Of a DNA stretch of 64,000 nucleotides, positions 1 to 64,000 are shown one piece after another. Each line of letters opens with the position of its first letter. Positions within the stretch are counted from its first letter, which is position 1. A program made the translations under genes and the position numbers. Origin of the DNA: a virus; the IMG/VR virus record IMGVR_UViG_3300028197_001778, positions 1 through 64,000 of that record; one strand, given 5' to 3'. The notes under the pieces were generated by a model that was not told where the DNA came from, searched no databases, and saw only the letters and a program-made list of their open reading frames with translations.

Positions 1-1
1 A

Positions 2-154
2 ATAGCTAAAGGTGGTGCTTGGTATACCTTTACTTCTGTAAAAGACAGTCCTAAGTTTCAAGGGAGTGAAAAAGCTATAGATTATCTTACAAAAAACGAA
101 GACTTATTTAATTCTTTATGGAGCGAAGTTAAGCTTACTATGGGTCTGAAATAA
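2..154 (+). CDS. recA: RecA/UvsX-type recombinase, C-terminal end (partial)
   Basis: Only the last 50 codons lie in the window; the frame is open to the left edge. The peptide contains K-G-G-A-W-Y-T-F followed by a K-x-x-G-x-x-K-A-I-D-Y-L helix and ends in L-W-S-E-V-K-L. This matches the C-terminal end of the bacterial RecA core (G-A-W-Y-S-Y, then a lysine-rich turn and a helix). RecA/UvsX proteins form filaments on single-stranded DNA and drive strand exchange in phage recombination-dependent replication. The stop codon overlaps the start of the next gene (TAATG), so both sit in one operon. The call rests on a short segment; the ATPase core lies outside the window. Confidence 0.6.
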   Translation: MAKGGAWYTFTSVKDSPKFQGSEKAIDYLTKNEDLFNSLWSEVKLTMGLK

Positions 155-564
155 TGGATATTGTAGATTTAGATGGCAATACACATAAATGGTCTTTAAC
201 AGGACATATTGCTAAGGGTCAGATGGTTAAAAAATCTGATTTACATTTAAGAGCTAGGGAATTAATTAGAAGTTATTTTCCTACTATGCAGATCTTAGAA
301 GAGGTCGGCATTCCGTTAAGACATGCAAATACTTTATTTTTAGATTTTTATCTTCCTCTATTAAAACTGTGTATTGAAGTAAATGGAGAGCAGCATTACA
401 AATTTAATTCATTTTTTCATGGCACTAGATTAAACTTCATGAAACATCAAAGAAGAGATAGAGAGAAACGAGATTGGTGTGATTTAAATTCTATTAATGT
501 TATAGAATTTCCATATAACGAGACAGCGGAAGAATGGGGAACAAAATTAAAAAATCATGAGTAA
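154..564 (+). CDS. Small EDxHD/Vsr-like PD-(D/E)XK endonuclease
   Basis: 136 aa. The core is L-F-L-D-F-Y-L-P (Asp64), then C-I-E-V-N-G-E-Q-H-Y (Glu75, His81), then a basic stretch with Asp102 (H-Q-R-R-D-R-E-K-R-D-W). A preceding helix carries Glu36. This layout (E, D, ExxxxxH, D) fits the Vsr/DUF559/EDxHD branch of PD-(D/E)XK nucleases. There is no DNA-binding module such as NUMOD or HTH, so it is smaller than typical homing enzymes. It starts on the recA stop codon and overlaps the next gene, so a recombination or junction-processing role is plausible. A free-standing homing nuclease is the alternative: the EDxHD homing enzyme I-Bth0305I is associated with a phage recA gene. Confidence 0.6.
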   Translation: MDIVDLDGNTHKWSLTGHIAKGQMVKKSDLHLRARELIRSYFPTMQILEEVGIPLRHANTLFLDFYLPLLKLCIEVNGEQHYKFNSFFHGTRLNFMKHQRRDREKRDWCDLNSINVIEFPYNETAEEWGTKLKNHE

Positions 565-1048
565 AAATTCTAAAGAGCAAGTAGAATATTGGGACAAAAT
601 ATTAGACGAATACGAAAACAGCATAGGACTACCTCAATACAATAGAGATGCTTTACCAGAAAAAGAGCTAAATCAATATTTGTCTATGAATAGAGACGAA
701 TTGGAAAAATTAGTTCCTCAAGATTGTGGTCAAATAGCATATCGAATTTCTCAATTTGTATTTCATTTGCAGAGAACTATAAATAGAGAGATAGCAAGAT
801 ATAATTGGGCAGATGAAGAAATTAAAATTACTATAGCTGACGACATCAATAATTACAAAGGTTACGGATATATAGAAAAATCTTATCAAGCTATTAAACA
901 TAATGAAAAAGCATATGCTTTAAATCAAATAAAAAAATATGCTAAACAAAGAAATGATCGTCTTTCTTATATGGCTAATAGTTTAAAAAACCTGTCAGAT
1001 ATTTTAGTGTCAATACAAAGAACAAAATCAAACCCTTCCTTGAGTTAA
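557..1048 (+). CDS. Hypothetical helical protein of the replication operon
   Basis: 163 aa, not recognised. It is rich in charged and aromatic residues with predicted long helices, for example I-S-Q-F-V-F-H-L-Q-R-T-I-N-R-E-I around residues 65-80 and a C-terminal Lys/Arg-rich helix. No cysteine clusters, signal peptide or membrane segment are visible. It overlaps the nuclease gene by 8 nt and ends one base before the helicase gene. That position, between recombinase/nuclease and helicase, would suit a DNA-binding accessory factor or helicase loader, but nothing in the sequence shows this directly. Confidence 0.6.
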   Translation: MSKNSKEQVEYWDKILDEYENSIGLPQYNRDALPEKELNQYLSMNRDELEKLVPQDCGQIAYRISQFVFHLQRTINREIARYNWADEEIKITIADDINNYKGYGYIEKSYQAIKHNEKAYALNQIKKYAKQRNDRLSYMANSLKNLSDILVSIQRTKSNPSLS

Positions 1049-1049
1049 T

Positions 1050-2504
1050 ATGTTATCAGATCCAGCCTCAGAAAGAGCAATCCTTGCCGGTATTATAACT
1101 TACGGCGAAAATGTTTATTTAGATATTGCAGATATCATTTCTGAAAATAGTTTTACAATAGACACCAACAGTATCATATACAAATGTATTAAACAAGTAT
1201 ATGAAACTTCAGAAACAAAAACGATAGACATTCCTTCTATATATTCAGCAGCAAAACAACTAGGTTGTGATTCTATACTTTCTCAGAAATCTACCAGTGA
1301 ACATCTAAAATCTGTTATAGATTTTCCTGTAGAAAGAGAGAACATTAGAAAATTTGCATCTACTCTTAAAAAATTAGAAATAGCAAGAACTTTAAAAAGA
1401 AAATTAGAACTTGCTGGTAAAAAGATAGGAGATTTATCTGGAACTGAGAGTATAGGTAAAATACTGGCTATAGCTGAAGATACAGTGTTTGATTTTGGCT
1501 CCTCTATTGCCGATACAGAAAATCAACCTATGCACATAGGAGAAGAAGTAGAAGAATACCTAGATTATTTAATGAATAATCCTATTGATAATGTTGGAAT
1601 ATCAACAGGTTTTCCTATTTATGACCAAGCTATTGGTGGAGGACTAAGAAAAAGTACTGTCAATGTAATAGCAGCAAGACCCAAAACTGGTAAAACTTTA
1701 TTATCAGACAATATGGGTTTTCATATAGCTTCTAAATTACAAATACCAGTTTTAAATCTAGATACAGAAATGACACATGAAGATCATATACATAGAATAT
1801 TAGCCATGATATCTTCTATTGAAATCAATAAAATAGAAACTGGCAAATTTGCAGATAGCAATATGCAAAAACAGAAAGTCCTAGAAGCTGCAAAACTATT
1901 AAAAGATTCAAAATATTATTACAAATCTATTGCTGGGAAACCTTTTGATGAGCAACTATCTGTAATTAAAAGATGGCTAGTTAAAGATGTTGGTCTGAAT
2001 GCTGATGGTACAGCTAAAGACTGTGTGATTTTTTATGATTATTTGAAACTCATGGATAGTCAAGGTATGTCTCAAGACATGAAAGAATATCAAGTTTTAG
2101 GTTTTATGATGACGTCTTTGCATAACTTAGCTAATAAATATAAAATACCTATAGTCTCATTTATACAATTAAACAGAGATGGTATAACAAAAGAATCTAC
2201 AGACACAGCAAGTGGTTCAGATAGAATTATTTGGCTTTGTAGTAATTTTACAATATTCAAAAGAAAGTCTGATGAAGAAATTGCAGAAGATGGACCGAAC
2301 TCTGGTAATAGAAAGCTGATACCCGTTATTAGTCGTCATGGAGGTGGTTTGGACGATAATGACTATATTAATTGCAATATGGAGGGTTGGTGTGCGAGAA
2401 TTACTGAAGGTGATACAAAGTTAGAAATTAAAAATAATACTTCCTCTAATAACGACGGGTTTATAATCAATGAGCAGTCTGATGAAACAATCGACTTCGT
2501 ATAG
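1050..2504 (+). CDS. dnaB: Replicative DNA helicase, DnaB family
   Basis: 484 aa, close to the usual DnaB length. The N-terminal domain starts with the typical E-R-A-I-L-A-G-I-I pattern. The RecA-like C-terminal domain has Walker A A-R-P-K-T-G-K-T around residues 208-216, an L-D-T-E-M segment (compare the S-x-E-M motif of DnaB) near 235, Walker B-like V-I-F-Y-D-Y-L near 325-332, and S-F-I-Q-L-N-R near 370 (DnaB motif H3/H4 region). DnaB hexamers unwind the fork 5'-3' on the lagging strand and bind primase. The gene lies directly before, and overlaps, the primase gene. Confident on family. Confidence 0.93.
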   Translation: MLSDPASERAILAGIITYGENVYLDIADIISENSFTIDTNSIIYKCIKQVYETSETKTIDIPSIYSAAKQLGCDSILSQKSTSEHLKSVIDFPVERENIRKFASTLKKLEIARTLKRKLELAGKKIGDLSGTESIGKILAIAEDTVFDFGSSIADTENQPMHIGEEVEEYLDYLMNNPIDNVGISTGFPIYDQAIGGGLRKSTVNVIAARPKTGKTLLSDNMGFHIASKLQIPVLNLDTEMTHEDHIHRILAMISSIEINKIETGKFADSNMQKQKVLEAAKLLKDSKYYYKSIAGKPFDEQLSVIKRWLVKDVGLNADGTAKDCVIFYDYLKLMDSQGMSQDMKEYQVLGFMMTSLHNLANKYKIPIVSFIQLNRDGITKESTDTASGSDRIIWLCSNFTIFKRKSDEEIAEDGPNSGNRKLIPVISRHGGGLDDNDYINCNMEGWCARITEGDTKLEIKNNTSSNNDGFIINEQSDETIDFV

Positions 2505-3627
2505 TCAAGATCAGCTTAAAAATTTGTGTGATTTGGTATGTGATGATATTGAAAGACTTTTACAGGTTTTAGAAGTTGAAGATTATAGACTCACAGAAAA
2601 AATGGTTTTTTGCAAATGTCCTATACATGACGGAGATAATGAATCAGCATTAAACTTATACTATACTGGAGAATCATATAGAGGGAATTGGAAATGTAGA
2701 ACACATGGTTGTGAAGAAACTTTCCGTTCTTCTATTATCGGTTTTGTAAGAGGTGTTTTGTCTCGTCAAAAATACAACTGGTCTTGCGATAAAGATAAAA
2801 CAGTTTCTTTTAAAGATGCTGTAGATTTTTTATTAAAGTTTGTCAATAAAGACCTGGACAATATTAATATTAATAAAAATGTTGATAATTTTACTAGCGT
2901 AGCTAAAAGCTTTAGTAAGAAAAAACAAGAGAATAAACTTAAGCTAAAACCTAGCCAAGTAAGATCGTCTTTAAAAATACCAGCATCTTACTATATAAAT
3001 AGAGGATATTCTGAAAAAATATTAGAGAAATATGATGTCGGCTTGTGTGACAATCCTGACAAACCTTTTTATAATAGAGTTGTAGTTCCTGTATATTCTT
3101 CTGACGGTAAGTATGTCATTGGTTGTACTGGTAGAAGCATCCACAATAAATGCTCAAAGTGTGGTTGTTATCATCATCCAAGGAGAGATTGTCCCGCACC
3201 AGACAAAAGATGGATATACTCCAAATGGAAACATAATCAAAATTTTAAATCACAGAATAATCTATACAATTTTTGGTTTTCTAAGGATCATATAAAGAAA
3301 ACAAAAACAGTGGTTTTGGTTGAAAGTCCCGGTAATGTTTGGAGGCTTGAAGAAGCAGGGATTAAAAATAGCGTTGCTATATTTGGTTCTTCAATGAGTA
3401 ATCATCAAAAATTATTAATAGATTCTTCAGGAGCTATGAATATCGTTGTGTTAACAGATAATGATGAAGCAGGAACAAAAGCCTATGAGCAAATTAATGA
3501 TAAGTGCAAAGATATTTATAGAATGCACAGGCCAAAGTTCGATGCTGATGATATTGGTGAAATGTCTATAGAAAACATACAAGAACAAATACTCCCAACT
3601 GTAAAGGATATACATGAGCAATATTAA
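2470..3627 (+). CDS. dnaG: DNA primase, DnaG-type (CHC2 zinc finger plus TOPRIM)
   Basis: 385 aa. An N-terminal zinc-binding domain shows C50-x2-H53 and C76-x4-C81 (CHC2 type). The TOPRIM catalytic motif is visible as V-V-L-V-E-S-P-G (about 281-288) and V-L-T-D-N-D-E-A-G (about 327-335). Between them, around residues 218-250, is an extra Cys/His-rich insert (C-S-K-C-G-C-Y-H-H-P-x3-D-C-P) that may bind a second zinc. It makes RNA primers for the polymerase encoded downstream. The chosen ATG overlaps the helicase end by 35 nt; Met5 at 2482 is a possible alternative start. It overlaps the dNMP kinase gene by 14 nt. Confidence 0.9.
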   Translation: MSSLMKQSTSYSQDQLKNLCDLVCDDIERLLQVLEVEDYRLTEKMVFCKCPIHDGDNESALNLYYTGESYRGNWKCRTHGCEETFRSSIIGFVRGVLSRQKYNWSCDKDKTVSFKDAVDFLLKFVNKDLDNININKNVDNFTSVAKSFSKKKQENKLKLKPSQVRSSLKIPASYYINRGYSEKILEKYDVGLCDNPDKPFYNRVVVPVYSSDGKYVIGCTGRSIHNKCSKCGCYHHPRRDCPAPDKRWIYSKWKHNQNFKSQNNLYNFWFSKDHIKKTKTVVLVESPGNVWRLEEAGIKNSVAIFGSSMSNHQKLLIDSSGAMNIVVLTDNDEAGTKAYEQINDKCKDIYRMHRPKFDADDIGEMSIENIQEQILPTVKDIHEQY

Positions 3628-4213
3628 GATAATAGCTTTTGCAGGAAGAAAGCAATCTGGAAAAACAACTTGTTGTGAATTTGTTAAGAATGTATTTGAA
3701 ACATCAAACCATTCTGGCGATTGTAGGGTCTATAATTTTGCAGACCCATTGAAACAAATGTGCATTAATGTTTTTGGACTTGACTATCATCAGTGTTATG
3801 GAACCGATGATAATAAAAACGAGTTGGTAAATTGCAAATGGCCAGATAATAAAAACATGACAGCTAGAGAAGTATTGCAATATGTCGGTACGGATGTTTT
3901 TCGAAAAATGCAACATAATGTATGGGCAGACGCTACCGTAAGACTTATAGAAAAAGAAAACCCTACTTTAGCTTTAATTGCAGATTGTCGATTCCCAAAT
4001 GAAGTAGAAGCTATAAAAAATGCAGGAGGCATCGTCATAAAACTTAACAGAGACACTTACAATTCTACACATGCTAGTGAAGTGTCGCTAGATAAAGACA
4101 GGTATGATGAAAGTAATTTCGATCTGGTAGTAGATAATCAATACATTAATCTTAGTCAAAAGAACAAAACAATCTTTGACTTTCTAATCACAAAAGAGGT
4201 GTTATCATTATAA
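3614..4213 (+). CDS. Deoxynucleoside monophosphate kinase (T4 gp1-like)
   Basis: 199 aa. P-loop A-G-R-K-Q-S-G-K-T-T at residues 9-18, then Y-N-F-A-D-P-L-K (dNMP-binding region of phage dNMP kinases), a helix with A-R-E-V-L-Q-Y-V-G-T-D near 83-93, and a switch strand I-A-D-C-R-F-P-N-E. These are the hallmarks of the phage deoxynucleotide monophosphate kinase family, which converts dNMPs to dNDPs to feed phage DNA synthesis. Its ribosome site AAAGGA lies inside the primase 3' end, and the genes overlap by 14 nt. Its stop is followed at once by the nuclease reading frame. Confidence 0.88.
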   Translation: MSNIKIIAFAGRKQSGKTTCCEFVKNVFETSNHSGDCRVYNFADPLKQMCINVFGLDYHQCYGTDDNKNELVNCKWPDNKNMTAREVLQYVGTDVFRKMQHNVWADATVRLIEKENPTLALIADCRFPNEVEAIKNAGGIVIKLNRDTYNSTHASEVSLDKDRYDESNFDLVVDNQYINLSQKNKTIFDFLITKEVLSL

Positions 4214-4251
4214 TTACATATTTTAGAAGTTCTTCATACAATACTCACGAC

Positions 4252-5253
4252 ATGTGTGAGCAACAATATCTTTTCGATTATGTATTGGGCTATAAAGGAC
4301 CTTCTAATAAAAAAGCAGACAAAGGAACGATAGTACATAAAGCATTAGAAATTTTAGCTTTTATAAAATATACAGAGCAACAAGGTGAAAACACTTTTGA
4401 AGATGATATTATAGGAGAAGTAAATATTCATGATTATGATTTAGACAAAATTATTCTCGATGTTTATACCTACTACACATCAATGTTTAATCATCACAAA
4501 TGGACATCTACTGATTATAAAGATTGTCATAAGTGGACATATAAAGCCATAGAATATGGAGATGGTTTATTTGATCCTAGAAACAGAAATATTTTATATC
4601 CAGAACAAAGATTCGACATTCCTATTAATAAGTCATGGTCAAAATTTAGTTATGATCACAACGGTGAAAAACTAGAAGGTAATCTATCGCTTAAAGGGAC
4701 TATTGACTTAATTGTTAGACCTAATGATAATACAGCAGAAATTATTGATTGGAAAACAGGCAGAAGATTAAATTGGGCAACAGGTGAGGAAAAGACACAA
4801 GAAAAATTAGAGCAAGACCCTCAACTTATGCTTTATTACTATGCTGTACAACATTTATATCCAGAAATAGATAATTGTATTGTTACAATATTTTTTATAA
4901 ATGATGGTGGGCCTTTCAGTGTAGCATTCGGTAAAAAAGATTTAGCAAAAATGGAAGACTTGTTGCGTAGGAAATTTGATAAAATTAAAAAGACAAAAAT
5001 ACCAAGATTGAGCAAGAGTTGGAAATGTACAAAATTATGTCATTATGGCAAAACTGATTTTCAAGATACAGACACTATTACGCCGATGATAGAATATAGA
5101 GACGGACAGGTTTGCAAAAAGGGTGATTTTATGACAAAGTGTGAACAAGTCCATCATGATCTTCAAGTTAAAGGTATGAAGAATGTGGTTGACGAGTATA
5201 CAGTTCCAGGGTATAATGTTGGTTACTATAAACCTCCTGGGAGTGCAGAATGA
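4252..5253 (+). CDS. PD-(D/E)XK nuclease, RecB/Cas4-like, possible Fe-S cluster
   Basis: 333 aa from the first ATG. Motifs: G-T-I-V-H-K-A-L-E (His29), G-T-I-D-L-I (Asp152), I-I-D-W-K-T-G (Asp166, Lys168) and P-Q-L-M-L-Y (Gln191), the RecB-nuclease order H-D-(D/E)xK-QxxxY. Cys2 lies where Cas4/AddB proteins have their first cluster cysteine; Cys259, 263, 288 and 297 lie at the C-terminus, so an Fe-S cluster is possible. The open frame continues upstream of the ATG and encodes T-Y-F-R-S-S-S-Y-N-T-H-D, the expected family N-terminus. The true start is therefore probably a non-standard ATT/ATA at 4207-4213 behind AGAGGT (4195-4200). Likely role: exonuclease in recombination or replication. Confidence 0.85.
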   Translation: MCEQQYLFDYVLGYKGPSNKKADKGTIVHKALEILAFIKYTEQQGENTFEDDIIGEVNIHDYDLDKIILDVYTYYTSMFNHHKWTSTDYKDCHKWTYKAIEYGDGLFDPRNRNILYPEQRFDIPINKSWSKFSYDHNGEKLEGNLSLKGTIDLIVRPNDNTAEIIDWKTGRRLNWATGEEKTQEKLEQDPQLMLYYYAVQHLYPEIDNCIVTIFFINDGGPFSVAFGKKDLAKMEDLLRRKFDKIKKTKIPRLSKSWKCTKLCHYGKTDFQDTDTITPMIEYRDGQVCKKGDFMTKCEQVHHDLQVKGMKNVVDEYTVPGYNVGYYKPPGSAE

Positions 5254-5861
5254 AAGATATAGATGTTTTAATTACTGGTTCTGGTGGTAGTGGTCAAAGC
5301 TATTTCATGAAACAACTAGGTAAAAATTTTACCACTAACTGCACAACAGATAATGACAGTCTTAAACACATGAGTAGTCCCAAACATCCTAAACTTTCTA
5401 ATTATAATGTGAAGAAATGTATTTTTTTATACAATAAATCTTTTGAATGTATTTGTTCTTTTTATAGAAGAAATCCTTCTTGGCCTTGGTTTCAAGTTGT
5501 AAAATTAGGGAATTCTGGTAAATTAAGAGCAGGCAACCTTTCTACTCCAGATAGTTTTTTCTCTCTAGTAGAAGAAAGAAATGCTGATTTGTTTTCTATA
5601 GAATATCAATTTGAAAATTGGACAAATGCGAAAACTGATTTTCCTGTTTACTATGTAGATTTTAATAATATAAACATTGATAATCTTGCTTCTTTTTTAA
5701 ATTGTGATAAAAAAATTCTCAGTTTCGATGTAAAGAAAAGAAGAGAATATCCAGAACTAAGGGAGAAATATCCTTTAGCATATTCTCTCTACCAAAATTT
5801 AGACTTAAAAAAACAATCCTTAGCTGAAGAAGCAAATAGTAGGCAAGGTATCGCAACATGA
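5250..5861 (+). CDS. P-loop protein, sulfotransferase-like
   Basis: 203 aa. The N-terminus V-L-I-T-G-S-G-G-S-G-Q-S-Y-F resembles the 5'-phosphosulfate loop of sulfotransferases rather than a classical Walker A (no GKT/S). Around residues 59-75, C-I-F-L-Y-N-K-S-F-E-C-I-C-S-F-Y-R resembles the 3'-phosphate-binding segment, where a strand is followed by a helix containing Ser. If correct, it would transfer sulfate from PAPS to a glycan or small molecule. It starts by ATGA overlap with the nuclease and ends by ATGA overlap with the methyltransferase. Its presence in a replication operon is odd. A diverged nucleotide kinase is the alternative. Confidence 0.5.
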   Translation: MKDIDVLITGSGGSGQSYFMKQLGKNFTTNCTTDNDSLKHMSSPKHPKLSNYNVKKCIFLYNKSFECICSFYRRNPSWPWFQVVKLGNSGKLRAGNLSTPDSFFSLVEERNADLFSIEYQFENWTNAKTDFPVYYVDFNNINIDNLASFLNCDKKILSFDVKKRREYPELREKYPLAYSLYQNLDLKKQSLAEEANSRQGIAT

Positions 5862-6457
5862 CATATTCACATTTTTGGACTAGTGTTCCGGGTTGGTTCA
5901 ATCATGTTCGAACTTTTAATTTAATTTTGGATATGATACCTAATAATTTTGTTTTTGCAGAAATAGGAACATTTATGGGAAGAGGTTTGAGTTACTTCAC
6001 TGTTGAATCTTTACTAAGGATGAAGAGTGGTGAAATCTATGCGATAGACACATTTCAAGGTTCTGAAGAACATCTTAATAAAAACAGCCCCCATTTCATT
6101 CCTGCTTTAAAAGAAGATGTAAATTTTTTACTTAAAGAATATAAAAAACACACATCAGATATACGGGAGTATATAACTACAATACAAAATGAATCCACTG
6201 TTGCAGCTAAGTCTTTTAGAGATGAATATTTTGATGCCATTTATTTAGATGGTGCTCATGATTATAAAAGTGTTCTCGAAGATCTTGAATCTTGGTATCC
6301 CAAATTAAAACAGGACAAAATTTTACTATTCGGAGATGATTGGGGTTGGGATACTGTTCGACAAGCAGTTGAAGACTTCGTAAAAGATAAAGATCAATTG
6401 AAAATTTTTATAACAGAACCTAATGAATATCTAATTACAAACTTAGAGTTGAACTAA
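5858..6457 (+). CDS. Class I SAM-dependent methyltransferase (TylF/Methyltransf_24-like)
   Basis: 199 aa. Motif I is F-A-E-I-G-T-F-M-G-R-G (about 33-43), followed by I-Y-A-I-D-T-F-Q-G (acidic ribose-binding position) and by Y-L-D-G-A-H-D-Y (about 127-134), a signature of the small-molecule/sugar O-methyltransferase group with TylF-like members. D-D-W-G-W-D lies near 166 and may contribute to metal or substrate binding. It would methylate a sugar, lipid or small metabolite; nothing suggests DNA methylation (no N-P-P-Y or P-C motif). It overlaps the sulfotransferase-like gene (ATGA) and the polymerase gene (TAATG). Confidence 0.72.
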   Translation: MTYSHFWTSVPGWFNHVRTFNLILDMIPNNFVFAEIGTFMGRGLSYFTVESLLRMKSGEIYAIDTFQGSEEHLNKNSPHFIPALKEDVNFLLKEYKKHTSDIREYITTIQNESTVAAKSFRDEYFDAIYLDGAHDYKSVLEDLESWYPKLKQDKILLFGDDWGWDTVRQAVEDFVKDKDQLKIFITEPNEYLITNLELN

Positions 6458-8325
6458 TGAAAAAATATATACCTTTACATGTACATAGTCACTATTCTCT
6501 ATTGGATGGACTAAGCAGGCCAAAACAAATTGCACAAAGATGTGTCGATATCGGTGTTAAAAGCTGTGCTATTACAGATCATGGAAATATAGCTGGAGCA
6601 GCTCAAGTTCATGCAGCATTAAAATCTAAAGGTATTAAGCCTATCTTGGGCTGTGAATTATATATCTGTGATCAACACGCATCAATGAAAGATAAGAGTA
6701 ATGGTAAGCTTAGTCATTTTATAGTTTTGGCTAAAAACTTACAGGGTTGGAATACATTAGTAAAAATAATTTCTGAATCTAATAAGCCAGAACATTTTTA
6801 TAGAAAACCAAGATTAAGCATAGATCAGCTTGCGGAAATTGTTGATGAAAATATCATAGGGTTCTGTGGACATTTAGGTTCGTACTTAGCTAATAAAATC
6901 TTATCTAATGATGAAATTGTTGACAATTGGAAATCCATAGCTACTACTGAAGTTAAGAAACTGAAAAAAATATTTGGAGATAATTTTTTTCTTGAAACTC
7001 AACTCATGGACAAAGAGCTTAATCCTGCTCAAATCTCTTTAGCAGAATGCATTCGAGAGCTTTCTAAGGATTTAGGAGTTCGAGCAATCTGCACTCCTGA
7101 CGCTCACTATGCAAATCAAAAAGACGCTATAGATCAAAGAATACTTTTGTGTAATAATTTAAAAACTACACTTCCAGAGATTAATAGAAAATTATCTAAT
7201 GAAGAAGATGTTCCAATGTCTACATTTTTTATTAGCGATAAATATTATATACTATCTCCAGAAGAAATGCAGGAGCTTCACACCGAGGAAGAAATAGAAA
7301 ACACTAACTATGTCGATAGTCTTTGTGAAAGCTATGACATTAATCATGAACCTAGATTACCTCCATTTCAAACGGAAACATCTCCGGATGAATATTTAAG
7401 ACAACTATGTAGAGAGGGCTGGAAAAGAAAAATAGGTACTAAAGTAGAAAAATCGTTACACGAAAAGTACGCGGATAGAATCAAGTATGAGCTATCTATT
7501 TTACAATCTGCTGGTCTTTCTAGCTATTTTTTAATAGTGTCCGATATAGTCAAATATGTGAAGTCTCAGGGGTGGTTAGCAGGTCCTGGTCGTGGTAGTG
7601 CTGCAGGATGTCTGGTCTCATATCTCATAGACATAACATCTATTGATCCAATTAAACATGATCTAATATTTGAGCGTTTTTATAATGCTGGTAGAAATAC
7701 AAAAGGTAGAGTTTCTATGCCTGATATAGATATGGATGTTCCGATTAATCAGAGAGAGCAGGTTATAGAATATATAAAAGATAAGTATGGTTCTGACAAT
7801 GTTTCTCAAATGATTACATTTAATACTTTAAAGGGTAGAGGAGCATTAAAGGATGTGTTAAGAGTATATGGAGATGTGACTTTTGATGAGATGAATCAAA
7901 TAACAAAAAATATTCCTGATGAAGCAAAAATAGCAGATGAATTAGAACAAATGAAAGATGAGTATGGAGATGCTTCTATTATACGTTGGGCATTAGAAAA
8001 CAGAGTTGACAACCTGAAGAATTGGTGTTATATTGATAAGGAGGGAAACCTCTCAGGTCCGTTCGCTAAAAGATTTGAACAGGCCATGCGTTTAGAAGGA
8101 ACAAAGGTTAATCAATCTAAACATGCTGCTGGTGTTGTCATTACAGATAAAAAATTAGAGACTATTTGTCCAATGATTTTTGACACAAAAACAAAGCAAC
8201 CAATTGCTGGTATGGAGATGAATGACTTAGAATATTTGGGTATTATTAAATTTGACGTTCTAGGTATAGCTATGTTAGACAAGGTAATGAATATTAGTAA
8301 TACTTTAAGATATGGAGAACTATAA
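6457..8325 (+). CDS. dnaE-N: DNA polymerase III alpha subunit, N-terminal half (PHP and palm)
   Basis: 622 aa, equal to about the first half of bacterial DnaE. The PHP domain has H8-V-H10-S-H12, T-D-H (40-42), C-E-L (66-68) and P-D-A-H (214-217), so most metal ligands look present. The palm has G-P-G-R-G-S (377-382), P-D-I-D-M-D (Asp423, Asp425) and I-K-F-D-V-L-G (Asp600), matching the E. coli catalytic Asp401, 403 and 555. The protein stops 22 residues after Asp600, just before the fingers; those are in the gene at 9191-10810. All catalytic acids are thus in this half, and a functional enzyme must assemble from two chains. No intein motif is present at the end. Confidence 0.93.
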   Translation: MKKYIPLHVHSHYSLLDGLSRPKQIAQRCVDIGVKSCAITDHGNIAGAAQVHAALKSKGIKPILGCELYICDQHASMKDKSNGKLSHFIVLAKNLQGWNTLVKIISESNKPEHFYRKPRLSIDQLAEIVDENIIGFCGHLGSYLANKILSNDEIVDNWKSIATTEVKKLKKIFGDNFFLETQLMDKELNPAQISLAECIRELSKDLGVRAICTPDAHYANQKDAIDQRILLCNNLKTTLPEINRKLSNEEDVPMSTFFISDKYYILSPEEMQELHTEEEIENTNYVDSLCESYDINHEPRLPPFQTETSPDEYLRQLCREGWKRKIGTKVEKSLHEKYADRIKYELSILQSAGLSSYFLIVSDIVKYVKSQGWLAGPGRGSAAGCLVSYLIDITSIDPIKHDLIFERFYNAGRNTKGRVSMPDIDMDVPINQREQVIEYIKDKYGSDNVSQMITFNTLKGRGALKDVLRVYGDVTFDEMNQITKNIPDEAKIADELEQMKDEYGDASIIRWALENRVDNLKNWCYIDKEGNLSGPFAKRFEQAMRLEGTKVNQSKHAAGVVITDKKLETICPMIFDTKTKQPIAGMEMNDLEYLGIIKFDVLGIAMLDKVMNISNTLRYGEL

Positions 8326-8326
8326 A

Positions 8327-8512
8327 ATGAGTAATTTATTTTCTGATTTAAAAGAAGGTGATAAATTTCAAATTCCTGGTAAAGAAATAGTATATGAAAA
8401 AACAAAAGCTGTTAAAATCAGTTGTTGTAAATCACAGAATGCTAGACAATTGAATGATACTACTAAAAAAACTTTTTTTCAACCAGGAACGATTGTAGAG
8501 AAAAATGGCTAA
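8327..8512 (+). CDS. Small conserved-type phage protein between the polymerase halves
   Basis: 61 aa from the ATG at 8327, one base after the polymerase stop; an in-frame ATG at 8312 would overlap it. The sequence has the pattern F-S-D-L-K-E-G-D-K-F near the start, a central K-x-K-A-V-K segment, and F-F-Q-P-G-T-I-V-E near the end. This resembles small beta-rich phage proteins of unknown function. It overlaps the exonuclease gene by 8 nt. Its place between the two polymerase halves hints at an accessory role there, which is inference only. Confidence 0.6.
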   Translation: MSNLFSDLKEGDKFQIPGKEIVYEKTKAVKISCCKSQNARQLNDTTKKTFFQPGTIVEKNG

Positions 8513-9194
8513 TAAACAAAAAATTTGTGTTTTTGACTTAGAAACAGATGGCGTTGATCCTGAAAAATGTGATCCTGTACAAATTGCTGCTCTTATGATT
8601 GATCCTGTAAGTTTGGAAATCATACCAGATTCCGAATTTAATATTAATTGTAAGCCAGCTAAATTAGAAAAAGATAAAGACTATTGCTACGAAGATAGTG
8701 ATGTTTTAGAATTCCATGCAAAAGTAACTGGAAGTTCTAAAGAAAAAGTCTTAGCAAGCTGGAGAGACTATCCCAAACAGTCTGCAAGTTGGAAAATGTT
8801 TATAAGTTATCTAGATAAGTATCATACTAGATCTTCTAGAAAAAATCAATTTTCAGCACCTATTGCGGCAGGATACAATATCAATAGGTTTGATTTAAGG
8901 ATTTTGCAAAGACTTAGCACAAAATATAAAAATGTTAATAAAGAAGGTAATATGAATATTTTTTATCCCAGAGATGTGGTAGATATTATGAATATCCTTT
9001 TTTATTGGTTTGAGTCAAATAATGAATTAGAGAAATACACATTAGATCATTTTAGAGACTATGTGGGTATCTCCAAAGAAGGTGCTCATGATGCACTAAA
9101 AGATGTTCAAGACTCTGCTCAAATTTTGATTAGATTTTTAAAATTACATAGGTCACTCTCTGAGAAAATTAAATTTAGAAATTCATTTACATGA
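8505..9194 (+). CDS. DEDDh 3'-5' exonuclease (DnaQ-like, proofreading candidate)
   Basis: 229 aa. Exo I motif F-D-L-E-T-D-G (Asp11, Glu13), Exo II A-A-G-Y-N-I-N-R-F-D (Asp130) and Exo III H-D-A-L-K-D (His195, Asp200) give the full DEDDh set. This is the fold of the DnaQ epsilon subunit and of the PolC exonuclease domain. The gene sits between the two halves of the alpha subunit and overlaps both neighbours by a few bases, so it is very probably the proofreader of that polymerase. A general phage RNase T/ExoX-like role is less likely given the position. Confidence 0.87.
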   Translation: MANKQKICVFDLETDGVDPEKCDPVQIAALMIDPVSLEIIPDSEFNINCKPAKLEKDKDYCYEDSDVLEFHAKVTGSSKEKVLASWRDYPKQSASWKMFISYLDKYHTRSSRKNQFSAPIAAGYNINRFDLRILQRLSTKYKNVNKEGNMNIFYPRDVVDIMNILFYWFESNNELEKYTLDHFRDYVGISKEGAHDALKDVQDSAQILIRFLKLHRSLSEKIKFRNSFT

Positions 9195-10810
9195 AATATT
9201 ATACCTTTGATTGCGGTTGTAAATTCAAGCTTTTGGACGATAATGAAGACAAAGAAATCCCATCTATTGATTTTTCATTATCTTTAGAAGACCTTAATTT
9301 AGACTGTAAAAAAACTTGGGATCTTATATCTTCTGGAAACACTAAAGGCTGTTTCCAGCTAGAGTCTCGTTTGGGCAGATCAATGGCTAAAAAGTTAAGA
9401 CCTGAAAATATAGAACAGCTTTCTGCATTAATTAGCATTATGCGTCCTGGTTGTTTAGAAGCAATGAGAGACAATAAAAGTGTTAGTAATCATTTTATAG
9501 ACAAGAAGAATGGACAAGAGAGTATTGATTATTTTGATCCATGCTTAGAGTCTGTACTCAAGCCTACATACGGAGAAATGATTTATCAAGAACAAGCAAT
9601 GGAAATTGCAAGAATCATTGCTGGTTTTGACCTCCAAGAGGCAGATGTTTTGAGAAAAGCCATCGGAAAGAAAAAAGTTGACTTGATGGCAGAAGTGAAG
9701 AAATCTTTTTTAAAAGGTGCTAAAAAAACTGCTGTCACTTCTATAGAACACGCAACAGATATTTTCGGATGGATCGAAAAAAGTCAAAGATACAGCTTTA
9801 ATAAAAGTCATGCTATCTCTTACGCATATAACGCCTATCTTTCTGCTTATAGCAAAGCACATTTTCCTAAGATATTTTTTGCTTCTTATCTAAAATATGC
9901 TAAAGATAAAATAGATCCACAACAAGAAGTTAGAGAACTAGTACAAAATGCCACAGAAATGAATATTAAAATCACAGTTCCTGATTTGTTACTTATGAAT
10001 CAAAATTTTTGTATATCCAATGAGAAAATATACTTTGGTTTAACAGACATTAAAAATGTGGGATTATCTGTTTATAAGAAACTTGTAAAACTAAACGAAG
10101 ATTATCCTATTAAAAATCTGTGTTGGACGCAATGTCTTTTTATGATATTAGATAATATAACTTCGACTGCGGCAAAGGCTTTAATTTCTTGTGGAGCATT
10201 AGATATTTATAATAAGTCTAGGACATATATGCTTTTTGAGTATGAGATGATATCAGAATTAACAAAAAAAGAAAAAGAGTATATATGCGGAATTGATTTA
10301 GAAGATTTTGATTTGCTGGGTATCTTAAATATTCTTTTAAAAAAACCTAGATTAAATGTAAATCGTAAAGCGATTATTAATAATTTAATCAGCTCTATAG
10401 AAAATCCTCCCTATTCTTTGGATGATAAAATAGAGTGGATGTGTGATACGGAAAGTGATCTATTAGGTATTAATCTGACGTATTGCAAATTAGATTCATA
10501 TAATATTAGTAATGTCAATACACAATGTAGAGATCTAAAGGGATTGCAGCCGGGTGCAAAAGTTATGATGGCTGCTGAAATAGAAAGTTTTAACATTGTT
10601 AAAATTAAGAAAGGTCCCAATAAAGGAAATGATATGTGTTTTGTAACAGCTACAGACAGTACTGGCTGTTGTGATTCGGTTATCTTTTTTACTGAGCAAT
10701 TAACTCTTTACAGAAATGAGCTTTTGGAAGGAAATATTGTAATTATACAAGGAAAAACCTCTAAAAATGGAGGTTTGGTTGTGGATAAAATTTATAAACC
10801 TAGAGGTTGA
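9191..10810 (+). CDS. dnaE-C: DNA polymerase III alpha subunit, C-terminal half (fingers to OB fold)
   Basis: 539 aa. After a 26-residue leader (Y-T-F-D-C-G-C-K-F) it resumes DnaE sequence: T-W-D-L-I-S-S-G-N-T-K-G-C-F-Q-L-E-S (42-59), I-M-R-P-G (83-87), I-Y-Q-E-Q-A-M-E-I-A (131-140), Y-S-F-N-K-S-H-A (201-208), then a helical region and a C-terminal OB fold (about 449-535). It lacks the palm, which is in the gene at 6457-8325; together the halves total 1161 aa, the size of an intact E. coli-type DnaE. The start overlaps the exonuclease stop (ATGA). A clear beta-clamp-binding peptide was not identified. Confidence 0.92.
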   Translation: MKYYTFDCGCKFKLLDDNEDKEIPSIDFSLSLEDLNLDCKKTWDLISSGNTKGCFQLESRLGRSMAKKLRPENIEQLSALISIMRPGCLEAMRDNKSVSNHFIDKKNGQESIDYFDPCLESVLKPTYGEMIYQEQAMEIARIIAGFDLQEADVLRKAIGKKKVDLMAEVKKSFLKGAKKTAVTSIEHATDIFGWIEKSQRYSFNKSHAISYAYNAYLSAYSKAHFPKIFFASYLKYAKDKIDPQQEVRELVQNATEMNIKITVPDLLLMNQNFCISNEKIYFGLTDIKNVGLSVYKKLVKLNEDYPIKNLCWTQCLFMILDNITSTAAKALISCGALDIYNKSRTYMLFEYEMISELTKKEKEYICGIDLEDFDLLGILNILLKKPRLNVNRKAIINNLISSIENPPYSLDDKIEWMCDTESDLLGINLTYCKLDSYNISNVNTQCRDLKGLQPGAKVMMAAEIESFNIVKIKKGPNKGNDMCFVTATDSTGCCDSVIFFTEQLTLYRNELLEGNIVIIQGKTSKNGGLVVDKIYKPRG

Positions 10811-10834
10811 CATAAAACATCGTAAACCTATAAT
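10807..10834 (+). promoter_or_regulatory. Consensus sigma70-type promoter for ssb
   Basis: TTGACA at 10807-10812 and TATAAT at 10829-10834 are separated by 16 bp; both hexamers match the sigma70 consensus exactly. The -35 box overlaps the stop codon of the polymerase C-half. Transcription would start near 10841 and give a short leader before the ribosome site AGGAG and the ssb ATG at 10877. This suggests strong expression by host RNA polymerase. Confidence 0.85.
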
Positions 10835-10876
10835 AACTGTAGGTTTGGAACTTTTTACCGATTTTAGGAGTTTAAC

Positions 10877-11263
10877 ATGAATATTGTTTTAATTAAAGGG
10901 AATTTAGCAAGAGATCCTATGGTGCGTTCTGTAAAGACAAACAGTGGTAAGGAAACTTCTGTTGTTAATTTTACAATCGCAACATCAAGGGAATATACCA
11001 AGAACAATGGGCAAAAAGATAAAATTAAGTCTTTTATTCCTTGCGAAGCTTGGGATACTGGTGCTGAAATTATTGGCAAGTCTTTCGAAAAGGGAGATCT
11101 TGTGATGGTTGAAGGTTCTATTAGAAATGATAGCTGGGAAAAAGATGGGGTTAAGCACAATACTCTTAAGATCCGTGTAAATAACTTTTCTAAGATCACC
11201 AAGTTGTCAAATACAGAAAAAACAACTAACCCAGAGAATGAAGAAGTTGTTACTTCTTTTTAG
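10877..11263 (+). CDS. ssb: Single-stranded DNA-binding protein
   Basis: 128 aa. The N-terminal OB fold begins M-N-I-V-L-I-K-G-N-L-A-R-D-P, then V-V-N-F-T-I-A-T-S-R and F-I-P-C-E-A-W-D-T, the usual bacterial SSB pattern. The linker is short and the tail ends E-E-V-V-T-S-F: the acidic residues and final Phe keep the logic of the D-D-I-P-F tip that recruits partners, but the sequence differs. It coats single-stranded DNA at phage forks. It is transcribed as a single-gene unit with its own promoter and terminator. An AGGAG ribosome site lies 7 nt before the ATG. Confidence 0.93.
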   Translation: MNIVLIKGNLARDPMVRSVKTNSGKETSVVNFTIATSREYTKNNGQKDKIKSFIPCEAWDTGAEIIGKSFEKGDLVMVEGSIRNDSWEKDGVKHNTLKIRVNNFSKITKLSNTEKTTNPENEEVVTSF

Positions 11264-11286
11264 TATCAAATATCCTTTTAACACTG

Positions 11287-11311
11287 AAGCGGGAGCAATC
11301 CCGCTTTTTTT
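11287..11311 (+). terminator. Intrinsic terminator after ssb
   Basis: An 8-bp stem (AAGCGGGA at 11287-11294 with TCCCGCTT at 11299-11306), loop GCAA, and a run of seven T (11305-11311). This is a textbook rho-independent terminator, 24 nt after the ssb stop. It separates ssb from the glycosyltransferase gene, whose ATG is only 10 nt further on. Confidence 0.9.
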
Positions 11312-11320
11312 ATACGCACT

Positions 11321-12991
11321 ATGAAAAAGAGATTAAAAGTTTTAGTTTGTGGAGAAGCCAGTTTTTTAGATTCTGGTTTCTCTACATATCAATATCAATT
11401 ATTAAATAGACTTAGAAATAATCCAAATATACATGTTGCAGAACTTGCCTGTTATGCTGGAGTTAATGATCCTAGAGACTATAAATGCAACTGGAGATTT
11501 TATCCTAATTCCGTTTCTTCTCAAGACCCTAGAATAAAACTATTCAACAGTAATGGTCAGAATTCTTTTGGTAAATGGAGATTTGATTATTGTCTTTTAG
11601 ATTTTAAGCCAGATGTTGTTATAGACATAAGAGACTATTGGATGAATGGTTTCCAAGAAGTTTCTCCATTAAGAGATTATTACAAATGGGTTTTAATGCC
11701 CACTATAGATTCTGAACCTCAACAAGATAGTTGGATTAGTACATACTGTAATGCAGATGCTATATTTACATATTCTGATTGGGCTAGAGACGTTTTGATG
11801 AAGCAGTCTAATAACAAGATTAATTATATAGACACATGTTCTCCGGGTTTCGATGTTAATTATTTACAAGGTAGAGATTACACTCTAGACGATATAAAAA
11901 CAAAACTTGGATTACCACCCAAATCTATTATATTAGGCACTGTTATGCGTAATCAAAAACGTAAATTATTTGCTGAATTAATTAAAGATTTTAGAGAATT
12001 ATTGGATCGTTTAAAAAAAGAACAACATACGGACTATAATAATATATACCTGTATCTCCATACAAGCTATCCAGATTTTCTTTGTTGGGACATACCATCA
12101 TTACTGCAAGAACATCGGGTCATAAATAAAGTTTTCTTTACTTACTCCTGCAAAGAGTGTGGTCATGTTCAGTCTTTAATGTATTCTGGCTCAAAAACAT
12201 ATTGCAAAGCTTGTCATAAATATTCATCTTCTATGCCGTGCGTTAATAACGGAATTAGTAGAGATTCCTTACAAGACATATATGATGTATTTACTATGTA
12301 CATCCAGTATTCAATATGTGAAGGTTTTGGTATGCCTCAAGTAGAAGCTGCTTCTTGTGGTATCCCTGTCATTACTATGAATTATAGTGCTATGGAAGAT
12401 GTGATAAAAAAACTTAATGCATATAAAGTAGATATATCTTATAAATTTAGAGAACTAGAAACTTTTGCAGATCGTGTGTATCCTGATAGAGAGAATTTAT
12501 TTGAACATGTAAAGAACTTCTTATCTTTAACCCAATTTCAAAAAAATATAAAAAAGTTAAATTTTCAACACAGATGCTATCTTCATTATAAATGGAAAGA
12601 TTCTTTAGATAAGTGGGAGAAATACCTTAATAATTTATACAAATCTGAATATAGATCAGACTATACTCATGCACTAGAGCCTATAGAATATTTAGATAGA
12701 GAATATATAAAAAATATGACAACTAATCTTGATAAGATAAGATTTATACAAAATCATTTGTCTCATTTTAATTTATCAGATAATATTCTTCTTAAGTTTT
12801 TAGATCAATTAAACTCAGGCTATCTGGTAGAGAATGGTATTAATAGAGATTTTTCGTTAGAAAATTTACTAGACATATGTAACTCTTTAATATCGTCAAA
12901 TAACAATGCTAGAGAAATTATGTTAAACCCTAGTCAACTACAAGAACATGACTTTATACAATATGCCATATCGAAAGATACAGATTTATGA
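11321..12991 (+). CDS. Glycosyltransferase, GT-B fold (GT4-like)
   Basis: 556 aa. The C-terminal domain carries C-E-G-F-G-M-P-Q-V-E-A-A-S-C-G-I-P-V-I (about 333-352), the E-x7-E nucleotide-sugar-binding signature of GT4-type retaining glycosyltransferases. The N-terminus starts with a Rossmann strand (L-K-V-L-V-C-G-E-A) and a Gly-rich loop. A zinc-ribbon-like insert C-x2-C...C-x2-C (about 279-299) is unusual for the family. The roughly 180-residue C-terminal extension is helical and not recognised. It is the first gene of an eight-gene cassette linked by short overlaps, and the most recognisable enzyme in it. Confidence 0.83.
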   Translation: MKKRLKVLVCGEASFLDSGFSTYQYQLLNRLRNNPNIHVAELACYAGVNDPRDYKCNWRFYPNSVSSQDPRIKLFNSNGQNSFGKWRFDYCLLDFKPDVVIDIRDYWMNGFQEVSPLRDYYKWVLMPTIDSEPQQDSWISTYCNADAIFTYSDWARDVLMKQSNNKINYIDTCSPGFDVNYLQGRDYTLDDIKTKLGLPPKSIILGTVMRNQKRKLFAELIKDFRELLDRLKKEQHTDYNNIYLYLHTSYPDFLCWDIPSLLQEHRVINKVFFTYSCKECGHVQSLMYSGSKTYCKACHKYSSSMPCVNNGISRDSLQDIYDVFTMYIQYSICEGFGMPQVEAASCGIPVITMNYSAMEDVIKKLNAYKVDISYKFRELETFADRVYPDRENLFEHVKNFLSLTQFQKNIKKLNFQHRCYLHYKWKDSLDKWEKYLNNLYKSEYRSDYTHALEPIEYLDREYIKNMTTNLDKIRFIQNHLSHFNLSDNILLKFLDQLNSGYLVENGINRDFSLENLLDICNSLISSNNNAREIMLNPSQLQEHDFIQYAISKDTDL

Positions 12992-13857
12992 TTTCTAAAG
13001 TTAATGAATATGAAAACAGAATTACGCAAACAATTTATCAAGAAATGCTTATAAAGAATAAAGCTAAAAATATTCTTTTGCAATTTAATAATTTTGAAAA
13101 TATTTATTTATCTGGACTGTATGATCAAAATATAAGCATTCCTGAACTAAACAATCTTATCAAAGAGACAGACATAAGTAAAAAATATAAAGATGTTGAT
13201 AATGTTTTCGTGTTTAATCAATTTGAAAAAAAACTTTTTGCAAATGAAAAAAATGTAAATGTATTACAAATTCCTACACACACAAGCAATGATGTTATTA
13301 CTACAAAATTTAATGCTAGTATTTTTAAAAAATTTGGATATCTATCAAGTTTGATTCAAGACCAACCGATATTAATTGATGTTATATCTTCTTTTTATTA
13401 CTCTACTACTCTGAGACCTAATATTGTTTTACTTTTAATGATTGAAGGAGAGAACTCTGAGGTTGTAAGTTTTAAAAATAATTTGTATAAAGATCTTGGA
13501 ATACCTAAAGAAATTCAAAATAAAATTTTATGGTTCAGTCAAGGTGTCCTAACAGATGATGCGAAAATACAATTTGCAAATTCTATTGATCACTTACTGC
13601 ATTGTAGTATTTATAGTATTGATAACTATTTAATACAGTATTGTTTGGTTAATAATAAAACTATATATTCTCAATATCAATATTTTGATAAAGTTAATTT
13701 GATTGAATCTCATTTGAGATTTGTTTACAACGGTTCTAGTTTAGTTTCTTATCTTTCTCCCAATTTAGACAATCTAATTGAGATATTTGAGACAGATAAA
13801 GTTTCTACCCATAATACTATGAATTATACCAATACAGGAATTATGGAATACGTATGA
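12988..13857 (+). CDS. Uncharacterised protein, possible diverged GT-B glycosyltransferase
   Basis: 289 aa, no confident family. The middle (about residues 140-230) alternates hydrophobic strands and helices: P-N-I-V-L-L-L-M-I, then K-I-L-W-F-S-Q-G-V, then D-H-L-L-H-C-S-I-Y-S-I-D-N. That spacing resembles the C-terminal half of GT4 enzymes, but the E-x7-E signature is missing. It overlaps both neighbours by 4 nt (ATGA). Very AT-rich and Asn/Lys/Ile-rich, like the rest of the cassette. The glycosyltransferase link is inference from context plus weak fold pattern. Confidence 0.55.
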   Translation: MISKVNEYENRITQTIYQEMLIKNKAKNILLQFNNFENIYLSGLYDQNISIPELNNLIKETDISKKYKDVDNVFVFNQFEKKLFANEKNVNVLQIPTHTSNDVITTKFNASIFKKFGYLSSLIQDQPILIDVISSFYYSTTLRPNIVLLLMIEGENSEVVSFKNNLYKDLGIPKEIQNKILWFSQGVLTDDAKIQFANSIDHLLHCSIYSIDNYLIQYCLVNNKTIYSQYQYFDKVNLIESHLRFVYNGSSLVSYLSPNLDNLIEIFETDKVSTHNTMNYTNTGIMEYV

Positions 13858-14633
13858 TAGAAACTTATAATAGACTTTATACTAATCTGGATAAAAAAAT
13901 CTTATATGTCAAACACAATTCTTGTTTTGATTTAATAATGCAAGAGGTATTTCCCGACATGGTTTCTGTTGATTCCGTGGACAAGATTAATCATTATTTT
14001 ACTTTCACTTCTGTTATATATAATAATTTATTTGATTTATCGAATATTGGATTGCAAAATTTTTCATATTGCGAGAATAGTAGTATATGTTTTATTCACG
14101 AGTTTATTTGTGGAGAAAGTAATTTTTCTAATATACAAAAGATACTAAAAGCTAATAATGCAAAAATAGATATCATGAATTGTAATCATAATAACTCTGA
14201 GTACTTACAAGCATACACAAAATACGGAATACCATATCATGATGTTAAAAATGAATCAGATTCTAACAAAATACTTATCATAGGAGATAGAACTCGTCTA
14301 GAAAAAGTTTTAAATTTTTTAAAGAAAAATAAAATAAAATTTGATGTAATTGATAAATTTTCTGAATTTAAAGATTATAATGAATTTTTACAATTTGTGA
14401 AAAAATATAAAGTAGTTTGTTCACATACCAATATAGACCTTTATGTTGCAACATCAACTGGCTGTTCTACTATAGATTTGAATAAGGTTGTTGATGCTCA
14501 AGGTCTTTTACAGGTTCTACTACATTGTTTACAAAATCCTCAAAAATTAGATTCTGAAATTTTATTAAAATTAAATTTTCATATGTTTAAGAAAGACATA
14601 TTAAATGCAAACAATATCAAAACTCTCATGTAA
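13854..14633 (+). CDS. Uncharacterised Rossmann-like protein of the glycan cassette
   Basis: 259 aa, not recognised. A strand-loop-helix unit K-I-L-I-I-G-D-R-T-R-L-E-K-V near residue 140 and a later V-V-C-S-H-T-N-I-D-L-Y-V-A-T-S near 185-200 would suit a GT-B-like half domain, with the latter at the donor-site position. No catalytic signature is visible. It overlaps the previous gene by 4 nt and the next by 29 nt. It is most likely part of the same glycan pathway as its neighbours, but could be a non-enzymatic relic. Confidence 0.5.
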   Translation: MIETYNRLYTNLDKKILYVKHNSCFDLIMQEVFPDMVSVDSVDKINHYFTFTSVIYNNLFDLSNIGLQNFSYCENSSICFIHEFICGESNFSNIQKILKANNAKIDIMNCNHNNSEYLQAYTKYGIPYHDVKNESDSNKILIIGDRTRLEKVLNFLKKNKIKFDVIDKFSEFKDYNEFLQFVKKYKVVCSHTNIDLYVATSTGCSTIDLNKVVDAQGLLQVLLHCLQNPQKLDSEILLKLNFHMFKKDILNANNIKTLM

Positions 14634-14982
14634 GAATATAGAAGATATAAAAGATATTCCTAATTTTTCTTTGATGTGCATACAGCTACAAGACATAGAT
14701 TTTGTGGAAAATAAACAAGAGATTTTAAATATTTTTACCAGAAAGCTCAGAAGAGATGGTGAAATTATTATAGATTTTAAAAATTTTCAACGAATACTAA
14801 ATCTATATATAAACAAAAAAATATCTTATAAAGATATGTTTGAAACAATAAAAGACTTACCTCATCAAACGTCTTACGCTGATATCTTTGATTTTTGCAA
14901 CAATAATCCATCAATACAAATATATAAAGTGATAGAAGAAAAAACTATGGATATTATTTCATTAACAAGAAAGGGTTATTAA
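14605..14982 (+). CDS. Small protein resembling a truncated methyltransferase C-terminus
   Basis: 125 aa. The segment I-L-N-I-F-T-R-K-L-R-R-D-G-E-I-I-I-D (about 41-58) matches the motif following the SAM site in class I methyltransferases (helix, L-R-P-G-G, strand). The SAM-binding motif I is absent because the protein is too short. It may be a remnant or a partner subunit. It overlaps the upstream gene by 29 nt in another frame and is followed directly, without gap, by the next ATG. Confidence 0.45.
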   Translation: MQTISKLSCKNIEDIKDIPNFSLMCIQLQDIDFVENKQEILNIFTRKLRRDGEIIIDFKNFQRILNLYINKKISYKDMFETIKDLPHQTSYADIFDFCNNNPSIQIYKVIEEKTMDIISLTRKGY

Positions 14983-15681
14983 ATGGACACTCAATGTAAT
15001 GAATGTTGTTTTTTAAAAAATAACTCTTGTGACTTAGGTATTCATGACGTTATGCGGGAAAAATTAAAAGAGGAAAAAGGCAAATATACTCTTGTAGATT
15101 TTAAATGTATGTATGGTTTTGGTAAAAAAACTTATGAAGAAAATAAATATCTAATGTCTTATGATGATTTAAAGTCTAGCGTATTAGATAAAAACGAGAT
15201 GACATATGTTTTATACATAGACAAACCTAGTTATGTTTTTAATACAGAAGAGATGTTGGATTACATAGGAGCTATCAAGTACAAACCCGCTGCTTTATGC
15301 GTTGTTTCATATAAACAAGTCTCTAAAAAAACACTAGATGAATTTCAAACGAAATGCGACATTCCTTGGAGAGTCGTATTCCCCCATGTGGAATCTAGTA
15401 AGTATGATACTCTTATAGGGGCTTTTAACACTTATTTAAAATTTAACCCAGATTTGTTTGTTCTGAGAGATTTTTATAATAATTATGAAGAAATTATTAA
15501 TTCTATACATATTGAGCATGTAATGAACGAAACCAAAGAATCAGTAATTTGCTTAAATAATCAAATAGATAATATATACATACCTAAAGAATGTTTTTTT
15601 GCTAACGAGCACAATTGGAAAGATTTAATAAATAAACCCAAACAATACCTTTCTTCAATTACCAGTAAAGTTATTTTATGA
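14983..15681 (+). CDS. Uncharacterised protein with N-terminal cysteine cluster
   Basis: 232 aa. It begins with C-x2-C-C-x6-C (residues 5-16) and a further Cys near 42, which could bind zinc or an Fe-S cluster. The rest has hydrophobic strands such as M-T-Y-V-L-Y-I-D (about 71-78) and A-A-L-C-V-V-S-Y, which would suit a GT-A-like alpha/beta fold, but no D-x-D sugar-nucleotide motif was found. It starts right after the previous stop and overlaps the next gene by 4 nt. Function unknown; cassette context suggests glycan metabolism. Confidence 0.5.
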   Translation: MDTQCNECCFLKNNSCDLGIHDVMREKLKEEKGKYTLVDFKCMYGFGKKTYEENKYLMSYDDLKSSVLDKNEMTYVLYIDKPSYVFNTEEMLDYIGAIKYKPAALCVVSYKQVSKKTLDEFQTKCDIPWRVVFPHVESSKYDTLIGAFNTYLKFNPDLFVLRDFYNNYEEIINSIHIEHVMNETKESVICLNNQIDNIYIPKECFFANEHNWKDLINKPKQYLSSITSKVIL

Positions 15682-16358
15682 TCAATATCACCTGCATGAT
15701 GACAGAAATTACTAAAGGTATGAAGTCAATAGGCCCAAAGTATATCTATAAACACAACAGCAAATCTTTGATAGAGTATCAAATACACTATATTAAAAAA
15801 TATAAATCTAAAATTAATTTGAATTTGATTCTTGGCTTCGGTGCTGATAAAATTAAGAAACAGCTTGAAAAACAAAAAAATATTAAAATTAATTATTTAT
15901 ATAACTCTAATTATTTAAACGAAGAGAGTGGAGGAAACTTTAAGATTGCTATTAAAAACTTTAATAGTAAGAAAGAATCAGGTATGTTAATAATGAACAA
16001 CGGCATATTGGCAAATATTAATTGGGAAAGATATATAAAAAAAAGTACTTTAAATAAAATATTTTACACAGATGAAACGTGTAGAAACTTTAACCTTGGT
16101 TTTGATAACAATGGCGAATATTTGTTTTACGACTTACCCAATACGTGGCTAGAAATAATATATTTAAATAAAAGAACCGTTTTAGAACTACAAGAAAATA
16201 TTCCTGAAGCAATATATGATAACATGTTTTTATTTGAGATTATAAATTTGTTAAAAGAAAAATCACATTTAAATTTTGAAACAATAAAGCTTCCTCATAA
16301 TAAACTTTTTAAATTTAATTCTCCAAAAGACTCAAAATACTTAGCTGAATTTTTATGA
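15678..16358 (+). CDS. Nucleotidyltransferase-like protein (sugar-phosphate NTP transferase fold)
   Basis: 226 aa. The N-terminal order fits the NTP_transferase/MobA fold: a start like M-K-S-I-G-P-K-Y-I-Y, then S-L-I-E-Y-Q-I-H-Y-I-K-K, L-I-L-G-F-G-A-D-K-I-K-K-Q-L, I-N-Y-L-Y-N-S-N-Y and a later L-I-M-N-N-G-I-L strand where family members have the catalytic Asp. The Gly-rich L-A-A-G-x-G-x-R loop is degenerate, and the late Asp is replaced by Asn in N-N-G. It may be a weak or inactive enzyme, or work on an unusual substrate. It would supply an activated sugar for the cassette. Confidence 0.5.
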   Translation: MINITCMMTEITKGMKSIGPKYIYKHNSKSLIEYQIHYIKKYKSKINLNLILGFGADKIKKQLEKQKNIKINYLYNSNYLNEESGGNFKIAIKNFNSKKESGMLIMNNGILANINWERYIKKSTLNKIFYTDETCRNFNLGFDNNGEYLFYDLPNTWLEIIYLNKRTVLELQENIPEAIYDNMFLFEIINLLKEKSHLNFETIKLPHNKLFKFNSPKDSKYLAEFL

Positions 16359-16975
16359 TATTAATATCTAACACATACTCAAATTATTTAGAATCTATTA
16401 TGACAATATTGCATGAAAAATCAATACCATATAAAATTATAAATATAGAAGATATTATTATGTATTATGATATTTATAAACCATTAAAAATCTTTTTATC
16501 TAAAAAAGACAAAACAAATTTAGCAGTTAAAAGTTTGGTGAAAGAAGATAAAAATATCGTTCAATACGAAACAGATAATTTAGTATTAAATACTGATATT
16601 ACAACTAAATGTAATAAAAACAATAATGTGGCACTTTTTTTAGACTATAATAAAATACCGGACAATGTATCTTTATTATTGGCTCCAAATAAATTTTTAC
16701 CTATACACATATTTAATTGTAGCATAAAACATCCCCAAAACTCTGGTAAAATTAATTGTTTAGAGAGATTAGAAATTATAAAAAAATATAACGGCGTCAT
16801 TGCATTCAATAATCATTATAAAAAAGAGTGTCTATTAAGTGGTACGTTTTACTACGATATTAATATAGTGACAGAAAAAGACATAAAAGAATGCTTAAAC
16901 AAAAGTATTAATCCTCAAAAAATTAATTCTAACAAAACCTATCAGAACCACTTAGAGGATTTGTTATATGGATAA
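16355..16975 (+). CDS. Uncharacterised protein of the glycan cassette
   Basis: 206 aa, not recognised. It starts with M-I-L-I-S-N-T-Y-S-N-Y and a helix, which looks like a Rossmann-type first unit, followed by a Lys-rich region. A later segment, V-S-L-L-L-A-P-N-K-F-L-P-I-H-I-F-N-C, is hydrophobic. No cysteine cluster, signal peptide or membrane helix is evident. ATGA overlap upstream; 8-nt overlap downstream. Role inferred only from position. Confidence 0.45.
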   Translation: MILISNTYSNYLESIMTILHEKSIPYKIINIEDIIMYYDIYKPLKIFLSKKDKTNLAVKSLVKEDKNIVQYETDNLVLNTDITTKCNKNNNVALFLDYNKIPDNVSLLLAPNKFLPIHIFNCSIKHPQNSGKINCLERLEIIKKYNGVIAFNNHYKKECLLSGTFYYDINIVTEKDIKECLNKSINPQKINSNKTYQNHLEDLLYG

Positions 16976-17417
16976 TGATCTTGGAATAGTGATAGATAGT
17001 ACGATTAGTAGAGAGGAAATCTTACTGATAGTAGATCTGTATCAGCAATTTTCTACTTTTTCAGAACTAAATCAACTCTTCACATTCACTACTGCACCAT
17101 CTTCGTTGAACGACATACCGCAACTACCAATAGAAAAAGCTTCATTTTTTAAAGGCAACATCTTACTGTTTAATAATAATATGCTGTTATTTGCTAAAAA
17201 CTTTTTCAATTATAATAAAATTATGTATTACATGACAAAACCAGATTGGTTATTTATAGCTGCAAATAATTCTAATAAATCAATCAAAAGTTTATATAAC
17301 GACACAAGAGATTTACAGATTCACACTAATAACAAAAACGTTTACGACCTATACAAAAATATGTGGGGAGATAACATTAATTTAGGAGATTTAAATTATG
17401 AAAAAACTATACACTAA
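16968..17417 (+). CDS. Uncharacterised protein at the end of the glycan cassette
   Basis: 149 aa, not recognised. A first half with I-V-I-D-S-T-I-S-R-E-E-I-L-L-I-V-D-L-Y-Q is probably alpha/beta. A central phenylalanine-rich stretch contains L-L-F-A-K-N-F-F-N-Y-N-K-I-M-Y-Y. No catalytic pattern is visible. It overlaps the previous gene by 8 nt and the endonuclease gene by 20 nt, so it is co-transcribed with both. Confidence 0.45.
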   Translation: MDNDLGIVIDSTISREEILLIVDLYQQFSTFSELNQLFTFTTAPSSLNDIPQLPIEKASFFKGNILLFNNNMLLFAKNFFNYNKIMYYMTKPDWLFIAANNSNKSIKSLYNDTRDLQIHTNNKNVYDLYKNMWGDNINLGDLNYEKTIH

Positions 17418-18198
17418 ACTTACCGACATAGAAAAAAAGACTATTATTGTCGAAGCCTATGTTAAGGATAAAAAAAGTTTTCAAATTATCGCAGAAGAAT
17501 ATAAAACATACAGTAATAAAATTAGACGAGATGCAAAAAAGTTTAATGTTAAAATTAGAGATAAAAGCCAAGCTCAAAAAAATGCTTTAAAAACAGGTGC
17601 TCATAAACACCCAACCAAAGGTACTAAAAGATCAGAAGAAACTAAAAATAAAATTGGACAATCTGTTTTAATCTCTTGGGAAAATCTTTCTGAAGAAGAA
17701 ATATCACAAAGAAAATTAAAAAATCTTGAGACTTGGAATAAAATGTCTGATGAACAAAAAGAGAAAATGCAGCAAGCAGCTAATAGAGCTATTAGAGAGA
17801 CCAGTAAAGTAGGGTCCAAGCTAGAAAAGTTTTTATTGCAAAAGTTTATTGCTAGTAATGTAGATGTACAATTCCATAAAGAACAATTTTTAGTAAATAC
17901 CAAGTTGCAAATTGACCTTTTTTTACCTAGTATAAACACAGCAATTGAAGTTGATGGGCCTTCTCATTTTTCTCCTGTGTGGGGAGAAGAAGCTTTCAAA
18001 AAAGCTCAACAATACGACAAAAAGAAACAAGGTCTTATTTTAGGTAAGGGACTAGCTTTAATTAGAATTAAACAAACAAAGGATTTTTCTAAAGCTAGAT
18101 CTGAACTTATCTTTGAAAAATTAATAAAATTGGTAGATCAAATAACTAATAAATTTCCAGAATCAGATAACCGTTTTTTTGAAATAAAGGACATATAA
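17398..18198 (+). CDS. Homing-type endonuclease: HTH, NUMOD3 and EDxHD/Vsr-like nuclease
   Basis: 266 aa with three parts. Residues 1-55 are an HTH-like region (K-S-F-Q-I-I-A-E-E-Y then K-I-R-R-D-A-K-K-F). Residues 72-98 resemble NUMOD3 (H-P-T-K-G-T-K-R-S-E-E-T-K-N-K-I-G). The nuclease domain has Glu143, Asp173 (I-D-L-F-L-P), Glu184 and His190 (A-I-E-V-D-G-P-S-H) and Asp207, fitting the EDxHD set of the I-Bth0305I type. It is free-standing, with no intron or intein visible, and sits exactly at the border between the glycan cassette and the recombination genes. That border position suits a mobile element that brought neighbouring DNA with it. Confidence 0.75.
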   Translation: MKKLYTKLTDIEKKTIIVEAYVKDKKSFQIIAEEYKTYSNKIRRDAKKFNVKIRDKSQAQKNALKTGAHKHPTKGTKRSEETKNKIGQSVLISWENLSEEEISQRKLKNLETWNKMSDEQKEKMQQAANRAIRETSKVGSKLEKFLLQKFIASNVDVQFHKEQFLVNTKLQIDLFLPSINTAIEVDGPSHFSPVWGEEAFKKAQQYDKKKQGLILGKGLALIRIKQTKDFSKARSELIFEKLIKLVDQITNKFPESDNRFFEIKDI

Positions 18199-18881
18199 TG
18201 CCAAAAGCTAAAAAGAGTATACCTGACATTAATGATATTGAGTGGACAGACTATGTTTTAGGACTATTGTCAGATGATGAAAAAATTGCCGGTAATCCTA
18301 CAACAGATGGTTTAAGAAGAGTTTTCGAAATAGCTATGGACTGTACTGTAGTTGAATCATCTTCCAGTGTTGTGCAAACTCCAGAACCTAGCAATGGCAA
18401 TAGGGCCACTCTTACTCACACACTGGTGTATGTTATAAACGATCCTGATATAGACGAACATTTTAAAGTTAGGACTGTCAATGGTTCAGCAGACGTCTAT
18501 TGGGGTAACTGTGATAAGGTTTATAGAAATCATCCTGTTGCTGTAGGTGAAACCAGAGCAGAAGGCAGAGCCTTGAGAAGAGGTCTGAAACTAAGAAAAG
18601 TTGTTGCCGCAGAGGAAATAGCTAAGGAAGTGGAAGATCTTGACGGCAATAATGTTAATAAAATTACAGATAATCAATTAAACTTTATTGATGTACTGTC
18701 TAATAGATTAGATATTAATGTCAAATCCTTAGTGAGTAATCTTAAGATAGAAAACGAGAATATTTTTGGACTAGCCCATGATGAGGCTGTTTCTATAATA
18801 AGAAGGTTATCTGAACTACAACAAAATGTAAATGATATTCCTGAATCGCTTATGGGGTATGACTCAAACTGGAGAAATTGA
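18198..18881 (+). CDS. Probable single-strand annealing protein (Rad52/Sak-like)
   Basis: 227 aa. The core strand pair (A-T-L-T-H-T-L-V-Y-V-I) is followed by V-G-E-T-R-A-E-G-R-A-L-R-R-G-L-K-L (about 117-133), matching the A-E-T-x-A-x-x-R-A-L-R-x-G-L helix seen in phage annealing proteins of the Rad52-like group. The C-terminal region (about 156-213: I-T-D-N-Q-L-N-F-I to A-V-S-I-I-R-R-L) resembles a small helical domain common at the end of such proteins. It would anneal SSB-coated single strands. It starts on the endonuclease stop (TAATG) and overlaps the frame region of the zinc-ribbon gene. Confidence 0.6.
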   Translation: MPKAKKSIPDINDIEWTDYVLGLLSDDEKIAGNPTTDGLRRVFEIAMDCTVVESSSSVVQTPEPSNGNRATLTHTLVYVINDPDIDEHFKVRTVNGSADVYWGNCDKVYRNHPVAVGETRAEGRALRRGLKLRKVVAAEEIAKEVEDLDGNNVNKITDNQLNFIDVLSNRLDINVKSLVSNLKIENENIFGLAHDEAVSIIRRLSELQQNVNDIPESLMGYDSNWRN

Positions 18882-18883
18882 TA

Positions 18884-19219
18884 ATGAAAGCAACTTATAG
18901 AGTTAATGAAAAGATCTCTTTTGAGATAGAATCTGAAGGACAAAAAGAACTATTTAAAGAATTAGCTACTGTCCAAGAAATTTTTGGAGAAAGTAAATGT
19001 GGAGTATGCGGATCTGAAAACATTAAATTTGTATGCAGGACTGTAGAAGATAACATATACTATGAGTTACGCTGCATGGACTGTGGAGCTACTCTATCCT
19101 TTGGTCAACACAAAAAGGGTGGAACTCTCTTTCCTAAACGTAAGGATGCCGAAGGAAACTATATGTCACATAACGGATGGTACAAGTGGCAAGCTAATTC
19201 CGGCGGTAAAAAGAAATAA
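18884..19219 (+). CDS. Zinc-ribbon protein paired with the annealing protein
   Basis: 111 aa from the ATG at 18884; a TTG six bases upstream is less likely. A four-cysteine zinc ribbon is clear: C-G-V-C-G (about 39-43) and C-M-D-C-G (about 64-68). It is followed by L-S-F-G-Q-H-K-K-G-G-T-L-F-P-K-R and a Trp-rich basic tail (N-G-W-Y-K-W). Such small proteins commonly sit next to phage recombination genes; function is unknown, but single-stranded DNA binding or partnership with the annealing protein is plausible. It is the last + strand gene; the adjacent - strand gene ends on the very next base. Confidence 0.65.
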   Translation: MKATYRVNEKISFEIESEGQKELFKELATVQEIFGESKCGVCGSENIKFVCRTVEDNIYYELRCMDCGATLSFGQHKKGGTLFPKRKDAEGNYMSHNGWYKWQANSGGKKK

Positions 19220-19232
19220 TTACCATTTCTTT
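19210..19232. terminator. Possible bidirectional terminator at the convergent junction
   Basis: An inverted repeat AAAGAAAT (19210-19217) and ATTTCTTT (19225-19232) with a 7-nt loop spans the exact point where the two convergent genes meet (stops at 19219 and 19220). The stem is all A-T except one G-C pair, so it is weak. Position supports a terminator; stem stability does not. Confidence 0.3.
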
Positions 19233-19627
19233 ATAGGACAATGTTGATTAGCCCAATCCAGTTTACTAATTAATTTAGTTTGAGCTGTGATTGGGCATCC
19301 GCATTTTGTGCAAGAATATCCATCAAACATTTCACAAGACTTGCATATCTCCAATCTTCTATTTCTTTCTTTAGGTGATGTTCTTTCTCCACCAGATAGT
19401 ACGTGTTTAAATAAAGCTTGCGTAAAATTAATAGCTTTAACAAAAATAGAAGGACTTTTACTTTGTATTTTATGTCTAAAATTCTTTGGAATTAAATGTT
19501 TTCTACAAGGTATTGGTGGAGGTTCTACATCTTTAGGCGTTATTAAAACATAGTCACAATCTTTACACAAATATTTGTTTTCTTTTTTATTTGATTCTAC
19601 TAAAATAAAATTACAAAAATCAATCAT
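19220..19627 (-). CDS. Cysteine-rich zinc-binding protein
   Basis: 135 aa. Cysteine groups: C21-x2-C24 with Cys41, and near the C-terminus C-K-S-C...C-T-K-C-G-C...C-P-I-K-K-W. The last part (R-R-L-E-I-C-K-S-C-E-M-F then C-G-C-P-I) is a pattern often seen in small phage and bacterial zinc-ribbon proteins next to tail genes. A central helix (F-V-K-A-I-N-F-T-Q-A-L-F-K-H) precedes it. It is the last gene of the long - strand block and begins right after the 416-aa Thr-Pro protein. Function unknown. Confidence 0.65.
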   Translation of the reverse strand: MIDFCNFILVESNKKENKYLCKDCDYVLITPKDVEPPPIPCRKHLIPKNFRHKIQSKSPSIFVKAINFTQALFKHVLSGGERTSPKERNRRLEICKSCEMFDGYSCTKCGCPITAQTKLISKLDWANQHCPIKKW

Positions 19628-20878
19628 TTAGACACTAGAGCTTGGTGTTGGTGTTACGGGTTTAGTTTGACTTAAGGATAAAGAAGGAGTTATACTGGGT
19701 GTTATACTGGGTGTTGTTGTTGGACATATCGCAAATTTACCTTCAGCATAATCATTACCTTTTTCTTCTCTAAGATTATTTACTTTCTCGCTTATATGCC
19801 ATCCTAGTACAGAACGATCATCATAGCATACTACAGCCTCTCCTTCTACAAACCTAATGTTCAATTCACAATTGTAGAATTCGCTTGGAGACAAAGAAAC
19901 TGTTACAGATGAAGTTGGTGTGGGATATGGTGTTTCTGTTGGAGTTTGAGACATGCTTATGCTTGGACTACATGTCATCGAAGGTGTAACAGTTTGAGTT
20001 TTACTTAATGACATTGTTGGGGTTTGAGTGTGTGTCATACTAGGAGTTACAGTAGGAGTCCTAGTTGGTGTGTTGCTAGGAGTTGGCGGAGGGTCTGGTA
20101 CTGCTCTTTCTACCACAAAAGGAATACCTACTACATCTCCTCTTTCTACAAAATCACCGGAGGCAGCAAATTTTAGTCTTAAACTATGAGCTATTGTGTC
20201 AGGATCAGGAATCCCGTTACGATCTTTACAATGCTCTGTTCCTGGAGCATCAAAATTTTCATCTGATGAATCTATATATATAGGATCACTAATCTCTCCA
20301 AAATTAAAGGTTTCAATAATAGGACCATTTTCTACCGTTCCATCCTCTTTTTCTATAAGTGTTTGAATTTTAAGAGCTTTCTCATTATCTTTAAGTTCCG
20401 ATACATGTTCTGTTTTGTAATTTACAAAAGTATTACCTACAAACTCTGCCTTACCAGAAAGCCCACCTTCTTCCCAAATTAGTCCTTCTTGACCTGTTCT
20501 TTTATAGTAATTGATAAGGTCTTCATTTTGTCTCGATAAGCAAAACTGCCACACGCCTTTTAATTCACTTTTATCTTGATTATTCCCAAACTCATCATCG
20601 TACATAGGACCGTTGAACACGTAAATAGGTAAAATTGTAGGTGTAATAGTTTGTGTTGGTGTTGCAGTTCTAGTTTGAGTAGGAGTTCTTGTAAAAGTAG
20701 TTGTCGGAGTTGGCGTAGGAGTAGGAGGTCTAGTAGGTGTTTGTGTAGTCGTTATTGCTGGCGTAGATGTAAAAGTTGGTGTTGGAGTTTGGCTACGAGT
20801 AGGAGTCTGAGATTGTGTAGGTGTTTTAGTCTGTGTTGGGGTTCCTGTAATACAGACATATCCTTTGTATCTCGCCAT
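19628..20878 (-). CDS. Thr-Pro-rich (mucin-like) virion protein
   Basis: 416 aa. After a short start (M-A-R-Y-K-G-Y-V-C-I-T) comes a Thr-Pro linker (about 12-85), then a globular beta-rich domain (about 87-268), a second linker (268-325), a small module with W-H-I-S-E-K-V-N-N-L and the end F-A-I-C-P-T (about 330-386), and a third Thr-Pro/Ser tail. The linker style and the final C-P-T match the modular proteins at 45-64 kb. Probably a fibre or surface-decoration protein. It follows the 2281-aa gene after 8 nt, with AGGA before the ATG. Confidence 0.65.
   Translation of the reverse strand: MARYKGYVCITGTPTQTKTPTQSQTPTRSQTPTPTFTSTPAITTTQTPTRPPTPTPTPTTTFTRTPTQTRTATPTQTITPTILPIYVFNGPMYDDEFGNNQDKSELKGVWQFCLSRQNEDLINYYKRTGQEGLIWEEGGLSGKAEFVGNTFVNYKTEHVSELKDNEKALKIQTLIEKEDGTVENGPIIETFNFGEISDPIYIDSSDENFDAPGTEHCKDRNGIPDPDTIAHSLRLKFAASGDFVERGDVVGIPFVVERAVPDPPPTPSNTPTRTPTVTPSMTHTQTPTMSLSKTQTVTPSMTCSPSISMSQTPTETPYPTPTSSVTVSLSPSEFYNCELNIRFVEGEAVVCYDDRSVLGWHISEKVNNLREEKGNDYAEGKFAICPTTTPSITPSITPSLSLSQTKPVTPTPSSSV
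20640..20860 (-). repeat. Thr-Pro-coding short tandem repeat
   Basis: A degenerate 6-nt-period repeat (ACN-CCN on the coding strand) encoding T-P-T-x-T-P-T linkers near the start of the 416-aa protein. Codon third positions vary freely, so the repeat is kept at protein level. Confidence 0.75.
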
Positions 20879-20886
20879 TGATATTC

Positions 20887-23800
20887 CTAATAAAAATTAT
20901 TTATAATTGTTAAAATTTGATTAACAGAAGCTTGTGTGTAATGGTGCGTAGATACACTACCCCTATTTTCTAGAATTTGAAGATACTCAGCAGCGTCATT
21001 TTCTAATTCACTAACTCTAGACTTGCCGGGAAAACCTTCAGTATTTGCTAAAAGAGCTGATTTTTCATTTGCATCTACATACCTAGCACACTTATGATTA
21101 ATGATATTACGATTGGCTTTATTGTCAACAGGAGCTCCTGCCAATCCTAAAGCTAATAATCCAGAGTATAACTTACATCTTAAATACAAACCTGCTTTAG
21201 CAGGATTTGCAAACCCTCTAGCAAATAAAGTAATTAAATTTTCTGGTCTAATAGAACTTGCTGAACATTGAATATTTTTATCGTATTCATAAGGTATCCA
21301 TTCAAAATCATCCCTAGTATCCAATCCGTCTGTTTTAAATTCCATTCTGTCTGTGCTTCCATAAAAAGCCCTAAATATCATTTCATTAGACAATTTATAA
21401 TATGGAGGAACAGTAGTTTCTATTTCTTCAGACTTGTCAGCATTCGTTGTTCCACAAACCCAACTATAAAAATAGTTTTTAATATTCATACCATCTGTAT
21501 ATTTATTACGACCTTTATATGCTAAACCATTTGTTTGCAAAACATATGCATCAAATTGTAGATCTAAATTTTTTAACTTTCTAGGCCAGTGAACAAATCT
21601 TATTTTTATATTATCCTTATCTTCTAATATATCTTTAGCAGAAGTAAGTCCTGTTCCATTTATTCCCTGAGCTAATTCATAAGTTTCTCTAACTCTTAAA
21701 ATAGTATCAACATTAGTGTTTCCACAAGATAATCTTAAATTAGATTTTTGTAATACTTCTTTTTTCCACGTAGCATCAGGGTATAAAGCCTTTTGAGCTT
21801 CTATAGCTTCATCAGAGTTAACGAATGTCATGCTAGGGTTCCCAAATTCGCTTATAGGAGCCACGGTATTAAATAGAAACCTCTCAGTCCTTTGTTTTAA
21901 AGATTCGGTTTTAGCAGCTTCAGAGGAGATAGGAGGAGTATCTGCATTGCTATCTCTTGAACTACCATAAGGACTATCTCCACAGACGTTAACACAATTT
22001 AATCCTTGGTTATTATTAATCTCATAACATGAATATTCTATTTTTTTTAATATTCTAACACTATTTTGTCTAGTAAGATAAGCCTTCTGCTCTCCATCTA
22101 TGTTGATCCAATACTTTCTGTCAGAGTAATTTGTGTCAATTTTTTCAGAAACTTCTTCTGTGATACCAGTTGCTATAGAATTATATATTTTATTATCCGT
22201 ACTTCTTACTTTTACATTTTCAGATATATAATCTCCAAAATTTCCCGGTGGAATCTCCGAAATAGGACTCTTCTCCCTATCGTAACTATTATGAAACATA
22301 AAATGATCTGTATTTTTACCATCTTTATTTGGAAAACCTTTGTTGTGATTAGTATAGCTTATCGATTGAAACTTTTTATCTATAGATTTTGATCCACCAA
22401 ATAACGCGTCATCGGCAGTAAATATTCCTTTATTCTTAAATGCTAATCCACCATAACCAGAACGGGTTTTATCAGACATGTCTTCTGTATCAGAGTCTAA
22501 AGGTATTTTAATACTATTACCATACTCATAATTAAATGCTGTTCCAGTACCCCAGCTTCCTTCTCCATAAGCAGCAAGATGTCCTTTTACTGGAAAACTT
22601 GTTTGTTGTCCTATTTTAGAAAGTTTTAAATTTTTAATGTCTTTAAATTGATATGGATACAAGATCCAATCTGAAGCAAAGCTAAGCGGTCCAGGCTCAT
22701 CGAAAAATGTAAAATAAAAATCTGTATATAGGTATTTTTTGGGATCTACATCACCAAGTAAATCTGAGACAAAAAACGTCACTCCTATATATGTATTATA
22801 CTCATTGCTTGTAAAGTCTGGTACAGAAAATACTTCGTGAACTTTTACAATATTTTCACCAACTTGTCCTAATTTATTATCTGTTTTAAAATCACGTTTA
22901 TTAAATAAAACCAATTTGGCAGAACCTTCTACATCAATTTGAGCTTTAAGAAATGTAAAAGCCGTAGCATCTTTTGTTTTAATCCAAAAATAATCCTTAG
23001 GGTCTAAAGGCACTGATAAATAAAATTTGTTATTAATTTGATAGTCCTTGTAATTCATCAAATTTACATAAAAAGGTTCTTTAGAATTATTTTTATCACC
23101 GTTCCAATTTATAATTGGTAAAGTATTATCTTTATTTTTATCAAACAAAATTTCTGCTTTATCATCTATCGATATATCTGCATGTCTGTGGTTAAGATCT
23201 CTCTTTTTCACTAACTGTCCTTTAAAAACATTATGCAAACCTTCATGAGGCATTGATGTAAGATTCTCTCCCTCTCTCAAATGAAAGTTATTGCTTTCTT
23301 GTTTATAACCCATAATTTTAGGTTTATAAATAGGAGAAGATAATTCATCAAACTTAAATATATCTGCATCGAAAGTGTACCAAGCTGCTCCATCAGTGCT
23401 TATATCAACCAACACTTTATCTGCTTGACCGAACCCATCGTTTTTTGTATAGTCTTCTTTAAAAAAGGATTCATCATAAGCATTTTGACTTCTTTCTCTT
23501 CTAGCATTAGAAAAAGACGCGAGTATCATATTCGCACCAGCTCCAATAGCAGCAGCTCCTATTGTAGCAACCAGAGCTCCCATACCTATTGCATTAGTCA
23601 TATTGATATTTGCTAAAGCAAAGGAGAAGAAAGCTAAAGCTGTCCCAGCAGCTACTACAGCATTACTTAAAGGGGGAATTCGAAGAAAACTTAAAGTATT
23701 AAGACCACTATTTGGAAATTTACAAGTATTATGATTAGTAATAGAGTTAAAGGGGGCGTGAGAATTAATGGGTGGCAATAAAACTTTACCATCATCACTG

Positions 23801-26800
23801 AAATTCATTATATAGTTATAACCACTTTTTTCTTGTATGCCTTCACCTAGATAATGTCTAAAACTTTTTTTGTAATCAATATGTTCCGTAATAGGGTGGT
23901 TGATATTATCTATATCTTCATTGGTATCTATAATAATCTCAAAACTACATAAATTATTACTATAAGATGAACTTTTAAACTTACCATCAAATTCTTCATT
24001 TAGTGCGGGAGGCAATATATTTGATGAGTAATTTTTGTCTTCGTAATGATTAAATATTTCTATTTGTAATTTAAAATATGCTCCGTCTAAAGGAGAGCCT
24101 CTCCACTTGGCAAATTTGTTCCAAGTCGGTTCAAAGTCATTGTTAAGAAAAATATTTTTATACACGTAATGTTCTGAGTCATTAATATTTTCTGTTTTGA
24201 TAGTTGGGCGAACAACATCGTGACTTCTAACAGTATTGAGCTTCCACGAGTCGTAACCAACATTTTCTATTAATTCATGAGATTTTGACAATACATTATG
24301 CTTAGGTGCATTATCAGAAAATGTTATACAGAAATCTTTTTCAAAATTTTCTATATGTTCCCTATTAAATAAAACAATTTTATTACTTGAATTATTTTTT
24401 TCTAACTCAGTAATATAATCCTTTAAATATTGGTCTTTCCAAAACACAGAATCAGAAGGTGAGTATTCGTTTCCTTTGCTGTCTTCTGCTGTAAACTTAG
24501 TAGTTAAATTAGTCACTAATGTAATTTTTAAATCTGCAGGATTTATATAATTTAAAAAATTTAATCTTACAGAGATATCCTGTATTTTAATGTTTGAATC
24601 TTGTATAGTATCATTATCATTAATTTTTTTCTTTAATATACTATTAGCAGGTATAGAATATCTAACAGCAGGATTATATTTATCTCTAGTTTCCGTATAA
24701 GAACTATCGTCTACAAATCCGCTACTTACACCATTTAAAGATATGCAATCTCTTTCTGCTGCTCTTTCAGAGTAAGTTAATTGGCGCTCAACCCCATAGT
24801 CATATATAGGACAAACTTCATTTGGAATACACGCATCAACCATCATATCATTACTTAAATTATTCATTAAATAAGAATATGAAGCTCTTCCGGTGCCAAA
24901 TTGATAAAATTCTCCATCTCTAGCATCTCCTGTAAAATCAACCATCACTCTGCTACTGTAGTATCCTTCTGTTTCTGAATTTCTATTAGGAGAAAATAAG
25001 AATCCAACTCCTTTTAGTTTAACTTTTTTACTATCTACAAAAGTTTTATTTTTCAATTCAGAAAAGTGCTCATTAATTGTATTAATAGATATCCATCCTA
25101 AATATGGATGAAAAATCCCTTTCTTACCATCGCTGATACCTGCTTGACTATAATTACCAATATCTAAGTTTTCATCGTTAGCCACACCACTCCTCATGTA
25201 GCATTTAGTATTTTCATCATACTGTTCATTTCTCGAACTCAAAACAGGCAAAGACTTTTGAGGTAATGGGTGCTGAGGCATGTTTATTCCAAGATTAGCA
25301 ACAATAGCATCATCATATCCTCCATAAGCTTTTATAGGAGGAGAATACTTATTATTGACTCCAGGTAATACAGAATAATTCAATTCCAAAAAACCACCAC
25401 CACCAGAAACACTTTTTCCTTTTTTACCTATATACAAATTATTACAATAGCCCACACGACCAAAACCTATTCCTCTAGGAACATCTTGCTGAACATCAGG
25501 ATAAAAAGGAGTGCTAAAACCTTGATCTCCTGTATATTTTTTAGTAAAGTTTAATTCCTCTACGTAAAAAGAATCGCAGCTACATAAATTCTCTGACTTA
25601 TATCTATACCATTCAATATCTATACCATACAGCTTTATATAATTGCTAGACCCACAATCAAAGTTAAAACTAACCTTGTCATACTCTGTGTCAGATTCCT
25701 TAACGTCGTGCTGAAACCAATCTACATCTGGTATAAATACTGGTTTACTATCTAATTTTCCGTTATCGATAGATGCTTGTCTTACAGTGGCTTCTTCAAT
25801 ATAACAATTGCTATTATTTACTTTAATAGCTCCTTGTTTATAAAAACCTATCGATTTAACATTAGGATGCATAAAAAAAAGAGTGTTAGGTTCTTTATTA
25901 ATCTCTCCACCTACTCTTCTTGTCAATTCTGTATATTGATCAGCATAACCATCTAAAATATTTTCTATACTACCTTCGCTTTTTAAATCTCTATAATAAA
26001 CTACAGGATATCCTTGAGAAGTGTCAGACCCCTCCATTTTTGTTGCAAACTCTAAAGGGCCCGCTTTAATCCACTGATTATATGTATTACTTTTTGTTGT
26101 CTTTCCTGTTGCAGCATCCGTCTCTTGACTTTTCAAACCATACGGAATAAAATTTAAATTAACTTTAACATTTGGACCACTAATACCAGGACCAATCAGT
26201 TGTTTATCTATCGTAATTGTTCTTTCTGAATTACGATCAATCTTCATATACATGTCGTTTTTCTTGACTAATTTTTCGTATATGTATTGTATATATGGTT
26301 GTTTTTTAACCATCATAGAAGACGAGACTGCTTGATTGCCAGCTTTATTCTCGATCTCTTTATACATAACAAAAGACAAGTTTGTTAAATTATTAGTAAA
26401 CTTAGAGTTATGAAAAACAGAGCCTTCCGAATATTCTTCATTTAAATAATCAGAAAGGTCCAATCTCCAATCGTAACTTAGTCTTTCTCCAATTATACTG
26501 TTAGGCTTGTCGTAATAATACTTACCTCTAAATACTATAGTTTCTCCATATAAAACTGGACCGGTAGCTAACATAGCACAAAAACGTTTTAAATTTTCAG
26601 ATCTTTTTTTGCTATTAGCACTGACTAAGGTACTTAAGTTTTTATATAATTGTCTAAAAGTTTCTTCTGTTTCTTCGGGTATATATGTTCTAAGATAATC
26701 TTTTCCATCTGACATTCTAGCATAATCATCGCCATAAAAAAAACAAAAAGAATCTGCATCCGGTATGTGTATGTCAAATTTATTATTGCCTTTTGTTATA

Positions 26801-27732
26801 GCAGAATCTTTCGTATGGTCTGTAACTATTATGTCTTCCCAATAATCTTCTATCTCATCATATCTTGTAAATTTTCTTTCCTCATCATGGTCTATTACGG
26901 GTTCTGCATAAATATATCTGATATCAAATATTACATTTTTATAAAGTTTAATACCTCCTAAATCATGAGGTGCGGGAGGTATAAATTCATAATGTTCTTT
27001 ATTAGCTCCTAGAAGTGTGGGTATGTCGTCTGTATCCTTACTAACACTTAATTGAATACGATGATTGTCTAGTTTTAAAAATTTAGTATTAGCTGATATG
27101 TTTACTTTTTGATCAGGATCTTGTATAGCTTTATCAAGACTAAAAATAGTACCGGGTTTTATTTTAGAAAATTCTGTTGAAGAGCTTCCTATCTTTTTAT
27201 ACCAAAAAAGAATACCCGTTTGTGGATAAATATTTTGAGCAACAGGATCTGCTAAATACCAATCGACATGTAGTTCAGCAGGATTAGCAAATGGAAGTTT
27301 TAGTTGCAATTCTCTAAAATGATTATTTCTTACACTAGAAATTTTTAGAAAAGAAGGGATACCTAAAGTGTATTGGGGTGGTGGGGTAAATTCTACATAT
27401 TCATTACATTCACTATCAGTAAAGGTTTTATAAGAAGCCCCACTTACTACTGGAGCAGAGTTGTCGAAAATAGGAACATAAGTTAAAGGTTCATTATTGA
27501 GTATAGATACAGGGGTCCACACCCCTTCTTTTGCGCTTTCACTAAGGTTGTCTAAAATAAAACTATTTATCGACCAATTAGCGTCTTTTGGATCCTCTGA
27601 ATTATCATCTACAAATGAAATTTTTCCTGACGTATCATTTGTGTCGTTGTAAGAAAACTTATGATAAGTTTTAAGACTATTATAAATTGAATTTTTATAA
27701 AATTCACAATATTTTTTAGGTGTCTTTGTCAT
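20887..27732 (-). CDS. Giant virion structural protein (2281 aa), function unknown
   Basis: 2281 aa, no family recognised. Mostly beta-rich with many Asn, Lys, Tyr and Asp residues and no Thr-Pro linkers. Around residues 1350-1410 (near 23.5-23.7 kb) there is an Ala/Gly-rich hydrophobic stretch of about 50 residues (for example A-L-V-A-T-I-G-A-A-A-I-G-A-G-A-N), long enough for one or two membrane passes. This might insert into the host envelope during infection, as some tail proteins do. It lies 10 nt downstream of the 2030-aa tail-hub-like gene with a good ribosome site (AGGAC). A central baseplate or tail-tip role is plausible but not shown. Confidence 0.6.
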   Translation of the reverse strand: MTKTPKKYCEFYKNSIYNSLKTYHKFSYNDTNDTSGKISFVDDNSEDPKDANWSINSFILDNLSESAKEGVWTPVSILNNEPLTYVPIFDNSAPVVSGASYKTFTDSECNEYVEFTPPPQYTLGIPSFLKISSVRNNHFRELQLKLPFANPAELHVDWYLADPVAQNIYPQTGILFWYKKIGSSSTEFSKIKPGTIFSLDKAIQDPDQKVNISANTKFLKLDNHRIQLSVSKDTDDIPTLLGANKEHYEFIPPAPHDLGGIKLYKNVIFDIRYIYAEPVIDHDEERKFTRYDEIEDYWEDIIVTDHTKDSAITKGNNKFDIHIPDADSFCFFYGDDYARMSDGKDYLRTYIPEETEETFRQLYKNLSTLVSANSKKRSENLKRFCAMLATGPVLYGETIVFRGKYYYDKPNSIIGERLSYDWRLDLSDYLNEEYSEGSVFHNSKFTNNLTNLSFVMYKEIENKAGNQAVSSSMMVKKQPYIQYIYEKLVKKNDMYMKIDRNSERTITIDKQLIGPGISGPNVKVNLNFIPYGLKSQETDAATGKTTKSNTYNQWIKAGPLEFATKMEGSDTSQGYPVVYYRDLKSEGSIENILDGYADQYTELTRRVGGEINKEPNTLFFMHPNVKSIGFYKQGAIKVNNSNCYIEEATVRQASIDNGKLDSKPVFIPDVDWFQHDVKESDTEYDKVSFNFDCGSSNYIKLYGIDIEWYRYKSENLCSCDSFYVEELNFTKKYTGDQGFSTPFYPDVQQDVPRGIGFGRVGYCNNLYIGKKGKSVSGGGGFLELNYSVLPGVNNKYSPPIKAYGGYDDAIVANLGINMPQHPLPQKSLPVLSSRNEQYDENTKCYMRSGVANDENLDIGNYSQAGISDGKKGIFHPYLGWISINTINEHFSELKNKTFVDSKKVKLKGVGFLFSPNRNSETEGYYSSRVMVDFTGDARDGEFYQFGTGRASYSYLMNNLSNDMMVDACIPNEVCPIYDYGVERQLTYSERAAERDCISLNGVSSGFVDDSSYTETRDKYNPAVRYSIPANSILKKKINDNDTIQDSNIKIQDISVRLNFLNYINPADLKITLVTNLTTKFTAEDSKGNEYSPSDSVFWKDQYLKDYITELEKNNSSNKIVLFNREHIENFEKDFCITFSDNAPKHNVLSKSHELIENVGYDSWKLNTVRSHDVVRPTIKTENINDSEHYVYKNIFLNNDFEPTWNKFAKWRGSPLDGAYFKLQIEIFNHYEDKNYSSNILPPALNEEFDGKFKSSSYSNNLCSFEIIIDTNEDIDNINHPITEHIDYKKSFRHYLGEGIQEKSGYNYIMNFSDDGKVLLPPINSHAPFNSITNHNTCKFPNSGLNTLSFLRIPPLSNAVVAAGTALAFFSFALANINMTNAIGMGALVATIGAAAIGAGANMILASFSNARRERSQNAYDESFFKEDYTKNDGFGQADKVLVDISTDGAAWYTFDADIFKFDELSSPIYKPKIMGYKQESNNFHLREGENLTSMPHEGLHNVFKGQLVKKRDLNHRHADISIDDKAEILFDKNKDNTLPIINWNGDKNNSKEPFYVNLMNYKDYQINNKFYLSVPLDPKDYFWIKTKDATAFTFLKAQIDVEGSAKLVLFNKRDFKTDNKLGQVGENIVKVHEVFSVPDFTSNEYNTYIGVTFFVSDLLGDVDPKKYLYTDFYFTFFDEPGPLSFASDWILYPYQFKDIKNLKLSKIGQQTSFPVKGHLAAYGEGSWGTGTAFNYEYGNSIKIPLDSDTEDMSDKTRSGYGGLAFKNKGIFTADDALFGGSKSIDKKFQSISYTNHNKGFPNKDGKNTDHFMFHNSYDREKSPISEIPPGNFGDYISENVKVRSTDNKIYNSIATGITEEVSEKIDTNYSDRKYWINIDGEQKAYLTRQNSVRILKKIEYSCYEINNNQGLNCVNVCGDSPYGSSRDSNADTPPISSEAAKTESLKQRTERFLFNTVAPISEFGNPSMTFVNSDEAIEAQKALYPDATWKKEVLQKSNLRLSCGNTNVDTILRVRETYELAQGINGTGLTSAKDILEDKDNIKIRFVHWPRKLKNLDLQFDAYVLQTNGLAYKGRNKYTDGMNIKNYFYSWVCGTTNADKSEEIETTVPPYYKLSNEMIFRAFYGSTDRMEFKTDGLDTRDDFEWIPYEYDKNIQCSASSIRPENLITLFARGFANPAKAGLYLRCKLYSGLLALGLAGAPVDNKANRNIINHKCARYVDANEKSALLANTEGFPGKSRVSELENDAAEYLQILENRGSVSTHHYTQASVNQILTIINNFY

Positions 27733-27742
27733 TTGTGTCCTG

Positions 27743-30700
27743 TTAACTAGAGCTTACTAAAGTCCATTTCCCTTCTATAAAATTAAACAAACCTTTACTT
27801 CCATTATGATAATATATTCCTAAAGGATTATTAAAATTATAAGACTTAACGTCATTAGACCTAGATTTATCTTTAGCTGTCATATACGAAAGTTCTAGAG
27901 TCACGTTGTTTCCTGTTCCGATAGTACCAAAAGCAGAAATCATAGGTTTTCCTACAGGTTCATAAAAACCTGAATCAGAATTATAAAAACATAATAATGT
28001 TGAACCACTAGGAGCACTGTATCCTGTTTTATCTACAACATAAACTACTTTTCGTTCATCGTCTAGATCTATTTCTGCTTCATAATCTGTTAAAAAAGCC
28101 CTACTAGGATTATTAGTACTATAAAAATCTAAATCCTCTTCTAGTGTTACATAAACATTCTTATAAATTTTTGGAGGAGGCGCTGCCCAAACACCTCTTG
28201 CTTCATCCCATCTTAAATCCACAGGACCAACTGGCCAAGTATCTGGCCTTTCTCCCCAATTTAAAGAGAATTTTTCTGATTTATTTTTTGGAGTCCACCT
28301 TGTTACACCATCAGGAAATCTTTCCCAACTTTGTGTTACCGAAACTATCGATCCCCATTTTTGCATAGAGCCTGATTCTGCTACACCGTCTTCATTGTAG
28401 GATGTTTGAGGATAACCTCCCAATTGTTCATAATCATCTTCATTAATATATTGTCCTGTATCATTTTTCTTTCTAATATGCCTCCACGCAACACCGGTAT
28501 CGCTTATTCGTTTAGCATCATCTGATTTATTAGGTACTGGAAAACCTTCTAAATCATATCCCCACCCATGTAAAACCAAAGGCCCTCTTAAACCTAAATA
28601 TCTATTATTTAAAGGATAATCTTCTCTACTTTTAAACCAATTGCTATTACTGTCTTTTGTTTTTTGAGGAATATTGCTCAAATAATCTTGTAATCTAACA
28701 TCTGTTTCTCCATCAAAATCAGGATTAGTATCAAAATAAGTTTTTTCTAAGTTTTTATTTATAGATAATTCGTATTTATTGTCAGGTTGTCTACTACCTC
28801 TACCAACGACACTAATACTATGTCTACCTTTATCTTCAGGTTGAGAATTTGGATTAAGAAAATCTCCAGACTCTTGAAGCACAGGCTGTAAACTGTGCGT
28901 ATTTATTTTTGCTAGTCCTGTTTTATCGTCTTTAAAATACATTTGTTTAATAACATCTTCATCATCATCTTCTTTAACAGTGATAAAAGGAGGATTGAAT
29001 GTGCCATCGGGAGCTAATGGAGATTTCCTAGATTTATATTCCATTACTTTAGTTAAAGGAATATCATTGTTAGAATTAGATGCTTCATCTACTTCATCAG
29101 TGCAATATTTACAATATACAGATATTTGTTGTTCTTCTCCACCAATATAGATGGAATCCTGATACATTTTGTTTCCTCCACAAACTGGACATTTTTCTCT
29201 ATTCCATTTGGATAAATTGTAGCAAGAGTTGTATAGGGTAGGATAGAAAGAAATAGGAGAAAAGATACCATCTAAACTCATAACTCCTTTCATGGCATAA
29301 TCAGAATTAATATCAAGACCTACTTCTTTATCTGGATATAGTCCAACGTAAGCTCCGTGTCTTACTTCTCTCATAGCAAAGGCTAATTCTCCTTGGTTGT
29401 ATATTTTGTTATCACCATAACTGTTGCCACTTCTGTAAGTGTTTATGTCTTGAGCATAACCCTTCCTATTGTTAGCATAACCACCAGAACCAGTAGCAGA
29501 ATAACTTTTTCTATTATATTGTGCTATAGTAAATTCTGCGCTATTAACGCTTTGAGAAGATGGATCTTGATCGTTAGGATCATCTGGTTGTTCTTCTTCT
29601 CCAGTATCATTATCAGGATTTTCGGGTGCTGAATCATTGGTTTCGTCTGTGCTATTAGCTATTGCTTTATTTCTTTTTCTATTAGGTCCAGACAAATAAT
29701 ATGTACCCTGAGCCATTAAAACACTAGATGGACTCCAACCTAATAATTTTTTAGAACTAGCAGAAAAAGGATCTGTACCACCACCAGCGGTTCTAGATAC
29801 AGCCTCTTGATTTAAACTCAGTATTTGTGATTGAGATTTATTATTAATTTCAGCATTTTTTCTTGCAGCTTTAAAACTATCTGTAGCTCCTTTTTTCAAT
29901 CTGTCAGAAAGATCTTTATTAAATCTGCTCATAGGTTTTGAATATAATTTCAAATTATATGTAGTACTAAGACCACCGCTACCTATTTTAAGTTGCATGT
30001 TTGAAATAGTAGGTTCTAAATTATCTTTATAAGCATAGTCTAAAAGAACCACAGTATATGTAGTAGTTTTTAAAGTGAGAGTAGTTGTGTTTCTACTAAA
30101 AGGTTGCAAACCGAAATTTATAGTTCCCCCGGTATCGTATGTAGAAACTAATTTAGCTCCTAAGCCAAACTTTGGAGCACCAATAACTGTAAAGCTTGCA
30201 CTTTCAGCTACAGACTGATATTTTAATCCATCATTAACTTTCAATAAAGCTGCTTTATCTAAAACGCTTGTTCCTCCATAATTCCAAGGAACCAATTCGT
30301 CATCTTTTTCTACAACAAGACCATTGACCATATTATCAATATAATTAATTTTATCAAAAGCACTGTCTTGTATAATGACATCTTTGCTATAATAAGGTAA
30401 ATTACTCCAAGGTCCATAAGTATGAGTGTTGCTTTTGAGTGGAATAGCAGCAAAAAATGGATGAGCAGCTTTAGGAGCTATGTCTATCATTTCATTGCTT
30501 TGAGTTTCTTTGCTTTTTTTACGAATAAATTTACCATTGTTAATAGAACAGACTCTGTAATATAATGCTTTTACAATACTGTCGTCTCTAGAGAATGCAG
30601 GGAAAGTATAAAGTATTTGTGTTAAATCTTCTAAAGCAATATTAGCATTTAAAGCTCTATTCATGTCTTGAGTATGAGAGAGAGAACTGCTATTCATAAA

Positions 30701-33700
30701 CATTCCTGGAGATTCTACAATAGCTCTAGGATTAACAAAACCCTGAGGTTGTTCAAAAACCATTTTTGGTCTAACAGTTCCTGTAATGTATAATTTATCA
30801 GAAGTGTTTACAGGATCTCCTGGTAGAAGACCTTTAGTTTGTCTATTGTCTTCTTTAACAAAGACAAAATTACTACCAGTAATAGGACTATAGTCTAAAG
30901 CAGGATAGTAGAACAAAGAATTGTCGCAATCAAAATCCCCAAACTGATCAGCTAATAAACTGTAAGTAGTTAAGCCAAAAACATTAAAACCTTTGTTAAC
31001 TCTTCGGTTATTCCCTCCTGTGCTATTAAAAATAGCTGCTTGATTCGCACACATATACTTAGCTACAGTATCAAAATTTTGTTGAGCATTATAACCTAAT
31101 ATGGGTTGCATCTTTCCTGTCTCATCCATGAGTCGATAAGAATCTGTAGTGCCTATAACTATGTCTTCATCTATTACATTTCCAAACTCTTCCCAAGCTC
31201 CATCGCTAGCAATTTCATAAGAAGTAATGCTTTTCGGTGGACCTTTCCACATCTTAATAGGATTCCCTTTTCTATCATTTCCTAAACTTATTGTCTGTCC
31301 AGAATCCCAATCTCTATACCCACTGATACTAGGTAGTCTAACCATATAGCTTTTACCATAATACTTGCCTGCTAATTGATTCAAAAAGTTATGAATAATT
31401 TGTAAGTCTGTGGTAAATGCTTTTGAATATACTATAGAATTGGCGCCCTGATCTGTAGAGTCTCCACCTTCTGGTTCTGGTTCAGCAGGCTGACCCTCTG
31501 GACCAGACATTTCTTCGTCATCTAGCATACCAAAGGGCATAATACCAACTGCGGGACCATTTTGCTTAAAAGCATTTCTTGTGTTTGAGTTAAATGCTTT
31601 ACGTAACATTAAAAACAAATCAGACTTAAACATCTTGTATGTATAATACAAAACGAGATTATCAAAACCTGCCATAGCAGCCCGCATCTCTGTTTCAGTA
31701 ATAACAAACTGTCCGTTGCCATATAAAGAGCCTAAGCCATACCTTAATCCCTTTAAATCTGCAATATCGCAAATAACACAAATTTGTCCAGTAAAATTAT
31801 CCATGAATACTGTTCTAGGTTTTTTTCTAGTTTCATCACTAAGACCATCAGTATCTCCACCACTAGCCTCTTCAAATCTATATCCAAAAAAAGGACTTAT
31901 AATGTCTAAATGTAAAGGAGTAAATCTAGGAGTGATCGGAGAATGACTGGGAGTAGGTAAGACATTTTGGCCACCTACTTTATAGTATGACTGATCTGTA
32001 CTTAAATAATTACCTAATAATGTTCCGCCAAGAGGATTACTAAACAATTGAGGCTCGTCAGAAAAAACTCTTTCTGTTGAATTAAAATTGTTACCGTTGT
32101 CAGTATTCTCTTTAATTCTTTTTTCATAATTTTTTAAATTTCCTAGAATTATATTATATTCAGCTGCTGTAATAACACTACCAGCTGGAACATCAGCAGC
32201 AGTAAAATTATTAGTCATATTAATATTTCTGGTACTATTTACATCTGGTGTTTTAAATGTAGATTTATTATATTTGGTATAATCAACAATTGTAGGAGTA
32301 CTTCCTAAGAAATTTAAACGAAATGTATTTTGAGTATATGCTAATCTATAATTTTTAGCCTGAAACAGTCTTTGTTGTTGACCACCTACTATAACTTTTC
32401 TGTGTACACTTTCGTTACTTTCTTGCCCATAACTTATATCAGAAACAGAAGGAACACCATCAATGTCTGTAAATGCTCCGCTGCTAATTAAAGATTTTAT
32501 ACTGTTTTTTATCTGATTTAATCCAGGTTGTTTAAGTCTTTCTATGGTTCTAACCTTTAAAAACATGTCAAGAGTACCACCACCAGAAGAAGTACCATCT
32601 GGTATACAATCAATAAAAAAGTCTTTGCCAGTAGCTTCTGCTATTTGACTCAACAAATCCATAATACTTAATATGGGAGATTCTATTCTAAGATCTGTAG
32701 GTGGATTTAGTTCACTAGCATCCAAACGATATCTATATAAAGGATGACCATTAGGTTGCATACCTGGAGCAGAAGGGACTAGACCAAAATCATAAAAAGC
32801 TGTAGGAACAGGGTATTTATAATCTTTAAGACTGTGTATATTTTTAGAAACTATTCTTCCAAAAGGAGAAAATTGATTAACTTCTTTTGTTGTGGGATTG
32901 TTAGAGCTTGTTAATACATGCAAAGCATCTAATATTTTATAAGCAGGAGTTCCTCTTTCATTTTTACCACTAGCTCCAAAACCTCCATAAGCCTCAAGAA
33001 AACCATAGGCATTAAAAAAGTTATGAACAGTTCCAGAGACAATATTCGAATTGTATTCATTATCTGCAATCTGAGCATTAGGAGAATTATCTGCTCTAAA
33101 ATTTTGAGGCTGATTTAAATTTGTAGCAGTATTATATAATCCCGCAGCTCCTCCGAAACCATGAGCCACTACATAAGAATTAGAAAGAAGAGAAACTGGA
33201 CTTTCTACTTGTACAGTAATATTTTGTCCACCAGAACCATCAGTATAATTCCAATTTTTAACTAGACCTAAAAACTCAAAATCTAACATTCGAAAGTATA
33301 CAGGAACTCCGATTATGTCGTAACCGTCGTTGTCTGTCCAATTGAAATCTCGTCCTCTATTGGTTCCTGGAAAACTACCACCAGAAGTCCAGTTATTAGA
33401 TGCTCCAAAAAATCCTGGATCAGGTTGCGTCCAATATGTTGAAACGAATTTTTGTTGAGCAGAATTCCATTTGTACTTAACTTTTCCTCTTAAAACTTTT
33501 TGCCCTGTCATCTTGCTTTTTATAACTTCTCCATTATTATCCATAGCATACAAACTGTCATCAGCACTACCGGTGTTGTGATAATGGTGAAGAGGTCCTC
33601 CATTACCTGCTGCAGGGAATTGATGACCAAACTTACAGTCTGTATTGTCTGGTCTATTATAACCTGTAGAATCGTAACTAATATCTCTAACTAGAGAAAC

Positions 33701-33835
33701 ATTAAGAGTAGACGCCTGACTGCCCCATCCTAGATTAGTGCTAAAGTCTGCTACACTAGCACCTAAAAATAAAGTTTGAGCAATAGGCTTATTAAAATTA
33801 TTATATCCTGCCACGCATGGCTTTGTATCCGACAT
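27743..33835 (-). CDS. Giant tail/baseplate protein with zinc-ribbon insert (tail-hub-like)
   Basis: 2030 aa. The N-terminal 250 residues alternate beta strands and Gly/Asn-rich loops and include F-R-M-L-D-F-E-F-L-G-L-V-K-N-W, followed by Q-N-I-T-V-Q-V-E-S-P, which resembles tail-hub/baseplate proteins of the gp27/pb3 kind. Acidic, low-complexity linkers occur near residue 800 and 1400. Near residue 1550 is a zinc ribbon, C-P-V-C-G-G-N-K and C-K-Y-C (about 29.1-29.2 kb). Strong ribosome site AAAGGAGA at 33841-33848. The very large size suggests several tail functions fused, but only the structural call is supported. Confidence 0.6.
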   Translation of the reverse strand: MSDTKPCVAGYNNFNKPIAQTLFLGASVADFSTNLGWGSQASTLNVSLVRDISYDSTGYNRPDNTDCKFGHQFPAAGNGGPLHHYHNTGSADDSLYAMDNNGEVIKSKMTGQKVLRGKVKYKWNSAQQKFVSTYWTQPDPGFFGASNNWTSGGSFPGTNRGRDFNWTDNDGYDIIGVPVYFRMLDFEFLGLVKNWNYTDGSGGQNITVQVESPVSLLSNSYVVAHGFGGAAGLYNTATNLNQPQNFRADNSPNAQIADNEYNSNIVSGTVHNFFNAYGFLEAYGGFGASGKNERGTPAYKILDALHVLTSSNNPTTKEVNQFSPFGRIVSKNIHSLKDYKYPVPTAFYDFGLVPSAPGMQPNGHPLYRYRLDASELNPPTDLRIESPILSIMDLLSQIAEATGKDFFIDCIPDGTSSGGGTLDMFLKVRTIERLKQPGLNQIKNSIKSLISSGAFTDIDGVPSVSDISYGQESNESVHRKVIVGGQQQRLFQAKNYRLAYTQNTFRLNFLGSTPTIVDYTKYNKSTFKTPDVNSTRNINMTNNFTAADVPAGSVITAAEYNIILGNLKNYEKRIKENTDNGNNFNSTERVFSDEPQLFSNPLGGTLLGNYLSTDQSYYKVGGQNVLPTPSHSPITPRFTPLHLDIISPFFGYRFEEASGGDTDGLSDETRKKPRTVFMDNFTGQICVICDIADLKGLRYGLGSLYGNGQFVITETEMRAAMAGFDNLVLYYTYKMFKSDLFLMLRKAFNSNTRNAFKQNGPAVGIMPFGMLDDEEMSGPEGQPAEPEPEGGDSTDQGANSIVYSKAFTTDLQIIHNFLNQLAGKYYGKSYMVRLPSISGYRDWDSGQTISLGNDRKGNPIKMWKGPPKSITSYEIASDGAWEEFGNVIDEDIVIGTTDSYRLMDETGKMQPILGYNAQQNFDTVAKYMCANQAAIFNSTGGNNRRVNKGFNVFGLTTYSLLADQFGDFDCDNSLFYYPALDYSPITGSNFVFVKEDNRQTKGLLPGDPVNTSDKLYITGTVRPKMVFEQPQGFVNPRAIVESPGMFMNSSSLSHTQDMNRALNANIALEDLTQILYTFPAFSRDDSIVKALYYRVCSINNGKFIRKKSKETQSNEMIDIAPKAAHPFFAAIPLKSNTHTYGPWSNLPYYSKDVIIQDSAFDKINYIDNMVNGLVVEKDDELVPWNYGGTSVLDKAALLKVNDGLKYQSVAESASFTVIGAPKFGLGAKLVSTYDTGGTINFGLQPFSRNTTTLTLKTTTYTVVLLDYAYKDNLEPTISNMQLKIGSGGLSTTYNLKLYSKPMSRFNKDLSDRLKKGATDSFKAARKNAEINNKSQSQILSLNQEAVSRTAGGGTDPFSASSKKLLGWSPSSVLMAQGTYYLSGPNRKRNKAIANSTDETNDSAPENPDNDTGEEEQPDDPNDQDPSSQSVNSAEFTIAQYNRKSYSATGSGGYANNRKGYAQDINTYRSGNSYGDNKIYNQGELAFAMREVRHGAYVGLYPDKEVGLDINSDYAMKGVMSLDGIFSPISFYPTLYNSCYNLSKWNREKCPVCGGNKMYQDSIYIGGEEQQISVYCKYCTDEVDEASNSNNDIPLTKVMEYKSRKSPLAPDGTFNPPFITVKEDDDEDVIKQMYFKDDKTGLAKINTHSLQPVLQESGDFLNPNSQPEDKGRHSISVVGRGSRQPDNKYELSINKNLEKTYFDTNPDFDGETDVRLQDYLSNIPQKTKDSNSNWFKSREDYPLNNRYLGLRGPLVLHGWGYDLEGFPVPNKSDDAKRISDTGVAWRHIRKKNDTGQYINEDDYEQLGGYPQTSYNEDGVAESGSMQKWGSIVSVTQSWERFPDGVTRWTPKNKSEKFSLNWGERPDTWPVGPVDLRWDEARGVWAAPPPKIYKNVYVTLEEDLDFYSTNNPSRAFLTDYEAEIDLDDERKVVYVVDKTGYSAPSGSTLLCFYNSDSGFYEPVGKPMISAFGTIGTGNNVTLELSYMTAKDKSRSNDVKSYNFNNPLGIYYHNGSKGLFNFIEGKWTLVSSS

Positions 33836-33858
33836 TAAGTTCTCCTTTAATTAACTTT

Positions 33859-35844
33859 CTATCTTCCCAGGAAGTATCTATCAAGCTGTCCATTAAGCTG
33901 ACAAGGTTGATAAACCCACTCTACACTTCTAGAATATTTTCCTTCTGCTGGATTCCAATTATATGTGTTGCTTTTAATAAATACATTTCCCGTATCTGCA
34001 TTTCTATTAAAATTTAAAACAGTTGATTTAGCTTGTCCATAAGGTTTCAAACCTTCTACTAAATCTTCTATTTGTTGGAATAATTGAGACCCTGTATAAA
34101 CAGGACATTCTGTCTGATCTAATAGAAATCCTTGGGTACTACTAGGTGGAACTACAGTAATTTCAATATTAACACTTTTTGTAGTACTAGTTCTAGTATT
34201 CAAATTTTGTAAAACTGGTCCAAGAGGTCTTCCTATAATAAACGCTTCAGAAATTACATCACCAGGACCATTCACACTTATATCCACACTTTCTGCAATT
34301 ACACCACTAAATATTTTTGTTTTATTTGTGTATTGATGACTATAAGTAATAATACCTTTTAAAGGATCATGTCCTTCACTAGTAGATACAGGAATATAGT
34401 TTAATCTTCTTTGTTTTCTAAAAGCTGGATTTCCAGGGTTTTCAGTAAAAACATTACCCTGAAGAGGAATATAGTCTAGGGTTCTATCAGGAGTATTTAC
34501 AACTAAGCAAGCTCTTTCATATAGTCTTGGCTTAACATCATTTAAAAATCCACTAATAGCATTCTCGTATCTTGATCCTTGCAAGGTGTTGTAGTGTTCA
34601 TGTCCTGTATTAGACTGAGTACCTATCATACCCCCTTTATTAGCATCCACACCAAATTTTATTCTATTTTGAGCTGTTCCAGTAGTTGGTATTCCTGTAG
34701 CTTCTATGGTTTGGTTAAAAGGAGTAACGCTTAAGCCGTTAACAGACCCTTGAACATTAACTGTGCTTACATATTTTTCATCTGTGCTAGTTTCTATAGT
34801 AAATTCTTCTGTGAACAATATTCCGCAAGGTATCGCTACCCAACTATCATTAGTTTCATAAGTACCATCTATAACACTAAAGTTGACAGTTTTTGTATGG
34901 TTGTATAAATGAATATCATTATAATCTGTTAAGCTCTCGTTAAGTGTTAAAAAAGGACTATAGCTTTTATCGTTTTTCGTTGAATTAAAAGCTAATTTAG
35001 ATCTATCATCAACCCATTTTTTAGCATTCAGATATGCGTCATATTTTTCTGGTGCATTTTGACTAACTGATTGATGATTATATTCTAACTTTCCATTTTC
35101 TGCTTTCCCTAAGTGATTAGCAAAACCACTACTAGGAACACCTACAGCAGACAATTGTCTAGTAATTCTGTATTGAGGAATACCAGTGATTTTTACATTT
35201 TTAGTTATTGAAAAAGTACCACCTGTATCAGCACTTTGACTTGGTTCAGTTTCTGGTTGTTTAGTAACATTGTACCCAAGAGAGCTATAAATCATTTCTT
35301 GAGGCTCAATACTCCAGCTTTCACTAACATTATTAACCCTGTAGTTTTTACTGTCTTTGGGAGATTCAGTAGTCTCTTCGAAAAATTCTAATTCAATATT
35401 ATAATCTAAACTCATACTCATATTATCAGGAGTATTATTTGCGCTATATGACTGAATTTTAGCTTGAATACCGCTAAATAAAACAGTGTTACTATCTGTA
35501 TCTTTTACTTTTAAATCACCAGCACTACGACGAAAAAGATCTCTAAGTTGTCTCTCTTTGGTCATGACCCCTTTCATACCAGGCAATCCACCACCACTAG
35601 GGAAAATTTTACCTGTTAGGGTTACTCTGTTATTCATACCCATTAAACTGCCACCACCATCTCTTACAAAATCCCTAGTAAGATTCATTAGTGGAGCAGC
35701 ACCTAAATCCATATCTGTACGAAAACCGCTACCAGCAAAAAATACGTCTACACACGGACCATCTTTGTACGCATTGTTAGTGTGCTGAGCTTCAAACTCG
35801 TGAGAAATTGATTGATCGTCAAAAAATCCTTGACCCATAGACAT
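33859..35844 (-). CDS. Virion structural protein, probably tail/baseplate
   Basis: 661 aa, not recognised by motif. The start includes V-D-V-F-F-A-G-S-G-F-R-T-D-M-D-L-G-A-A-P-L-M-N and a Gly-rich D-G-G-G-S-L-M-G-M-N-N, then long beta-rich regions. The end (R-S-V-E-W-V-Y-Q-P-C then R-Y-F-L-G-R) is aromatic and basic. There are no Thr-Pro linkers or enzyme motifs. Its place directly before the 2030-aa hub-like gene suggests a baseplate, tail-tube or distal-tail partner. It starts on an ATG 23 nt after the small domain-A-like gene. Confidence 0.55.
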   Translation of the reverse strand: MSMGQGFFDDQSISHEFEAQHTNNAYKDGPCVDVFFAGSGFRTDMDLGAAPLMNLTRDFVRDGGGSLMGMNNRVTLTGKIFPSGGGLPGMKGVMTKERQLRDLFRRSAGDLKVKDTDSNTVLFSGIQAKIQSYSANNTPDNMSMSLDYNIELEFFEETTESPKDSKNYRVNNVSESWSIEPQEMIYSSLGYNVTKQPETEPSQSADTGGTFSITKNVKITGIPQYRITRQLSAVGVPSSGFANHLGKAENGKLEYNHQSVSQNAPEKYDAYLNAKKWVDDRSKLAFNSTKNDKSYSPFLTLNESLTDYNDIHLYNHTKTVNFSVIDGTYETNDSWVAIPCGILFTEEFTIETSTDEKYVSTVNVQGSVNGLSVTPFNQTIEATGIPTTGTAQNRIKFGVDANKGGMIGTQSNTGHEHYNTLQGSRYENAISGFLNDVKPRLYERACLVVNTPDRTLDYIPLQGNVFTENPGNPAFRKQRRLNYIPVSTSEGHDPLKGIITYSHQYTNKTKIFSGVIAESVDISVNGPGDVISEAFIIGRPLGPVLQNLNTRTSTTKSVNIEITVVPPSSTQGFLLDQTECPVYTGSQLFQQIEDLVEGLKPYGQAKSTVLNFNRNADTGNVFIKSNTYNWNPAEGKYSRSVEWVYQPCQLNGQLDRYFLGR

Positions 35845-35867
35845 ATATTATATCCTATAATTAAATC

Positions 35868-36383
35868 TTAAGTTTGTACTTGAGGCACATTGTTAGCATC
35901 ACAAACAAATGATGTTAAAAATGTAACATATTTATCGATTGGTAGTAATTCCGCAGTTAATATAGCAGGAATTGCAACATCCCCAACAACTTTAATCGTT
36001 GGTAAAGATTTATATCCATCTCCTACACTATCAACATTAACTTCTAAAATACTATATTTATTATTAACATTATTTGTGACAATAGATATCCTGGCTTTAA
36101 TGTTAGGATCTCCACCTTCTAATATTACTTTTGGTTCATCATTATATAATCCAGCGTTAACAATATTAATTTTTCGCAAAGAAGTGGTGGCTGTAAATGT
36201 ATATTTTGAAGGAAAAACCTTGCTTTGAAAATCGTCAGATTCATTTGCTAACGTAAGGTCATATTCTTGTCCTAATTTAAGATCAGAACATTTAACATTA
36301 AAAACTTTTGGTTCACAACAACTAGTTGTATTAATTAAATTTGCATCACCATCGGTAACAAATTTTACTTTAAAATTAGACAT
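35868..36383 (-). CDS. Small protein resembling module A of the mucin-like family
   Basis: 171 aa. It has a Cys pair near the start (S-C-C-E-P), then L-K-L-G-Q-E-Y-D-L-T-L-A-N, echoing the L-x-x-G-x-x-Y-x-(I/L) strand that opens module A in the proteins at 45-62 kb. A later half reads V-D-S-V-G-D-G-Y-K-S-L-P-T-I-K-V-V-G, a beta-turn pattern. There is no Thr-Pro linker. It may be a stand-alone or minor virion component. It sits between the small Thr-Pro protein and the 661-aa protein in the same transcription direction. Confidence 0.5.
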   Translation of the reverse strand: MSNFKVKFVTDGDANLINTTSCCEPKVFNVKCSDLKLGQEYDLTLANESDDFQSKVFPSKYTFTATTSLRKINIVNAGLYNDEPKVILEGGDPNIKARISIVTNNVNNKYSILEVNVDSVGDGYKSLPTIKVVGDVAIPAILTAELLPIDKYVTFLTSFVCDANNVPQVQT

Positions 36384-36386
36384 TTT

Positions 36387-36836
36387 TTATTCCTCGTTTC
36401 TTTCTTTCTCTTCGTATGCTTCACAATCAACATTTATTCTAATAATAGGAATTTTATTAGTGTGATTATGAGTACTTTGTGCTGAAACTTCTCCAGCGTC
36501 TCTTCCAACAACACTAATGTTTTGTTTATCTTTTAAAAAATAGCCCAGGGTTTCACTGGGAGTAGGAGTAACTCTAGGAGTTCCGGTTTGTGTTACGTCT
36601 GGAGTAGGTGTCTGTGTTGGAGTTCTTGAATATGTTGGAGTAGGCGTTTGACTTAATGAAGGACTAATGCTTGGAGTAACAGTCCTGGTTGGAGTAAAAC
36701 TTGGACTAACACTAATAGTAGGTGTTATAGGAGGAGTTTTAGTAGGTGTTACAGACAAACTTACAGATGGTGTAACAGGAATTTCTCGTTCTAAAAAATT
36801 AGTATCTGGTAAATTTATAAAATTGTTAATAGACAT
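36387..36836 (-). CDS. Short Thr-Pro/Ser-Pro-rich virion protein
   Basis: 149 aa. A short start (N-F-I-N-L-P-D-T-N-F-L-E) is followed by a mucin-like stretch (about 20-95) and a small end domain with S-V-V-G-R-D-A-G-E-V-S-A and S-T-H-N-H-T-N-K-I, then an acidic-basic tail. The H-x-H-T-N-K-I segment is similar to H-H-H-D-N-T-N-K-I in the 1565-aa protein, so the two share a motif. Probably a small decoration or fibre protein. Its start lies 3 nt after the RCC1 protein stop. Confidence 0.55.
   Translation of the reverse strand: MSINNFINLPDTNFLEREIPVTPSVSLSVTPTKTPPITPTISVSPSFTPTRTVTPSISPSLSQTPTPTYSRTPTQTPTPDVTQTGTPRVTPTPSETLGYFLKDKQNISVVGRDAGEVSAQSTHNHTNKIPIIRINVDCEAYEEKERNEE
36560..36785 (-). 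repeat. Thr-Pro/Ser-Pro-coding short tandem repeat
   Basis: Degenerate 6-nt-period repeat coding T-P-S-x-S and T-P-T-x-T blocks in the 149-aa protein. It contains more serine than the repeats at 55-63 kb. Confidence 0.65.
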
Positions 36837-36838
36837 GC

Positions 36839-39800
36839 TTAATCACCACTAGTAGGTTGTAGGACTCTGCTCTCATAATGATCCCAAATTACAAATTTAT
36901 TGTCCAAATTAATTTGAGAATTACCGTCTGGGAAATTTCCCCCAACTATTATATAATTTTTATATAAAACTAATGAAGTAACAATAGCACTAGAATTTAC
37001 AAAATTAGGTGTTGTAGAATTATCGACACTAAATAAAACAGGATCATTTAAAATATAAGCATAATTATATTTTGAAACCCCTTTAGAGTTTCCTCCAGAA
37101 GGTAGTACATAAATTTTACCATCTGTAGATAAAGCATACTCACTACTGTTGTCTGTTATAAGTTTAGATTCTGTAAAAATATTTCTATTAAAAGAAACAT
37201 TCGAATCAATTTTTATGAGGCTATTATTTAATGAAGTAAATCGAATATTAGTGTTTCCAATATTACTTAAAGTATCATGTGTTTTTTGTGTTGTATCAAC
37301 CTGAGAACAATCATAAGATCCGTCTGTATTTGTTTTACAAAGACTAAATATTCTTGTACCAACTGTTTGATCGATAATTCTAAATCTAACCTGAACTTTA
37401 CTATCATTAGATAAATTCAAATAACTATGATACAAGCTAGCTGAGAGCGTCTGTGGTCTGTCATGAGTAAATTTTAAATACTCATGATTAAATATTGTAT
37501 TAGCATTATATCCTGAAAATAAATCATATTTTACTATGGAGTTAATAGCTTCAGATGAATTATTTGCATCTTTATCTATTGTGTTTTTAGACCAAACAAA
37601 AGAACCTTTCGTTGATTCATAGTAAACGACACTAGAAGTCTGATATGTTAAATTACTAGTTCTAGTATATGAATGTGGTATGGGTGAAACATTTGTTTCG
37701 GTATCAGAATAAGGATTTTGAAAGACATAAGAATCGTGAGTAACTGTATTATACGATCCTGGATTCGAAATGTCAAAATTTTCATTATATACATTGTAAT
37801 AAAATAGAAGAAGATTAGAATAGAAACTATCTTTTAAATTTGTTCCAGACAATTTGTTCAGATAGGAGGGGTTGATAATTACTAATCCATCGTATTTGGC
37901 TGTAATAGATCTATAAGCAGCATTTACAGTAGCTCCAAATGCATTAGTGATGCTATTTAAAGTTTTATCTTGTATTTTAATTCTACAGATAGTATCACCC
38001 TTTTTAACATTTTTTACAATCATATCATTAAAGTATAAGTCTGTATCTTCTATTTGTAAAGATAATTTATATTGATTGTTTTTTAATTCAATAAAATCTA
38101 TAACTCTGTTTTCAAAAGGTTCTAGATCCTCAGATACCGTAGAGTTTATAGATTGACCATTTAATATGTAATCAGATAATTTACTAGTAAAATACTCGTT
38201 GTTATCTGCGGAGTATCCATTGGCTAGTTCTGTTTGTGATAAATAATTAATAGTATATCCAGGAGCACCCATAAAAACAGGTAATCCATTATTTAATCTA
38301 GGTCTAATATTAGATTTAGAGTAATCAAAAGAGAACAGATTACCTTTTTCTTCGTAGTCTCCCCAATAATACATTAAACCTAATTTATCTATAGCGTATA
38401 CGTCTGTAGGTCCTATAGAAACACTTTCCCATTTATTAGCCGCTAGTTTTTTATTGGCTTCGTTAGATATTTTGCCACAAGCTCTTTTTTCTGGTGTGTT
38501 TCTTAATCCTAAAGTAATGAATATTTGTTTAGGGGTGTTGGTAAAGTCTGCGTCTAAATTAGGAATAAGACCAGTAGATAATTTAGTTCTTGTATTGTCT
38601 GATTGATAGCCAAGAATAACATTAGATCCCCAGGCATACATATTGTTGTCTTCGTCTATAGCGTAAAAAGTGTTATTGCAAGCAAATACAGAAATGTAGT
38701 TTTCTCCATCTACTTTCACAGGAGCTTGGTCTATAATACTGTTGTCCGAAAGAGAAGCTCCTAATTGACCTAAAGTATTTTTTCCCCAAGTGTATATGTT
38801 TCCGTCTGTGGTTAAAACAGCTATAACATCATCTCCTAAGACAACATCAATAGGGGTTATATTAGAAGGTAATGTATATTTTACTAATCTACCACCATAT
38901 TCAACAGAATCTTTTAAATCAATCATGTAATCTAAAGTTTCAGGTTTTAAAAACCATATGTTACTGTTGCTATCTAAAAGAACAGCAGAGCTTTGTTTCG
39001 AGTCGTTATTGGTTTTAATCCCATTATGTATTTTAGTAAAAGTTACATCAGATAAATGTCTAGCAAACGATAAATCTTTGGCGTAAAAAGTGTTTATATT
39101 ATCAACGTATGCTTCAAAATCTATAACAAAATTTGTATAGTAATTTTGATCGACAAGAAAAGATATTTTATCACCAGCTAAAACTGGAATAGTAACAACT
39201 TTAGTTCTGTCGTTTGTATCGTAAGTCACTTCTTGAAAATTTTCGTCGTTCTTTTTAACAACGATTTTAAGATTACTTGGTATTTGATTGGTAACTAACC
39301 ATCTCATGTTAATGGTTAATGTCATAACACCTTTGATGCTACTTGTTAAAATAGAAAACAAATTATTGTCTTCTTGTAAACCATTGGTTTTAAAAGGTTG
39401 GTTTCTTTTTCCAGAGCCAAAAAAAGTATCTGTTGTTTGAGATAATTCTCCAGAACTATTATTCCTTACTCCGGTAATAAAGTTTGGGTTGTTCTCAATA
39501 TCTGTGTTAGAAACACCAGTATTGGATTGGGATGAAACGAAATAAAACTGATTATCATTAATTGGCACAGACTTGACTATTTTTTGATTATGTACTTGAT
39601 CAGATAAAAATTGATTTGATGATAAGTCTAATATATAAAAAAGTGTTTGATTATACTTAATAGAGTTGACCTGTTTATTAACCCCAGATGTTATGTATAC
39701 TTTAGCACTATTGCCATTTTCTATTAATGTGTCAGAAAGTATTTCTCCTCTGACTTTATATTTAGTCAAAGTATTTGTTGTCAAATTAATTTTGTATAAA

Positions 39801-40468
39801 TTGTCTAAGGGTTCTACTAAAGATACGTCAGAATTAATTATTCCGTAGTCATTTATTTCAACATCTTTAAAACTGTATATACCTTTATCTAAAACCCAAA
39901 TATTGTCATCATAAGCATACAAAGAGACGATGTTATCATCTGAATAAACATTGCTTGTTGAGTCTGTACTAACTAAAGGAAAAACATTCGCTTTTATTAC
40001 GGGAAAATTTTTACTAATATCTTTTATATTTGGATAAGGAAGGCTTAAAACACCATTAGCATCTTCTCGGACTATTATAAGATTTTTAGATAATATAGGG
40101 TTGTCTTCTGGATTAATTTTAACATTTTCGAAGTTTCCTAAAACAATTAATTTATCTCCTATATTGTCTACAGCTACTTGATAAATTGCATTCATCAACC
40201 ATCCGGTACTACTGTATCTATCTCCACCGCCAGAAAAGATCATATAATCAACCCAAACTCCATTTTTTTTATATACAAGACCAAAATCACCAGCTAATAA
40301 TAATTCACCTTTATATTGTACGGCAGATCTAATCTTATATGCTCCTGTGTCTTTATCAAAAGAAGAAGAATCCTGGTACTCTTTAATACTGTATTGTGCA
40401 GGAGATCCTCCTAAATTTATTAATTTAATTTTATCTCTATTATTATCTATAAAAAGTAGATCTGACAT
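36839..40468 (-). CDS. Large RCC1-repeat virion protein
   Basis: 1209 aa. RCC1-type repeats are visible in the middle: I-Y-T-W-G-K-N-T-L-G-Q-L-G (about 552-564), M-Y-A-W-G-S-N (near 610) and M-Y-Y-W-G-D-Y (near 700), the Y-x-W-G-x-N-x-x-G-Q-L-G signature of seven-bladed beta-propellers. The N-terminal 500 residues contain further beta repeats with I-W-V-L-D and F-Y-F-V-S elements, probably more blades. The C-terminal 400 residues are beta-rich and unassigned. RCC1 propellers bind proteins; in a phage they probably serve adhesion or assembly. Ribosome site AAGGA at 40475-40479. Confidence 0.65.
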   Translation of the reverse strand: MSDLLFIDNNRDKIKLINLGGSPAQYSIKEYQDSSSFDKDTGAYKIRSAVQYKGELLLAGDFGLVYKKNGVWVDYMIFSGGGDRYSSTGWLMNAIYQVAVDNIGDKLIVLGNFENVKINPEDNPILSKNLIIVREDANGVLSLPYPNIKDISKNFPVIKANVFPLVSTDSTSNVYSDDNIVSLYAYDDNIWVLDKGIYSFKDVEINDYGIINSDVSLVEPLDNLYKINLTTNTLTKYKVRGEILSDTLIENGNSAKVYITSGVNKQVNSIKYNQTLFYILDLSSNQFLSDQVHNQKIVKSVPINDNQFYFVSSQSNTGVSNTDIENNPNFITGVRNNSSGELSQTTDTFFGSGKRNQPFKTNGLQEDNNLFSILTSSIKGVMTLTINMRWLVTNQIPSNLKIVVKKNDENFQEVTYDTNDRTKVVTIPVLAGDKISFLVDQNYYTNFVIDFEAYVDNINTFYAKDLSFARHLSDVTFTKIHNGIKTNNDSKQSSAVLLDSNSNIWFLKPETLDYMIDLKDSVEYGGRLVKYTLPSNITPIDVVLGDDVIAVLTTDGNIYTWGKNTLGQLGASLSDNSIIDQAPVKVDGENYISVFACNNTFYAIDEDNNMYAWGSNVILGYQSDNTRTKLSTGLIPNLDADFTNTPKQIFITLGLRNTPEKRACGKISNEANKKLAANKWESVSIGPTDVYAIDKLGLMYYWGDYEEKGNLFSFDYSKSNIRPRLNNGLPVFMGAPGYTINYLSQTELANGYSADNNEYFTSKLSDYILNGQSINSTVSEDLEPFENRVIDFIELKNNQYKLSLQIEDTDLYFNDMIVKNVKKGDTICRIKIQDKTLNSITNAFGATVNAAYRSITAKYDGLVIINPSYLNKLSGTNLKDSFYSNLLLFYYNVYNENFDISNPGSYNTVTHDSYVFQNPYSDTETNVSPIPHSYTRTSNLTYQTSSVVYYESTKGSFVWSKNTIDKDANNSSEAINSIVKYDLFSGYNANTIFNHEYLKFTHDRPQTLSASLYHSYLNLSNDSKVQVRFRIIDQTVGTRIFSLCKTNTDGSYDCSQVDTTQKTHDTLSNIGNTNIRFTSLNNSLIKIDSNVSFNRNIFTESKLITDNSSEYALSTDGKIYVLPSGGNSKGVSKYNYAYILNDPVLFSVDNSTTPNFVNSSAIVTSLVLYKNYIIVGGNFPDGNSQINLDNKFVIWDHYESRVLQPTSGD

Positions 40469-40565
40469 GATAATTCCTTAAGGTGACTAAATATAATTAC
40501 ACCATACGACGAAGCCCTGTAATAATCACTAAATTTAAATGTATTTTGATATTTGAGCATATTTA

Positions 40566-43500
40566 TTAACCTTGATCACTAATGATGATGTCTGTAAGAG
40601 TGTTTGAGGCTTCACCAACCTCTATGTATAAATCATTAATTGGTGTTATTCTTATAGTTACATCTATAGCACCGTTATCGCCAGGTGCATAGATTCTAAA
40701 ACGATTTGTATCGCTTATATATGAGACAGACGTATTTGTGTTTTGCGGTCCACCATTACTGGTATTATCAGGTAGCAAAGCTTGTACATTTACATAATAT
40801 GGAACATCATCTATTGGGTTTAGTACAGATAAAACGACTCCTGTATATGGCTTTGCATCTTCTAGAGATGATGTTAATGGAGAAATATCATCTCCTCCTT
40901 GATTACCCGTCATTTCTATTTTAAAGCCAGTAGCTCCCGTAGGCAAGTCCGCTGCTTGTACTTCTGCATAATATTGGGTTCCGTTTGAAGCATCACTTAC
41001 AAGACTTATAGTGTATTCTCCATCTTCATCTGTGTTGTTTATTGGTGTTGTTGGTGATATTGGCGTTGTTGAAGCTTCGGATATTGTCGGTGTGGGTGTG
41101 GGACTTAATTGAGGTAATTCCGGATTACCAGATGATATGCTGCCTGTTGAAGATACTGTTTGTGTTGGTGTCGATGTTGAGGTACTAGTTTGCGTTACTT
41201 CAGGAGTAGCCGAAAGTGATAGAGAAACACTTATCGTAGGAGTCGGCGTAGAAGTTGGTTCTATTTTTTTTACTTTGACATTTGAAGACAAACCTACATT
41301 GTAACCATCAACAGACTTGATGTCTCTCCAATTTCCTTCAAATATTACCTGGGGCTTTTCAATATATTCTATTTCTTCTGAAGTTAAAGATTTGTCTAAA
41401 TTAGAACCCCAGCCATATAATTTGCCGTTTGATATGGCTAAAGAATAATCTTTACTCGCAGCTATGTTACTCCATTGAATATCATCATTTACCTTGACAA
41501 ACTGGTCATTAGACTCAAATATAGTACCTCCAGAATCACCACTACCTGAACTATCTACAGCAGTAATTGCATTTGGCAAGGTATCACTATTGGTAGCGTA
41601 TTTAGTATAAGATTTTGTTGTTGAATTATAATAAGCAGCTTTATACCATTCGTTAATATTACAAATCCATAAAAACTTTTCAGTAGTAGGGCTTGCACTG
41701 GTTCTTTTTATAGTAGAAATTTCAGTTTCATAAGCTAGGTGAATATTGTTAAGAGTATTTTTTTCATCAGAACCAAATTCTAAATATTGAGTTATAGAAA
41801 AACTTATGTTATAAACCCCATTGTTTAATATCTGATGTGTCGGAGGGTGATAGAAATTATTAAATTTCCAATTAACATATCTTAACTTATTACTCAATAA
41901 AAGATAATTTACTGGTTTATTCGCCATATTTGATTTACAAACATAATTATTTTCATTAATATCGTATGTTATACCTTGTAAATCATTTTGCATGTCTTCC
42001 CATAAGTTGTACGTTAAGGATTGATCTTTGTTATAGTTTAAAAATTCTACGTACTCTTTATTAGTAACGGGATATTTAGATATAGAATATTCATATTCGA
42101 CAGTCCCTAAATTGTTTGTATCTGCTATATTATTTGCATCATTAATTAATATAAATTCATCATCTTTTTGTTTTTGATTAAAAAATTCTAAATCTGGAGA
42201 AGAACAAAGCCTAAATCCAATTTCAGGAGATCTAACATTACAATTTGCCGTTTCAACAACAGATGTCATCTCCCCTAAAATAGATCCATAAGACCCTCCT
42301 AATATTGGTAAATTATCTGTGTACTTGCTGTTTGAAGCCAAAACCATATCAAAAGTATTACCGTTTTGATCATAAGTCCCATAAGCACTAGATCTACCAT
42401 TGGTTCCAATAGTAGTAATTTTATTTGTGTTATCGTGATGATGATGTTGATTTTGTACCGACAGACCTCCAGTACCACTAATACTAATAGTTCCGATCAT
42501 ACTGGAGTGAAATTGACAAACGTAATACAAAGTACTTGGAGCATTTGAAGGAACATTAAATATTATAGAGCCACTAGAAGTTCCATTACCTGAAACTCCA
42601 CTACTATACTGACTACCCGATCCTGTACTAGCAGATGTTTTTATAAAAAATGGATGACCACTAGCACTAATATTAAATAAATAACTACCACCCCTAATTA
42701 AGTTAAGAGTGGGATTACTAGATCCGTTTATTGCATAAGATGAAGCTCCTATGTTGCTAACAGAAAAAGTTTGGTCATAACCAGAACCAGAAGAAGCTGA
42801 TGATTGAGATATGCTAACAGTAGGAGTAGGTGTCGGAGTAGCTGGTACTCCTATAGGACTGCTACTTACTGATACGCTAGGAGTGGGTGTCATTGTCACA
42901 ACCATACCACTAGTTGTAGGAGTAATAGAGGGTGTTGGTGTTTGGGTAACTTGCTCTGCACTTATAGAAGGTGTAGGTGTTTGAGTTACCTCTATTTGCT
43001 GCTGACTATTACCACTTAAAGATATAGTCGGAGTAGCAGATGGTGTAACATTAGGATCTGTTGAAACGTTTGATTCTGTTGGTGTCGGTGTTGCTTCTGT
43101 GTCTGAAGATAAAGATGTTGTGGGTGTAGGTGTAATATTTTCCTCAAGAGATACTGAAGGCGTTGCTGTTGGTGTTGCATCTACATCAATAGAAACTGTG
43201 GGTGTTGGTGTGGGACTTGCCTCTACAGCTTCAGGAATATCACCTATTGCAGCATTAATAGTATTAGAAGGAGTTATGCTTTGCGTAATTGATACACTAG
43301 GTGTCGGGGTGGGAGTAAAAAATCTTGTAGGTGTTGGCGTTATACCGTCTAAGTTAGTCCATGCTGCTTTGCTATCATAATTTGCATAATTTTGAGCATT
43401 GTCTAAAAGTCTAACTCCTAGTTGATAATTAGTGTTGTCCCCATAGGCGTAAATCACACCATTTTTTAAAATCAAAGCATGACGATTACCTACAGATATA

Positions 43501-45263
43501 GGATACTCATTTTTAAAGTCTCTATCGACAGTTTTTGTCTCGTTGCCATTTATAGAATCATTTCCAATTAAGTGTAATCTATCATCATCTTTTCTTTTAG
43601 CAAAAGACAGGCTATCATAAGAAAAAACTTTTTCCCATCCATAATTAAGAGAATTGTCAGTAAAATACGGTATAAAAGATTTTGTTTCTCTTCCGTGTAC
43701 ACTTCCAGAAAAATAAATATTTCCGGAATCACTAATTATAAAAGTATGATGCTTACCACAAGAAATATCTATATATTGTAAATTATTAAGTTGTCTAGGA
43801 AATTGAATGTATAATTCTTTTTCGTCTGTTGTTGCTAATTGACCATTGTTATTATCTCCCCAACGAAATATATTATTATTAGCATTAATTACATAAGTAA
43901 ATTTATTTCCTACTGAAACCTTATACGGGTCTTGAAATATATTATTTATCGTGTATCCTAATTTTTGGACATCTTGTTTAGGGTTCGATAAATTAATACC
44001 TAGTTGATATTTATCATTATGACCGAAAGGTAAAAATACTCTTTTTGAGTCTATTATTGCCTCAACTATATTATGGTCCGATCCACTTGTAATATCTAAA
44101 TAAACACTTGCTATATCAGAAGCTCTAAATATGTCAGTAATCTGTTTAAATTCATCACTCTTTCCCCAGGTATAAATAAAATCAATAGGTCGTGGAGTAG
44201 GACTAGGTTCTGGAGAAGGTCTAGGTGTTCCTGATCTTGATACCGAAATACTTGGAGTAATAGTTGTCGTTGGTTGCGGAGTTTCCTGAGGGGCGACTAT
44301 TAATTCTCTGTTTTCTATATCTAACTTACTAATTTTAATTTTTTCAGCAAGAACATACGACAACGATTCGTAATCATCTATATTCTTCTTGGTGTCAAAA
44401 AATATATTATTAGATTGTATATTTAACCAATCTGTATTTATGTTGTCATAATAGTTTTTATCTTTTAACAAAGCAAACAATACTCTTTTAATACTGTTTG
44501 TTTGTTCAAAATAAATTCCACCACTAATATTTCTTAAGTCATTAACATTTACAGATCCGTTATATATAGATTGATATAAATAGGACGTATTGCTCAAATC
44601 TACAGAATTAAATATTTTTTCTGAAACTTGAGTTTCTTTGTCTGATAATAGTTCTAAAAACCTGTTGTATCTTTGGTTTTGTTTAACAGTAAAGGTATCT
44701 AATTTTTTTATGTTTATTAAATTAGCATTATCTATAGATTCTGCTAAGGAATTGTTGACAATATGATTTGAACCACTAATATTTATGTTGTTGACATGTT
44801 TTAAAATCTTATAAGGCTTATATGAAACAAATTTAATATTAACACAATTATCTATGATTTTAGAAAAACGAGTTGAGATCGTTGTACTATCTATAAAAAT
44901 ACAATCTTCTATATATGCTCTATGGGTTTCTCCTGTAGATGTTTCTAATTCAACGTAGGGAGTGTCTTCTTTTTTTTCGTAGTTACCAATAAACTTAAGA
45001 GCACCACCATCATTACTTACTAAACTACCAAAAATATCTGAATTAAATTGTAAATTAATGACATTGGTTAAAACCTTAAAAGAGATATATTGTCTAATAG
45101 AGTTTAAATTTAAATCATCTTCTGTTCTAGATCTGTAATCTGAAGCTAATATGTCAAATTTAATATTATCATAGGCATTAACGAAATAAGAAACCTTATT
45201 TTTTGAAATAAGATTTTTGTTATTATCTATATAAAATCCATATATCCATTGCAATTTATTCAT
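40566..45263 (-). CDS. 1565-aa mosaic virion protein: RCC1, Thr-Pro linkers, cupredoxin-like and FGE-like modules
   Basis: 1565 aa. Order: beta-rich N-terminus; Thr-Pro linker (~325-350); RCC1 repeats (F-R-W-G-D-N-N-N-G-Q-L near 470, Y-A-Y-G-D-N near 605); long Thr-Pro linker (~640-815); cupredoxin-like domain (~826-929) with G-H-P-F and C-Q-F-H-S-S-M, a candidate type-1 copper site; a His4 stretch; the C-terminal half of an FGE-like domain (Y-G-T-Y-D-Q-N-G-N to G-F-R-L-C, ~955-1025), then its N-terminal half (P-V-T-N-K-E-Y-V-E-F-L-N to E-W-Y-K-A-A-Y-Y, ~1050-1225); another RCC1 blade (Y-G-W-G-S-N, ~1283); Thr-Pro linker; C-terminal beta domain. Probably a long fibre or adhesin. A 56-aa gene overlaps its start. 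Confidence 0.7.
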   Translation of the reverse strand: MNKLQWIYGFYIDNNKNLISKNKVSYFVNAYDNIKFDILASDYRSRTEDDLNLNSIRQYISFKVLTNVINLQFNSDIFGSLVSNDGGALKFIGNYEKKEDTPYVELETSTGETHRAYIEDCIFIDSTTISTRFSKIIDNCVNIKFVSYKPYKILKHVNNINISGSNHIVNNSLAESIDNANLINIKKLDTFTVKQNQRYNRFLELLSDKETQVSEKIFNSVDLSNTSYLYQSIYNGSVNVNDLRNISGGIYFEQTNSIKRVLFALLKDKNYYDNINTDWLNIQSNNIFFDTKKNIDDYESLSYVLAEKIKISKLDIENRELIVAPQETPQPTTTITPSISVSRSGTPRPSPEPSPTPRPIDFIYTWGKSDEFKQITDIFRASDIASVYLDITSGSDHNIVEAIIDSKRVFLPFGHNDKYQLGINLSNPKQDVQKLGYTINNIFQDPYKVSVGNKFTYVINANNNIFRWGDNNNGQLATTDEKELYIQFPRQLNNLQYIDISCGKHHTFIISDSGNIYFSGSVHGRETKSFIPYFTDNSLNYGWEKVFSYDSLSFAKRKDDDRLHLIGNDSINGNETKTVDRDFKNEYPISVGNRHALILKNGVIYAYGDNTNYQLGVRLLDNAQNYANYDSKAAWTNLDGITPTPTRFFTPTPTPSVSITQSITPSNTINAAIGDIPEAVEASPTPTPTVSIDVDATPTATPSVSLEENITPTPTTSLSSDTEATPTPTESNVSTDPNVTPSATPTISLSGNSQQQIEVTQTPTPSISAEQVTQTPTPSITPTTSGMVVTMTPTPSVSVSSSPIGVPATPTPTPTVSISQSSASSGSGYDQTFSVSNIGASSYAINGSSNPTLNLIRGGSYLFNISASGHPFFIKTSASTGSGSQYSSGVSGNGTSSGSIIFNVPSNAPSTLYYVCQFHSSMIGTISISGTGGLSVQNQHHHHDNTNKITTIGTNGRSSAYGTYDQNGNTFDMVLASNSKYTDNLPILGGSYGSILGEMTSVVETANCNVRSPEIGFRLCSSPDLEFFNQKQKDDEFILINDANNIADTNNLGTVEYEYSISKYPVTNKEYVEFLNYNKDQSLTYNLWEDMQNDLQGITYDINENNYVCKSNMANKPVNYLLLSNKLRYVNWKFNNFYHPPTHQILNNGVYNISFSITQYLEFGSDEKNTLNNIHLAYETEISTIKRTSASPTTEKFLWICNINEWYKAAYYNSTTKSYTKYATNSDTLPNAITAVDSSGSGDSGGTIFESNDQFVKVNDDIQWSNIAASKDYSLAISNGKLYGWGSNLDKSLTSEEIEYIEKPQVIFEGNWRDIKSVDGYNVGLSSNVKVKKIEPTSTPTPTISVSLSLSATPEVTQTSTSTSTPTQTVSSTGSISSGNPELPQLSPTPTPTISEASTTPISPTTPINNTDEDGEYTISLVSDASNGTQYYAEVQAADLPTGATGFKIEMTGNQGGDDISPLTSSLEDAKPYTGVVLSVLNPIDDVPYYVNVQALLPDNTSNGGPQNTNTSVSYISDTNRFRIYAPGDNGAIDVTIRITPINDLYIEVGEASNTLTDIIISDQG
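42820..43340 (-). repeat. Long Thr-Pro-coding repeat region in the 1565-aa protein
   Basis: About 520 nt of degenerate short repeats encoding T-P-T-P-T-x-S units spaced by acidic or Ser-rich turns, with blocks such as A-T-P-T-P-T-x-S recurring. It joins the RCC1 part to the cupredoxin-like part of the protein. Confidence 0.7.
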
Positions 45264-45426
45264 CTGTATAATTACTAATATTAAAGGTATTTAATATGTC
45301 TGCAGTTTCCTTATCTTTTTCTATAATTATATATAGGTATTCTACTGTCTCTTTGATCTCTGAATTTATATTATTATTACTACTGTATTCTATTTCTGTA
45401 TTTTTAAAATCAGATAATTTAATCAT
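45256..45426 (-). CDS. Small acidic protein (56 aa)
   Basis: 56 aa, starting M-I-K-L-S-D-F-K-N-T-E-I and ending N-Y-T-D-E. It is rich in Glu, Asn and Ile with a likely central helix (E-T-V-E-Y-L-Y-I-I-I-E-K-D-K). Its ATG overlaps the stop of the 757-aa gene (TAATG), and its end overlaps the start of the 1565-aa gene by 8 nt, the same tight packing as its neighbours, which supports a real gene. No family recognised; a small chaperone or linker is possible. Confidence 0.6.
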   Translation of the reverse strand: MIKLSDFKNTEIEYSSNNNINSEIKETVEYLYIIIEKDKETADILNTFNISNYTDE

Positions 45427-47699
45427 TAATAACATTCCTGGAAACGATTAGTATAAACCAGAATTGTATTGTGATCTACTAGCCCGCTTATACTATCTTT
45501 GACTTTTATACTCAAATTCATAATAGTTACTGATCCGCTAAAATCTAATCTAACAGCTATATTTTGATCTGAGCCACTTGCTGTAATTACAAACTTGCCA
45601 TCTTCTTCTCTTAAATTAGTAACAACACTAACTTCAGATGCCTGATTTATAGTGTCTTGAATATCTATTTCATATTTTCTTCCTACTTCTAATCTATTTA
45701 ATTGTATTTTAATGTTTTTAGATAACATCATAGGAGTTTGAGAAGTAGTAGGTGTCGTTGTAGGATCTGGTGTTGGAGTTTGACTATTAGTAGGAGTAAC
45801 AGTACTTGTTATTGTTGCTGTAGGAGTATTTCCAGGAGTTGAACTATTTGAAGGAGTTACACTATTGGTAGGAGTGTTACTAACTGTTTGACTGTTTGTT
45901 GGAGTACTTGTTGTTCCAGGAGTTCCCGTTGGTAAAGGTGTTAATGGAGGGGTTTCTGTTTGTGTTAAGGTTTGTGTTGGGGTAGGAGTAGACGTTTTAG
46001 TAACAGAAGGAGTTGGTGTGTGAGTAGGAAGGGGTAACTCACCTGATACAACAAAAGCATTTTGCACATTCTGTAACTGATACATCTTATTACTGTCTAA
46101 ACTGTAAGCATAAATAATTTGATTATCTGCACTGTTTAATATAGTTCTAAAATCTTGCAAAGAATATTGGGAGGTGGTATCTACATCATCATATTCTAGA
46201 TTAGTTTTCGAATAAATAAGTTTGTCTATTTGTAGAATACCGTTTGCAGCAAAATTAGAGCCAGAATTAAAAATGTGAGCATATCGGGATCTGTCTAATG
46301 TAAACAAATTATATTCAGAAGGTTTATTTAAAATGACAAAAACATTTCTCTCTAATACAGGACTAGGAGAAAATGATGGGGTCGTTGTTTGGGTAGGTGT
46401 TGTAGTAGGGGTCTCTGTGGTTGTTGCTGTTGCTGTTATTGTTGGCGTCGGTGTTTGAGTCGGACAATAGACATCGTCGGTATATCCTGTAACATACGCA
46501 TGATTTGTAACTAAAGTTTTCCCAAGAACAAATATCCTATTTTCAGTGTCTGTCGTTCTTCTAATATAAAGTTTGTCAAAATTCTGGTCTTCTGTTAATT
46601 TATTAACTAGCTCATCAATCGTCCAGTAATCTGAATCTATTTGAGGATTGGCTTTTTTAGGTATTCTGTTGTCTACTTTAAAATAATCACCAGCATCACC
46701 ATCATAAACTAAAATACTAGGGATTAAAGACTCAACCCCATAACATAAGCCTGTGACTGTAGAAGCAACATAATAATAAGAATAATCAGTTTGCGGTCTT
46801 GTCTGAGTAGGTGTCGGAGTAGAAGTATTAGTGCGAGTAAGTGTAGGAGTATTAGATTTTGTTGGGCTTTGAGTAGGAGTACTAGTTCTTGTATTTGTAG
46901 GAGTTAATGTTGGTGTCGCAGTTGGAGTTTCTGTATTCGTGGGAGTAAAACTAGGAGTAAGACTAGGAGTGGCAGTATAAGTCGGTGTTACGGTTTGAGT
47001 TGGACACAAAGCGAAATCAATTACTTTAACAGCACTAACATCATTTTCATCTTTTTGTACAGTGTATATTACATTCTCTTTAATTTGTCTTACATAAAAA
47101 GTTTTAGATCCTGCGAAGTGGAATGCGTTTAAATCAATAAGTTCATCAATAGTATATTTATCGGACAACTCTGATTCATAAATTTTATCTCCAACTTCTA
47201 AAACTTTGTCTCTATCATAAATAGGGATCTCTTTCCAAGTGCTACCAAAACCGACACTTGATGTCGGAGTGGGAGTTTCTGTACTTGTAGGAGTAGGTTC
47301 GATTGCGCTATCTGTTGTACAATCTACAGTAATAAAATCTAGAACATTTATGTCAGGTATCTCTGCTTTAATAACGTTGAATCTAGACCTTGTTAAAAAT
47401 ACTAAAACTCTAAACTCAACATAAGCATTTGTAGTATTTGCGTCATTTGTATAATTAAAAGTAAAAGTTTTTGTTTGATCCAGATCTCCAAATTTTAATG
47501 CTGTAGCACCTGCTCCATTAACACTATTAACAGTTATACTACCAAAAGCATGACTACCTGAAGTATTTTCTCTAGTGAAAACTATAGTTTTTGCACCAGG
47601 TGTTGTGTCTGAGAACCTTAAAAGTAATTCAACACCTTGAGAGCATTCTTGAAAATTGTTCAGTTTTAATAAAGTTTGTGTAAAATTAATAGTTGCCAT
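45426..47699 (-). CDS. Modular mucin-like virion protein (A-B-B-B type)
   Basis: 757 aa. Module A (~1-130) starts A-T-I-N-F-T-Q-T-L, has E-C-S-Q-G-V-E-L and ends D-F-I-T-V-D-C. Three B-like modules follow, separated by Thr-Pro linkers: the first ends V-I-D-F-A-L-C-P-T, the second ends D-V-Y-C-P-T, the third (~455-545) is more divergent. A last linker (~550-650) leads to a C-terminal beta domain (L-N-R-L-E-V-G-R-K-Y-E-I-D) resembling a second module A. The repeated modules suggest a long flexible fibre or spike. Stop overlaps the start of the 56-aa gene. Confidence 0.65.
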   Translation of the reverse strand: MATINFTQTLLKLNNFQECSQGVELLLRFSDTTPGAKTIVFTRENTSGSHAFGSITVNSVNGAGATALKFGDLDQTKTFTFNYTNDANTTNAYVEFRVLVFLTRSRFNVIKAEIPDINVLDFITVDCTTDSAIEPTPTSTETPTPTSSVGFGSTWKEIPIYDRDKVLEVGDKIYESELSDKYTIDELIDLNAFHFAGSKTFYVRQIKENVIYTVQKDENDVSAVKVIDFALCPTQTVTPTYTATPSLTPSFTPTNTETPTATPTLTPTNTRTSTPTQSPTKSNTPTLTRTNTSTPTPTQTRPQTDYSYYYVASTVTGLCYGVESLIPSILVYDGDAGDYFKVDNRIPKKANPQIDSDYWTIDELVNKLTEDQNFDKLYIRRTTDTENRIFVLGKTLVTNHAYVTGYTDDVYCPTQTPTPTITATATTTETPTTTPTQTTTPSFSPSPVLERNVFVILNKPSEYNLFTLDRSRYAHIFNSGSNFAANGILQIDKLIYSKTNLEYDDVDTTSQYSLQDFRTILNSADNQIIYAYSLDSNKMYQLQNVQNAFVVSGELPLPTHTPTPSVTKTSTPTPTQTLTQTETPPLTPLPTGTPGTTSTPTNSQTVSNTPTNSVTPSNSSTPGNTPTATITSTVTPTNSQTPTPDPTTTPTTSQTPMMLSKNIKIQLNRLEVGRKYEIDIQDTINQASEVSVVTNLREEDGKFVITASGSDQNIAVRLDFSGSVTIMNLSIKVKDSISGLVDHNTILVYTNRFQECY

Positions 47700-47705
47700 A
47701 ATTAT

Positions 47706-49001
47706 TTATCCGTCCACGCAGTTAAATATAAAAAATTCATCTTCTGTAATGTCCGCAGTATCATCTTTAATAGTCAATTTAATTAAAAACTTAGTACTAC
47801 TACCTGTATAGCTTGCGACAATATTAATATTGTGTTTAGTTTCATTTGCTTTAAAAGTTTCTGTAGAAGGTTCTATTCTAGCAAACTTTTTCTCAGAAGG
47901 ATGAACGACAGAGAAAGTAAATGAGTAATCATTTGAAAGTGTTAAATTGCCTACTTCTACAATAAATGAAGAAATATTAGAGCAGTTCATGTTGAATTCG
48001 TTACTTAAAATTTCTTGATCTAAAGTAAATCTATCTATACTAAATTTTTTAGTTGTGTGATAAGGAACAATATCGTCTGCTTTGGGAGGTAGAGAACAAA
48101 CATCGTCCGAAATATGGGATAAATAATATTGCTTAGATTTTAACAGTTGTGTAGAAGAAACAGTAACTGTTGGAGTCGCTGTGTTTGTTGGTGTTGTTGT
48201 TGGTGTAGCAGAAGCTGTATTTGTTGGCGTTAGTGTAGCAGTAGGTGAGACTGTTGGTGTTATAGTATTAGTTGGTGAAAAAGATGGTGTTGGAGTAGGA
48301 GATGGACAAAGCACAAAGTCTATTACGGAAGCACCGTTGTCTCCTGTGTCTTGTACTTTATATATAACGTTTTCTTTTTCTTTTCTGACGTATAAAGTGT
48401 CACTATTACTAAAGCTATTATTTAAGTTATTAAACTCATATTTTTCTAATGTGTTATTTTTGAATAAATCTTCATTAAGATTTAAAGCAGACTCTGTATC
48501 ACCTGCGCTGTCGTAAACGTATAACCTCTCATATAAAGAGTGAGTTCCGTTTGTACTACTCATAGTAGGAGTAGCAGTACTTGTAGGAGTCGGGGTAATA
48601 GGATTAAAAATAATCTCTCCGACCCCAGGTTGTTGACAGTCTATTGTTAAATAATCAATAATTTCAGAATTTACACCTAATTCAGCTTTAAATACAGAAA
48701 GCTTAGCTTCTGCAATTAGAATCCTGGATGTCACAACAACAGCTTGGTTAGCGACAGAAGTATCATAATCAAATGTTAAGATTAATTTTTCACCAAAAGT
48801 TTTAGAAACATTACTGATACCTGTCACACTATCAAAACTAGCATCGGTGAATACATGCCGACCAATGTTACTAGATTTACTAATTGTTACCGTATTAGAA
48901 ACCTCACTAGGATATATCGTAAAAATTACATTTAGTCCTGAAGTACATTCAGCAGAACTTGTTGTTTCTATAATCGTATTATTAAATAATATTTTAGACA
49001 T
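47706..49001 (-). CDS. Modular mucin-like virion protein (A-B-C type)
   Basis: 431 aa. Module A (~1-130) contains E-C-T-S-G-L-N-V-I-F and ends D-Y-L-T-I-D-C. A linker is followed by module B, which ends V-I-D-F-V-L-C-P-S. A second linker leads to module C (~300-431), with N-L-T-L-S-N-D-Y-S-F-T-F-S-V-V-H and the end E-F-F-I-F-N-C. Module C is very similar to that of the next gene upstream (49005-51053), including the V-C-S/D-L-P-P start, so the two arose by tandem duplication. Co-directional, with a 3-nt gap. Confidence 0.65.
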   Translation of the reverse strand: MSKILFNNTIIETTSSAECTSGLNVIFTIYPSEVSNTVTISKSSNIGRHVFTDASFDSVTGISNVSKTFGEKLILTFDYDTSVANQAVVVTSRILIAEAKLSVFKAELGVNSEIIDYLTIDCQQPGVGEIIFNPITPTPTSTATPTMSSTNGTHSLYERLYVYDSAGDTESALNLNEDLFKNNTLEKYEFNNLNNSFSNSDTLYVRKEKENVIYKVQDTGDNGASVIDFVLCPSPTPTPSFSPTNTITPTVSPTATLTPTNTASATPTTTPTNTATPTVTVSSTQLLKSKQYYLSHISDDVCSLPPKADDIVPYHTTKKFSIDRFTLDQEILSNEFNMNCSNISSFIVEVGNLTLSNDYSFTFSVVHPSEKKFARIEPSTETFKANETKHNINIVASYTGSSTKFLIKLTIKDDTADITEDEFFIFNCVDG

Positions 49002-49004
49002 AAT

Positions 49005-51053
49005 TTATCCAGAACATGAGAAAATGAAAAATTCGTTTTCGGTTATACTAGTTGTCAAATTTTCGATTGAAAACTTAACCAATATTTTATTAGATGAGCC
49101 ACTATAAAAAGATATGATATTAATATTTTGAATAATCTCTTTAGCTATAAAAGTTTCTTGATTAGGTTGAACACTAAAACCTGATTCATTACCATGTACA
49201 ACACTAAAGTTAAACTTGTATCTATTGCCAACAGTAAGATTTCCTAACTTAACAATAAAGCTACTACCATTGACACAATCAAATTCAAATTCATTATTTA
49301 CAATCTGATTATCTGTAGTAAATCTGTCTACTGTAATATTTTTTGTTTTATGATAAGGATCTATAGCATCATTATCTGGTGGCAAATCACAAACATTATG
49401 TATACTATCAGACATAAAATATAATTCTACATTTCTAACATCTGTGGCTGATGGGGTAATAGTTGATGTAACTGTAGATGTGTTTGTAACAGTAGGTGTC
49501 TGTGTTGCAGTTGGTACTGGTGTTTTATTAGGAGTGTTAGTTTGTGTTGCTGTGGGTGTTTGTGTTGTGGTGCTGGATGGTGTTATAGTAGCTGTGGGAC
49601 TATTTGTAGGTGTGGTGCTAGGAGTAACCGGAGGTGTCGGTGTTGGAGTAGGACACAATATATAGTCAGCTATTTTAACAAAGTCAGTATTCTGTAAATT
49701 AATAGTGCCATAGGCTCCGTTTCCTGCTGGACTAGATGCATAATAAAGAGTATCTATATTTTCTGAATGAAGAACATCAATAGTAATAGTTCCATTAGCC
49801 GTACCAATAATATCATCATAGTTTTGAGCAAGATTAAGTTCTCCTGCAACTTTTTGTATCCAGAAAGCATACTGACCAGTATTAACACTGAAGTTGTATC
49901 TAGAATTTTTCTTTAGATTTAGCGTTGGGTTTAATTCTCCGTCAATTAAAAATCCCACCTTATCCGAAGTATAATTAGCTTTTAATTTGATGGAAGAAGA
50001 ACTATTCCCGTTCGTAATATTAAAAGAAATAGTGTCATCTTTGTTAACAGAAATTGTTATTGGAGAAATGTTTGTAAATGGATTGAGTGTGGTAACTTTA
50101 TTATCTACAGTCTCTATTACTGCATTATTCTTTTTGATTTCTATTCTAGAATCTACAGAAAAAATAAAATTAGGTTCTTCTTGACCAATCTTTAATGTTA
50201 TTTCTCCATCATGCTTAGCTGTTATAATAAGATCTTTATTGCCTACGTCATATCTTTCTGTAATCAAAGGATTACTTGGATTGCCTAAATTCAATCTTGC
50301 AACAGAAGTAGCTTGTCCTACCGAATTGTGTGTAAGAGATTTGTCGTCTAAGGTTACGCTAACAGCTATGGTTTCTACTATATCATCTGTTGTGTATTTT
50401 TCTAGTTTAAATAAAACATTCTCTCCACTCTTTTTAATATATAAATCATCTTTACCTGGTATAGTTTGCACAATACCCTTCAAATCAGACAATGCCCAAA
50501 ACTGAGCACCTTTTGAGTCTTTATATATTTTTTCTTCTAATCTTAAATTTTGACTTTTGTCGTAAACTTGTATTTCAGCTACACTATCTGGTACAACAGT
50601 AGTGCTCGATGTAATAGAGGGTGTGTAAGTAGGAGTAGTAGTAGGAGTAGCTGTGGCTGTTGGCGTTGCAGAAGGTAATAGAGCTGTAGGGTCGCATATA
50701 ATAGTTATAAAATCTTCTACAGGTTCCAAGGATGAATTTGTTGTATTTGATAGAGAGCCTATTAAAACAAAAGCTGCTATGTTTTCAAATTGAGAGAAAA
50801 CAGTAATCGATTGTTCAGAAGAAGTGGCTTCAAAAGTATAATGCTGTGTATTATCATCAACTACTACAAAAGACTGTCCTGATGAGTTATTTAACTTAAA
50901 ACTTAAAGATCCTTCGTCTTTAGTTTTTTGTAAAGTTAATTTATATGAATTTCCACTAACAAGCTCAGATAGAGATACTACAAAAGACCTGCCAGTTTGA
51001 CATTCATTGGCATTATTAAAAACTAATTTTGTACTTGCAAATTTAATCTTCAT
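49005..51053 (-). CDS. Modular mucin-like virion protein with ligand-less cupredoxin-like insert
   Basis: 682 aa. Module A (~1-125) contains E-C-Q-T-G-R-S-F-V-V and ends D-F-I-T-I-I-C. Module B is extended by an unusual beta region (~235-360) and then a cupredoxin-like insert (~365-460, near 49.68-49.97 kb) with N-P-T-L-N-L and L-Y-Y-A-S-S. This aligns by eye with the copper domain of the 1565-aa protein, but the H, C, H and M positions are replaced. Then D-Y-I-L-C-P-T, a Thr-Pro linker, and module C ending E-F-F-I-F-S-C. Start overlaps the upstream stop (ATGA). Confidence 0.65.
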   Translation of the reverse strand: MKIKFASTKLVFNNANECQTGRSFVVSLSELVSGNSYKLTLQKTKDEGSLSFKLNNSSGQSFVVVDDNTQHYTFEATSSEQSITVFSQFENIAAFVLIGSLSNTTNSSLEPVEDFITIICDPTALLPSATPTATATPTTTPTYTPSITSSTTVVPDSVAEIQVYDKSQNLRLEEKIYKDSKGAQFWALSDLKGIVQTIPGKDDLYIKKSGENVLFKLEKYTTDDIVETIAVSVTLDDKSLTHNSVGQATSVARLNLGNPSNPLITERYDVGNKDLIITAKHDGEITLKIGQEEPNFIFSVDSRIEIKKNNAVIETVDNKVTTLNPFTNISPITISVNKDDTISFNITNGNSSSSIKLKANYTSDKVGFLIDGELNPTLNLKKNSRYNFSVNTGQYAFWIQKVAGELNLAQNYDDIIGTANGTITIDVLHSENIDTLYYASSPAGNGAYGTINLQNTDFVKIADYILCPTPTPTPPVTPSTTPTNSPTATITPSSTTTQTPTATQTNTPNKTPVPTATQTPTVTNTSTVTSTITPSATDVRNVELYFMSDSIHNVCDLPPDNDAIDPYHKTKNITVDRFTTDNQIVNNEFEFDCVNGSSFIVKLGNLTVGNRYKFNFSVVHGNESGFSVQPNQETFIAKEIIQNINIISFYSGSSNKILVKFSIENLTTSITENEFFIFSCSG

Positions 51054-54000
51054 GTGGTTGGTCCTGTAACATTATATAATAATATTTCTGATTGGGTATA
51101 GTTTGTAATCAAATTAAGTATATCCATTTTCAATAAGAATTTTTTAGATGTTCCTTGATAAAGTAATATTGTATTAATATTTTGTTTATTCTCTGAAGCT
51201 GTAAACTCTAGAACAGCTGGAAAAAGACTAATCTCTCCTGCTGCTTCTCCGGTTATTAATTCAGAAACAGTTTCATCTTCACCTTTATAATAATGACTAA
51301 AAGTAACTTTATAGTTGTCGTCTTCTGTTAAATTACCAAGATTAATAATTAAACTTGTAGCCTCGTCAGGTTTAATCTCTTGTAATTTATCTACAATATC
51401 AATTGTAATATCATTATTGGGCATAGCAACTTTACACAACTCAACTTCATTATAACTCACATAGTAGGAGACTTTATCTAAATCATCTGTAGCTGTCGGA
51501 GTAGGAGTACTGGTAGATACCGGAGTTGCTGTTCCTGTTATAGTCTGCGTTACAGAAGATGTGTAAGTTGGAGTATTTGTGTTGGTTGGGGTGACTGTTG
51601 GAGTGGCTGTATTGGTTGGTGTCTGCGTAGGTGTTGTTGTATTTGTTGGAGTTGGGGTTGGACACACCGTAGGATTTGTTATATATGCGTCACCAACATC
51701 AAAAGTTTCTGCTCCAAATCTTGCTATATATGTATCTATAATAGTAGCGGTCAAAGCACTAGCATCTAAATCAGATCCTGATGCAAATCGAACACCATTA
51801 GGATTATCACCAGAACCGTTAATTACTACTCCATTATTGTTTTTAATTCTCAACCAAGTAGCATCAGCATGAGTATTTGCAGTGTAGATCGGGGACTGTA
51901 ACCCCGACAAATCACGCTCATCTTTCTGCAAATAGCTGTATTTTACCAATCCCGTAATCGTAGTCCTTGAGTTATTGTGCCAAGTCTCTGGTTCGGTTTC
52001 GTTGTATACAGTATTGATATCGTCAGAAATTAAAGGATTTTTATAAATAGCTAATAGGTTTGCTGGTAGAGGATGAACAGGATATTCCTCGGTTTGCCCG
52101 AGGTCTGGGTCTGTTAGTGTCATAGATCCTGTTTTATTCAAAGCCCCAGCTTGATTTAAAACACTATAATCTAAAATACTTTTATTGTCAGAGGCAGCCA
52201 GAGTGGAGTATTTATTAATCTGGCTTTGAGTAATCAAGTTTGACAGGTCAGAACTGATAGTAGTGATAGCATATGTATCACCACCTACTCTTCCAACACC
52301 TTCTTGATCATATATTACATCTCCAGGTTGTGGTCTGTATCCATTAATTCTAGATTTTTGTTCAGCAGTATGTGAGCTAAGATTGTTAAGATTAAATTCT
52401 CCTATAAATACAGAATCCCAGAACACATCGAATCTCGCGCGACCACAGGAATGTCCTCCTGAAGTAGGAGCTTTTCTGTTATTGCTAATGTTTAAAGAAT
52501 AACTATCGTAGTTATCATCATCATATATCATCTCAACACTATAATCAACGAGTCTAAGTCTACCAGGAATTAATATTCCTCCCAGAGCTTCTTGCTCTAA
52601 AACCTCATTAATTTGATAAAGACTTCCGTTAGATGTGTCTTGCAGATACAGAACATTAACAGAAGAATCGACACCACTCAATAAATCTCTTAAGTCACTA
52701 AACTTCCATGTGTTTTCTTCGCCATCTTTGTAAATCTTATCTCCTTCAGCAAAAACCTGCTCATTTCTTTTAAACACTTCTATCGTTGCGAACCCTGTGT
52801 CTGTTACACAGAAACCGTTGAGATTATCAGAAACTCTAAAGGTAGCAGTAAATAGGTTTTGAGTAGGAGTAAAAGACGCAGTGTTAGTTACTGTAGGCGT
52901 ATTAGTCGCAGTCGGAGTAGGTGTCGGACAAACTGTTTCTTTAACAGCAATAACTGCATAGCCGTTAGAACCCTTAGAAACATGGAAAATAGTTGTAGAG
53001 AAAATCGTGGTGTTAGATTGTCTTATGTATACCTTACTAGGTAAAGACCCACTATTCGTTATCTTTCCTTCTGTATCAGTTTGAGCTAGTCCTATTGCTA
53101 TTAAAATGTCATCATAATTGTATGGATTGAATACAACATCTTTATATAAAACAGAACCCACATCAGTGGTTCCTTCTTGATAATAAATGTACATTTGACC
53201 CAACGGACTGCTATAGCAAAGTCCTTCTTTTGTCTCGTCTACGTTCCAAAGTGTTTCATCAAAAAAGTCTGTTGCACTAGGGGTGACTGTCGCTGTATTA
53301 GTAGGCGTACTTGTATTAGTAGCGGTAACGCTTGGCGTAAGAGTATTTGTTGCTGTATTGGTAGGTGTAGCCGTTGCACTGCTGGTGTATGTTGGAGTGT
53401 TTGTTGCGGTACTAGTAACTGTAGATGTAGCAGTTGATGTTGGGGTTTGTGTTATTTTAGGAGTTTCTGTAGGACAAACTAAATACTCTACTACATAACT
53501 ATCTGGTTCTGTATTTTTATCCCCCCTGAGATTATCAATATCAGAAGATAAACTATCTGTCTCACTTTCATTAATCTTTCTGATTTTTGCTATAATGTTC
53601 TCATTAGGTTTCTTAATAAATAATTCTTCAGCGTCTGAATTTACTATATTTTGAAGCTCTTCGAAATCCCAACGAGATAATTTATTATCTTTAATTCTTT
53701 TTAGTACTTCGTTAAACTGTAGAAGATTATTCCTATCTGCTATATCTATAGACTGAATACCTGTATAGGTAGGAGTAGGGGTAGGAGTACTCGTTATTGT
53801 GCCTGTAATAGTATTAGTAGGCGTAGAAGTAGTCGTTGTTGTATTTGTTGGAGTAGGAGTAACTAATACCACTTCTGAACAGTCGATAGCTACAGAGTCG
53901 TTTATGTCATTACTAACGTATTGATTTGTAGAAGTGTCTAGAGTTAACAGATCAGACTGTATAATAAAATATCTGGCTTTTTTTAATACAGCATTAATTA

Positions 54001-54229
54001 TAAACTGATGATCAGAGCCGTCACTTTCAAAATTATATATTTCTGGAGTTATATTAACTATGCTATCATCAACATTAGAAACATATGTTGTAACAATTCT
54101 ATATTTAGAACCTCTAACCAGATTAGCTAATTGCAAAGTTAGGTCCACACCATTATGGCAAGCTAAAGCTGTCGCTGTTGTTTTTACTAAAGCTTTATTT
54201 TGTGAATTAATGAATTGTAAAGAAGCCAT
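51050..54229 (-). CDS. Large modular mucin-like virion protein with unique central domain
   Basis: 1059 aa. Module A (~1-125, ends S-V-A-I-D-C), linker, module B (ends E-Y-L-V-C-P-T), linker, another B-like module (near 340-450, ends T-V-C-P-T), linker, a third B-like module, then a large unique domain (~560-850, near 51.67-52.55 kb) unlike its relatives, then P-T-V-C-P-T, a linker and module C. The unique part contains S-G-G-H-S-C-G-R-A-R-F-D-V-F-W and N-G-Y-R-P-Q-P-G-D-V-I-Y-D. It may be an inserted receptor-binding or enzymatic domain. The end is I-L-L-Y-N-V rather than the usual F-I-F-x-C. Confidence 0.65.
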   Translation of the reverse strand: MASLQFINSQNKALVKTTATALACHNGVDLTLQLANLVRGSKYRIVTTYVSNVDDSIVNITPEIYNFESDGSDHQFIINAVLKKARYFIIQSDLLTLDTSTNQYVSNDINDSVAIDCSEVVLVTPTPTNTTTTTSTPTNTITGTITSTPTPTPTYTGIQSIDIADRNNLLQFNEVLKRIKDNKLSRWDFEELQNIVNSDAEELFIKKPNENIIAKIRKINESETDSLSSDIDNLRGDKNTEPDSYVVEYLVCPTETPKITQTPTSTATSTVTSTATNTPTYTSSATATPTNTATNTLTPSVTATNTSTPTNTATVTPSATDFFDETLWNVDETKEGLCYSSPLGQMYIYYQEGTTDVGSVLYKDVVFNPYNYDDILIAIGLAQTDTEGKITNSGSLPSKVYIRQSNTTIFSTTIFHVSKGSNGYAVIAVKETVCPTPTPTATNTPTVTNTASFTPTQNLFTATFRVSDNLNGFCVTDTGFATIEVFKRNEQVFAEGDKIYKDGEENTWKFSDLRDLLSGVDSSVNVLYLQDTSNGSLYQINEVLEQEALGGILIPGRLRLVDYSVEMIYDDDNYDSYSLNISNNRKAPTSGGHSCGRARFDVFWDSVFIGEFNLNNLSSHTAEQKSRINGYRPQPGDVIYDQEGVGRVGGDTYAITTISSDLSNLITQSQINKYSTLAASDNKSILDYSVLNQAGALNKTGSMTLTDPDLGQTEEYPVHPLPANLLAIYKNPLISDDINTVYNETEPETWHNNSRTTITGLVKYSYLQKDERDLSGLQSPIYTANTHADATWLRIKNNNGVVINGSGDNPNGVRFASGSDLDASALTATIIDTYIARFGAETFDVGDAYITNPTVCPTPTPTNTTTPTQTPTNTATPTVTPTNTNTPTYTSSVTQTITGTATPVSTSTPTPTATDDLDKVSYYVSYNEVELCKVAMPNNDITIDIVDKLQEIKPDEATSLIINLGNLTEDDNYKVTFSHYYKGEDETVSELITGEAAGEISLFPAVLEFTASENKQNINTILLYQGTSKKFLLKMDILNLITNYTQSEILLYNVTGPTT

Positions 54230-54240
54230 AATAATTTAAC

Positions 54241-55116
54241 CTATAAACACGTTAATATAAAAAATTCACTATGATTCAATGAGGTGGTAATATTTTTTAA
54301 AGAAAATTTAATAATCAATATATCAGTACCAGAATATTCTATTACAGTTTCAACATTCCTCTCCTCTTCTCTAGCAACAAAAATGTCTGAAGTAGGAGCC
54401 AATTTTGTATTTCCCTTATGATCTGGTAAATATACAGAAAATTCATATTTATACTTGTTATTAATCGTAAGTCCTTGCAAGTCTAGTTGCAATAAATTAT
54501 CTTCGTTACTGCAATTTATTGTAGTTATTGGTTTATTTTTTAAGGTGTACAAAAGATTCTCTGGATATAATTGACACAAGAATTCAGCATCGGCTGCTAA
54601 TTGATATGTTTCGTTAGTCATCCTAGAAGATGTTATTGAAGGAGTCGGGGTGTTGGTTGGAGTTTCTGTAACTGTTGGTGTGACTGTTGGGGTCGTTGTT
54701 GGAGTCATTGTGTTGGTAATAGTAGATGTATTTGTATTCGTAGGAGTAGGGGTAAGCAAAGGAGCTACCCCTAAACAGTCTACAATTACGCTATCATTAT
54801 CTAAAACAGTAGACCCTGTTTTAAGATTTAAATTAATAATAAAATATTGAGCAGATTGAACTCTGATTGATATATCTCTTACTATAACACTAACTTCATC
54901 TGTAGTATTCACATTTGTTATTTCAGAATTGATTTCTACAAAACCGTCTGTTGATACGGCAGATGTTTCTATTACATAACTGGTATCTTTTTCTAAATTG
55001 TTTAATCTAACAGTTAAGTTAACTCCTGTGGTACATTCACTAATATTTTCTACTACTATTTTATTAGTTTGTTCTTCAGTAGTTAAGTCTATTATTGTTA
55101 TTCTTTCATCAGCCAT
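54241..55116 (-). CDS. Modular mucin-like virion protein (A-C type)
   Basis: 291 aa from the ATG at 55116; the GTG at 55128 upstream is less likely because this ATG sits 1 nt after the previous stop, like its neighbours. Module A (~1-115) contains E-C-T-T-G-V-N-L-T-V and ends D-S-V-I-V-D-C. A single short linker (~120-160) joins directly to module C (~165-291), which ends E-F-F-I-L-T-C. Module B is missing. It is therefore the simplest full member of the family and useful for defining the modules. Confidence 0.65.
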   Translation of the reverse strand: MADERITIIDLTTEEQTNKIVVENISECTTGVNLTVRLNNLEKDTSYVIETSAVSTDGFVEINSEITNVNTTDEVSVIVRDISIRVQSAQYFIINLNLKTGSTVLDNDSVIVDCLGVAPLLTPTPTNTNTSTITNTMTPTTTPTVTPTVTETPTNTPTPSITSSRMTNETYQLAADAEFLCQLYPENLLYTLKNKPITTINCSNEDNLLQLDLQGLTINNKYKYEFSVYLPDHKGNTKLAPTSDIFVAREEERNVETVIEYSGTDILIIKFSLKNITTSLNHSEFFILTCL

Positions 55117-55117
55117 T

Positions 55118-56710
55118 TTAAGTCTCACATGTTAATGTAAGTGGATCACTGTTTGTGGTTAAATTTTCAAATTCATCTGTTGTAGTCAATGTTAATACAA
55201 GCCTATTGTCTGATATTTTTATGTTTGAAATAAGCAATTCGATACTTTCAGTAGCAGATTTACCATAAAAATATCCAGAACTTGGAGATATATCACATTC
55301 TTTTATTACTCCAACATCTTCTATATCAAAGCTTCTAGACGCAACACTCCAAGAATATCTTCTGTTGTCTGACTTAATATTATTGTATCTTAATATACAT
55401 ATTTGTTGAGAACTAGAACAATTAATAAGTTTATCAAGAGGTTCTTCTATAACTATATTATAAGGACTCACATCTGTAGGTGTCACAGTTGGAGTTCCTG
55501 TAAGAGTAGGCGTGTTTGTCGAGGTTGGTGTGGGTGTGATATTTGGGGTGTCTGTATTTGTCTGTGTTTGAGTTGGAGTTTGAGAATTGGTAGTAGTACT
55601 GGTAAATGTATTAGTTGGTGTTGTAGTAGGTGTCTTCGTATTTGTAGGAGTTGTTGTAGAAGTTGACGTTACAGTTGGTGTTTTGGTGGTGGTCGGAGTA
55701 CTTGTTATTGTATTGGTATTGGTTGGGGTATTGCTAATTGTGGGCGTAGGAGTAACTAGTGCAGTTTCTGTCGGAGTATTAGTATTTGTAGGAGTATTAC
55801 TTATTGTTTGAGTGAGTGTGGGAGTATTACTCGCAGTAGGTGAAAGAGTGTAAGTTTGGGTTTTAGTTGGTGTTTTGGTGGGTGTGTGTGTGGTAGTAGC
55901 AGTATTCGTGGGAGTTGTTGTGGGTGTAGCTGTTTGTGTCGGTGTGTTAGACGCAGTGCTCGTATTAGTTAAAGTGTTTGTGGGAGTATTGGTGTTTGTA
56001 GGAGTAACAGTAGGTGTTTTAGTTGGTACAAGCAGGTAATCTACGACTTTAGCGTTAACACCATCAAATTCTATTTTTTTAATTAAATTTTCATCTGGTT
56101 TTCTCAAGTATAGAAAATCATCTTCTAATGTCATAAATGGCAATACGGCAATCAATTCGCTTTTAGTCCAAGAGGTTTTATCTAGCTGTAATACTAGCTC
56201 ATCTTTTTCTAAATTAACATTATCATCAAAAACTTTAATAGAAGCTTGGCTATTTGTTGGTGTGACAGTAGGGGTGGAGGTTGATGTAACTGTTGGAGTA
56301 TTAGTGTTTGTAGGGGTGGGAGTTAATAAAGGACTAGACCATTCCCCTTCGATCACGTAACCAAATTGTGTAGAAGTTATATTAGATGCTTCTAGATTTT
56401 CTGCGTTGCGTAAAGCAAGTCTAAATATATGGCCTACAGTTTGTTGCAACCTTATATCAAAAGTAAAAGAATATTCGCTAGTACCTTTGGGTATTGTATA
56501 AAAAGAAGGAATGAATTCATCATCAAATGTTTTACCGGGCACAGAACCCAACTGATTTCCCTCATCAATAAGTTCTAAACGATGAATTATTTCAGTATTT
56601 AGACCTGTGACAACACCTGTAATCGAAAGACCACTAATAGCTTCGCTTTCACTTATATCGGGAATGAATCCACCATCTGCGATTCCGTTGATTGTTATTG
56701 AAGTACTCAT
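55118..56710 (-). CDS. Modular mucin-like virion protein with very long Thr-Pro linker
   Basis: 530 aa from the ATG at 56710, which overlaps the upstream stop (ATGA); a GTG 9 nt upstream is an alternative. The N-terminal beta domain (~1-130) differs from module A ([11 protein letters not shown], no Cys pair), so this copy has a swapped head. Module B (~155-225, ends V-V-D-Y-L-L-V-P-T) is followed by an almost uninterrupted Thr-Pro linker of about 190 residues, then a C-terminal domain (~415-530) with P-L-D-K-L-I-N-C-S and the end L-T-L-T-C-E-T. Confidence 0.65.
55475..56030 (-). repeat. Thr-Pro-coding tandem repeat, long block
   Basis: About 550 nt of degenerate 6-nt units (ACN-CCN with ACN-AAY or ACN-CAR variants) encoding T-P-T-N-T-P-T-type linkers. 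On the + strand it reads as a G/T-rich tract with recurrent GTAGGAGT-like words. It is one of the longest in the window. Confidence 0.8.
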
Positions 56711-57633
56711 TCGGGACACCTGTATATAAAATAATTATTTTCTTTAGTGTTATTGCTTAAGTCTTCTATACCAAATTTTACAACGAAAACACTAACTGAT
56801 TCTATTATATTGATTAGGTTTAGAAAATCTACTGATGGGTCTGTAGCTGTAAAGGTCTCTAATCTCTCGTCTAGTGAAATTTTACTAGATAAAGATTTTG
56901 AATACAATTGATAACCAACCCTATACTGATTTCCTGATACGAAACCGGAGACTCTTACTGCTAGAGGAATAGTAGAAGGACAAGATGATAAATTTTCCTG
57001 ATAACCTGAATAATCTAGTTTAAATTTGTTTAAGTCGTCTGAAATCTGATACACAGAATCAAAATTTGTATTTGCTAAATATGTTAATACTTCCGGAGTA
57101 GTACTAGGAGTATATGTCGGAGTTTGCGTATAGGTCGGAGTTTGTGTGGTTGTTGTTGTATTAGTTGGAGTTTGCGTAGGAGTGTTGGTAAGTGTGTTAG
57201 TTATTGTGGCTGTATATGTCGGAGTGTTAGTGGGTGTAGGACTAGGCGTAGCACTAGGAGGTATCGGGTTGTAAGTAATCGTAGCAAGATCAGAGGGGTT
57301 ATTTATATTTTTCCCCGGAATTGATCCGTCCTTCCCTTGTATCCACGCTAATAATTCTATAATATCCAAAACAGTAGGATATTGTATATCTTGCCCAATT
57401 GAAGGAAGAGTTTTAATATTGCACAAACGCCTAAATTCTAAAGGAACTATATCCAACCATTGTTTTGGAGTGCTGTCTATCACTGCATATTTACCATCTC
57501 CGTCTTGTATAACATCCAATAGGGTTAGTATGTCAAAAACATCAAGCTGAGGCAAACCATCAGCATTTGTAAAATCAGCAGCAACGTTACCATAGTAATA
57601 TACAGGACCAGGTCCCAAGTCGTAATCAGCCAT
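56707..57633 (-). CDS. Mucin-like virion protein with helical, dockerin-like N-terminal repeats
   Basis: 308 aa. The N-terminus (~1-115) is helical and has two similar units: [19 protein letters not shown] (~29-47) and [17 protein letters not shown] (~87-103). Their spacing is like a dockerin pair of helices, but the calcium-loop residues match only in part. A Thr-Pro linker (~125-180) leads to module C (~185-308), which ends N-Y-F-I-Y-R-C-P-E. This protein replaces modules A and B with the helical head. If dockerin-like, the head may dock to another virion protein. Confidence 0.6.
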
Positions 57634-57646
57634 TGTTTAACAGATC

Positions 57647-59164
57647 CTAACTTGTGCTATAGACATTAGTGTATTGATTATTGTTCCCATCTGCCAAAAG
57701 AATATTTAGGGGCGCAGCATTATTCAAGTTACTAGATGCTGCATTAAACTCTGTTATGACTTCCAAAAAACTTTCCTTATCAAAAGTAATACTTCCACCA
57801 GCAAAAACTATATTAGAACTACCATTATCACATATTTGAAAACCACCGTCATTTAATGATGCTGGAAAAGTACTAATAATTGAACTAGGTGTGAGAGTAA
57901 TCTGATTGTTTAAATCTATTTGACCACCCGCAATAGTTGTGTCACTACCAGGAGGTATAAAATTAAACAAACTTATAATATTACTTAACGTTCCATCATT
58001 ATTAAGTTTAAAAGCCATGTCTTTTAAGGTGTATTCAGCGTCACGATCAGTTATTTTAAAGTTTTTAATCGATGCTGTTGCAGTGTTTGTAGATGCTGGG
58101 TCATAACCAATAGTAAATTTAATCTTGTCTACATCTGATATATTAAATAAAGCGGTATTATTAGCAATAAGAAAACCCCGATCACCTACTAAACTAGGAT
58201 TTAAAAACAACCCTGTAGTAATGTCAGGTTCTGAAACAACAATTGGATTTCCAGTAACTAATTTTACATTATTAAAATTAATCTCTATACTATTTACACT
58301 ACCATCGGTATTACTAGCAGGAGGTTTCAAAAATGCTGTGCTAACACTACAAGTAACTTTGTTGTTAATGGTATCAAAACTTAAACTGAAAGGAGTTTTC
58401 TGGAAAACATCTATAGGTGTAGGAGTAGGAGTGCTGGTATTGGTAACCGTTTGTGTTAATGTGGGCGTAGGACTAGGAACTATTAAGTAATCTGTTACTT
58501 CAGCATCAAGATCAGAATTAATTTCTACAACCTTAATTAAATCTTCTCCGGGTTTTCTAATATATACTTTACCACCAGAATCTAAAGAAACAGGAAGTTC
58601 GACTTCTACAAAAGAATCTCCTCTTAATTCAAATACAACCTCTCCTTTTTCTAAAACCTCGTTAAGATTAAAAAGATCTATTTGAGCAATTTCTGTTACT
58701 GTTGGAGTTGGAGTTAAAAATGGAACAACACTATCGCATTGAACAAAAAAAGTGTACACGTTAGGACCGTTACCATTTGGTGTCCCGGAAGTTTTCCCTG
58801 TAAGTTCATATGTAGAATCAGAAGCTCCTCTATTCTTTTTCTCTAATTTATACCCAAACTTATAGAGAGAGTCGTTTTGCAATCTTATCTTATATGTAAA
58901 ATCTTTACTGGTAACGCTACTACTTGCTGTGAAAGAAGGTAACGAAGCTGGTAAAGCAGCCTCTGTCGAACCTGTACTAGGAAATAACAACATTGTTGGC
59001 TGATCATCAGATAGTCCTCCTTCAGAAAGTAGTGGAACTACTGTTAATCTATAGTCCTTGTTTCTTTCTAATCCTAAAAGATTAACAGAAACATCGATAC
59101 CATCGAAACAATTTTGTGTTGTACTAGTAAAAATTGGTGTTGGTATATTAACATGTTCTGACAT
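57647..59164 (-). CDS. Modular mucin-like virion protein (A-B with distinct C-terminus)
   Basis: 505 aa. Module A (~1-150) has N-C-F-D-G-I-D-V-S-V and ends Y-T-F-F-V-Q-C-D. Module B (~160-230) has V-Y-I-R-K-P-G-E-D-L-I-K-V-V-E and ends T-D-Y-L-I-V-P-S. Only a short linker follows. The last 250 residues are a beta-rich domain unlike module C, with I-N-F-N-N-V-K-L and F-Q-I-C-D-N-G. A new C-terminal domain was thus fused to the common A-B base. Starts 8 nt after the previous stop. Confidence 0.65.
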   Translation of the reverse strand: MSEHVNIPTPIFTSTTQNCFDGIDVSVNLLGLERNKDYRLTVVPLLSEGGLSDDQPTMLLFPSTGSTEAALPASLPSFTASSSVTSKDFTYKIRLQNDSLYKFGYKLEKKNRGASDSTYELTGKTSGTPNGNGPNVYTFFVQCDSVVPFLTPTPTVTEIAQIDLFNLNEVLEKGEVVFELRGDSFVEVELPVSLDSGGKVYIRKPGEDLIKVVEINSDLDAEVTDYLIVPSPTPTLTQTVTNTSTPTPTPIDVFQKTPFSLSFDTINNKVTCSVSTAFLKPPASNTDGSVNSIEINFNNVKLVTGNPIVVSEPDITTGLFLNPSLVGDRGFLIANNTALFNISDVDKIKFTIGYDPASTNTATASIKNFKITDRDAEYTLKDMAFKLNNDGTLSNIISLFNFIPPGSDTTIAGGQIDLNNQITLTPSSIISTFPASLNDGGFQICDNGSSNIVFAGGSITFDKESFLEVITEFNAASSNLNNAAPLNILLADGNNNQYTNVYSTS

Positions 59165-59172
59165 TTTTTATC

Positions 59173-60615
59173 CTAACTTGAACACCTGTAAATGAAATGC
59201 TGACTATGATTTATCCCATCCGTTACATTGTTTAATGTAAATTTGACAACATATGGACTACCACTACTATTTGTAATACTAACAACAGAGTTGAACGTAT
59301 AAGTGTCTATCAAAGCTGTAAAATTTTGATTAAGAGCATCACTGTCTGGTCCTTCTAAAACGGCTATTTTATCAGAATGATTGACGCTATATATCTCAAA
59401 ATCTGCAAAGTATGTTTTTCCTAATATCAAGTTAGAAGCTGATAATGACAATATTTTTGCACCCGGACAAGATACCGTATAATCACTTCCTGTATTTATA
59501 TTTACACCTACGCTGTGAGGATTGCTTCTATCTGGAACACGACTATAAAGGTCTGTAGAATTGCTTTGTACATAGTACTTTTGTAAATTCGGCGTATCTG
59601 AAGGAGTATTTGTTGGAGTAGGTGTTTTATTTGGGGTGTCCGTGTGTGTAGGAGTTTGAGAAGTAGTGGTTGTGTTAGTAGGGGTATTTGTAGGTGTTTC
59701 TGTGTTGGTAGGTGTTACAGTAGGAGTTTGGGTACTGGTTTGGGTACTGGTGATAGTTTGTGTGGGTGAAAATGTTAGTGTTATAGTGACAGTAGGTGTT
59801 GAAGTAGAAGTATATGTTGGCGTATTGGTCGGTGTTTCACTATGTGTTGGTGTGTTGGTAGGTGTTGCACTACGAGTAGGAGTATTTGTGGGGGTTTCAC
59901 TATGTGTAGGAGTAGGGGTTTGACTAGGAACTAACAAGAAATCGGTTAATATAGCATTACTACTACCATCTATTTCCACAACTTTAATAAGATCTTCTCC
60001 CATTTTTCTTAAGAAAACCTTACCATCTGAATTCAAAGTCTGTATAGCTTCAACCTCAGTCTGTGACCAAGTATCACCTACAGCCTGCAATAATACCTCG
60101 TCCTTTTCCAAAGTTCTGTCTATATCGACAACACATAATTTAGTAGGAGGAGTTCTACTCGGAGTAATTGTCGGAGTAGATGTATTTGTTGACGTTATTG
60201 TATGTGTAGGAGTAACGGTATTAGTCGGGGTAGTAGTGGAAGTAGGCGTAGTGGTAGGAGTTAAGAATAAAGGTGCTGTTCCGCAATTAATAGAAAACTG
60301 TTCTGTCAGACCATTTAGAATACTGCTATTTCTAAAAAGTTTAGCATTAAAAATAGTAGATATATTACCTTGTAATTTAATATTAAATGTTGATGTCGTA
60401 TTAGTTACTGTTTGTGAAGCAGGAATAACTACTTCTGAAGGAGATATTACGCTGGTTTCATTTGTCTCTCCAGAGTTAGACACTTCTTCAATTTTTAAGG
60501 TATAAATATCTGAAGGGTTTAAATCAGATAATGTTATGACAAAATCAATACCATTTAAACAGGTCGTTGCGTCAGACTGTATAAAGTTGGATTGTAAATT
60601 TAAAGCTTCTGCCAT
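59173..60615 (-). CDS. Modular mucin-like virion protein (A-B-C type)
   Basis: 480 aa from the ATG at 60615, which overlaps the upstream stop (TAATG); a GTG at 60624 is less likely. Module A (~1-120) has C-L-N-G-I-D-F-V-I-T-L and ends F-S-I-N-C. Module B (~165-235) has V-F-L-R-K-M-G-E-D-L-I-K-V-V-E and ends L-T-D-F-L-L-V-P-S. A Thr-Pro linker (~235-345) is followed by module C (~350-480), ending H-F-I-Y-R-C-S. Closely similar in layout to the gene at 60615-62318. Confidence 0.68.
   Translation of the reverse strand: MAEALNLQSNFIQSDATTCLNGIDFVITLSDLNPSDIYTLKIEEVSNSGETNETSVISPSEVVIPASQTVTNTTSTFNIKLQGNISTIFNAKLFRNSSILNGLTEQFSINCGTAPLFLTPTTTPTSTTTPTNTVTPTHTITSTNTSTPTITPSRTPPTKLCVVDIDRTLEKDEVLLQAVGDTWSQTEVEAIQTLNSDGKVFLRKMGEDLIKVVEIDGSSNAILTDFLLVPSQTPTPTHSETPTNTPTRSATPTNTPTHSETPTNTPTYTSTSTPTVTITLTFSPTQTITSTQTSTQTPTVTPTNTETPTNTPTNTTTTSQTPTHTDTPNKTPTPTNTPSDTPNLQKYYVQSNSTDLYSRVPDRSNPHSVGVNINTGSDYTVSCPGAKILSLSASNLILGKTYFADFEIYSVNHSDKIAVLEGPDSDALNQNFTALIDTYTFNSVVSITNSSGSPYVVKFTLNNVTDGINHSQHFIYRCSS
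59605..59930 (-). repeat. Thr-Pro-coding tandem repeat
   Basis: About 325 nt of degenerate short repeats between modules B and C. It contains near-identical longer units coding S-E-T-P-T-N-T-P-T, showing recent local duplication inside the linker. Confidence 0.75.
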
Positions 60616-62318
60616 TATGAACACCTAAAAATGAAATGCTGATTATGTGTAATACCTGTCAGTACTCTCTTAATACTGAATTTAACAACAAAAATACCAG
60701 ACCCTGACGTAATATTTACATTCGTATTAAAGTTTTGTAAAGTATTATTAGAAATAAAGTTTACTAAACCAGATTCAGTAAGAGACACTCCTGAATAATC
60801 AGGACTATACAACTCAAATCCAGCCGTATAAAATTCTCCCACATTGATATTATCAATACTTAAACTAATTAGACTAATACCAGGACAACTTAAACTTTCT
60901 GTATACGAATTCACTGCTAGATTAAATGTTGTATCGATATCTAAATATTCAAAATAAGTTTCGTTTAATGTATCATGGATCATGTAACAATCTAGTTGTG
61001 GACTTGGGGTAGGTGTTGATGTTGTCGTTGGCGTAGATGTATTTGTTGCTGTATTAGTCTGCGTATTAGTAGGTGTTGGTGTCTGAGTGTTAGTTCCTGT
61101 GTTTGTATTGGTTGGTGTGTTAGTTGGAGTAGTTGACGGACTTGCGGTGTTGGTTGGGGTTGTGCTAGAAGTAACTGTATTAGTAGGTGTATTGGTTGTG
61201 GTTGAGGTATTGGTTGGTGTGTTGGTTTGAGTCGCTGTATTCGTAGGAGTATTAGTAACACTACTAGTAATTGTAGGAGTAGAAGTTTGTGTATTGGTAG
61301 GTGTATTTGTGGGAGTTGTAGAACTTGTAGGAGTTTGAGTTCGTGTAGGAGTCTGAGTTCTAGTATTACTCGGAGTGACACTACTTGTTAGAGTATTAGT
61401 TACTGTAGAGGTGTTAGTTGGTGACGAAGTTTGAGTATTCGTAATAGTGTTTGTCGGAGTGTTGGTTGGGGTTTCTGTGTTTGTTGGTGTTACCGTGGGT
61501 GTTGATGTATTTGTTGCCGTGTAAGTCTGAGTTGATGTGTTTGTTGCTGTGTGTGTGGGAGTAGATGTGTTTGTTGGAGTATTAGTTGGTGTTTTTGAAG
61601 GGGTGGGGGTAGGCGTAGGAATAGTCTGATAATCTACTACCTTAAGAACCCCACCGACTTCTTGTACAACTTCAATAAGATTGGTTCCAGGCTTGCGAAA
61701 ATAGAAGGTAGTTTCAGAACTACTTAACAATGTTTGAAGCTCAGTCAAAGTCCATTGGTCTGTGGCAACGCTTGTCTCGTAAATAATTTCATTATAATTT
61801 AAGACATTGTCTTCATTGTATACAGTAATTTCTTTTAAGGAAGTGTCAGTAGGAGTATTTGTGGGAGTTTCGCTATTAGTAGGTGTGTTAGTAGTAGTAT
61901 TAGTCGGTGTTGTTGTCGTAGTCGTGGTATTAGTTGGAGTCTGAGTAGGTGTTGATGTATTAGTGCTCGTATTGGTTACAGTAGGGGTTAGTAAAGGAGG
62001 ACTATCAACACCACAATCTAACGCTAGACTATCATCATCTAAAGTTGTTCCAGAAGAGTCCTTAAGAAATATTCTAAAAGCATGACTTCTAGAACTTTGA
62101 GCAGTTGTTCCTATAATAAATTGAGAAGTAAGTCCAGTAGCAACAAACGTTAAAGGAAATCTCGCGTCAAAAAATACATCTCCAAAATCCACGATTGCGT
62201 CAAGCACATAAGTTTGTCCAGGAGTTAAATCAGAAGCAGTGATTATAAAATTAAACCCATTGGTGCATCCTGGGGCTGTAATATTAAGAATGTTTTTATT
62301 AAAATTAATTGATGGCAT
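60615..62318 (-). CDS. Modular mucin-like virion protein (A-B-C type) with longest linker
   Basis: 567 aa. Module A (~1-105) has G-C-T-N-G-F-N-F-I-I-T and ends D-S-L-A-L-D-C-G. A short linker is followed by module B (~155-230: I-T-V-Y-N-E-D-N-V-L-N-Y-N-E-I-I, ends V-V-D-Y-Q-T-I-P-T). Then comes a Thr-Pro linker of about 200 residues, and module C (~435-567), ending Q-H-F-I-F-R-C-S. The linker holds about as many residues as modules A and B together. A 38-nt spacer with a TATAAT-like box precedes the gene. Confidence 0.7.
   Translation of the reverse strand: MPSINFNKNILNITAPGCTNGFNFIITASDLTPGQTYVLDAIVDFGDVFFDARFPLTFVATGLTSQFIIGTTAQSSRSHAFRIFLKDSSGTTLDDDSLALDCGVDSPPLLTPTVTNTSTNTSTPTQTPTNTTTTTTTPTNTTTNTPTNSETPTNTPTDTSLKEITVYNEDNVLNYNEIIYETSVATDQWTLTELQTLLSSSETTFYFRKPGTNLIEVVQEVGGVLKVVDYQTIPTPTPTPSKTPTNTPTNTSTPTHTATNTSTQTYTATNTSTPTVTPTNTETPTNTPTNTITNTQTSSPTNTSTVTNTLTSSVTPSNTRTQTPTRTQTPTSSTTPTNTPTNTQTSTPTITSSVTNTPTNTATQTNTPTNTSTTTNTPTNTVTSSTTPTNTASPSTTPTNTPTNTNTGTNTQTPTPTNTQTNTATNTSTPTTTSTPTPSPQLDCYMIHDTLNETYFEYLDIDTTFNLAVNSYTESLSCPGISLISLSIDNINVGEFYTAGFELYSPDYSGVSLTESGLVNFISNNTLQNFNTNVNITSGSGIFVVKFSIKRVLTGITHNQHFIFRCS
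61000..61620 (-). repeat. Thr-Pro-coding tandem repeat, the longest block
   Basis: About 620 nt of degenerate 6-nt repeats encoding an unbroken T-P-T-N-T-x-T linker. Asn and Ser alternate with Thr in the x positions. Sequence identity between units is moderate, so slippage and point change both shaped it. Confidence 0.8.
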
Positions 62319-62355
62319 TTAATTTAAAATCCTATTTAAATCGTTTATTACATAT

Positions 62356-62361
62356 ATTATA
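62356..62361 (-). promoter_or_regulatory. Possible -10 element before the 60615-62318 gene
   Basis: TATAAT (reading 62361 to 62356) lies at the edge of the 38-nt spacer and overlaps the stop of the upstream gene. No TTGACA-like -35 is seen at 16-18 bp, so it could be an extended -10, a phage-specific promoter, or chance in AT-rich DNA. Confidence 0.25.
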
Positions 62362-64000
62362 CACTAGGACTTACTGTTGTTGTAGGAGTATTTGTGTTTG
62401 TTATAGTATTCGTAATTGTGGGAGTATTTGTTGAAGTAGTAGTTGGTGTAGGTAAAGGATCACACCTAACTACTATGTACCTGGTTTGGGCGACACTTGT
62501 CGTATTATCGGTCAAAGTATAGGCTAATACATAGAACAGTCTAATTCCTGAATATTGAATAGTAAAGTTTAAATTCTTGGAAGTATCATTGGCGATAAAT
62601 GATCCAGATGCTCCTGATATTCCCACGGTGAACAATGAAGCATCTTCTTCATAAGCAGACATTGTATAAGAATAACTATTACCTGCAATTAGTTTACCCA
62701 TATTAATAGCTAATAATCTATTAACACAGCTTTGCGGATCAGAGGCATTAATTAAGACATCTATATCAAAAATATTAACAACATCTGCTTGTTTATAATA
62801 AACATCAGCTGCACTATCAGATAGATATCTTAAGTTAGCGTCTAAGTTTTCTGTACCTGTTTGTGTAACCGTTGGTGTCATAGTATTAGTACGTGTAATG
62901 GTCGGTGTCGGTGTTTGAGTTCTTGTTTGTGTTGGTGTGCTAGTTTGTGTTGGTGTTCCGGTTTGCGTGGTTGTGTTGGTGTTTGTCGGAGTTTGAGTAG
63001 CTGTATTAGTAGGAGTAACAGGAGGCGATCCTGTCTGTGTTGGTGTCGATGTATTTGTAGGAGTATGGGTTGCCGTTGCAGAAGCTGTCGGCGAGGCTGT
63101 TAATGTAGGAGTTCTTGATGCTGTTTGACTTTTTGTAACTGTTTGTGTTGGAGTTCCTGTTAAAGTTGCTGTACTTGTCTGTGTTGGAGTACTCGTATTT
63201 GTAGTAGTATTGGTGTTTGTTACTGTATTAGTTGGAGTCGATGTATTAGTTGCAGTTGCTGTAGTTGTTACAGTATTTGTCGGCGTCTGCGTAGCTGTGT
63301 TAGTAGGAGTGACACTACTTGTAGGTGTTGGGGTTTTATTAGGAGTATCGGTCTGTGTAGGTGTTTGAGTACTTGTTTGAGTCACAGTATTAGTAGGAGT
63401 CTGTGTGGCGGTACTGGTAGGAGTCGCACTAGGAGGTACCCCAATAGCTAAAATACTATTTCTATATATATTAATATCTTCCCAAAGACCATAAATAATT
63501 TTTGGAGTAGTTTCTACACGACCAAGAGCACCAAATGTTAAGTTTGAACCACTATTAGCACCCCAACCATAACATACTCCACTAGTAGTAATAGCTATAG
63601 AATAATCATCTCCACAAAATACTTTCTTCCAAGTGTTGTTATACAGTAAGCTCTGATCACTTCTGTAAGGCATTATTTGATTATCTGTATTGTCAACAAT
63701 ACCTAATTGAGATTTGTCATTACGACCCCAAGCGTATAGATGACCGTCTTCGTCAATACCTAATCCGTGATATCTTCCAAGATCTGCAGTAGTCCATGTT
63801 TTTCCTTCTGGATGTGGTACAAATTCTGGGAAATGGACATAAGGAGTATCGTAACCTATTCCTAATTGACCATAAGTATTGTCCCCGAAACCAAATAGAT
63901 AGTTTGTATCAGCTTGTCTCAACAACAAAGACCCGTAGTAATTACCATGTAATTGATCAAACTCGTTTCTGTTCAGTTTTAATAAAGAAAGATCCGTTTC
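62357..64000 (-). CDS. RCC1-repeat mucin-like virion protein (5' end beyond window)
   Basis: At least 547 aa; the frame is open through the right edge of the window (readable residues before the first internal start candidate include L-K-L-N-R-N-E-F-D-Q-L-H-G-N-Y-Y-G-S). RCC1 repeats: L-F-G-F-G-D-N-T-Y-G-Q-L-G, L-Y-A-W-G-R-N-D-K-S-Q-L-G and C-Y-G-W-G-A-N (within the first about 150 readable residues). A long Thr-Pro linker (near 62.85-63.44 kb) follows, then a C-like module ending Y-I-V-V-R-C-D, and a Thr-Pro tail. It combines the propeller and the mucin-like families. Confidence 0.7.
   Translation of the reverse strand, partial: ETDLSLLKLNRNEFDQLHGNYYGSLLLRQADTNYLFGFGDNTYGQLGIGYDTPYVHFPEFVPHPEGKTWTTADLGRYHGLGIDEDGHLYAWGRNDKSQLGIVDNTDNQIMPYRSDQSLLYNNTWKKVFCGDDYSIAITTSGVCYGWGANSGSNLTFGALGRVETTPKIIYGLWEDINIYRNSILAIGVPPSATPTSTATQTPTNTVTQTSTQTPTQTDTPNKTPTPTSSVTPTNTATQTPTNTVTTTATATNTSTPTNTVTNTNTTTNTSTPTQTSTATLTGTPTQTVTKSQTASRTPTLTASPTASATATHTPTNTSTPTQTGSPPVTPTNTATQTPTNTNTTTQTGTPTQTSTPTQTRTQTPTPTITRTNTMTPTVTQTGTENLDANLRYLSDSAADVYYKQADVVNIFDIDVLINASDPQSCVNRLLAINMGKLIAGNSYSYTMSAYEEDASLFTVGISGASGSFIANDTSKNLNFTIQYSGIRLFYVLAYTLTDNTTSVAQTRYIVVRCDPLPTPTTTSTNTPTITNTITNTNTPTTTVSPSV
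62850..63435 (-). repeat. Thr-Pro-coding tandem repeat
   Basis: About 585 nt of degenerate 6-nt repeats joining the RCC1 part to the C-like module. Units such as T-Q-T-P-T-N-T-x-T recur. Gln is more frequent here than in the other blocks. Confidence 0.78.

What the first reader, a model, noticed from the sequence alone, without database searches (positions are those of the whole stretch)
6457..10810. DNA polymerase III alpha split between palm and fingers, with its exonuclease gene inside the split
The first half (622 aa) holds PHP and all three catalytic Asp (423, 425, 600); the second (539 aa) starts just before T-K-G-C-F-Q-L-E-S and holds fingers to OB fold. Their sum, 1161 aa, equals one intact DnaE. 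A small gene and a complete DEDDh exonuclease lie between. The break is not where the cyanobacterial DnaE split intein sits (at F-N-K-S-H), and no intein sequence is present at either end. The active enzyme would be a two-chain polymerase, possibly with the exonuclease clamped at the junction. I know of no well-described two-chain DnaE without an intein at this site.
Basis: partly seen in the sequence, partly recalled or inferred. Interest (0 to 1): 0.85.

Follow-up and report, generated by a model that had tools for sequence, protein, structure and literature searches.

The report
Two-chain phage replicative DNA polymerase
A large, uncultured family of phages encodes its only detected DNA-copying enzyme as two separate proteins, cut between the part holding the catalytic residues and the part that grips the DNA, with the proofreading-nuclease gene in between and no sign that the pieces are ever joined into one chain.

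Summary
The DnaE replicase is encoded as alpha-N (PHP, thumb, palm, all three catalytic Asp) and alpha-C (fingers, HhH, OB fold), broken at E. coli residue ~576/577. A small gene and a DEDDh exonuclease lie between, with about one non-coding base in the whole gap. It is not an error or a pseudogene: the same cut occurs in all 189 informative relatives (115 distinct junctions; alpha-C down to ~43% identity), which form one clade (support 100). It is the only A-, B- or C-family polymerase found in 17 contigs of 65-205 kb, and it is under strong purifying selection. No intein or intron joins the halves, although split inteins occur at other sites of the same polymerase in a few relatives. Homing-endonuclease-like genes sit in this gap in three divergent lineages. 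Best reading: an ancient gene-in-pieces replicase, assembled non-covalently, as described for phage 25/44RR gp43A/B and Aeh1 NrdA. One cultured phage (Rossellomorea phiT1) has the same cut, probably independently. 'Sum equals one DnaE' is coincidence: the tau-binding domain is absent. Assembly and activity are inferred. New variant of a known kind.

The parts
6457..8325 (+). alpha-N, 622 aa: PHP domain, thumb and palm of DnaE with all catalytic Asp
   Evidence: Pfam PHP and DNA_pol3_alpha; VIA Z 28-34 to DnaE structures, model 1-622 = E. coli 3-577; conserved in 30 aligned relatives
7723..7731 (+). catalytic Asp423 and Asp425 (PDIDMD)
   Evidence: invariant columns D423, D425
8254..8256 (+). 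catalytic Asp600 (KFD), 23 codons before the alpha-N stop
   Evidence: invariant column D600; alpha-N ends 21-33 residues from the start of KFD in all split relatives
8327..8512 (+). small gene, 61 aa (66 aa from the ATG at 8312), conserved SCC motif, function unknown
   Evidence: ORF; homologues at the same place in most close relatives; replaced by an unrelated small ORF in L092/L093; no Pfam or PHROG hit
8505..9194 (+). DEDDh (DnaQ-like) exonuclease, 229 aa
   Evidence: RNase_T 4.6e-11, PHROG DNA polymerase exonuclease subunit 3.8e-19; 64-72% identical in most close relatives and between the halves there too
9191..10810 (+). alpha-C, 539 aa: fingers, HhH/beta-binding region and OB fold; no tau-binding domain
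   Evidence: DNA_pol3_finger 8.3e-47, HHH_6; VIA Z 14-19 to DnaE structures, model 21-538 = E. coli 576-1074; Met1 invariant in 37 relatives
9191..9250 (+). extra N-terminus of alpha-C, predicted hairpin with Cys8-Gly9-Cys10
   Evidence: not aligned to any DnaE structure; CxC present in 112 of 115 distinct junctions; strands 3-5 and 11-14 in the model

Best explanation
This is the phage's replicative C-family polymerase, encoded and very probably working as two polypeptides. Alpha-N carries PHP, thumb and palm with all catalytic residues; alpha-C carries fingers, beta-binding region and OB fold. They would meet along the palm-fingers boundary without peptide ligation. An ancestor's contiguous dnaE was cut once at the loop after the last palm helix, most likely by a homing-endonuclease gene entering it. 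The gap then held the proofreading exonuclease and a small gene, all translated from one tightly overlapping operon. Shown: conservation of the cut, one clade, no other detected polymerase, purifying selection, no intein, endonuclease-like genes in the gap of three lineages. Inferred: assembly of the two chains, polymerase activity, the endonuclease as original cause, and association of the exonuclease with the complex.
For: Same cut in 189 of 189 informative loci, 115 distinct junctions, alpha-N ending 21-33 residues from the start of KFD in all. Split clade monophyletic, support 100, in a 51-sequence tree. No family A or B polymerase and no second DnaE palm in 17 contigs of 65-205 kb. dN/dS 0.045 (alpha-N, window vs L001) and 0.045/0.062 (alpha-N/alpha-C, L092 vs L093). 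No intein domain on either half, while TIGR01445 finds inteins in L036 and L270. The gap is fully coding, with ATGA overlap between exonuclease and alpha-C, and its length varies from about 600 to 4700 bases among relatives. Endonuclease-like genes in the gap of L015, L198/L199 and L270. Working precedents: split gp43 of phage 25 and split NrdA of Aeh1 (PMC2988022).
Against: No experiment shows that the chains bind or polymerise. The CxC hairpin, the only obvious assembly feature, is missing in L237/L238, L248/L249 and L270. Pfam support for the HNH genes in the gap is weak or absent, and endonucleases may have entered an already split gene. The contigs may be incomplete, so a further polymerase could be unseen.
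Confidence: 0.82

Rival explanations
1. The halves are joined after transcription or translation by an unseen intron or split intein, giving one chain as in cyanobacterial DnaE.
For: Split inteins occur elsewhere in the same polymerase in relatives: L036 after PGRG and L270 at FNK|SH. Rfam missed the probable intron in phage Jayan, so an RNA negative is weak.
Against: No intein domain at this junction in the window; in L036 and L270 the split inteins leave the alpha-N/alpha-C cut untouched. The gap is fully coding with overlapping genes. Gap length and cargo differ widely among relatives.
Confidence: 0.05
2. The split gene is a decayed or accessory polymerase and the phage is copied by another enzyme, for example the host's.
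For: The window's record is 64 kb and may be a fragment, so the rest of its genome is unseen. No clamp was found with PF00712, so host replication factors are probably used.
Against: Catalytic residues invariant, dN/dS about 0.05, no family A, B or second C polymerase in 17 long contigs, helicase, primase and SSB genes adjacent.
Confidence: 0.05
3. The halves assemble, but the split arose without an endonuclease (simple nonsense or frameshift fission, or insertion of the exonuclease gene itself) and endonucleases entered the gap later.
For: Most members, the window included, have no endonuclease in the gap. The exonuclease is already between the halves in the basal L270. In phiT1 the gap holds only a 49-aa gene.
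Against: Endonuclease-like genes in the gap of three divergent lineages, including basal L270; a second intein-free cut in L007/L026-L033/L089 does carry a LAGLIDADG gene.
Confidence: 0.3

Closest known systems
gp43A/gp43B of Aeromonas phages 25 and 44RR (family B polymerase in two genes; review PMC2988022)
   Same: Phage replicative polymerase in two adjacent genes without an intein; an endonuclease gene in the gap of phage 25; halves co-purify and are active
   Different: Family B, not C; few phages rather than a deep clade; no exonuclease gene in the gap (family B enzymes carry their own exonuclease domain, from general knowledge)
Split NrdA of Aeromonas phage Aeh1 (PMC2988022)
   Same: Essential enzyme cut at a functional region by a homing endonuclease (mobE) and still active as separate chains
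   Different: Ribonucleotide reductase; the endonuclease is still in place in Aeh1, absent here in the window
Rossellomorea phage phiT1 gp20/gp18 (PV767480)
   Same: DnaE cut at the same palm-fingers loop, small gene between, no intein domain found
   Different: About 33% identical, outside the clade, no exonuclease between the halves, no CxC extension; probably an independent event (weak basal support)
Cyanobacterial split DnaE with trans-splicing intein (general knowledge)
   Same: DnaE in two genes
   Different: There each half carries intein sequence, the break is at FNKSH in the fingers, and one chain is restored; none of these here
Split minimal Pol III alpha of T4-like jumbo phages (PMC7824862)
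   Same: C-family alpha-like catalytic region described as two proteins in phages
   Different: There minimal, without other Pol III domains, in distantly located genes, beside a family B replicase; here domain-rich, in one operon, the only A/B/C polymerase detected
Fractured genes with split inteins and free-standing endonucleases (Dassa et al. 2009, PMC2677866, not held; cited in PMC6892783)
   Same: Gene in pieces with an endonuclease ORF in the gap; L036 and L270 show this arrangement at other sites of the same polymerase
   Different: No intein at the conserved alpha-N/alpha-C cut

Membership tests
C-family Pol III alpha (DnaE) | PHP, palm with three catalytic Asp, fingers, HhH, OB fold | tested here: met
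C-family Pol III alpha (DnaE) | encoded as one chain | tested here: not met
   two ORFs in 189 of 189 informative clade loci
C-family Pol III alpha (DnaE) | C-terminal tau-binding domain, as in E. coli and Taq | tested here: not met
   alpha-C ends at E. coli ~1074 of 1160; HMMER likewise stops at 1055
Cyanobacterial-type split DnaE with trans-splicing intein | N-intein at the end of the first half and C-intein at the start of the second | tested here: not met
   no intein model hits at E 0.01, with positive hits in L036 and L270
Cyanobacterial-type split DnaE with trans-splicing intein | break next to FNKSH in the fingers | tested here: not met
   break at E. coli 576/577; F-N-K-S-H intact inside alpha-C
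Phage genes-in-pieces (gp43A/B, Aeh1 NrdA) | homologues are contiguous outside the lineage | tested here: met
   fused in cellular DnaE and other phages examined
Phage genes-in-pieces (gp43A/B, Aeh1 NrdA) | homing endonuclease at the split | tested here: inconclusive
   absent in the window; endonuclease-like genes in L015, L198/L199, L270, Pfam support weak or indirect
Phage genes-in-pieces (gp43A/B, Aeh1 NrdA) | separate chains assemble into an active enzyme | not testable with these tools
   needs expression and assay
Split minimal Pol III alpha of T4-like jumbo phages (PMC7824862) | minimal catalytic and template-binding domains only, in distant genes, beside a family B replicase | tested here: not met
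   PHP, HhH and OB present; genes in one operon; no family B polymerase in 17 relatives
DnaQ-like DEDDh exonuclease | RNase_T/DnaQ fold family with D-E, D and H-D motifs | tested here: met
   RNase_T 4.6e-11 over 9-208; FDLETDG, RFDLRIL and HDALKDV motifs read directly

The most novel reading that the evidence does not exclude
The replicase of this clade is an obligate multi-chain assembly in which the exonuclease and the CxC hairpin of alpha-C (possibly a metal site) physically hold the two halves together. In one subgroup a second intein-free cut before PDIDxD makes it three polymerase chains. Homing endonucleases would thus have turned one replicase gene into a true multi-subunit enzyme that has stayed that way through deep divergence.
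Probability: 0.25. Interest if true: 0.8.

Novelty: new variant of a known kind. Interest (0 to 1): 0.66.

Why it matters
Replicases are among the most constrained enzymes, yet here a whole phage clade has lived for a long time with its only detected one cut beside the active site. It offers a natural two-chain DnaE for assembly studies, shows a permissive cut that nature has probably used at least twice, and a clade where different stages of fragmentation (endonuclease in the gap, split intein, intein-free fission, endonuclease absent) can be compared in one gene.

Tried and rejected
Sequencing error: rejected; a separate contig is identical across the junction and 115 distinct junctions agree. 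Pseudogene: rejected. Intein at the break: rejected. Intron: no room in the gap; Rfam found nothing, but it did not report the likely intron of Bacillus phage Jayan either, so the argument rests on coding density, not on Rfam. Jayan as a precedent: its halves break before PDIDTD with a 76-aa filler ORF, while PS1 is contiguous; it looks like an intron, not a fission. Reassigned stop codon in L043/L064: rejected; the extra bases sit at one spot with different frames in different members. CxC hairpin as an essential clamp: weakened, since L237/L238, L248/L249 and L270 lack it. Small protein as an obligate third partner: weakened, since L092/L093 carry an unrelated small ORF. No paper on this clade's split DnaE was found in the held library; most subscription papers are missing, and the fractured-genes paper PMC2677866 is not held. 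A first RNA alignment (A5) used wrong coordinates for L317 and was replaced by A6. A dN/dS script stopped at its last comparison with a division by zero; the values quoted were printed before that.
Full report
What is there. Alpha-N (6457-8325, 622 aa) matches PHP and DNA_pol3_alpha; alpha-C (9191-10810, 539 aa) matches the finger domain, HhH and weakly the OB fold; between them is an RNase_T (DEDDh) exonuclease. The DnaE superfamily model TIGR00594 is covered at 1-571 by alpha-N and at 578-1022 by alpha-C. AlphaFold models (mean pLDDT 79 and 83), aligned to solved structures, place alpha-N 1-622 on E. coli alpha 3-577 and alpha-C 21-538 on 576-1074. The break thus falls just after the last palm helix and no core residue is lost.

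It is not an accident of this contig. A separate IMG/VR contig (L081) is identical from alpha-N through alpha-C residue 200. Searches with alpha-C, and then with a divergent relative, gave a broad clade of uncultured phages. In 189 loci, representing 115 distinct junctions, where both sides can be read, every one is split, and alpha-N always ends 21-33 residues from the start of the KFD motif where that motif was recognised. Unrelated phages with about 30% identity (L272, L273, L275) carry the usual single ORF, as do the cellular DnaE and nearly all other phages examined. L274 was also scored fused at this junction, but its gene is broken elsewhere, before PDID. In a 51-sequence tree the split clade is one group with support 100 and a long stem, with the very divergent L270 at its base. 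One fission in the ancestor is the simplest reading.

It is the replicase. In 17 contigs of 65-205 kb no family A polymerase, no family B polymerase and no DnaE palm other than the split one was found, with positive controls working. Contigs may be incomplete, so this is strong, not absolute. DnaB-type helicase, primase and SSB genes flank the locus. Selection is strongly purifying: dN/dS 0.045 for alpha-N and 0.050 for the exonuclease between the window and L001; 0.045 and 0.062 for alpha-N and alpha-C between L092 and L093 (window-L001 alpha-C is saturated at synonymous sites). All three catalytic Asp are invariant.

No splicing at this junction. No intein domain is found on either half. The method works: TIGR01445 rings in L036, where a split intein with an endonuclease-like ORF interrupts alpha-N after PGRG, and in L270, where a split intein with an endonuclease-like ORF interrupts alpha-C at FNK|SH. 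Both keep the intein-free cut as well. An intron is unlikely because the gap in the window is fully coding: one base separates the alpha-N stop from the small gene, which overlaps the exonuclease, whose stop overlaps the alpha-C start as ATGA. Gap length varies from about 600 to 4700 bases among relatives, with different cargo. Rfam gave nothing but did not report the probable intron of phage Jayan either, so it is not used as evidence.

Origin. Endonuclease-like genes sit in the conserved gap in three divergent lineages: L015 and L270 (HNH-type, by motif read by eye) and L198/L199 (treble-clef zinc-finger domain by Pfam, a Vsr-like tail by eye). In L007, L026-L033 and L089 alpha-N is cut a second time, without a recognisable intein, just before PDIDxD, with a LAGLIDADG gene in the gap (Pfam 1.3e-07). 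The downstream piece there has gained a roughly 92-residue N-terminus conserved between L007 and L026 (50% identity, dN/dS 0.35), so these phages seem to make three polymerase chains; an unrecognised intron cannot be fully excluded there. The pattern fits the genes-in-pieces model described for phage 25/44RR gp43A/B and Aeh1 NrdA (PMC2988022). Whether the endonuclease made the original cut or came later cannot be decided.

What holds the halves together is unknown. The alpha-C extension has CxC in 112 of 115 distinct junctions, nearly always with a further Cys (both in 111). That suggests a metal site, but L237/L238, L248/L249 and L270 lack the CxC, so it is not essential. The exonuclease lies between the halves in nearly all loci read. 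That makes co-translation likely; physical clamping is speculation.

Independent case. Rossellomorea phage phiT1 (PV767480) carries gp20 (573 aa, ends after KFDLLGL...), a 49-aa gene, and gp18 (469 aa, begins just before the first fingers motif): the same cut. It is about 33% identical and falls outside the clade, though that part of the tree is weakly supported. Cultured relatives that match it, GBK1 and 056SW001B, are contiguous. The palm-fingers loop therefore seems a tolerated cut used at least twice, and a cultured phage is available for experiments.

A side observation that may matter as much. In 23 distinct members (not the window) the start of alpha-N holds a stop codon (TAA or TAG) straight after ...PLHVHS, followed by a few extra bases before the normal sequence resumes. 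The resuming frame is 0, +1 or +2 depending on the member. The region folds into two adjacent stem-loops: one pairs the start-codon region ATGGRCRTG with CAYGTCCAT, the other has the stop in its 5' arm. On alignment A6, 97.3% of cells pair, with changes on both sides at three pairs; 14 such cells against a shuffled mean of 5.6 (0 of 500 shuffles as high), and sliding the partners by 1-3 columns drops pairing to 28-49%. Relatedness of the sequences inflates such shuffle tests. Most members place a Ser codon on both sides of the gap (TCY, stop..., TCN). This resembles the T4 gene 60 bypass (5' stem-loop, take-off stem-loop, stop after the take-off codon, matched landing codon) and the synthetic stop-hops described in PMC5009743. 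Re-initiation at a downstream start is the rival. The L064, L090 and L034 types have ACT or GCT at the landing place, which fits bypass less well.

Verdict. Confirmed and largely correctly interpreted: a fixed, intein-free, two-chain DnaE in a large uncultured phage clade. It is a new variant of the phage genes-in-pieces kind and, as far as I know, the first C-family replicase of this sort seen to be conserved across a clade; assembly and activity remain to be shown.

Noticed in passing
L007:2115-2186, L015:2518-2590, L021:3242-3314, L043:3212-3285, L050:3246-3318, L064:3256-3326 and 17 more (alignment A6): In-frame stop codon at the start of alpha-N after ...HVHS, with two covarying stem-loops, and the normal protein resuming in a frame that differs between members: candidate translational bypass (stop-hop) element like T4 gene 60, or leader peptide plus re-initiation.
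   Followed up: partly
L007:2134-5127, L026:2117-5110, L027-L033, L089: Alpha-N is cut a second time just before the catalytic PDIDxD, with a LAGLIDADG gene in the gap and a conserved new N-terminus on the downstream piece: apparently a three-chain polymerase.
   Followed up: partly
L036:2032-5108; L270:10018-12850: Split inteins with free-standing endonuclease-like ORFs inside the same polymerase, after PGRG in alpha-N (L036) and at FNK|SH in alpha-C (L270); the intein-free cut is kept as well.
   Followed up: partly
L278 (PV767480, Rossellomorea phage phiT1), 3986-7268: Cultured phage with DnaE cut at the same palm-fingers loop and a 49-aa gene between, probably an independent event.
   Followed up: partly
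L068:3374-5838; L177:3041-5000: ThyX directly before alpha-C in two separate relatives; in L068 also a prepilin-type protein that looks like the DUF1559 kind common in Planctomycetota, a possible host hint.
   Followed up: no
L092, L093 (contigs of a Lokiarchaeota MAG); L089-L091 (contigs of other MAGs): Contigs of this phage clade are binned into archaeal and bacterial MAGs, most likely phage contamination of the bins.
   Followed up: no
window 19628-63928, - strand: Long run of large reverse-strand genes, many with TPTxTPT-type repeats shared between neighbouring proteins, probably virion or fibre proteins.
   Followed up: no
window 5858-6454; L270:9356-9991: A Methyltransf_24-like gene lies just before alpha-N in the window; a similar-looking gene lies inside the gap, just before alpha-C, in basal L270.
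   Followed up: no
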